Part shown: piece by piece, positions 1 through 22,425 of the stretch
How positions within the stretch are numbered: position 1 is the first letter of the stretch
Layout: each line of letters begins with the position of its first letter
Origin: a virus
Reading direction: 5' to 3' (one strand)
Length of the DNA stretch: 22,425 nt
IMG/VR virus record: IMGVR_UViG_3300046524_000262
Location: 1 to 22,425 of that record
Made by a program: the position numbers and the translations under genes
The notes under the pieces: model-generated
Databases searched by the model: none
Told to the model about the DNA's origin: nothing
The model's input: only the letters and a program-made list of their open reading frames with translations

Positions 1-1085
1 CCGGCGATGGCGTCGAGGATGGTGATGACCTTGCGCCATTGGCCGTCCGGACACAGCGTGCCAGCCGCGGCTTGTGCTTCGCTGGGCCACGGATCTTTGG
101 CGTTTTTGCGCTTGCTGTTGCGGAATTTCTCACCGGTCCAGAACGGATAGGCCTGGTGCGACACTGCGCTGGGCGTGGAGAAGTAGGTTTTACGCCACTT
201 CTTGTGGGTGGCCATGGCACTGGCGACGGTGTTCAGTTTCTCGAAGTCGCGAATCCAGAAGTACTCGTCGACGTAGACGTGGCCGTGGTGACCCTGGGCG
301 GTGCTGCTGTTGGTGCTGAGAAAGCGCAGCTCGGCCCACGGTTTGCCGTCCTTGCTCAGCACGATCGGGTTGCCGGTAAGCTCCAGGCCGAACCATTCCT
401 GCGCGAACGATACGATGTAGCTGCGGAAAATCTCGGACTGGGCGCGGCTGGCCGACAGGAAAATCTGGTTGTCCCCGGTCAGGACCGCATCCATGAACGC
501 TTCGCCGGCGAAGTAGTACGTCAGGCCCACCTGACGGCTTTTGAGAATGTTCCGGATCCGGCTCGTCAGCGAGTTCTGTTTCGCGGCGAACAGCTCCTTC
601 TGGTAGCCGTACATTTTGCTGATGAACTTGTCGAGAAAGTCCACCTCCGTCAGCTCGCCAACTTCGTTTTTGGCTTTCTTCTCGCGCTTCTTTCCGCCCT
701 TGTCGCCGCGATCGCCACGGTCACGACGCTCGTTACGCTGTGGTTCGCGTCGCTGGGCATCGTCCGCCGGCGGATCGCCGATCGGCGCCGGGAGTATCTT
801 CGCGGATTGCTTTAGTAACCGTTCGCGAACGGTGGTTAAGCGATCGAGTTCGTCCAGATCGGCCTTGGTCAGCGACGTGGCTTTGTCCAGGAGCAGAGTG
901 ATTCGCCGGCCAACGGCGGTCAGCGGCTCCTCATCTGACAGCATGTCGTCCCACTCACCTTGGCGGATCCAGTAGTAAACGATCCGGATGTTGGGCAGGG
1001 ACAATTGCGCCTGAATTTCACGCGGCTTACAGCGGCGCAAATAGAGGCGTTTAGCGGCTTCTTTAAGTTCGGGGGCGTATGGCAT
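1..1085 (-). CDS. P: Phage terminase large (ATPase) subunit, P2 gpP-like, 3' end missing
   Basis: This is the DNA-packaging motor of the capsid. I translated it by hand from the ATG at 1085 to the left edge: 361 complete codons with no stop, so the C-terminal nuclease domain is outside the window. An N-terminal helix-turn-helix region (about residues 17-44, PREIQAQLSLP then YYWIRQGEW) matches the gpP DNA-binding domain. A highly charged Arg/Lys/Asp linker spans about 112-140. The ATPase follows: a deviant Walker A, KSRQVGLTYY (182-191), and a Walker B, HVYVDEYF (269-276, acidic pair D273/E274). In P2 this gene is transcribed divergently from O and followed by portal gene Q; the divergent arrangement is seen here, and Q would lie to the left. 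The ribosome site is weak, but the nearest upstream ATG (1125) is out of frame and stops within four codons, so 1085 is the best start. A long plus-strand reading frame over this region is a shadow. Confidence 0.93.
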   Translation of the reverse strand, partial: MPYAPELKEAAKRLYLRRCKPREIQAQLSLPNIRIVYYWIRQGEWDDMLSDEEPLTAVGRRITLLLDKATSLTKADLDELDRLTTVRERLLKQSAKILPAPIGDPPADDAQRREPQRNERRDRGDRGDKGGKKREKKAKNEVGELTEVDFLDKFISKMYGYQKELFAAKQNSLTSRIRNILKSRQVGLTYYFAGEAFMDAVLTGDNQIFLSASRAQSEIFRSYIVSFAQEWFGLELTGNPIVLSKDGKPWAELRFLSTNSSTAQGHHGHVYVDEYFWIRDFEKLNTVASAMATHKKWRKTYFSTPSAVSHQAYPFWTGEKFRNSKRKNAKDPWPSEAQAAAGTLCPDGQWRKVITILDAIA

Positions 1086-1246
1086 GAGCGCAGTCTATGC
1101 GGCGAAAACTCTAGAAACTGCGCATAAAATCCGCGTACAACCTATATCTGCGAAATAGGACCAAAACAAAAGTGAACCGTTTGTTTGCTGGTCTGCTGGT
1201 GCATATCGTGGCGGCTCAAATCACCGATTGAGCGCAGTTATTGCCC
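1086..1246. promoter_or_regulatory. Divergent late control region between terminase and scaffold genes
   Basis: This 161-base non-coding gap lies between oppositely oriented genes P and O, so it must supply promoters in both directions. It is more AT-rich than its surroundings. Two dyads are visible: an imperfect palindrome at 1141-1159 (CCTATATCtgcGAAATAGG, 7 of 8 arm pairs match), and a perfect 7-base inverted repeat AAACAAA (1164-1170) / TTTGTTT (1180-1186) with a 9-base spacer. No convincing sigma70 -35/-10 pair stands out; TTGTTT (1181) with CATATC (1202) is only a weak candidate. The P2 Ogr-type site (TGT-N12-ACA) was looked for by eye and not found. A phage late activator with a different site is the likeliest reading. 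Confidence 0.55.
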
Positions 1247-2149
1247 ATGCCCCGTTCCCTTGTTTCGTATTGGAAACGTGTCGCCACCAGCGGCCCGACC
1301 GCTGATGGTCGAGAAATCCTTCCCCAGGAACTGCGCGATCTCGCCGAGACCTATGACATTGCCAAGTACACGGCGGTGATTTGGTGCGAGCACGAACGCT
1401 GGTATGGCTCGTTCGGGACGGTGTTTGCTGTGCGCCTGGTCGAGGACGACGCCGGCTTGGCGCTGGGTCAAGTCGCACTGGAAGCGCAGCTCAAACCCAA
1501 CGACCGGCTGCTGTCGCTTAACGACCAGGGCGAGAAGCTGTTCACCAGCATCGAAATCACCCCGAACTTTGCGCAAAGCGGCAAGGCGTATCTGTCCGGT
1601 CTGGCCGTCACCGATTCACCGGCAAGCCTGGGCACTCAGGAACTGTACTTCTCCCGCAAGACAGGCCAACCGGTGCATTACGCCGCAGCCATTCCGCTTG
1701 GCCCCTTGGTTGACGATGAACAGAAGGGCGAAATCGGCATGCTCAATGGCCTGCTAACCCGTCTATTCAAGCGTTTCGGCCTGGAAGAAAAAGCCGATGA
1801 CACCCCGCAAACCACTACCGAGAAAATCCCAATGGATGAAGCTACAGCCAGTGCGATTCAAGCCCTGATTGAGCAACAGACGATCGTCACCAACGGCCTC
1901 CAAGCCCTGGTCGATGCTGCCGCAGTCGAAACCCCGGCGCCGGATCAGACGCCAATCGACGACGTACAGGCAGCAGTTGACGCGATCGTTACCCCTGTTG
2001 AGGAAGACAAAAACCTCAGCAGCAACAAAGCGGTCCTGGCCTACCTGGCGAAGCTTGACCAGAAATTCAACGCGCTGGCCAACACCCCAACGGGTAGCCA
2101 CCTGCCAAAAACCACCGGTTCCACCGATATCAAAAAGCGGGTGCTGTGA
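1247..2149 (+). CDS. O: Capsid scaffolding protein with protease domain, P2 gpO-like
   Basis: This 300-residue protein is expected to scaffold procapsid assembly and cleave itself and the capsid proteins. The P2 homologue has a Ser-His-Asp protease in its N-terminal half and a scaffold in its C-terminal half. Here Asp20 (TADGRE), His49 (WCEHERWYG) and a serine in TDSPASLGT (about 122-130) fall where the P2 catalytic residues lie; this assignment is from memory of the family, not from an alignment. GKAYLSGLAVTDSP is a family hallmark. The C-terminal half is acidic and Ala/Gln-rich (about 190-270), as expected for a helical scaffold. The frame is also open from a TTG at 1241, but ATG 1247 gives the family-like N-terminus. 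It is the first gene of the rightward operon, and the capsid gene starts one base after its stop. Confidence 0.93.
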   Translation: MPRSLVSYWKRVATSGPTADGREILPQELRDLAETYDIAKYTAVIWCEHERWYGSFGTVFAVRLVEDDAGLALGQVALEAQLKPNDRLLSLNDQGEKLFTSIEITPNFAQSGKAYLSGLAVTDSPASLGTQELYFSRKTGQPVHYAAAIPLGPLVDDEQKGEIGMLNGLLTRLFKRFGLEEKADDTPQTTTEKIPMDEATASAIQALIEQQTIVTNGLQALVDAAAVETPAPDQTPIDDVQAAVDAIVTPVEEDKNLSSNKAVLAYLAKLDQKFNALANTPTGSHLPKTTGSTDIKKRVL

Positions 2150-2150
2150 C

Positions 2151-3167
2151 ATGAGTCAGCAATCTTTAAGCAATCGTGCCGCGCTGCAGTACACCGCTCT
2201 TTGTGTGGCCATCGCCGAGACCTACAACGTCGACGTGACACGCCAGTTCAATGTCGAGCCGAGCATCGCCCAGGAACTGAACGACAAGATCACCGAGCGG
2301 GCGGATTTCCTCGAACGCATCAACGTCGTTCCCGTGACTGAGATCAAGGGTGAGAAGGTCATGCTGGGCGTTACCGGCCCCGTGACCAGCCGTACCAACA
2401 CCAAGACCACTGACCGTGAGGCTAAAGACGTCTCGGACCTGAACGGTTTGGGTTATGAGCTGTTCCACACCGAATCGGACGTTGGTCTGCCGTTCGCCAA
2501 AATCGACAGCTGGGCCAAGTTCCCAGACTTCGCCGATCGCTATTCTGCCGCCGTGCAGAAACAGATCGCCCTGGACCGCATCATGATCGGCTGGCATGGC
2601 CTCGCTGCTGCGGCCCAGACCAATCTGGCCACCAACCCGATGCTGCAGGACGTCAACAAAGGTTGGCTGCAAATTGCCCGCGAGCAGATTCCTGAGCAGG
2701 TGCTGGATGAAGGCGAGACTGCCGGGAAAATCACCCTCGGTGCAGGCGGCGACTACGAGAACCTTGATGCCCTGGTGCATGACGTCAAACAGATGATCAG
2801 TTCGGTATTCCGCGATGGCGGTGACCTGATTGCCATCGTTGGCAGTGATCTGTTGGCCAGCGACAAGGCCAAGCTGTATTCCAACCAGGCCGGCAAACCG
2901 ACCGAAAAGGAACGCATCGAAAGCGCCCAGGTCATTGCGACCTACGGCGGTCTGCCGACCTTCACCGTGCCGCATTTCCCGGTCAATGCCGTGGTCGTCA
3001 CCAGCTGGGACAACCTGTCGATCTACTTCCAGGACAGCAGCTGGCGTCGTCACCTCATCGAGAACCCGAAACGCTCCCGCGTCGAGGATTACAACGGCCG
3101 CAACGAAGGCTACGTGATCGAGCAGCTGGAGAAATTCGCGGCCGCTGAAAAAGTGGAGTTGATCTGA
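2151..3167 (+). CDS. N: Major capsid protein, P2 gpN-like
   Basis: This 338-residue protein forms the icosahedral head shell (HK97-type fold in this family; P2 gpN is slightly longer). The frame is open upstream to 1869, but that part lies inside the scaffold gene. ATG 2151, directly after the scaffold stop, gives MSQQSLSNRAALQ and the expected length. Family-like stretches include VTEIKGEKVMLGVTGPVTSRT near residues 60-85 and an acidic/aromatic region around residues 90-125. In P2 the N-terminal ~31 residues are removed by gpO; the neighbouring protease suggests the same here. Its TGA overlaps the ATG of the next gene (TGATG), which implies translational coupling. Confidence 0.95.
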   Translation: MSQQSLSNRAALQYTALCVAIAETYNVDVTRQFNVEPSIAQELNDKITERADFLERINVVPVTEIKGEKVMLGVTGPVTSRTNTKTTDREAKDVSDLNGLGYELFHTESDVGLPFAKIDSWAKFPDFADRYSAAVQKQIALDRIMIGWHGLAAAAQTNLATNPMLQDVNKGWLQIAREQIPEQVLDEGETAGKITLGAGGDYENLDALVHDVKQMISSVFRDGGDLIAIVGSDLLASDKAKLYSNQAGKPTEKERIESAQVIATYGGLPTFTVPHFPVNAVVVTSWDNLSIYFQDSSWRRHLIENPKRSRVEDYNGRNEGYVIEQLEKFAAAEKVELI

Positions 3168-3877
3168 TGAGCCTGGCACTGGCGCACAAGCGCCGAGTTC
3201 TGGCCGAAGGTCCAGCCGCGCGCACCGGTGCCGAGTCGATGGTGTACTCCAGCGCCACCGCGCTTGCCAGCCCCGCCAACGGCAAGAAGCACCTGAAGCT
3301 GATGGAAGACGCACTGGCTCAAGATCTGGAGCGCATTGGCGCGATTAACAGCCGCGAACTGCGTCAGCAACTCAAGCGTGACGAGCTGCTGCCCAAGTAC
3401 CTGGACTATGTGCAGCGCTACCGTGATTCCGGATTGAGTTTCCCGAACTCGGTGGTGATGCAGGTCCTGGTGTGGCTGTTCGACACCGCGCAGTTCGAAG
3501 CAGGGCTGGACCTAGCGAACTTTGCCATGTCGCAAGACCAGCTGTTGCCTGAGCGCTTCAAACGCGACGTGCCGACCTTCGTCGCTGATGAGGTAATCGA
3601 CTGGGCCGAGGCTGAGTACAAGGCCAAGCGCAGCCCCGAACCCTACCTCTCCATCCTCCTGCCTCTGGTGGATGGTGAATGGAAGCTCTTTGAGCGAATT
3701 CCTGCTCGCTATCACAAGCAGATCGGAATTCTCGCGCTGGATCAGCGGGAGTTTGCGAAAGCCATCATCCACTTCGAACGTGCGGAAGCGCTGTACGAAG
3801 GTATTGGTGTGGGCACTCGTCTGGAAGGGGCTCGCAAAGCCCTGGCAAAAGAACTGGCTGAAAACGCCGCCGAATAA
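3167..3877 (+). CDS. M: Terminase small (endonuclease) subunit, P2 gpM-like
   Basis: This 236-residue protein, P2 gpM-like in length and position, partners gpP in cutting DNA at cos and starting packaging. MSLALAHKRRVLA at the N-terminus and the run NSRELRQQLKRDELLPKYL (about 64-82) are typical of the family. The C-terminal third has a helical, TPR-like texture (HFERAEALYEGIGVGTRLEGA). The start is fixed by the TGATG overlap with the capsid gene. It is followed by a 100-base gap, the largest inside the head-gene cluster. Confidence 0.92.
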   Translation: MSLALAHKRRVLAEGPAARTGAESMVYSSATALASPANGKKHLKLMEDALAQDLERIGAINSRELRQQLKRDELLPKYLDYVQRYRDSGLSFPNSVVMQVLVWLFDTAQFEAGLDLANFAMSQDQLLPERFKRDVPTFVADEVIDWAEAEYKAKRSPEPYLSILLPLVDGEWKLFERIPARYHKQIGILALDQREFAKAIIHFERAEALYEGIGVGTRLEGARKALAKELAENAAE

Positions 3878-3977
3878 CCGCCTTCCCCCCCCCGGCGAGA
3901 AACTGTGGATGTGAGCCAACCATTTATGGCCCTGACCCACTGAAACAGTTTTCCCGCCCCTATTTGAGTGCCCAGCA
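3878..3977. other. Intergenic gap between M and L with a C9 run and a distant inverted repeat
   Basis: A run of nine C residues (3885-3893) follows the M stop. AAACTGT (3900-3906) and ACAGTTT (3945-3951) form a perfect 7-base inverted repeat 38 bases apart. There is no U-run after it, so it is not a classical terminator. No ORF with a plausible start fits the gap. It may be an mRNA processing or structure element, or chance. Confidence 0.3.
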
Positions 3978-4439
3978 ATGAGCTTTTCCGGGAAACCCAC
4001 CACCTTTGTGGAACAGGCGATCGAGAACGACGGCTTCTGGCCGAACCTCTCGCTGGCAGAGTTCCAGAAGGGTTACCGCCTGCCGGCGGAGTACCTGGTA
4101 GACATGCTGGTCACTGATCTGACCACGGCGATGATCGAGGTCAACACCGATCTGGCCAAGCTCAAGGCCCAATGGTCTGTGGCTGGCGTGTCCTCCGTGG
4201 AATCTGCTGACCCTATGGTGCTGCCGGAGCGCACATTTCAAGCAGCGACGTACAAGCGCGCCGTCTACACACGCGCCAAAGCGAGCCTGCTGACCCAGTT
4301 CGCCACTGTGACCCGCCGCGAAAGCGCCGAGAACACCGGTAAGGAATTGCCGGAGCGAGCGGAAACCTTTCTCGCCTTCAGTCAACAGGCTGTGCGCTCG
4401 CTGCAGGGCCGTGGCCGCATGACGGCGGCGCTGCTATGA
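3978..4439 (+). CDS. L: Head completion/stabilisation protein, P2 gpL-like
   Basis: This 153-residue protein fits the P2 gpL family, which closes the portal vertex after DNA packaging so that the tail can join. Features consistent with the family are an N-terminal aromatic/acidic segment (FWPNLSLAEFQKGYRLP, about 17-33), a middle helix (LVDMLVTDLTTAMIEVN) and the YKRAVYTRAKASLL stretch. Position between M and the tail completion genes is as in P2. The start is ATG 3978 with a modest GAG ribosome site about 9 bases upstream. It ends in an ATGA overlap with the next gene. Confidence 0.88.
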   Translation: MSFSGKPTTFVEQAIENDGFWPNLSLAEFQKGYRLPAEYLVDMLVTDLTTAMIEVNTDLAKLKAQWSVAGVSSVESADPMVLPERTFQAATYKRAVYTRAKASLLTQFATVTRRESAENTGKELPERAETFLAFSQQAVRSLQGRGRMTAALL

Positions 4440-4879
4440 CCAAGCTCAAGGCGTTGACCGCGTACCTCATTGAGCGCCAGTTGGTTGCCCCTGAACAGCT
4501 CGACAGTTGGACCGATCAGGTCGGCCTGGAACTGGTCTGGAAGCCGGACGTGCAGGGCATGCGCATGGGCGACATGAACTACAGCGCGACCATCGTCCTG
4601 GAGCGTTTTGCCGATCACCCAGGCCGATTGATGGCCCTGGTGGGCAGCTGGCTGGAAACCCACGACGAAGATCGTGACGATCTGCCGGCGGTCCAGTTCG
4701 ACATCACCATGCTCGATGACGATCTGGCCGACGTCGACATCAAGCTGCAGTTCAGCGAGCCGCAGTATCTGGCCGAAGATCCGGAAGGCGAAATCATCGC
4801 TTTCGGCAAGACCTGGTCATTCATCCCATTTGAACTGTGGGTGGCTGAACGTGGCGAGGTGACCGGCGATGGCGCGTAG
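4436..4879 (+). CDS. R: Tail completion protein, P2 gpR-like
   Basis: This 147-residue protein resembles P2 gpR, which helps finish the head-proximal end of the tail. It starts with a basic helix (MTKLKALTAYLIERQLV) and has the family-like run MNYSATIVLERFADHP. The acidic centre (LDDDLADVDIKLQFSEP) and aromatic end (WSFIPFELWVAERGEV) also fit. Its start overlaps the L stop by four bases and its end overlaps S by 11 bases. In P2, lysis genes lie between L and R; here L and R are adjacent and the lysis-type genes are further downstream. Confidence 0.87.
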   Translation: MTKLKALTAYLIERQLVAPEQLDSWTDQVGLELVWKPDVQGMRMGDMNYSATIVLERFADHPGRLMALVGSWLETHDEDRDDLPAVQFDITMLDDDLADVDIKLQFSEPQYLAEDPEGEIIAFGKTWSFIPFELWVAERGEVTGDGA

Positions 4880-5549
4880 CACCTTCGAACTCGATGTCCG
4901 CGGCTATCTCGGTGTCCAGGAACAACTGGCCCTGCTGAGCCTGCCGCCGCAGTTGCGCCGACGCTTGCTCAACAACGTCACCAAGCGCGTGCGCAGCATG
5001 AGCCGTCAGCGCATCCGTCAGCAGCAGAATCTCGACGGCACCGCGTTTGCCCCGCGCCAAGGTTCGGCCAAGGGCAAGAAGAAGATGGAGGCTGGCCTCG
5101 GCAAGTTGCTGATGGTCACCCGCGTGAATGCCGACGAGGCCGAGCTGGGCTGGCGCAACGCGCTGACCCGCTGGGTGGCCTCGCAACAGCACAACGGCGT
5201 GTCTGAGCGGCGCACCGCCGCGCAGATGCGCAAGTGGAACAAGACGCCTCCCGGTCTGGCCGCGACGGAAAAGCAGGCCAAGCGCTTGCGCCGCCTCGGC
5301 TTCAAGGTCCGCCAGGAGGGCAAAAAGTCCCTCACACGTCCTTCTGTGGCGTGGATTCAAGAGCACGTGAACTACGCCAAGGCGGGTCTGTTGATCCGCA
5401 TCCTGGACGACGAACAAACCGAATCCGCTGGCAAGCAAAGCTGGGACATCACCCTGCCCAAACGCCAGTTCCTCGGCGTGAGCACCGACCGGGACACCAG
5501 CTTGCTGGTTAACCAGGTACTGCAACAAATCCTTAATTCACCCCGCTAG
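4869..5549 (+). CDS. S: Tail completion / virion morphogenesis protein, P2 gpS-like
   Basis: This 226-residue basic protein fits the phage virion morphogenesis family (P2 gpS, Mu gpG). Its role is to cap the tail and let it dock on the filled head. The N-terminal half is rich in Arg/Lys/Gln (RRRLLNNVTKRVRSMSRQRI, about 32-51), and the KRQFLGVS motif near the C-terminus (about 198-205) is characteristic. The coding start ATG 4869 lies inside the end of R. An 11-base gap with a GAGG ribosome site separates it from the sheath gene. Confidence 0.88.
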   Translation: MARSTFELDVRGYLGVQEQLALLSLPPQLRRRLLNNVTKRVRSMSRQRIRQQQNLDGTAFAPRQGSAKGKKKMEAGLGKLLMVTRVNADEAELGWRNALTRWVASQQHNGVSERRTAAQMRKWNKTPPGLAATEKQAKRLRRLGFKVRQEGKKSLTRPSVAWIQEHVNYAKAGLLIRILDDEQTESAGKQSWDITLPKRQFLGVSTDRDTSLLVNQVLQQILNSPR

Positions 5550-5560
5550 CGAGGCACTGC

Positions 5561-6679
5561 ATGGCACTCGGTCAAGTCAGCGTTAACAACCTCAATCTCA
5601 GCCAGGGCGCTGTGACGGCGGTTGAACGCTATTTCCTTTTCATCGGCCCTGCCGGCAAGAACGTCGGCTCGCTGATCCCTTTGAATACCGACAGCGACCT
5701 GGACGTCCAGTTGGGCATCCCTGCCAGCGATCTGAAAACTCAGGTGACGGCTGCACGCTTGAACGGCGGCGATCGCTGGGCCTGCCTGGCGGCTCCAATC
5801 TCCGCCGATGGTGACTGGCTCGAAGCGCTGGAGAGCGCCCAGCAGCAGGGCTATTCAGTCGAAGCGGTGGTCGTCACCAAACCGGTGAGCGCCGGTGACG
5901 CGCTGTCGGACATGCACGATGCGGCTATCGAGCTGAGCAACACCTACGGTCGCCGTGTGTTCGTGATGGCGGCGAGCAAGGGCATCGACGCTACGGTGCA
6001 GACGTGGACGCAGTACCTGACGGAACAGAAGACGATCACCCTGGGCCTTCTGGCGCCGCGTGTCTTGGTCGTGCCGCAGCTGCATGGCAATGACCTGGGC
6101 GTGCTGGCCGGTCGCCTGGCAAACGCGGCAGTGAGCATCGCTGATAGCCCCATGCGTGTGGCCACCGGCGCATTGCTCGGCCTTGGCGCCGTTCCCAAAG
6201 ACAAGGACGGCATCCCCCTGCAGTCGGCACTGCGCTCCGAGCTGGACAAGGCGCGCTTTTCCGTCAGTCAGACCTATCCGGATTACCCGGGTGTGTACTG
6301 GGGCGATGGCAATCTGCTTGATGCGCCGGCCAGCGACTTCCAGGTCGTTGAGTACCTGCGCACCGTCGACAAGGCCGCCCGGCAGATCCGGCCGCTGCTG
6401 ATCCGCCGTGTCGCCGATCGCCGCCTCAACAATTCGGCCAACAGCATGGCCGTGAACATCAACGCCCTGATGGCCCCACTGCGCGCCATGGCGAAGTCGA
6501 CGACGTTCGCTGGCCAGGTGTTCCCGGGCGAGATCGAGCAGCCCAAAGACGGCGACATTGTTCTGTCCTGGACCAGCAAAACAGCGGTCGAGGCGTACAT
6601 CAAGCTGCGTCCCCTCAACTGCCCGAAAGATCTCACCGCGAACATCGCGCTGGACCTTTCCACCGACGATTCGGAGTAA
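5561..6679 (+). CDS. Contractile tail sheath protein (DUF2586 type)
   Basis: This 372-residue protein belongs, by texture and context, to the DUF2586 family that takes the sheath position in HP1/K139-like phages. The sheath surrounds the tube and contracts on infection. The C-terminal half has the sheath-like region YPDYPGVYWGDG (about 240-251), then YLRTVDKAARQIRPLLIRRV (about 265-284), resembling the conserved sheath core that other tail sheaths share. GAGG at 5551-5554 lies 6 bases before ATG 5561. The tube gene follows after three bases, the usual sheath-tube pairing. A 396-codon minus-strand frame over this gene and the next is a shadow. Confidence 0.85.
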   Translation: MALGQVSVNNLNLSQGAVTAVERYFLFIGPAGKNVGSLIPLNTDSDLDVQLGIPASDLKTQVTAARLNGGDRWACLAAPISADGDWLEALESAQQQGYSVEAVVVTKPVSAGDALSDMHDAAIELSNTYGRRVFVMAASKGIDATVQTWTQYLTEQKTITLGLLAPRVLVVPQLHGNDLGVLAGRLANAAVSIADSPMRVATGALLGLGAVPKDKDGIPLQSALRSELDKARFSVSQTYPDYPGVYWGDGNLLDAPASDFQVVEYLRTVDKAARQIRPLLIRRVADRRLNNSANSMAVNINALMAPLRAMAKSTTFAGQVFPGEIEQPKDGDIVLSWTSKTAVEAYIKLRPLNCPKDLTANIALDLSTDDSE

Positions 6680-6682
6680 CCC

Positions 6683-7135
6683 ATGGCGGCAAAAATTGGC
6701 GGCAAGAACTTCGACGTGAACCTGGGCGATCTGCAGGTCCACGTCGAGAGCTGCACCCTGGACATCACCGACAACACCGCCGTGGCGCAAACCCGGGGCG
6801 TGCCGAACGGGCACGTCGACGGTGACGTGGCGGCTGCCGGCGAGATCGAGTTGGACACCACTAACTTCAACCTGCTGATCGAAGCTGCGAAGACGGCCGG
6901 CAGTTTCCGGGCGCTGGCACCGTTTGACGTCGTGTTCTTCGCTAAGGCGGGCGACGAGGAACTGCGCATCGAGGCGTTCGGCTGCAAGGTGCGCCTGTCC
7001 AGCCTGCTGAGCATCGATCCAAAGGGTGCCGAGAAGAACAAGCACAAGATCCCGTACGACGTCACCAGTCCGGACTTCGTGAAGATCAACGGCGTGCCGT
7101 ACCTGGACGCCACTGAAATCGAGGGCCTGACCTGA
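6683..7135 (+). CDS. Tail tube protein (DUF2597 type)
   Basis: This 150-residue protein follows the sheath and fits the DUF2597 family, which holds the tail tube position in HP1/K139-like phages. It reads as a beta-rich single domain: IGGKNFDVNLGDLQVHVES, then a polar segment (TRGVPNGHVDGDVA), typical of the tube loop, then beta strands (ELDTTNFNLLIEAAK). GGAG lies 7 bases upstream of ATG 6683. Its stop overlaps the next start as TGATG. Confidence 0.85.
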   Translation: MAAKIGGKNFDVNLGDLQVHVESCTLDITDNTAVAQTRGVPNGHVDGDVAAAGEIELDTTNFNLLIEAAKTAGSFRALAPFDVVFFAKAGDEELRIEAFGCKVRLSSLLSIDPKGAEKNKHKIPYDVTSPDFVKINGVPYLDATEIEGLT

Positions 7136-7347
7136 TGGTTTGCCCGTTCGACCGCGCCCAGGCGCTTGAGCTTCGGCAGCGCGAGCAGGCCATCAAGGCC
7201 CAGCTTGCGGGCAAGCGGCCGACCGGGCCGAGCCGTACCCACTGCCTGGACTGCGAAGAGCCGATCCTCGAAAAGCGCCGTGCCCTGGGCGGAATCGTCC
7301 GCTGCACACCCTGCGAATCCCTTTCTGAACAAGGAAAACGCCGATGA
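7135..7347 (+). CDS. TraR/DksA-type C4 zinc finger protein
   Basis: This 70-residue protein has four cysteines in CLDC (C37, C40) and CTPC (C57, C60), 16 residues apart, with the EEPI and GGIVRCTPC spacing of the DksA/TraR zinc finger. N-terminal residues 1-30 form a charged helix (RAQALELRQREQAIKAQL) like the coiled-coil tip of TraR. TraR itself binds the RNA polymerase secondary channel and mimics DksA with ppGpp. Small phage homologues are common in P2-like genomes, but their role is rarely tested. It is translationally coupled to the tube gene upstream and overlaps the peptidase start by four bases. Confidence 0.9.
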   Translation: MVCPFDRAQALELRQREQAIKAQLAGKRPTGPSRTHCLDCEEPILEKRRALGGIVRCTPCESLSEQGKRR

Positions 7348-7736
7348 GCATCATCACCTGGCCGCACTTCGCCGCCGCTGAATTGCGCTGTAAATGCGGG
7401 AAGTGCAACAGCACCGGTGCCGAGATGGATCCGGCATTCATGGCTGAGCTGGTGACCCTACGTCAGCAGTTTGGCCGGCCGATGGCGCTGAGCAGCGCCT
7501 ACCGCTGCCCCAAACACCCGGTGGAAGTGAGCAAGCCCGCACCAGGTGAACACTGCACCGGTCTGGCCATTGATGTGCGCTGCCGCGGGGAAGATGCCGT
7601 GGAAATCCTGCGGTTGGCCATGAACCTGAAGTTCACCCGGTTCGGCATCAGCCAGCGTGGCAATGCTCGTTTCCTTCACTTGGGCATGGCGCCGGTCGGT
7701 GGCCGATTTCCCAGTCCTGCGATCTGGAGCTACTGA
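7344..7736 (+). CDS. M15-family zinc peptidase, probable endolysin
   Basis: This 130-residue protein is a D-Ala-D-Ala carboxypeptidase/L-Ala-D-Glu endopeptidase-like M15 enzyme, expected to cut peptidoglycan peptides during lysis. The active-site pattern is clear: SAYRCP (51-56), GEHCTGLAIDV with H70 and D77, and FLHLGM with H112. An N-terminal CKCGKC (16-21) is typical of the small phage M15_3 type. There is no signal peptide, so release would depend on a holin or other export. It is the only peptidoglycan hydrolase seen in the late operon. Compared with P2 (where lysis genes sit between the L and R regions), the cassette has moved to after the tube gene. Confidence 0.9.
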   Translation: MSIITWPHFAAAELRCKCGKCNSTGAEMDPAFMAELVTLRQQFGRPMALSSAYRCPKHPVEVSKPAPGEHCTGLAIDVRCRGEDAVEILRLAMNLKFTRFGISQRGNARFLHLGMAPVGGRFPSPAIWSY

Positions 7737-7737
7737 C

Positions 7738-7968
7738 ATGCACCGTACGCGAGTGGTGGTACTTGTCGGTGTGTTCGCTTTGTTGGTGGGCAACTACATG
7801 GACAGATTCACCGATTACTTCGAAAGCACTTATGCGGATTACGTAGGCACCGTGGCCGGCGTGTATTGCCGGGCACCTGCAGAGTTGCGTGACACGCTCC
7901 GTCAGATCATCGATGCAAATACGGCTCCCAACAAAATCCGCGTGGAGTGCGCTGCCGATGCCCTTTAG
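7738..7968 (+). CDS. Small membrane-anchored protein, lysis-cassette candidate
   Basis: This 76-residue protein starts MHRTR followed by one hydrophobic segment (about residues 6-19, VVVLVGVFALLVG). A polar tail with two cysteines (C44, C71) follows, which would suit a periplasmic disulfide. The start ATG 7738 is one base after the peptidase stop, and the gene overlaps the DUF1353 start by 11 bases. No lipobox is visible, so it is not an obvious outer-membrane spanin. Its size, single transmembrane segment and position suggest a holin or spanin-like role, but I do not recognise the family. Confidence 0.65.
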   Translation: MHRTRVVVLVGVFALLVGNYMDRFTDYFESTYADYVGTVAGVYCRAPAELRDTLRQIIDANTAPNKIRVECAADAL

Positions 7969-8320
7969 AAGCGACCTGATCGTCAAGGCTGTAAACGGTT
8001 CGGCCCTGTGGGATCTGGTCCGACCGCTGTTCTTCGTGACTGCCGACGGTCGGCCGGTGACGGTGCCAGCAGGCTATCGCACGGATCTGGCCAGCGTGCC
8101 GCGTCCGGTGTGGTGGCTGGTGCCGCGTGACGATGAACTGGCCCGCCGGCCTGCCGTGGTGCACGACTACCTCTACACCCACCTGACCCGCAAATTCACC
8201 AAAGCCGAAGCCGACCTGGTGTTTTACCAGGCCCTGCAAGAAGAGGGCATGCACAAGCCTCTGGCCTGGCTGATGTACAGCGCGGTCCGCATCGGCGGCC
8301 GTGGCAACTGGAGCGCATGA
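7958..8320 (+). CDS. DUF1353 protein
   Basis: This 120-residue protein matches DUF1353, a small phage/prophage family of unknown biochemistry often found next to lysis or tail genes. Key features are GYRTDLASVPRPVWW (about 39-53), AVVHDYLY (about 68-75), ADLVFYQAL (about 86-94) and a closing YSAVRIGG. The conserved Asp, His and Asp in these motifs suggest a metal or catalytic site, which is inference only. I chose ATG 7958, inside the end of the previous gene, because it gives the family-typical N-terminus; the frame is open further upstream without a better start. Confidence 0.85.
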   Translation: MPFRSDLIVKAVNGSALWDLVRPLFFVTADGRPVTVPAGYRTDLASVPRPVWWLVPRDDELARRPAVVHDYLYTHLTRKFTKAEADLVFYQALQEEGMHKPLAWLMYSAVRIGGRGNWSA

Positions 8321-8321
8321 C

Positions 8322-8579
8322 ATGGAGTTAAACCCGCTGACCGTCAGCGTCTTGCTGGTGCTGACCGAACTCGCCCTGACCGGCGTACTGGGCTTTCAGG
8401 TTTACCTGTTCAAGCAGGTCAGCGCGGCTCGCCGCGAGCACCTGGAGCTGCGCCTGTATATGGCCCAGAACTATGTGAGCAACGAGCAATTCGACAAGGT
8501 CATTTCCCGGCTGGAGACCCGCTTGGAAAACCACCTCGATACCTATTTTCGCAACCTCAACAAGAGAGCCAACGCATGA
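8322..8579 (+). CDS. Small membrane protein with coiled-coil tail, holin/spanin candidate
   Basis: This 85-residue protein has one strong transmembrane helix (about residues 6-29, LTVSVLLVLTELALTGVLGFQV). An Arg/Glu-rich amphipathic region (about 33-80) likely forms a coiled coil (SAARREHLELRLYMAQNY, then RLETRLENHLDTYF). One TM helix with a long helical tail is what inner-membrane spanins and some holins look like. The frame is open from GTG 8301, but ATG 8322 begins right after the DUF1353 stop. It overlaps the tail chaperone start (ATGA). The function is inferred from topology and position only. Confidence 0.65.
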   Translation: MELNPLTVSVLLVLTELALTGVLGFQVYLFKQVSAARREHLELRLYMAQNYVSNEQFDKVISRLETRLENHLDTYFRNLNKRANA

Positions 8580-8866
8580 CTGACGTAAATCGCGACATCA
8601 CCCTGGAAGTGGGCGACACCGAATTCAAATTCCGCCTGACCCCGGCGGACGTGACCAAGTACTTCAATGCCACCACCAACAGCAACAAGGTCGCCCCGGC
8701 CAACAACTTGTTGGTGAACACCGTTGACCAGGAACAACGCGCTTCGCTCAAGCCGCTGCTGGGCAACCCGATCACCGTGATGGAACTGGCCGGCGCGCTG
8801 CTCGAGGAGTACTCGCCGAACCTTGAAATCGTCGTAAAAAAGTCCTCAGCCACGCTGACAGCCTGA
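8576..8866 (+). CDS. Tail assembly chaperone, short (zero-frame) form
   Basis: This 96-residue protein sits directly before the tape measure gene, where contractile- and long-tailed phages encode chaperones (P2 E, lambda G). It reads MTDVNRDITLEVGDTEFKF, then a beta/alpha body, and ends at TGA 8864-8866 shortly after a slippery A AAA AAG. The N-terminal EVGDTEFKFRLTPADV resembles known phage tail chaperones. Position and the frameshift signal make the role likely. It is the major product; the longer form is listed separately. Confidence 0.85.
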   Translation: MTDVNRDITLEVGDTEFKFRLTPADVTKYFNATTNSNKVAPANNLLVNTVDQEQRASLKPLLGNPITVMELAGALLEEYSPNLEIVVKKSSATLTA

Positions 8867-9030
8867 AGGAAGACGCACTGGGCCAGTTGATGGCCCTGAA
8901 TGCTCGCTGGCTACCTGGCGCCGAACCCTCGATTGAAAACATGGGGGTGGCCAAGTGGCTGGAAGACGAACACTGGCGCCGCATGGAGATCGCCGTTGCC
9001 AACGGCATCGCCTTCGCGCTGAACGGATAG
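8576..9030 (+). CDS. Tail assembly chaperone, long form made by programmed -1 frameshift
   Basis: Reading the slippery heptamer A AAA AAG (8836-8842) with a -1 shift continues at GTC 8842 through 62 further codons to TAG 9028-9030. This gives a 151-residue fusion, close to the P2 E+E' form (142 residues). The extension (VLSHADSLKEDALGQLMALN, then WLEDEHWRRMEIAVANG) is protein-like, and no stop occurs in it. The -1 frame has no good independent start there. In this family the short and long forms at a fixed ratio help load the tape measure. The extension ends 6 bases before the tape measure ATG. Confidence 0.85.
8836..8858 (+). promoter_or_regulatory. -1 ribosomal frameshift site: slippery heptamer and short hairpin
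   Basis: The heptamer AAAAAAG (8836-8842) is phased as A AAA AAG relative to the chaperone frame, identical to the dnaX slippery site. A 5-base-pair hairpin TCAGC-CAC-GCTGA (8846-8858) follows after a 3-base spacer, which is shorter than usual. Both elements lie before the zero-frame stop at 8864. Confidence 0.8.
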
Positions 9031-9036
9031 ATATCA

Positions 9037-11151
9037 ATGGCTGACCGCGCTGCCCGCCTGGCTTTCATCCTCAGTCTGACCGACAAGGTCAGCGCGCCCC
9101 TGGGCAAGGTGAAAACCAGCTTTTCCGACTTGGCCAACCAGGGCCAGGAGAACATCAAACAGGTGGGCATCGGCCTGGCCGGGATGGTGGGCGCCGGCGT
9201 GGCCATTACCGAATCGCTGCAACCCGCGCTCGAGATGAATCGGGCGTTGGGGCAGGTCCGATCGCTGGGTGTGGCGGAAGACGCCCTGGACTCGCTGAAC
9301 AGGAAGGCGCTGGAGTTCTCGGTGGCCTACGGCACGCACGCCAATGAGTTCGTCGAGTCGGCCTATAGCATTTCCGGGGCCATCCAAGGACTGACCGGCG
9401 AACAGCTGGCCACCTTCACCAACACCAGCAACCTGTTGGCCAAGGCCACCAAAGCCGACGCGGGGACCATGGGTGAGTACCTGGGCACCATGTACAACCT
9501 GTTCAAGACCCAGGCCGATGCGATCGGCAAAGACACCTGGGTGGAAAAACTCGGCGGCCAGACCGCGTTGGCAACCAAGCTGTTTCGCACCAACGGCGAT
9601 CAGCTCAAAGACGCGTTCAAGGAAGTCGGCGCGATCGCCACCAGTTTCGGCGTCGACCTGGCTGAACAGTTCGCGGTGATCGGGAGCCTGAGCAGCACCA
9701 TGGAAGGTGGTGATGCCGGCGGTCGCTACAAGGCGTTCTTTGAAAACGCCTCGGCCGGCGCCGAAAAACTGGGGCTCAAATTGACGGACCAGCAGGGCAA
9801 GATGCTGCCGATCCTGGATGTCCTGGACAAACTGCAGGGCAAACTGGGTGACCTGAACAGTGCCTCAGCCAGTGCGAAGCTGCTGGAGGCGTTCGGCGGT
9901 GAGGGCGCCCAGGTGATCGGCGCGCTGGCCAAGGACACAGACCGGCTCAAGAACGGGCTCGATCAACTGGGCAAGGTCCGAGGGCTGGAAAGCGCCGAGC
10001 AGATGGCAAAGGCCATGGTCGATCCGTGGCAACAGTTCGGCGCCGCCGTCCAGGCGCTGCGCATCGCCTTCGGCCAGTCGCTGATCCCGTTGCTGACACC
10101 GCTGATGGATCGGCTGGTGGGCATTGCCTCAACGTTGACCCGGTGGACTCAGCTGTTCCCCAACATCACCCGCGTGATCGGCATCGTTGTCCTGGTCATC
10201 CTCGGCCTTGCCGGCGTGATGGCCACGATGACGGCCGTTGTCGGGCTGAGCAAGCTGGTCTGGTTGTCCCTGGTCACGATCTGGAAAGTGCTGACCTGGA
10301 CGGGCTTTCGCAGCATCGCCATGTTCCTGGTTCACACCGTGATGATCAGCGCCTTCATCGTCGGCTTGGTCGCCATGTACACGTGGATGGGCATCGTCCG
10401 GGGCGCGATGTTGCTCTGGCAGGGCGCTATCTGGCTGGTCAATGCCGCCATGCTGGCCAACCCGATACTGCTGATTATCGCTGGCATTGTCGCCTTGGTC
10501 GCACTGGTCGTGGCGGCGGTCGTGTACTGGGACCAGTGGACGGCGGCGCTGATGAACACGGCGGCCTTCAAGTGGGTTTCCGATCAGCTGCAGCAGCTGT
10601 CGGACTGGTTCGGCTCGATGGGTGGATGGTCAGACATGGCCAGCGCGGCCTGGAACGGTATTGTCTCGATCTTCAAGAGCGCCATCAGCGGTCTGATCGA
10701 GATGCTGAACAAAATTCCTGGTGTGGAGATCGATGCCAAGTTTGGCGAGATGCCCAACGCTTCGAACCTGCCGGCCCTGCCGCAGATCCCGGCTCCGCTT
10801 GGCGATCAGGCTGAACAGACCCGCCAGCGGCTCAAGATCCCCGCCGTGGAAACCGGTACCAAGCTCGGCGAGATGCCCAAGGCGTTGAACCTGCCGGCAC
10901 AGCCGCAGATCTCGGCCTCGCTCGGCGACCAGGTGGAACAGACCCGCCAGCGGCTCAAGGCCGACACCGTGGGCATTTCCCCAACCAGCGCGACGTCGGT
11001 GCCCCAGGGCGGGTTGTTGCGCAGCATCCAGAACACCACGACGCAGACCCAGAACAACGGTACCCACGTCGAGAAGATCGAGATCCACACAACCAAGCCC
11101 ATGAGCCAGCTGGAGCTGGAAAGCATGATGAGTATGGCGGTGAGTGGATGA
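9037..11151 (+). CDS. Tail tape measure protein
   Basis: This 704-residue protein sets tail length and is ejected with the DNA. It begins ADRAARLAFILSLTDKVSAP, a typical TP901-type tape measure start. The central region (about 60-330, ending near LIPLLTPLMDRL at about 348) is alpha-helical, as in the phage tail tape measure (TP901) domain. Three to four hydrophobic segments lie at about 380-405, 427-455 and 478-500, as in many tape measures that insert in the host membrane. The C-terminal part carries two in-frame copies of a 41-residue unit (see repeat 10714-10959). The start ATG 9037 follows the chaperone frameshift stop by six bases. It overlaps the next gene by four bases. Confidence 0.94.
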   Translation: MADRAARLAFILSLTDKVSAPLGKVKTSFSDLANQGQENIKQVGIGLAGMVGAGVAITESLQPALEMNRALGQVRSLGVAEDALDSLNRKALEFSVAYGTHANEFVESAYSISGAIQGLTGEQLATFTNTSNLLAKATKADAGTMGEYLGTMYNLFKTQADAIGKDTWVEKLGGQTALATKLFRTNGDQLKDAFKEVGAIATSFGVDLAEQFAVIGSLSSTMEGGDAGGRYKAFFENASAGAEKLGLKLTDQQGKMLPILDVLDKLQGKLGDLNSASASAKLLEAFGGEGAQVIGALAKDTDRLKNGLDQLGKVRGLESAEQMAKAMVDPWQQFGAAVQALRIAFGQSLIPLLTPLMDRLVGIASTLTRWTQLFPNITRVIGIVVLVILGLAGVMATMTAVVGLSKLVWLSLVTIWKVLTWTGFRSIAMFLVHTVMISAFIVGLVAMYTWMGIVRGAMLLWQGAIWLVNAAMLANPILLIIAGIVALVALVVAAVVYWDQWTAALMNTAAFKWVSDQLQQLSDWFGSMGGWSDMASAAWNGIVSIFKSAISGLIEMLNKIPGVEIDAKFGEMPNASNLPALPQIPAPLGDQAEQTRQRLKIPAVETGTKLGEMPKALNLPAQPQISASLGDQVEQTRQRLKADTVGISPTSATSVPQGGLLRSIQNTTTQTQNNGTHVEKIEIHTTKPMSQLELESMMSMAVSG
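10714..10959 (+). repeat. 123-bp in-frame tandem duplication in the tape measure gene
   Basis: Two consecutive 41-codon units (10714-10836, 10837-10959) encode IPGVEIDAKFGEMPNASNLP... and IPAVETGTKLGEMPKALNLP..., both ending DQ(A/V)EQTRQRLK. They match at most positions and have no indel between copies. The DNA copies also align closely, pointing to a fairly recent duplication. Confidence 0.9.
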
Positions 11152-11465
11152 GTCTCTACATCGACCTGCTGATCACCAACAACGACCTGACGCTGGACCC
11201 GTCCAACCAGCCCGTCTTGGTGGACGACCGGGCCAGCATCGCCCAGGACATCGCGCACATGATCCGCGAAAGCGGGCTGCTGGTGACGCTGGTTGCCGAG
11301 CGCAATCGGTTCCGCCAGGCGGACTGCATCCAGCAGCTGGAGCTGCTCGTGGAAAACGATGAGCGCCTTGTGCCTGGAACCACCCGTTTCATCAAGCAAG
11401 AGCCGGGGCAGTACCTGGTCACCGCAAAAACAGTCGCATTTGGATCTGTCGAGGTAGTGCTGTGA
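11148..11465 (+). CDS. DUF2590 protein, probable gp25/gpW-like baseplate wedge protein
   Basis: This 105-residue protein matches the DUF2590 family found in HP1/K139-type phages, here between the tape measure and baseplate J. Family-like features are DLLITNNDLTLDPSNQPVLV (about 5-24), IAQDIAHMIRESGLLVTL (about 30-47) and the closing GTTRFIKQEPGQYLVTAK. The SIAQDIAHMIRESG pattern recalls gp25/gpW-type wedge proteins, which normally sit just before gpJ. That role is inferred from position and pattern. Starts and ends overlap neighbours by four bases. Confidence 0.82.
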   Translation: MSLYIDLLITNNDLTLDPSNQPVLVDDRASIAQDIAHMIRESGLLVTLVAERNRFRQADCIQQLELLVENDERLVPGTTRFIKQEPGQYLVTAKTVAFGSVEVVL

Positions 11466-12637
11466 GTGATGTCGATTTCAAACAGGCGCTGAGCGATGCC
11501 GGCATTCCGATGACGGAAGCCAAATTGCGCGCCGCATGGGAGGCCGAGGTAGTTGCCCAGGGCAGCAAACTGAGCAACACCAGCGCCTGGTCGCCGTTCT
11601 GGCGCGTGATCACCGCTCTGGTCACCAAACCGGTGATGTGGCTGCTCGAGTTCATTGCCGGCACCGTACTACCGAATTTTTTCGTCAAGACCGCGATCGG
11701 CGCCTGGCTGGATATGCTGGCCTGGCAGGTCAACGTGACCCGTAAGGAAGCGACCAAGGCGGCGGGCTTGCTCCTATTCACCAGGAGCGCGATCGCCGGC
11801 ACGCTGGAAGTCCCGGCCGGTACCCGGGTCCAGTCGATCGCCATCAATGGCAACGTCTACGTGATGGTGACCAAGACGGCCATGGTGTTCGCCGATGGCC
11901 AGGCACAGTTGCTGGTGCCGGCCGAAGCCAGCGCAGCGGGCAGTGGTTTCAACCTGGCACCGGGTTACTACTCGATCTTGCCTGAGCCGGTACCGGGCGT
12001 GATTCAGGTGGTCAATGCTGACGGCTGGCTGACCCAGCCCGGGGCGGATGTTGAGACGGACGACGACCTGCGCCTGCGCACCCGCAACCAGTTTTCGGCG
12101 GTCAACCAGTGGCACACCGACGCGGTTTACCGCGCCATGATCGCCGCCTTTCCGGGCGTCCAGGCCGACGGCATCTACTTCGAACACGGGGCGCCCCGTG
12201 GCCCGGGCAGCGCTAATGCCTATGTGTTGTTCGAAGCCGATTCACCGGCGGACACCTACCTCGCCCAGATCAACAACTACATCCGCGACCAGGGCAACCA
12301 TGGTCACGGCGATGACCTGGTCGTCATGCAGATGCCGGAAACCCAGCACCTGGTGCAGCTGACCGTTTGGCCCAAGGCCGAAGTCGGTACCGAACGCTGG
12401 GATGCACTGAAGTCCGACATCGAGCTCTACGTCCGAGCGGCCTTTCGCGAGAGCACGCCTCGCGACTATCAACCGACGCTGACCCATCCGCAGTCGCGCT
12501 TTTCCTTCAGCCGCTTGGGCGAGGAGCTGCACCAGCAGTTCACCGGCATCGATTCGCTGCATTTCGGCAACGCGGACATCCTTTCCGAGTTGACGATTCC
12601 GCGGCTGTCCGGCGTGGAGATCCTGCAAGGTGCTTAA
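11462..12637 (+). CDS. J: Baseplate protein J-like
   Basis: This 391-residue protein belongs to the Baseplate_J family (P2 gpJ, Mu gp47, T4 gp6-like). It forms the baseplate wedge that triggers sheath contraction. Recognisable segments include WLDMLAWQVNVTRKEATKAAG (about 81-101), the GTRVQS region (about 120) and the GADVETDDDLRLRTRNQFSA motif (about 193-212), where E-D/D-L-R is a family hallmark. The start is GTG 11462 overlapping the previous stop (GTGA), so translation is probably coupled. It overlaps the next gene by eight bases. Confidence 0.93.
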   Translation: MSDVDFKQALSDAGIPMTEAKLRAAWEAEVVAQGSKLSNTSAWSPFWRVITALVTKPVMWLLEFIAGTVLPNFFVKTAIGAWLDMLAWQVNVTRKEATKAAGLLLFTRSAIAGTLEVPAGTRVQSIAINGNVYVMVTKTAMVFADGQAQLLVPAEASAAGSGFNLAPGYYSILPEPVPGVIQVVNADGWLTQPGADVETDDDLRLRTRNQFSAVNQWHTDAVYRAMIAAFPGVQADGIYFEHGAPRGPGSANAYVLFEADSPADTYLAQINNYIRDQGNHGHGDDLVVMQMPETQHLVQLTVWPKAEVGTERWDALKSDIELYVRAAFRESTPRDYQPTLTHPQSRFSFSRLGEELHQQFTGIDSLHFGNADILSELTIPRLSGVEILQGA

Positions 12638-13238
12638 GCTCAGTCTGCCTTTCTGGCTCGACGGCATCGAGCTGGCCAAGCTCAAGGCCGCTGCCCAATC
12701 CTGGTGGGAAAAAGCCGAGGACTGGTTGCGCTGGCCGCTGCTGCAGCTGGACGCCGAAACCTGCCATATCAATGTGCTCGACTTGCTGGCCTGGCAGCGC
12801 GATATCCAGCGCTTCCATGGCGAGCCTGAGCGCCTGTATCGCCTGCGGGTCAAGTACGCGTTCATCAATGCCGTCGACGCTGGCAGCACCGCTGGCATGG
12901 TCCGAATTTTCCAACGCCTGGGCGTCGGCTATGTCGAGCTGGAAGAGCGCATCGACGGTCTGGACTGGGACATTGTTCAGTTGCATCTGACCGACAGTCA
13001 GCTGAGCGAAAACCCGGTCCTGCTGCGCGTGTTGATGCAGCAGTACGGCCGCACCTGCCGCCGCTATGACTTCGTCACCATCACGCCGGTGACCCTGAAC
13101 ATCCGCGTTGCCGACTTCAACGATGACCAGCAAACGCTAGTCGCCACCATGGACGACTCCTCGAGCATGGTGGTGATCAACGAGCTGGCTCTGATGACCC
13201 TATTGAACGACCCATTTAGGAGCACCCATGGGAGCTAG
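12630..13238 (+). CDS. I: Tail protein I-like baseplate protein
   Basis: This 202-residue protein follows J and fits the P2 gpI family (T4 gp7-like wedge component). A helical N-terminal region (LDGIELAKLKAAAQSWWEK, then LLDLLAWQRDI-like text) and RLRVKYAFINAVDAGSTAGM (about 71-90) are family-like. The start GTG 12630 is preceded by GGAG at 12616-12619. The stop (TAG 13236) overlaps the fibre gene by 11 bases. Confidence 0.88.
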   Translation: MLKLSLPFWLDGIELAKLKAAAQSWWEKAEDWLRWPLLQLDAETCHINVLDLLAWQRDIQRFHGEPERLYRLRVKYAFINAVDAGSTAGMVRIFQRLGVGYVELEERIDGLDWDIVQLHLTDSQLSENPVLLRVLMQQYGRTCRRYDFVTITPVTLNIRVADFNDDQQTLVATMDDSSSMVVINELALMTLLNDPFRSTHGS

Positions 13239-14754
13239 CATTACCTTTGCCGGCGAGAGCCTTATTGCCCAAAAGCAGGGTGCTCAGCAGGTGCTGGAGG
13301 TTGCCCGGTTTGTGCTGGCCAACGTTCCAGGACTGGACCCGAATGCGGCGGTAAATCGCGCCGGTGCTAAACCGCCTGCCGCACAGATCGTCTACACCGC
13401 CGAGGTCAACCGCAAGGGCTACGTCAGCCCGCGCCAGGTGATCTACAGCCTGATGGTTGGCTCCGATATCGGCGACTGGGATTTCAACTGGATTGGTCTG
13501 GAGACCGCCGAGAACGTCTTGCTGGCCGTGGCTTACGTGCCAGTGCAACAGAAGCGGCGCAACATTCCGCCGCTGCAGATCGGCAACAACATCACCCGCA
13601 ACTTCCTGGTGGAGTTCAACGGTGCCCAGGCGCTGACCGGCTTGACCGTGGATGCCAGCACCTGGCAGCACGACTTTACCGTCAGACTCAACGGCATCGA
13701 TGAGCGCGAGCGTTTCAGCAACCGTGACGTCTTCGGTCGGGCCTGTTTCTACAACGACAGCCTGCAACTGGAGCGCAACAGTCTGGGGCTGTTCCAACTC
13801 AAGCCCGGTATGGCCTACGTCGAAGGCATTCGGGTGGCATTGGCCGACGCGACGTTGGTGCAATTGCCGGCGCTACCTGCCAAGGCGTGGCTGGATGTTT
13901 ACCTGGCTCACGTGGGCAGCGATGTCGTTGCGGCCTGGAAGGTCGTATTCGGCGCCAATAAAGCCGATTACCAGGACAGCAATGGGCATTGGCATTACGT
14001 GGTGGAGCTGGCCAGCATCGCGGCCACCGCCGTCATCACCGATCAGCGTGTGAGCCAGCCGATCGCTACCGACTTGGTGAACTACTTAGCGGCCCGCAAT
14101 GGCGACTACCCGAACCTGCGCGCCCGGGCGACCACCAAGGATGACGTTGACCTGGGCAACCTGCCGAACGCGAAAAGTGATGATCCCGCGAGCGACAGCA
14201 GCGAAGTGCTGGCCACCACCAAAGCCCTGCAAACGCTCAGGACCACGGTGGATAACGCTCTGCGGGGAATGGTCTCGCACTTCGCGATGGCATCCCCGCC
14301 AGCCGGATGGCTTAGGGCCAATGGGGCGTGGGTGTCCCGGACGGCCTACGCAGATCTCTTCAGCCGCATTGGTACCACACACGGCGCGGGCGACGGATCC
14401 ACGACGTTCAGTCTTCCGGATCTACGCGGAGAGTTCATCCGAGGCTGGGACGACAGTAGGGGGGTGGATCCGGGTCGTGCTTTGGGCGGTTGGGCTCCCA
14501 GCCAGAACGCTTCGCACATCCACGACGGGACCGTCGGCAAAGGCGGTAAGCACTCCCACGTCCTCAATTTGAAGCTCGACCGAGGTCCAGGTGACGACGG
14601 CAATGCCCTCTGGGGCGACGAGTCGTACTACGGCGAAGGTGCCGTGACTACGGAAGTAGACGGCGAACATGACCACCCGCTCACCATCCAGCCATCCGGC
14701 GGCAGCGAAGCACGGCCGCGCAGCATCGCGCTACTCGCCTGCATCAAATACTGA
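13228..14754 (+). CDS. Tail fibre protein with C-terminal collar domain
   Basis: This 508-residue fibre follows J and I, the usual fibre position. The N-terminal part (about 1-150, including KGYVSPRQVIYSLMVGSDIG) resembles the P2-type tail fibre attachment domain. A long central part precedes a phage tail collar domain (about 350-420: GWLRANGAWVSRTAYADLFSRI, then TTFSLPDLRGEFIRGWD). The C-terminal segment has three HxH pairs (H430/H432, H442/H444, H481/H483), as seen in metal-binding fibre tips. It ends with RSIALLACIKY, a typical collar-fibre C-terminus. TAGGAG lies 6 bases upstream of ATG 13228. Confidence 0.9.
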   Translation: MGASITFAGESLIAQKQGAQQVLEVARFVLANVPGLDPNAAVNRAGAKPPAAQIVYTAEVNRKGYVSPRQVIYSLMVGSDIGDWDFNWIGLETAENVLLAVAYVPVQQKRRNIPPLQIGNNITRNFLVEFNGAQALTGLTVDASTWQHDFTVRLNGIDERERFSNRDVFGRACFYNDSLQLERNSLGLFQLKPGMAYVEGIRVALADATLVQLPALPAKAWLDVYLAHVGSDVVAAWKVVFGANKADYQDSNGHWHYVVELASIAATAVITDQRVSQPIATDLVNYLAARNGDYPNLRARATTKDDVDLGNLPNAKSDDPASDSSEVLATTKALQTLRTTVDNALRGMVSHFAMASPPAGWLRANGAWVSRTAYADLFSRIGTTHGAGDGSTTFSLPDLRGEFIRGWDDSRGVDPGRALGGWAPSQNASHIHDGTVGKGGKHSHVLNLKLDRGPGDDGNALWGDESYYGEGAVTTEVDGEHDHPLTIQPSGGSEARPRSIALLACIKY

Positions 14755-14762
14755 GGTACGAC

Positions 14763-14960
14763 ATGGAAACCAAAACTGTTTACCAAATGGATGATGCGGG
14801 CTTTTACGTCGGCCGCACCGTCGCCGACCTTTCCCCACTTGAAACCGATGTCTGGCTGATCCCACGGGGCTGCGTGACAGTAGCACCACCCAAGGCAACC
14901 GGAGGCAAGGTCGCCAAGTGGGACGGCAGCCGCTGGCTTCTGGTGGAGTTGAGCGCTTGA
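14763..14960 (+). CDS. Small fibre-associated protein
   Basis: This 65-residue protein starts METKTVYQMDDAGFYVGRTVA and contains WLIPRGCV and KWDGSRWLLVE. This pattern is common in small proteins immediately downstream of collar-type fibres in Pseudomonas phages and in the N-terminal part of fibre assembly (Tfa-like) proteins. A fibre-chaperone or fibre-tip role is inferred from pattern and position. The stop overlaps the TTG start of the next gene (TTGA). Confidence 0.75.
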   Translation: METKTVYQMDDAGFYVGRTVADLSPLETDVWLIPRGCVTVAPPKATGGKVAKWDGSRWLLVELSA

Positions 14961-15877
14961 ACTGGTCACCTGTGCAAATGCGTTGGCCGGAGGAGGCGAC
15001 GTCCTGGCTCGACGACCTGTCCGAATCCCAGGGAATGGCCGGTGCCGAGCTGGACAGCGCGCAGGCGCGTGTTGCCAGCTTGGCCACGCTGGCCACCACC
15101 TCACCCGGTCCAGTCGGCGCAGCTGCGATGCAGGCCGTTTCCGCCGGTCGTGCGGCACTGACCGGCGCGCTGGGCGAGGCACCGCTGTGCCTGGTCGTGA
15201 CCCCATTCCAGAGCGGCGTTGGCCAAGGCAGTGGTTATCAGCGCTACCTGTCGGCGCCGAACCTACTGCAGCACATGGCCGCCAAGCTGGAAGACACCAG
15301 CGACGACAACCGACCAGCAGCTCCCCAACACGCCCTGGTGCTGATGTTTCTCGCCACGCGTTATGACCAGCTGGCCAGCACCCTTGCTGCGTTCAATACC
15401 TTGTTGCCAATGAAAGATCTGCAACGTGCCGAACGGCGGGCCGAACAGTTGTTCAGCCTCGAGTCGGACAAGTGGGAATTGCCATCCGCCGGCACGCTGC
15501 CGCTGTGGGGCAAATTACCGCTGGAGCGTTGCACCATCACCAAGGTCGCCGCGCAGACTATGTCTGGCCAGCTGTCAGCGCTGGAGAGCTATGCCGACAG
15601 CACGCCCCTGGGCGATCTGTCCGCACTGGCCACGCGCAAAGCCAATCAAGCGCAGTCGATGGCCAAAGGACTGGCCGACCTGAAAGCACGGTTCGCCGAC
15701 AGCTCGGCCAGTAGCACCATGCAGGCGCGTTTGATCGGCCCCGGCAACAATGCCGAGCTGCGTCAGCAGCTGCTGGCCGGTGATGCACCGGGTCACGAGT
15801 GGCCGCTGTCCGCCGGCGTCATGCTGGTCGGCTCGCTACCCGGGCTTTCCTTTGTGCGGGAGCTGGTCGGTCTATGA
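14957..15877 (+). CDS. Uncharacterised 306-residue phage protein in baseplate cluster
   Basis: I do not recognise this protein as a named family. It is helix-rich and Ala/Leu-rich. A better-ordered central part (about 72-200) contains LCLVVTPFQSGVGQGSGYQRYLS, then LLQHMAAKLED, then HALVLMFLATRYDQLASTLA. A second helical part with QRAERRAEQLF and ATRKANQAQSMAKGLADLKA follows. No signal peptide is seen. TTG 14957 overlaps the previous stop and has GGAG 8 bases upstream; ATG 14978 is an alternative start. Flanked by fibre and baseplate hub genes and coupled by an ATGA overlap to the next, it is probably a virion or tail assembly protein. Confidence 0.8.
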   Translation: MNWSPVQMRWPEEATSWLDDLSESQGMAGAELDSAQARVASLATLATTSPGPVGAAAMQAVSAGRAALTGALGEAPLCLVVTPFQSGVGQGSGYQRYLSAPNLLQHMAAKLEDTSDDNRPAAPQHALVLMFLATRYDQLASTLAAFNTLLPMKDLQRAERRAEQLFSLESDKWELPSAGTLPLWGKLPLERCTITKVAAQTMSGQLSALESYADSTPLGDLSALATRKANQAQSMAKGLADLKARFADSSASSTMQARLIGPGNNAELRQQLLAGDAPGHEWPLSAGVMLVGSLPGLSFVRELVGL

Positions 15878-16431
15878 CGCTGCTACTGGATGGGCAAGAG
15901 GTCCAAGGCAAGGGCCTGAAGATCACGGCCAACCTGCGCATTGAAAGCGATGACCTTTCAGGCCAGACCAGCAACACCGAATCAGCGCATAAGGGTTTCA
16001 AACCCAAGACGCTGACGGTATCGCTGCAGATCCGTTACGCGGACAGCGATCAACTGCGCGCGCTGATGAGCCTGGCCGAGGCCACCGAGTCCGGCGGTCA
16101 GCTCAAGACCTACCGCGCCGTCAACGACACGGCGGCGGCCTTTGGTGTGCGACAGGTGCAGTTCTCCGACGGTGTCAGCGCCCGGGAAGACGACACCCTG
16201 GCCTGCTGGCGGATCCAGTTCACCCTGTCGGAAAAGCTCTCCAACCCGGAGCGGGTGGAAAGTCGTCGAGCCGCTAAAAGCGTCAATCAACAGGGCGGTA
16301 CCGGCGTATCAGTCGGCGGCACGGGTACCGGCACTGGCACCGGTAATGGGTCCACGGGCAGCGGCACTCAACTCACCGGCTTTGAAGCAGTGTTGAAGCG
16401 GGTGGACGATTACCTGGGGAGCGGCTCATGA
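15874..16431 (+). CDS. Probable baseplate tube-initiator / hub-connector protein
   Basis: This 185-residue protein begins TLLLDGQEVQGKGLKITANL and has a beta-rich tube-like N-terminal part (about 1-130), with ARE-DDTLACWRIQFTL near its end. A low-complexity Gly/Thr/Ser linker (about 150-166) leads to a short C-terminal helix (FEAVLKRVDDYLGSGS). Its place just before hub- and spike-like genes suggests the protein that joins tube to hub (P2 gpU or T4 gp54/gp48-like), by inference. ATG 15874 overlaps the previous stop; the end overlaps the hub gene by four bases. Confidence 0.7.
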   Translation: MTLLLDGQEVQGKGLKITANLRIESDDLSGQTSNTESAHKGFKPKTLTVSLQIRYADSDQLRALMSLAEATESGGQLKTYRAVNDTAAAFGVRQVQFSDGVSAREDDTLACWRIQFTLSEKLSNPERVESRRAAKSVNQQGGTGVSVGGTGTGTGTGNGSTGSGTQLTGFEAVLKRVDDYLGSGS

Positions 16432-17123
16432 GCATGAAGCTGAACAAGGTGCTCACCATCGCCGGCACGGTCTACCCGTTGATCAAGGACGACGTGCGTC
16501 TGGACATCCGCAGTCCTGGGCGAGCCACGCTGACGATTCAGTCGCCGGTGGCGGTATCCGGACTGGTGACGCTCGACGTCGGCTACAACGACAGCACGCT
16601 GCAGCGCCATTTCATTGGCTACGTGGAGCGCTGCACCGCTGCCAATGCCCTGGAGCAGGTCATCTATTGCCGTGAACTGGCGGCGATTCTGGCAGCGCCT
16701 TTGCCGCTCAACCTGCGCCACGCAGACCTGGCCACCGTTCTGGGTGAAATCAACCAGAAAACCGGCCTGACGTTTCGAGTTCCGGAGCGTGCTTACGCCA
16801 AGGTAAAAGCCCCGTTCTTCTACAGCCTCGGCGCTGGCTATCTCGCGATGGACAGCCTGGCCAAGGTGTTCGGGATCCCCGACTTCATCTGGCAACAGCA
16901 GGGTAACGCCGAGGTGTTTGTCGGCAGTTGGGCGGACAGCTTTTTCGGGGCCAAGCAGCCGCTGCAGCTGCCGAACGAACTGTTCGACGATTACCAGGGC
17001 AACCAGAGTGCGGTCGTTGCGGCCCTGCCCGGGTTACGTCCTGGTGCAACCATCAATCAGGGCGAGCGCGTCACACACGTGACCTTGTCCGGCAACCAAA
17101 TGGCGATCCGATGGAAGAAGTAA
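16428..17123 (+). CDS. Baseplate hub protein, gpD/XkdQ-like (short)
   Basis: This 231-residue protein has the look of the tail hub family (T4 gp27, P2 gpD, XkdQ): an N-terminal beta part (YPLIKDDVRLDIRSPGRATL), then RHFIGYVERCTAAN, and a domain with LATVLGEINQKTGLTFRVPE (about 103-122), the segment that recurs in hub proteins. It is shorter than P2 gpD (about 390 residues), so it may be a compact hub or one part of a split one. GGGGAGC precedes ATG 16428. It overlaps the spike gene by 13 bases, the usual hub-spike pairing. Confidence 0.72.
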   Translation: MSMKLNKVLTIAGTVYPLIKDDVRLDIRSPGRATLTIQSPVAVSGLVTLDVGYNDSTLQRHFIGYVERCTAANALEQVIYCRELAAILAAPLPLNLRHADLATVLGEINQKTGLTFRVPERAYAKVKAPFFYSLGAGYLAMDSLAKVFGIPDFIWQQQGNAEVFVGSWADSFFGAKQPLQLPNELFDDYQGNQSAVVAALPGLRPGATINQGERVTHVTLSGNQMAIRWKK

Positions 17124-18061
17124 TCCGCCGCACCGTGGAGCGCCAGTTTCCCGAGCTGACCGGTGGTTATCACCTGCCGCGTTTTGGCCGAGTCACCGGT
17201 ATCGCGGACGCACCTGCCAGCGCCGGGATCTGCGACGACTTCCGGCCGCGCTTTGCGGTCGACGTCGAGGTGCTGAGCCCGGATGGTGAGGCTGACGCCT
17301 CTCTGCCGATCCTGGCCGGCGTGCCACTGCCCATGCCTATGGGTGGGGACGAGATGGGTTTTTTTGCCTTTCCGGACGAAGGCACGATGGTGGTGGTGTG
17401 CTTTGCCTACGGCCTGCCGCACAAACCCTATATCCAAACCATCCTGCCGCACGGCCTGAGCCTGCCCAAGGTGCCAAAAGGCGACCAGGTCTGGCAGCAC
17501 AGCGAGTTGGCCCAGCAACGTGTCGAGGCCAACGGTAACTGGCTGCGCTCGACAGATGCCCGGATCCGCGACGAGTCGATCGACCGCGAGGTCCAGAGCC
17601 TCACCAACAGTGAGAAGCACCAGACCAGCACCGTGGAGGTGGACAACCATTCCACCGAATCGGTGGGGGGCACCAAGACGATCGAGGCCCTGGGCGCGTT
17701 GAAGCTGTTGTCGGGCGGATCCGCAAGCCTTGCCGCCATCGATGACCTACACCAGGCCACCGGCCGGGATCTCAACCTGGTGATCGGTCGCAAGCTGAAC
17801 ACAGCTGTCGGTGGCGATTTGCTCGAGCGGATCCAGGGGGCCCGAAAGAGCGTGGCCCCCACGACCTGGCTCGGCTCCGAGAGCGTGAACGTGCTCCAGG
17901 TGCTGTGCGACCTGATCGACCTGGTCATCCAGATGAACACCGATATCGCGGGCCACACGCATGGCTCCAGCCCGGTGCCTTCCAACGCGGCGAACTTCGC
18001 CGGACACGCCGGTACCGGCGCACTACTTACTGGGCAACTGAAGCCCATCACGGGAGCATGA
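17111..18061 (+). CDS. Baseplate spike protein, gpV/gp45-like
   Basis: This 316-residue protein fits the contractile-tail spike. An N-terminal OB-fold part (about 20-130) includes FGRVTGIADAPASAG and FFAFPDEGTMVVVCFAYG. Then come the beta-helix-like repeats with NHSTESVGGTKTIEALGALK (about 178-197), and a C-terminal HTHG (H282, H284) that matches the HxH iron-binding motif of P2 gpV-type tips. The tip pierces the outer membrane after sheath contraction. I chose ATG 17111, inside the hub gene, over the longer open frame because the upstream part overlaps the hub coding region. It ends with one base before the next TTG. Confidence 0.85.
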   Translation: MEEVIRRTVERQFPELTGGYHLPRFGRVTGIADAPASAGICDDFRPRFAVDVEVLSPDGEADASLPILAGVPLPMPMGGDEMGFFAFPDEGTMVVVCFAYGLPHKPYIQTILPHGLSLPKVPKGDQVWQHSELAQQRVEANGNWLRSTDARIRDESIDREVQSLTNSEKHQTSTVEVDNHSTESVGGTKTIEALGALKLLSGGSASLAAIDDLHQATGRDLNLVIGRKLNTAVGGDLLERIQGARKSVAPTTWLGSESVNVLQVLCDLIDLVIQMNTDIAGHTHGSSPVPSNAANFAGHAGTGALLTGQLKPITGA

Positions 18062-18062
18062 T

Positions 18063-21000
18063 TTGGAACTGAAGAACTTCTTTGCTCAGGATGACCAGGG
18101 CAACCGTCTGCCAGGCGCTACCTGTTACCTCTATCAACGGGGGACGGAGAGCCTGGTGGCCGGCTTGGTGCGGGTTAACGGGACTATGTTGCCGAACCCC
18201 TTCGTTACCGATGAGTCAGGGCTGGCGCAGTTCGCCGCGGCAAATGGGTTGTACGACCTGAGAGTGACGACACCCACCCGCGATCTGCGCATTCCAATTC
18301 AATTCAATGATGTGGGTGAGAACGTCGCCGCCGCCCAACTGGCAGCTGTCCAGGCAGAGTCCGCCCGTGACGCGGCTCAACTCAGTGCCGGTGTCTACCC
18401 GACGATTGCTGCTGGTCTGGCAGCAACATCCAACGGCAACTATTTCACTGTGCCGAGTGCTGAAGCTGATGAGTTTTTGATTCTGTATAAAAACTCGAGC
18501 AATGTAGCAATCGAAACAAAGCGTTATCCCAACACCAAGGCCGTGAGTGATGCACTGAGTTCGACGGTGCAATCCTTCACCACGGCAGCGGCGATGCGAG
18601 CGAACCTAAAACTCGCCCAAGGGCTGAGCGCCATCGTCACCAATGACCCGGACCCCTTGAACAATGGTTGGTATACAAAAGTTGGGGCGCCTAACACCGG
18701 TAGTTGGTCGCCATTCCCCGATCAACCCACCACCACAAGTGCGCTCAACGTTGCAGAGTTGGCAGCTGCCTCAGCGGCGGTAACAACTGACCTCACCTTT
18801 TCATCGACCTGGTCCGCTGATGCAAACAATGGGGGAGTGGTAACCCATCGTTATGGTCGGCCCAGCGGTATAAGAGTGCCTGCAGCTTCCAATGGCTACC
18901 TCACCTACTTAACCGCGATGTTTGCGCCCGCCAATGTTGGTATTGCCAACTTGGTCGGATCAACAGTGCAAGCAGTCATCACCGGACGGCTAACAGGCGA
19001 CTTCGGTGGACTGATCACCCTACGTTCGGATCGAGCTTTTCGAGCGGTACGTCCTAGCGGCACAGTCAACGTTGGGCGAGTTGTCAGCGAGACCTACGCC
19101 TCTGGCACATTCAAACGTGTCGTGCAGTACACCGTCACTGCCGAAGATACCCAGCTCGGCATCATCCTCAGTGCTGCCAATGGCCCGGTGGCTACTGCGA
19201 CAAGCACATTGGTGGTTGATCGGGTGTCGTTCGGTGTCGTCGCTGCCGCGCAAAGAATGACGCCCTACAGCGCGGCAAACGTTGAACGCTCCAAGTTGTT
19301 CAATGAGGTCAATGCCAGTGCTGGTCTGTCTTGGCGCTGGCAGCCTGCGACATTCGATAGCGGCTACGCGAGTTTTCTGAATGGCGCGATCGCCGTTCCC
19401 TTGGGGGCAACCGCTCCGAACCTTGCCGGCATGCAGATCCCCGTCGGTATGTCCGGTGCCGGCTCTTACTTTTATAACCTGATGAAGCTGGACGCTGACC
19501 AGGTCAAAGCCCTGGCCGGCAGCACCGTCCGACTGGTCGCAAAATTCACGGCGACCGCCGACGCGCTTGATCTGCTGGATCTTCAGTTCGTGCCTGGCAT
19601 GAGAGCGGCCCGCGGTGCTGCCGACTCGGTGACGGTAGACGCCAAACTGGTCGAGCTGACTCAAGATGGTCTGATCATCACCAAGGTCGTGGACTATGTG
19701 GTCGACGCAACGGACGTGGCCTGGGCGGTAAATTTGGGCGTTCACGCCAACGCAGTGCAGGTATCCCAGGCCATCACGCTGCAGTTCAAGTCGCTGACCT
19801 GGTCCGTCGGGGAAAGTGGTCAGGCAAATAAACGAGCGGCCGACGTGGCCCTCACTGCCCGCTTTGCCGAGTTGGTCAAACCAGTCGATCAGAAGATGGA
19901 TGCCCAGTCCGCAGCGCTAAGAATCAGTTCTGGCGATGTATTGGGGCGAGCCGTGGTTACAGGCTCGGGCGACGGCAATGGTGCCGTGCTGGCCCGTGAA
20001 AACGGGGTCATCGTCGGTTTTGATATTCCGGCGGGGCGAACCGGCGCCGGTGTCTATAACAGGGTGTTGATCCCATTCGATGCGGCCACCCGGGCCGCAA
20101 TCGTCGGCAAGACGATTCGTATGACCCTCGAGGCTGATGTCAGCGCAACCTTTGCAGTGGACAAGTTGCTGCGAAAGGATCGCGCCATCTATGTTGATGG
20201 TGTCATTGGTAACGTTGGCACGCTGGTCAGCGAGACATTCAAAGGGACGCGCTATACCCGAGTTGTTGAATACCTGGTGGCAGAAGGTGCGGTGACCTTT
20301 GGTCCAGTTGTGAGTTATGTTGGGGTAGCTGTATCGGCGAATGCCAATAGCTTTCGCCTACGCTCCTTACGCTGGCAAGTTGCCGAAGTTAACGGTGACG
20401 GCCAGTCCGCCCAGGACTTCATGTTCGAGCGTCGAATGGCATCACAATCAATTGGCGTCAGCCCAAGTGACAATGTCACCGGAGCACTAAAGGTTTCTGG
20501 CTCCAAACTCGACACCACGTCAGTAATTGGTTTCTCGCCGATTATTCAGCCCTACAGCGTCAGCAAGTTGGGCGGTGTGGTTAACACCATCGAGCAAGTG
20601 GTAGCCATTGATCCACCAGCCACTGAGCAGGTAACCGCTTTTGAGATCTCACTGATCTACGCAACTGCGACCGCAACCGTTCCAGGGGCTCGTCTTCCTC
20701 ATCAATACACCAGCGCGCGCGTGGTCAAGCGGGTTTCGGATGGCGTCGAGCTGGTTGAAGGTGTGGACTATGCGGTCAAACCCAACACTTGCTACATCTA
20801 CGGGCTCAAGGATATTGCCAGTACGCCGTGCTTGATCACGTACACCGGCCACCTACATCGTTATGACCTGGTATCCCTGAACCTGACTACTGGCGTACTG
20901 GTGGTCACCAAAGGGACCGGTCGGGCTATTGATCCAGAGGAATACAAACCCGCCCTGCCGGTAGGCCATGTGAGGCTGAACGAGCTCTATGTTTACCCCG

Positions 21001-21863
21001 CTGGTGTGGATGTCTTGCAAACCTGGCGCTACCGAGAGCTGCGCGATCAGTTGGCGGGCCAAGCTTACGATGAATGGCTCACCTACTGCCGTTCGGTGCT
21101 TCCAAAGACAATGGCCAAGCTGCGCCGTGGCCAGCGCATCAAGCTGATCGGGTACGGCTCCAGCAGCGTGGACATGGGGGGCGGTGCTCTCTATCCGCTG
21201 GAGCCTAATAGAAACCGAGACCTCACATCGTTCTTTGACCGGATCCCGGCGGACACTCGGGCGAAGTATCCGACCTTCAACAACACCGATCCTGACTTCG
21301 CCTGGTCGAGCGCATCCAACCACATCAAGTATGGCTTCATGTGGCAGCTGATCGGCGCCATGCGCGAACGCTGGGGTGCAGACGTTGAGTACCGCAACTG
21401 GGGGGTCGGAGCGACGACGTCGGCCGCTACGATCGAGAACGGCTCGATGAACGGGGCTTACCCCGATCGGCTCAATGCCATGTTGGCGGATCAGGGTGAC
21501 TTGATGGTTCTGGCTTTCGCCAATGGCCTGGGCGGCGACTGGTGGTACAGCACACACCGAACCATCATTGAGGCGTTCAAGGCCCAAGGCGGCGAGGTCA
21601 TTGTGCTGACGTCCCCACGGCTGAACATCTATGGGGAGGGGAGTGTAGGGGACACTACCTGGAAGAAGTCCCACGATGACCTGATTCGGGTTGCACTGGA
21701 CACTGGCTGCGCCTACGTGCCCACCAACCTGATCGAAGGCCCAGGCCGTGAGGGGAACACTGGCTTAAGCCACCGGAACTTGACCAATGCAAACCTCTAC
21801 AACCACGGTGGGCCCATCCAGCTGGGCAACACCGGCAAGTTGATGGCCATGATCATTCCATAA
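18063..21863 (+). CDS. Large second tail fibre / receptor-binding protein with SGNH-hydrolase-like C-terminus
   Basis: This 1266-residue protein, the largest here, starts at TTG 18063 with GGGAG 6 bases upstream; the ATG at 18058 runs into a stop at once. N-terminal residues 1-100 (NFFAQDDQGNRLPGATCYLY, then NPFVTDESGLAQFAAANGLYDL) resemble the attachment domain of Pseudomonas fibres. Three diverged copies of a ~150-residue beta module lie at about 244-400, 422-586 and 623-778. A linker/beta region (about 800-1000) leads to an SGNH/GDSL-like domain (about 1023-1266) with GSS (S1034 as nucleophile), NWGVGATTS, N1154 in FANG and a histidine at 1248. Such domains deacetylate surface polysaccharide in other phages. 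The block V D-x-x-H is unclear, so activity is uncertain. The terminator follows 100 bases later. Confidence 0.85.
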   Translation: MELKNFFAQDDQGNRLPGATCYLYQRGTESLVAGLVRVNGTMLPNPFVTDESGLAQFAAANGLYDLRVTTPTRDLRIPIQFNDVGENVAAAQLAAVQAESARDAAQLSAGVYPTIAAGLAATSNGNYFTVPSAEADEFLILYKNSSNVAIETKRYPNTKAVSDALSSTVQSFTTAAAMRANLKLAQGLSAIVTNDPDPLNNGWYTKVGAPNTGSWSPFPDQPTTTSALNVAELAAASAAVTTDLTFSSTWSADANNGGVVTHRYGRPSGIRVPAASNGYLTYLTAMFAPANVGIANLVGSTVQAVITGRLTGDFGGLITLRSDRAFRAVRPSGTVNVGRVVSETYASGTFKRVVQYTVTAEDTQLGIILSAANGPVATATSTLVVDRVSFGVVAAAQRMTPYSAANVERSKLFNEVNASAGLSWRWQPATFDSGYASFLNGAIAVPLGATAPNLAGMQIPVGMSGAGSYFYNLMKLDADQVKALAGSTVRLVAKFTATADALDLLDLQFVPGMRAARGAADSVTVDAKLVELTQDGLIITKVVDYVVDATDVAWAVNLGVHANAVQVSQAITLQFKSLTWSVGESGQANKRAADVALTARFAELVKPVDQKMDAQSAALRISSGDVLGRAVVTGSGDGNGAVLARENGVIVGFDIPAGRTGAGVYNRVLIPFDAATRAAIVGKTIRMTLEADVSATFAVDKLLRKDRAIYVDGVIGNVGTLVSETFKGTRYTRVVEYLVAEGAVTFGPVVSYVGVAVSANANSFRLRSLRWQVAEVNGDGQSAQDFMFERRMASQSIGVSPSDNVTGALKVSGSKLDTTSVIGFSPIIQPYSVSKLGGVVNTIEQVVAIDPPATEQVTAFEISLIYATATATVPGARLPHQYTSARVVKRVSDGVELVEGVDYAVKPNTCYIYGLKDIASTPCLITYTGHLHRYDLVSLNLTTGVLVVTKGTGRAIDPEEYKPALPVGHVRLNELYVYPAGVDVLQTWRYRELRDQLAGQAYDEWLTYCRSVLPKTMAKLRRGQRIKLIGYGSSSVDMGGGALYPLEPNRNRDLTSFFDRIPADTRAKYPTFNNTDPDFAWSSASNHIKYGFMWQLIGAMRERWGADVEYRNWGVGATTSAATIENGSMNGAYPDRLNAMLADQGDLMVLAFANGLGGDWWYSTHRTIIEAFKAQGGEVIVLTSPRLNIYGEGSVGDTTWKKSHDDLIRVALDTGCAYVPTNLIEGPGREGNTGLSHRNLTNANLYNHGGPIQLGNTGKLMAMIIP
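18792..20395 (+). repeat. Three diverged protein-level module copies in the large fibre gene
   Basis: Modules at about 18792-19260, 19326-19820 and 19930-20395 share the order: (A/N)-x-V/A-G-S/K-T-V/I ... V-S-E-T or V-E-L-T-Q ... V/I-V-x-Y-x-V ... F/L-x-x-L-x-W. For example LVGSTVQAVITG, LAGSTVRLVAKF and IVGKTIRMTLEA; then FKRVVQYTV, ITKVVDYVV and YTRVVEYLV. DNA identity is low, so the duplication is old or the copies are under diversifying change. Confidence 0.75.
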
Positions 21864-21960
21864 GCATACAGTGCTGTTCCCCAGCCCGCCCTGTCCTTGA
21901 GGACGGATGTGGCAAGTGTGATCAGGATGACTACCGCGAATTAATAGTCATATTGTTCTG
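21864..21960 (+). other. Leader to the terminator with two small inverted repeats
   Basis: No gene is seen here. GTCCT-TG-AGGAC (21893-21904) can fold as a short tetraloop hairpin, without a U-run. ATGACTA (21927-21933) and TAGTCAT (21945-21951) form a perfect 7-base inverted repeat with an 11-base spacer, just upstream of the terminator. It could be an operator or part of a processing structure. Confidence 0.35.
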
Positions 21961-21983
21961 AGCCCGCCTAGTGCGGGCTTTTT
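21961..21983 (+). terminator. Rho-independent terminator of the late operon
   Basis: AGCCCGC (21961-21967), loop CTAGT, GCGGGCT (21973-21979), then a run of five T (21979-21983). A 7-base-pair GC-rich stem followed by a U-tract on the plus strand is a standard intrinsic terminator. The minus strand has no U-tract after the stem, so it acts in one direction. Confidence 0.92.
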
Positions 21984-22035
21984 ATGATTGGTTTTCTAAC
22001 CAAGTTACGCTGGTGGGAGTTTTAGCGCGTATTAC

Positions 22036-22425
22036 TCAAAGTTTTATTTTATCAAGTTCGTAGTGGCCGATCACATTGTCAGCGCGGTCATGGCGGGCCT
22101 GATAAAACTTGAAGGAGTCCCGATTGTTTTCAATGCAAAGCTTTTTAATAATTTTCATTATTGCAATTTTTTCGCTATCTGGAGTTCTGATTCCGAATAT
22201 TATGCCTTCCAAGTTTTCAAATTGGTACTTCAAAGTTCGGTCTGATGCTGCCTGTAGGTTATATGAACTCGGGTGAAGCACGAGTCTATATTCGTTCTCG
22301 TCTTTCCATACCTTAAGCTTTGAGGTGGTAGCATCATAAAATGGCTTCCAGTGTGCATCTCTTGATTCATCATCTAGGGTACTAAGCCAGTGCCCAGATT
22401 CACTAATATTTCCAGCTTCGTCCCT
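22036..22425 (-). CDS. DUF2971-like protein, C-terminal 129 residues, 5' end off the window
   Basis: The minus-strand frame is open from the right edge to TGA at 22036: 129 residues with no stop, so the start lies beyond the window. An internal GTG near 22281 is not needed. Visible text includes KVWKDENEYRLVL, LKYQFENLEGIIFGIRT and IKKLC, then FKFYQARHDRA. This fits the C-terminal part of DUF2971, whose members have an aromatic/charged xENEYR-like motif followed by a hydrophobic LxxIIFG segment; the match is from memory. The DNA is clearly more AT-rich than the late operon, with many Lys/Asn/Ile codons, suggesting separate origin. It converges on the late operon. It may be a cargo gene of the phage or flanking DNA. 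Some DUF2971 genes occur in defence-rich regions, but no function is shown here. Confidence 0.72.
   Translation of the reverse strand, partial: RDEAGNISESGHWLSTLDDESRDAHWKPFYDATTSKLKVWKDENEYRLVLHPSSYNLQAASDRTLKYQFENLEGIIFGIRTPDSEKIAIMKIIKKLCIENNRDSFKFYQARHDRADNVIGHYELDKIKL

Follow-up and report, generated by a model that had tools for sequence, protein, structure and literature searches.

It is becoming apparent that host-range enzymes of the SGNH type are common at the fibre tips of temperate phages (PMC13123978). The same source reports gp63.1, a tailspike of Escherichia phage G7C (4qnl), to be an O-antigen deacetylase and two Klebsiella prophage SGNH fibres, 164_08-KL2 and 174_38-KL55, to be esterases on p-nitrophenyl acetate. 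Two further SGNH enzymes are useful for comparison: the mannan esterase CEX (6hfz, 6hh9), which is active by the title of entry 6hfz, and the Streptomyces rimosus lipase SrL, an extracellular lipase without the block V Asp. As described in excerpts of PMC10779480, Ala at Ser10, Asn82 or His216 abolishes SrL activity, and activity persists in the Asn213Ala variant and in Gly54Ala, the latter losing about 40% on one substrate. Excerpts of PMC9487903 and PMC10779480 describe the block V Asp as dispensable in some SGNH members, and those of PMC9487903 also describe Ser-His dyads for CE2 esterases.

The window analyzed here is a stretch of viral DNA of 22,425 nucleotides (IMGVR_UViG_3300046524_000262), in which the last ~267 of the 1266 residues of a tail fibre form an SGNH-type domain. 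This is a known kind of domain in a variant that standard libraries miss, and no earlier description of this tip, or of the clade of close relatives that share it, was found in the literature searched. The likeness to G7C gp63.1 lies in an SGNH fold within a phage adhesin at 12% identity, and the G7C domain lies inside its chain (residues 251-491 of 847), whereas that of the window is the C-terminal tip. In PMC13123978, 164_08-KL2 and 174_38-KL55 are fibres of temperate phages with the SGNH domain toward the C-terminus, as in the window, to which we liken them by fold; SrL is likened by description. CEX gives both the best structural and the best profile match, but it is a two-domain esterase and no phage fibre. 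By sequence, we compared the window tip with fibre tips from Klebsiella, Caulobacter and Acinetobacter sources (P0002, P0003 and P0007; 29-33% identity over 88-99% of the query), which have the Ser, Asn and His aligned with those of the window and likewise lack an Asp at His-3 (P0002 and P0007 also have the neck in common) but, unlike the window, retain GDS, FGMN[DE] and NHPG.

Genomic setting of the fibre gene

All six phage records that matched the window in a nucleotide search are Pseudomonas phages, and the host is therefore inferred to be Pseudomonas-type. The best match, UFJF_PfPro of P. fluorescens (Peduoviridae), is 75% identical over half of the window and stops at base 17781, upstream of the fibre open reading frame (ORF; Table 1). 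The late gene cluster is P2-like, and the gene preceding the fibre ORF is one that we take to be gpD-like. Residues 1-229 of the fibre, presumed to be its attachment part, are related to segments on three other contigs: L023 (55% identity over 229 amino acids), L004 (62% over 165) and L003 (61% over 175). Toward the other end, the neck before the tip is 49% identical over 117 amino acids to that of L022, and residues 838-992 are about 32% identical over 159 amino acids to the fibre of Klebsiella phage Kp4852-3.

Table 1. Features of the tail fibre gene, with positions in the window
Feature	Residues	Position	Strand	Remarks
Tail fibre ORF		18063..21863	+	1266 aa from a TTG start; final gene in the tail cluster
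N-terminal segment	1-229	18063..18749	+	Related segment under other tips in L023, L004 and L003
Neck before the tip	876-992	20688..21038	+	Common to canonical relatives
SGNH-type domain	about 1000-1266	21060..21863	+	From AlphaFold2 model, structural matches and canonical profile
Block I, GYGSSSVDM	1030-1038	21150..21176	+	Candidate nucleophile S1034 at 21162-21164
Block II, NWGVGATTS	1112-1120	21396..21422	+	A1117 at the oxyanion Gly position
Block III, FANG	1152-1155	21516..21527	+	Lacks one residue of the canonical FGMN[DE]; N1154 aligns with the oxyanion Asn
Block V, NHGG	1247-1250	21801..21812	+	Candidate base H1248 (21804-21806); no Asp at His-3

Identity and fold of the tip

The window domain matched no Pfam, PHROG or NCBIfam model. 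Lipase_GDSL_2 (PF13472) gave no match at E up to 1, its curated cut-off not being reached; NCBIfam returned nothing at E up to 1; direct family searches with the fibre and the domain yielded sub-threshold matches only (SCP2, E 0.062; phrog_33491, E 0.29); and a single-sequence PDB search returned one chain, at E 0.38. Translated searches led further, to five Caulobacter phages, Kp4852-3 and an Acinetobacter plasmid with phage-like genes, at 29-33% identity to the domain. Two of three such relatives pass the Lipase_GDSL_2 cut-off (P0002, 5.8e-13; P0007, 4.5e-14) and P0003 falls below it (3.6e-5); P0004-P0006 gave no match to this model at E up to 10. When viral contigs were scanned with alignment A1, 27 loci were found. 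In the 22-row alignment A4, which omits L009, L011, L012, L014, L020, L021, L026, L032, L038 and the public-record proteins, a match to Lipase_GDSL_2 at E up to 1 was seen in 16 rows (best 1.9e-13), but not in that of the window; the profile of all 22 rows matches the solved SGNH enzymes CEX (6hfz, 1.7e-7) and TesA (9.5e-5). Scored against a profile built from 17 canonical relatives, the window domain reaches 201 bits, and the blocks of the profile fall on all four in question, with an E-value of 6e-63 that comes from a search of six sequences only, the relatives having been collected starting from the window. Two checks are independent of the window's own motifs, namely the Pfam match of the relatives and the predicted fold set against solved SGNH enzymes. 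Among species-representative genomes, searches with the window alone and with the clade alignment confirmed no relative, which given their narrow patterns is weak evidence of absence.

The AlphaFold2 model of residues 993-1266 (pLDDT 83.6, pTM 0.87) has the predicted three-layer alpha/beta SGNH fold. The best 50 solved structures listed have Z scores of 14.8-17.8, with SGNH/GDSL esterases at their head and G7C gp63.1 among them. VIA-align placed 6hfz at Z 17.8 (rmsd 2.8, 197 residues) and G7C gp63.1 at 16.4 (rmsd 3.1, 204 residues), with 9d81 at 16.6, 9d84 at 16.5 and 9lna at 14.9. Foldseek ranked a Shigella phage B2 protein first, followed by the acetyl xylan esterase Axe2; in the viral library, the Caulobacter phage Kronos fibre came first (E 9.6e-19), and several of the 44 matches at E up to 0.001 carry the names SGNH, esterase or tail spike. 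A model of the canonical L022 tip, predicted from the same 22 rows, reaches somewhat higher Z scores (up to 19.2) than that of the window (up to 17.8). The approach to block V in the window model (model residues 239-250, i.e., 1231-1242) has a pLDDT under 50, which we rejected as a sign of decay because L022 dips similarly (residues 224-232 under 50).

A first-pass annotation of this DNA had read an SGNH-like domain at the fibre tip and had named a fold other than SGNH as contrary to that reading. The profile match, the membership of the relatives in Lipase_GDSL_2 and the modelled fold all agree with the SGNH assignment, and the motifs GSS, NWGVGATTS, FANG and YNHGGP lie where they had been placed (residue 1023 starts at 21129). 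Of the proposed extent, residues 1023-1266, the end holds and the start moves upstream, nearer to residue 1000 (about 21060).

Catalytic blocks of the window clade

To compare active sites, we aligned 30 rows with MAFFT, seven from the window clade and 23 canonical, leaving out L021 (broken frame) and L038 (partial). Several of the canonical rows are near-copies (e.g., L009, L010, L011, L026 and Kp4852-3), and the seven clade rows represent one common stem, not seven independent events. Seven residues are invariant in all 30 rows: S1034, D1053, N1112, R1136, N1154, W1200 and H1248. By alignment, S1034 would take the place of the nucleophile, H1248 that of the base and N1154 that of the oxyanion Asn; the earlier choice of S1034 and H1248 as catalytic candidates is thus borne out by homology, in both the profile and the 30-row alignment.

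The blocks around these residues have changed. At position 1033 in block I, all clade rows have Ser, and the canonical rows have Asp (22) or Thr (1), giving GSS in 7/7 against GDS in 22/23; under a strict Gly-Asp-Ser motif the window tip falls outside the GDSL family. CEX, in which 6hfz has GGS as aligned, is like the window without the GDS Asp. Four positions from there, at 1037, every clade row has Asp and none of the 23 canonical rows does, the canonical residue being Ala. Block II had been correctly located, with one correction: the position aligned with the TesA Gly, which we take to be the oxyanion residue of TesA, is Ala1117. This Ala occurs in the window and W2 only (2/30), Gly being present in six of the seven clade rows and 22 of the 23 canonical ones. 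The window thus appears to carry three of the residues of the strict four-residue SGNH signature, and because its block II Gly is Ala we class the domain as a divergent homologue. As an oxyanion residue A1117 would be tolerable, since the backbone NH can come from Ala and SrL Gly54Ala is active in the excerpts of PMC10779480.

Block III shows Gly to Ala at 1153 and a deletion of the next residue (canonical Met) in all seven clade rows, together with Gly at 1155, where canonical rows have Asp or Glu; the corresponding FSVND of CEX differs in having no deletion. N1154 falls opposite the canonical Asn, directly after a one-residue gap, in the alignments of MAFFT, HMMER and hhalign alike. A gapless alternative, with N1154 opposite Met and Gly opposite Asn, is less favoured, as all three programs choose the gap that sets Asn on Asn.

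In block V, position 1249 is Gly throughout the clade, and Pro (20), Ala (2) or Asp (1) in the canonical rows. The first-pass annotation had worried that no D-x-x-H was obvious. The motif is indeed absent, but an Asp at His-3 is missing from 30/30 rows (7/23 canonical rows have one at His-4). The missing Asp therefore reads as a family trait and not as a loss in the window protein, and it is uninformative on decay.

Across the domain, 53 columns reach a conservation of 80% or more among 17 canonical rows, of which the clade keeps 35 and changes 18; it retains 12 of the 14 columns that are invariant across those 17 rows. By hand count, the changes are not enriched in the catalytic blocks (8/24 columns, versus 10/29 elsewhere). 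For these column counts, as for the tree and the profile, L009, L011, L020, L026, L030, L032 and Kp4852-3 were dropped in addition to L021 and L038.

Conservation and exchange of the tip

The tip is under purifying selection, with a dN/dS of 0.000-0.109 across those clade pairs (18 of 21) that allow an estimate. The values are rough, as dS exceeds 1 in 17 of these 18 pairs and is undefined in the other three; the L018 and L020 proteins are identical. Together with the 67 residues before it, the tip forms the best conserved bins along the fibre: it is 78-86% identical to five relatives, the preceding 67 residues are 72-85% identical, and the remaining bins range from 28 to 75%. In the tree, the clade is one side of a fully supported branch, with L022 as the nearest canonical row. 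Its stem carries 1.28 changes per column, at a point where the program warns of long branches meeting; other stems in the tree reach 1.0.

Sister phages carry different tips on related fibre N-termini. L023, with a gpD-like gene 85% identical to that of the window and a fibre N-terminus at 55%, has a canonical member of the family as its tip. L003 (fibre N-terminus 61%; gpD-like gene matching in pieces at 70-77%) has the tip of the window clade. L004 (gpD-like gene 93%, fibre N-terminus 62%) carries a fibre that is shorter and contains, at its C-terminus, GWGSST, NGGQGSES, LGKND and DNVAH, which by eye may be read as SGNH blocks; its match to Lipase_GDSL_2 (E 0.0064) is below the cut-off, so that the Pfam support is weak. 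Sequence similar to this C-terminus occurs in 38 phage records, and several of the 15 listed are annotated as tail fibre or tail protein. If the SGNH reading is right, a GSS block I would coexist in L004 with an intact D-x-x-H. The tip position would so appear to receive SGNH or SGNH-like domains repeatedly, which favours an enzymatic role that the window copy may share.

Within L004:1835-5222, the fibre is followed by a laminin-G-like gene and then by 74 codons that match the final part of the window's tip at 91% identity, probably the scar of a replaced tip. The shaft (window 18753-21038) also occurs together with the tip in L001, L002, L040, L041 and L042, with the shaft 58-66% identical and the N-terminal segment unlike or little like that of the window, and the two may move together as a module.

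Function of the tip

We predict from sequence and model that the window tip is probably a divergent carbohydrate O-acyl esterase of the Ser-His type, still active although its pocket has been remodelled, which would serve as a receptor-binding enzyme. During adsorption it would strip acyl groups (acetyl being the most likely) from a polysaccharide on the host surface, a prediction made by analogy with the Klebsiella prophage SGNH esterase fibres and the G7C deacetylase. The fibre N-terminus presumably anchors to the baseplate, and the tip would bind a surface polysaccharide of the Pseudomonas-type host that bears acyl, most likely acetyl, groups. H1248 would activate S1034 without a block V acid, as a Ser-His dyad; S1034 would attack the ester, with S1034 and A1117 contributing their backbone NH, and N1154 its side chain, to hold the oxyanion; and the acid would be released, the phage gaining a firm or oriented hold. 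Such a dyad is plausible, since SrL works without the block V Asp and dyads are described for CE2 esterases. What the analysis itself shows is homology, the fold class of the model, the kept Ser, Asn and His, purifying selection and the swapping of tips; we infer that the catalytic residues would meet in space, as well as the activity, the substrate and the role in adsorption.

Several lines of evidence count for the predicted esterase: (i) the candidate residues S1034, N1154 and H1248 are kept in 30/30 rows along with N1112, D1053, R1136 and W1200, as are 12 of 14 invariant canonical columns in the clade; (ii) dN/dS is low and the tip is 78-86% identical to five relatives; (iii) sister tips on a related N-terminus are canonical (L023) or SGNH-like (L004); (iv) the modelled fold matches carbohydrate and other SGNH esterases, including G7C gp63.1; and (v) SrL works without the block V Asp, the mannan esterase 6hfz has GGS in block I, and the two Klebsiella prophage SGNH fibres are active esterases. 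Against it count the loss in all seven clade rows of the block I Asp, of a block III residue and its Gly, and of the block V Pro, the change of 18 of 53 well-conserved canonical columns, and, in the window, the missing block II Gly. A binder that uses the old pocket would, moreover, equally show purifying selection and kept residues.

The main rival is an SGNH domain that has lost catalysis and persists as a lectin, its old pocket binding a surface glycan without ester cleavage. The first-pass annotation had named such a binder beside an active deacetylase; we regard it as possible but rather doubtful. It would account for the changes in blocks I, III and V across the clade and for the Ala in the window's block II, as well as for a stem as long as 1.28 changes per column and the strong conservation after it. 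Decay would, however, be expected to cost at least one catalytic residue in seven rows, though these share one stem, and Ser, Asn and His are all kept in 30/30; nor are the changes concentrated in the catalytic blocks (8/24 vs 10/29), and other stems in the tree reach 1.0.

An SGNH lineage with a rebuilt site is unlikely in our estimate. Here the acid of position 1033 would have passed to D1037, the oxyanion loop would be shorter and the His would lack its usual acid, leading either to new catalysis and acyl specificity or to a lectin that uses the catalytic residues as ligand contacts. We give little credence to a changed chemistry or specificity in which the acid would have moved to D1037 beside the nucleophile and the shorter block III loop would open the pocket to a different acyl group or make transfer likelier than hydrolysis: D1037 is confined to the clade (7/7 vs 0/23) together with the loss of the 1033 Asp, and the deletion falls exactly at the oxyanion loop, but gain and loss lie on one stem and so amount to a single event. 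Chance motifs in an unrelated fold are extremely improbable, the lack of any Pfam, PHROG or NCBIfam match and the single PDB chain at E 0.38 being contradicted by the profile, fold and intermediate-sequence results, which refute that reading unless model and alignments are both badly wrong. The question of catalysis now turns on D1037 and the loop of block III.

Because the window domain matches none of Pfam, PHROGs and NCBIfam, surveys built on such models may undercount SGNH tips. The clade also offers a natural test of which SGNH positions tolerate change, with seven rows of a conserved domain in which three of four catalytic blocks are altered, and with sister phages carrying canonical tips on a related N-terminus as natural controls.

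Other observations

The clade tip occurs on three contigs numbered 2728369711, L043 (locus L021), L003 (L017) and L041 (L019), which points to several related prophages within a single genome. L043/L021 has its fibre frame broken in both neck and tip, and L003/L017 has it broken in the shaft, with gpD also matching in pieces, so contig errors are possible. Beyond the fibre, an ORF on the minus strand (22036-22425), open at the window end, has no Pfam match and resembles phrog_1762, of unknown function (E 3.7e-11). On the plus strand, the ORF at 7344-7736 matches Peptidase M15 (Pfam, E 8.1e-14) and the endolysin family phrog_894 (2.3e-25), and lies at about the same place as the UFJF_PfPro gene annotated as lysozyme.
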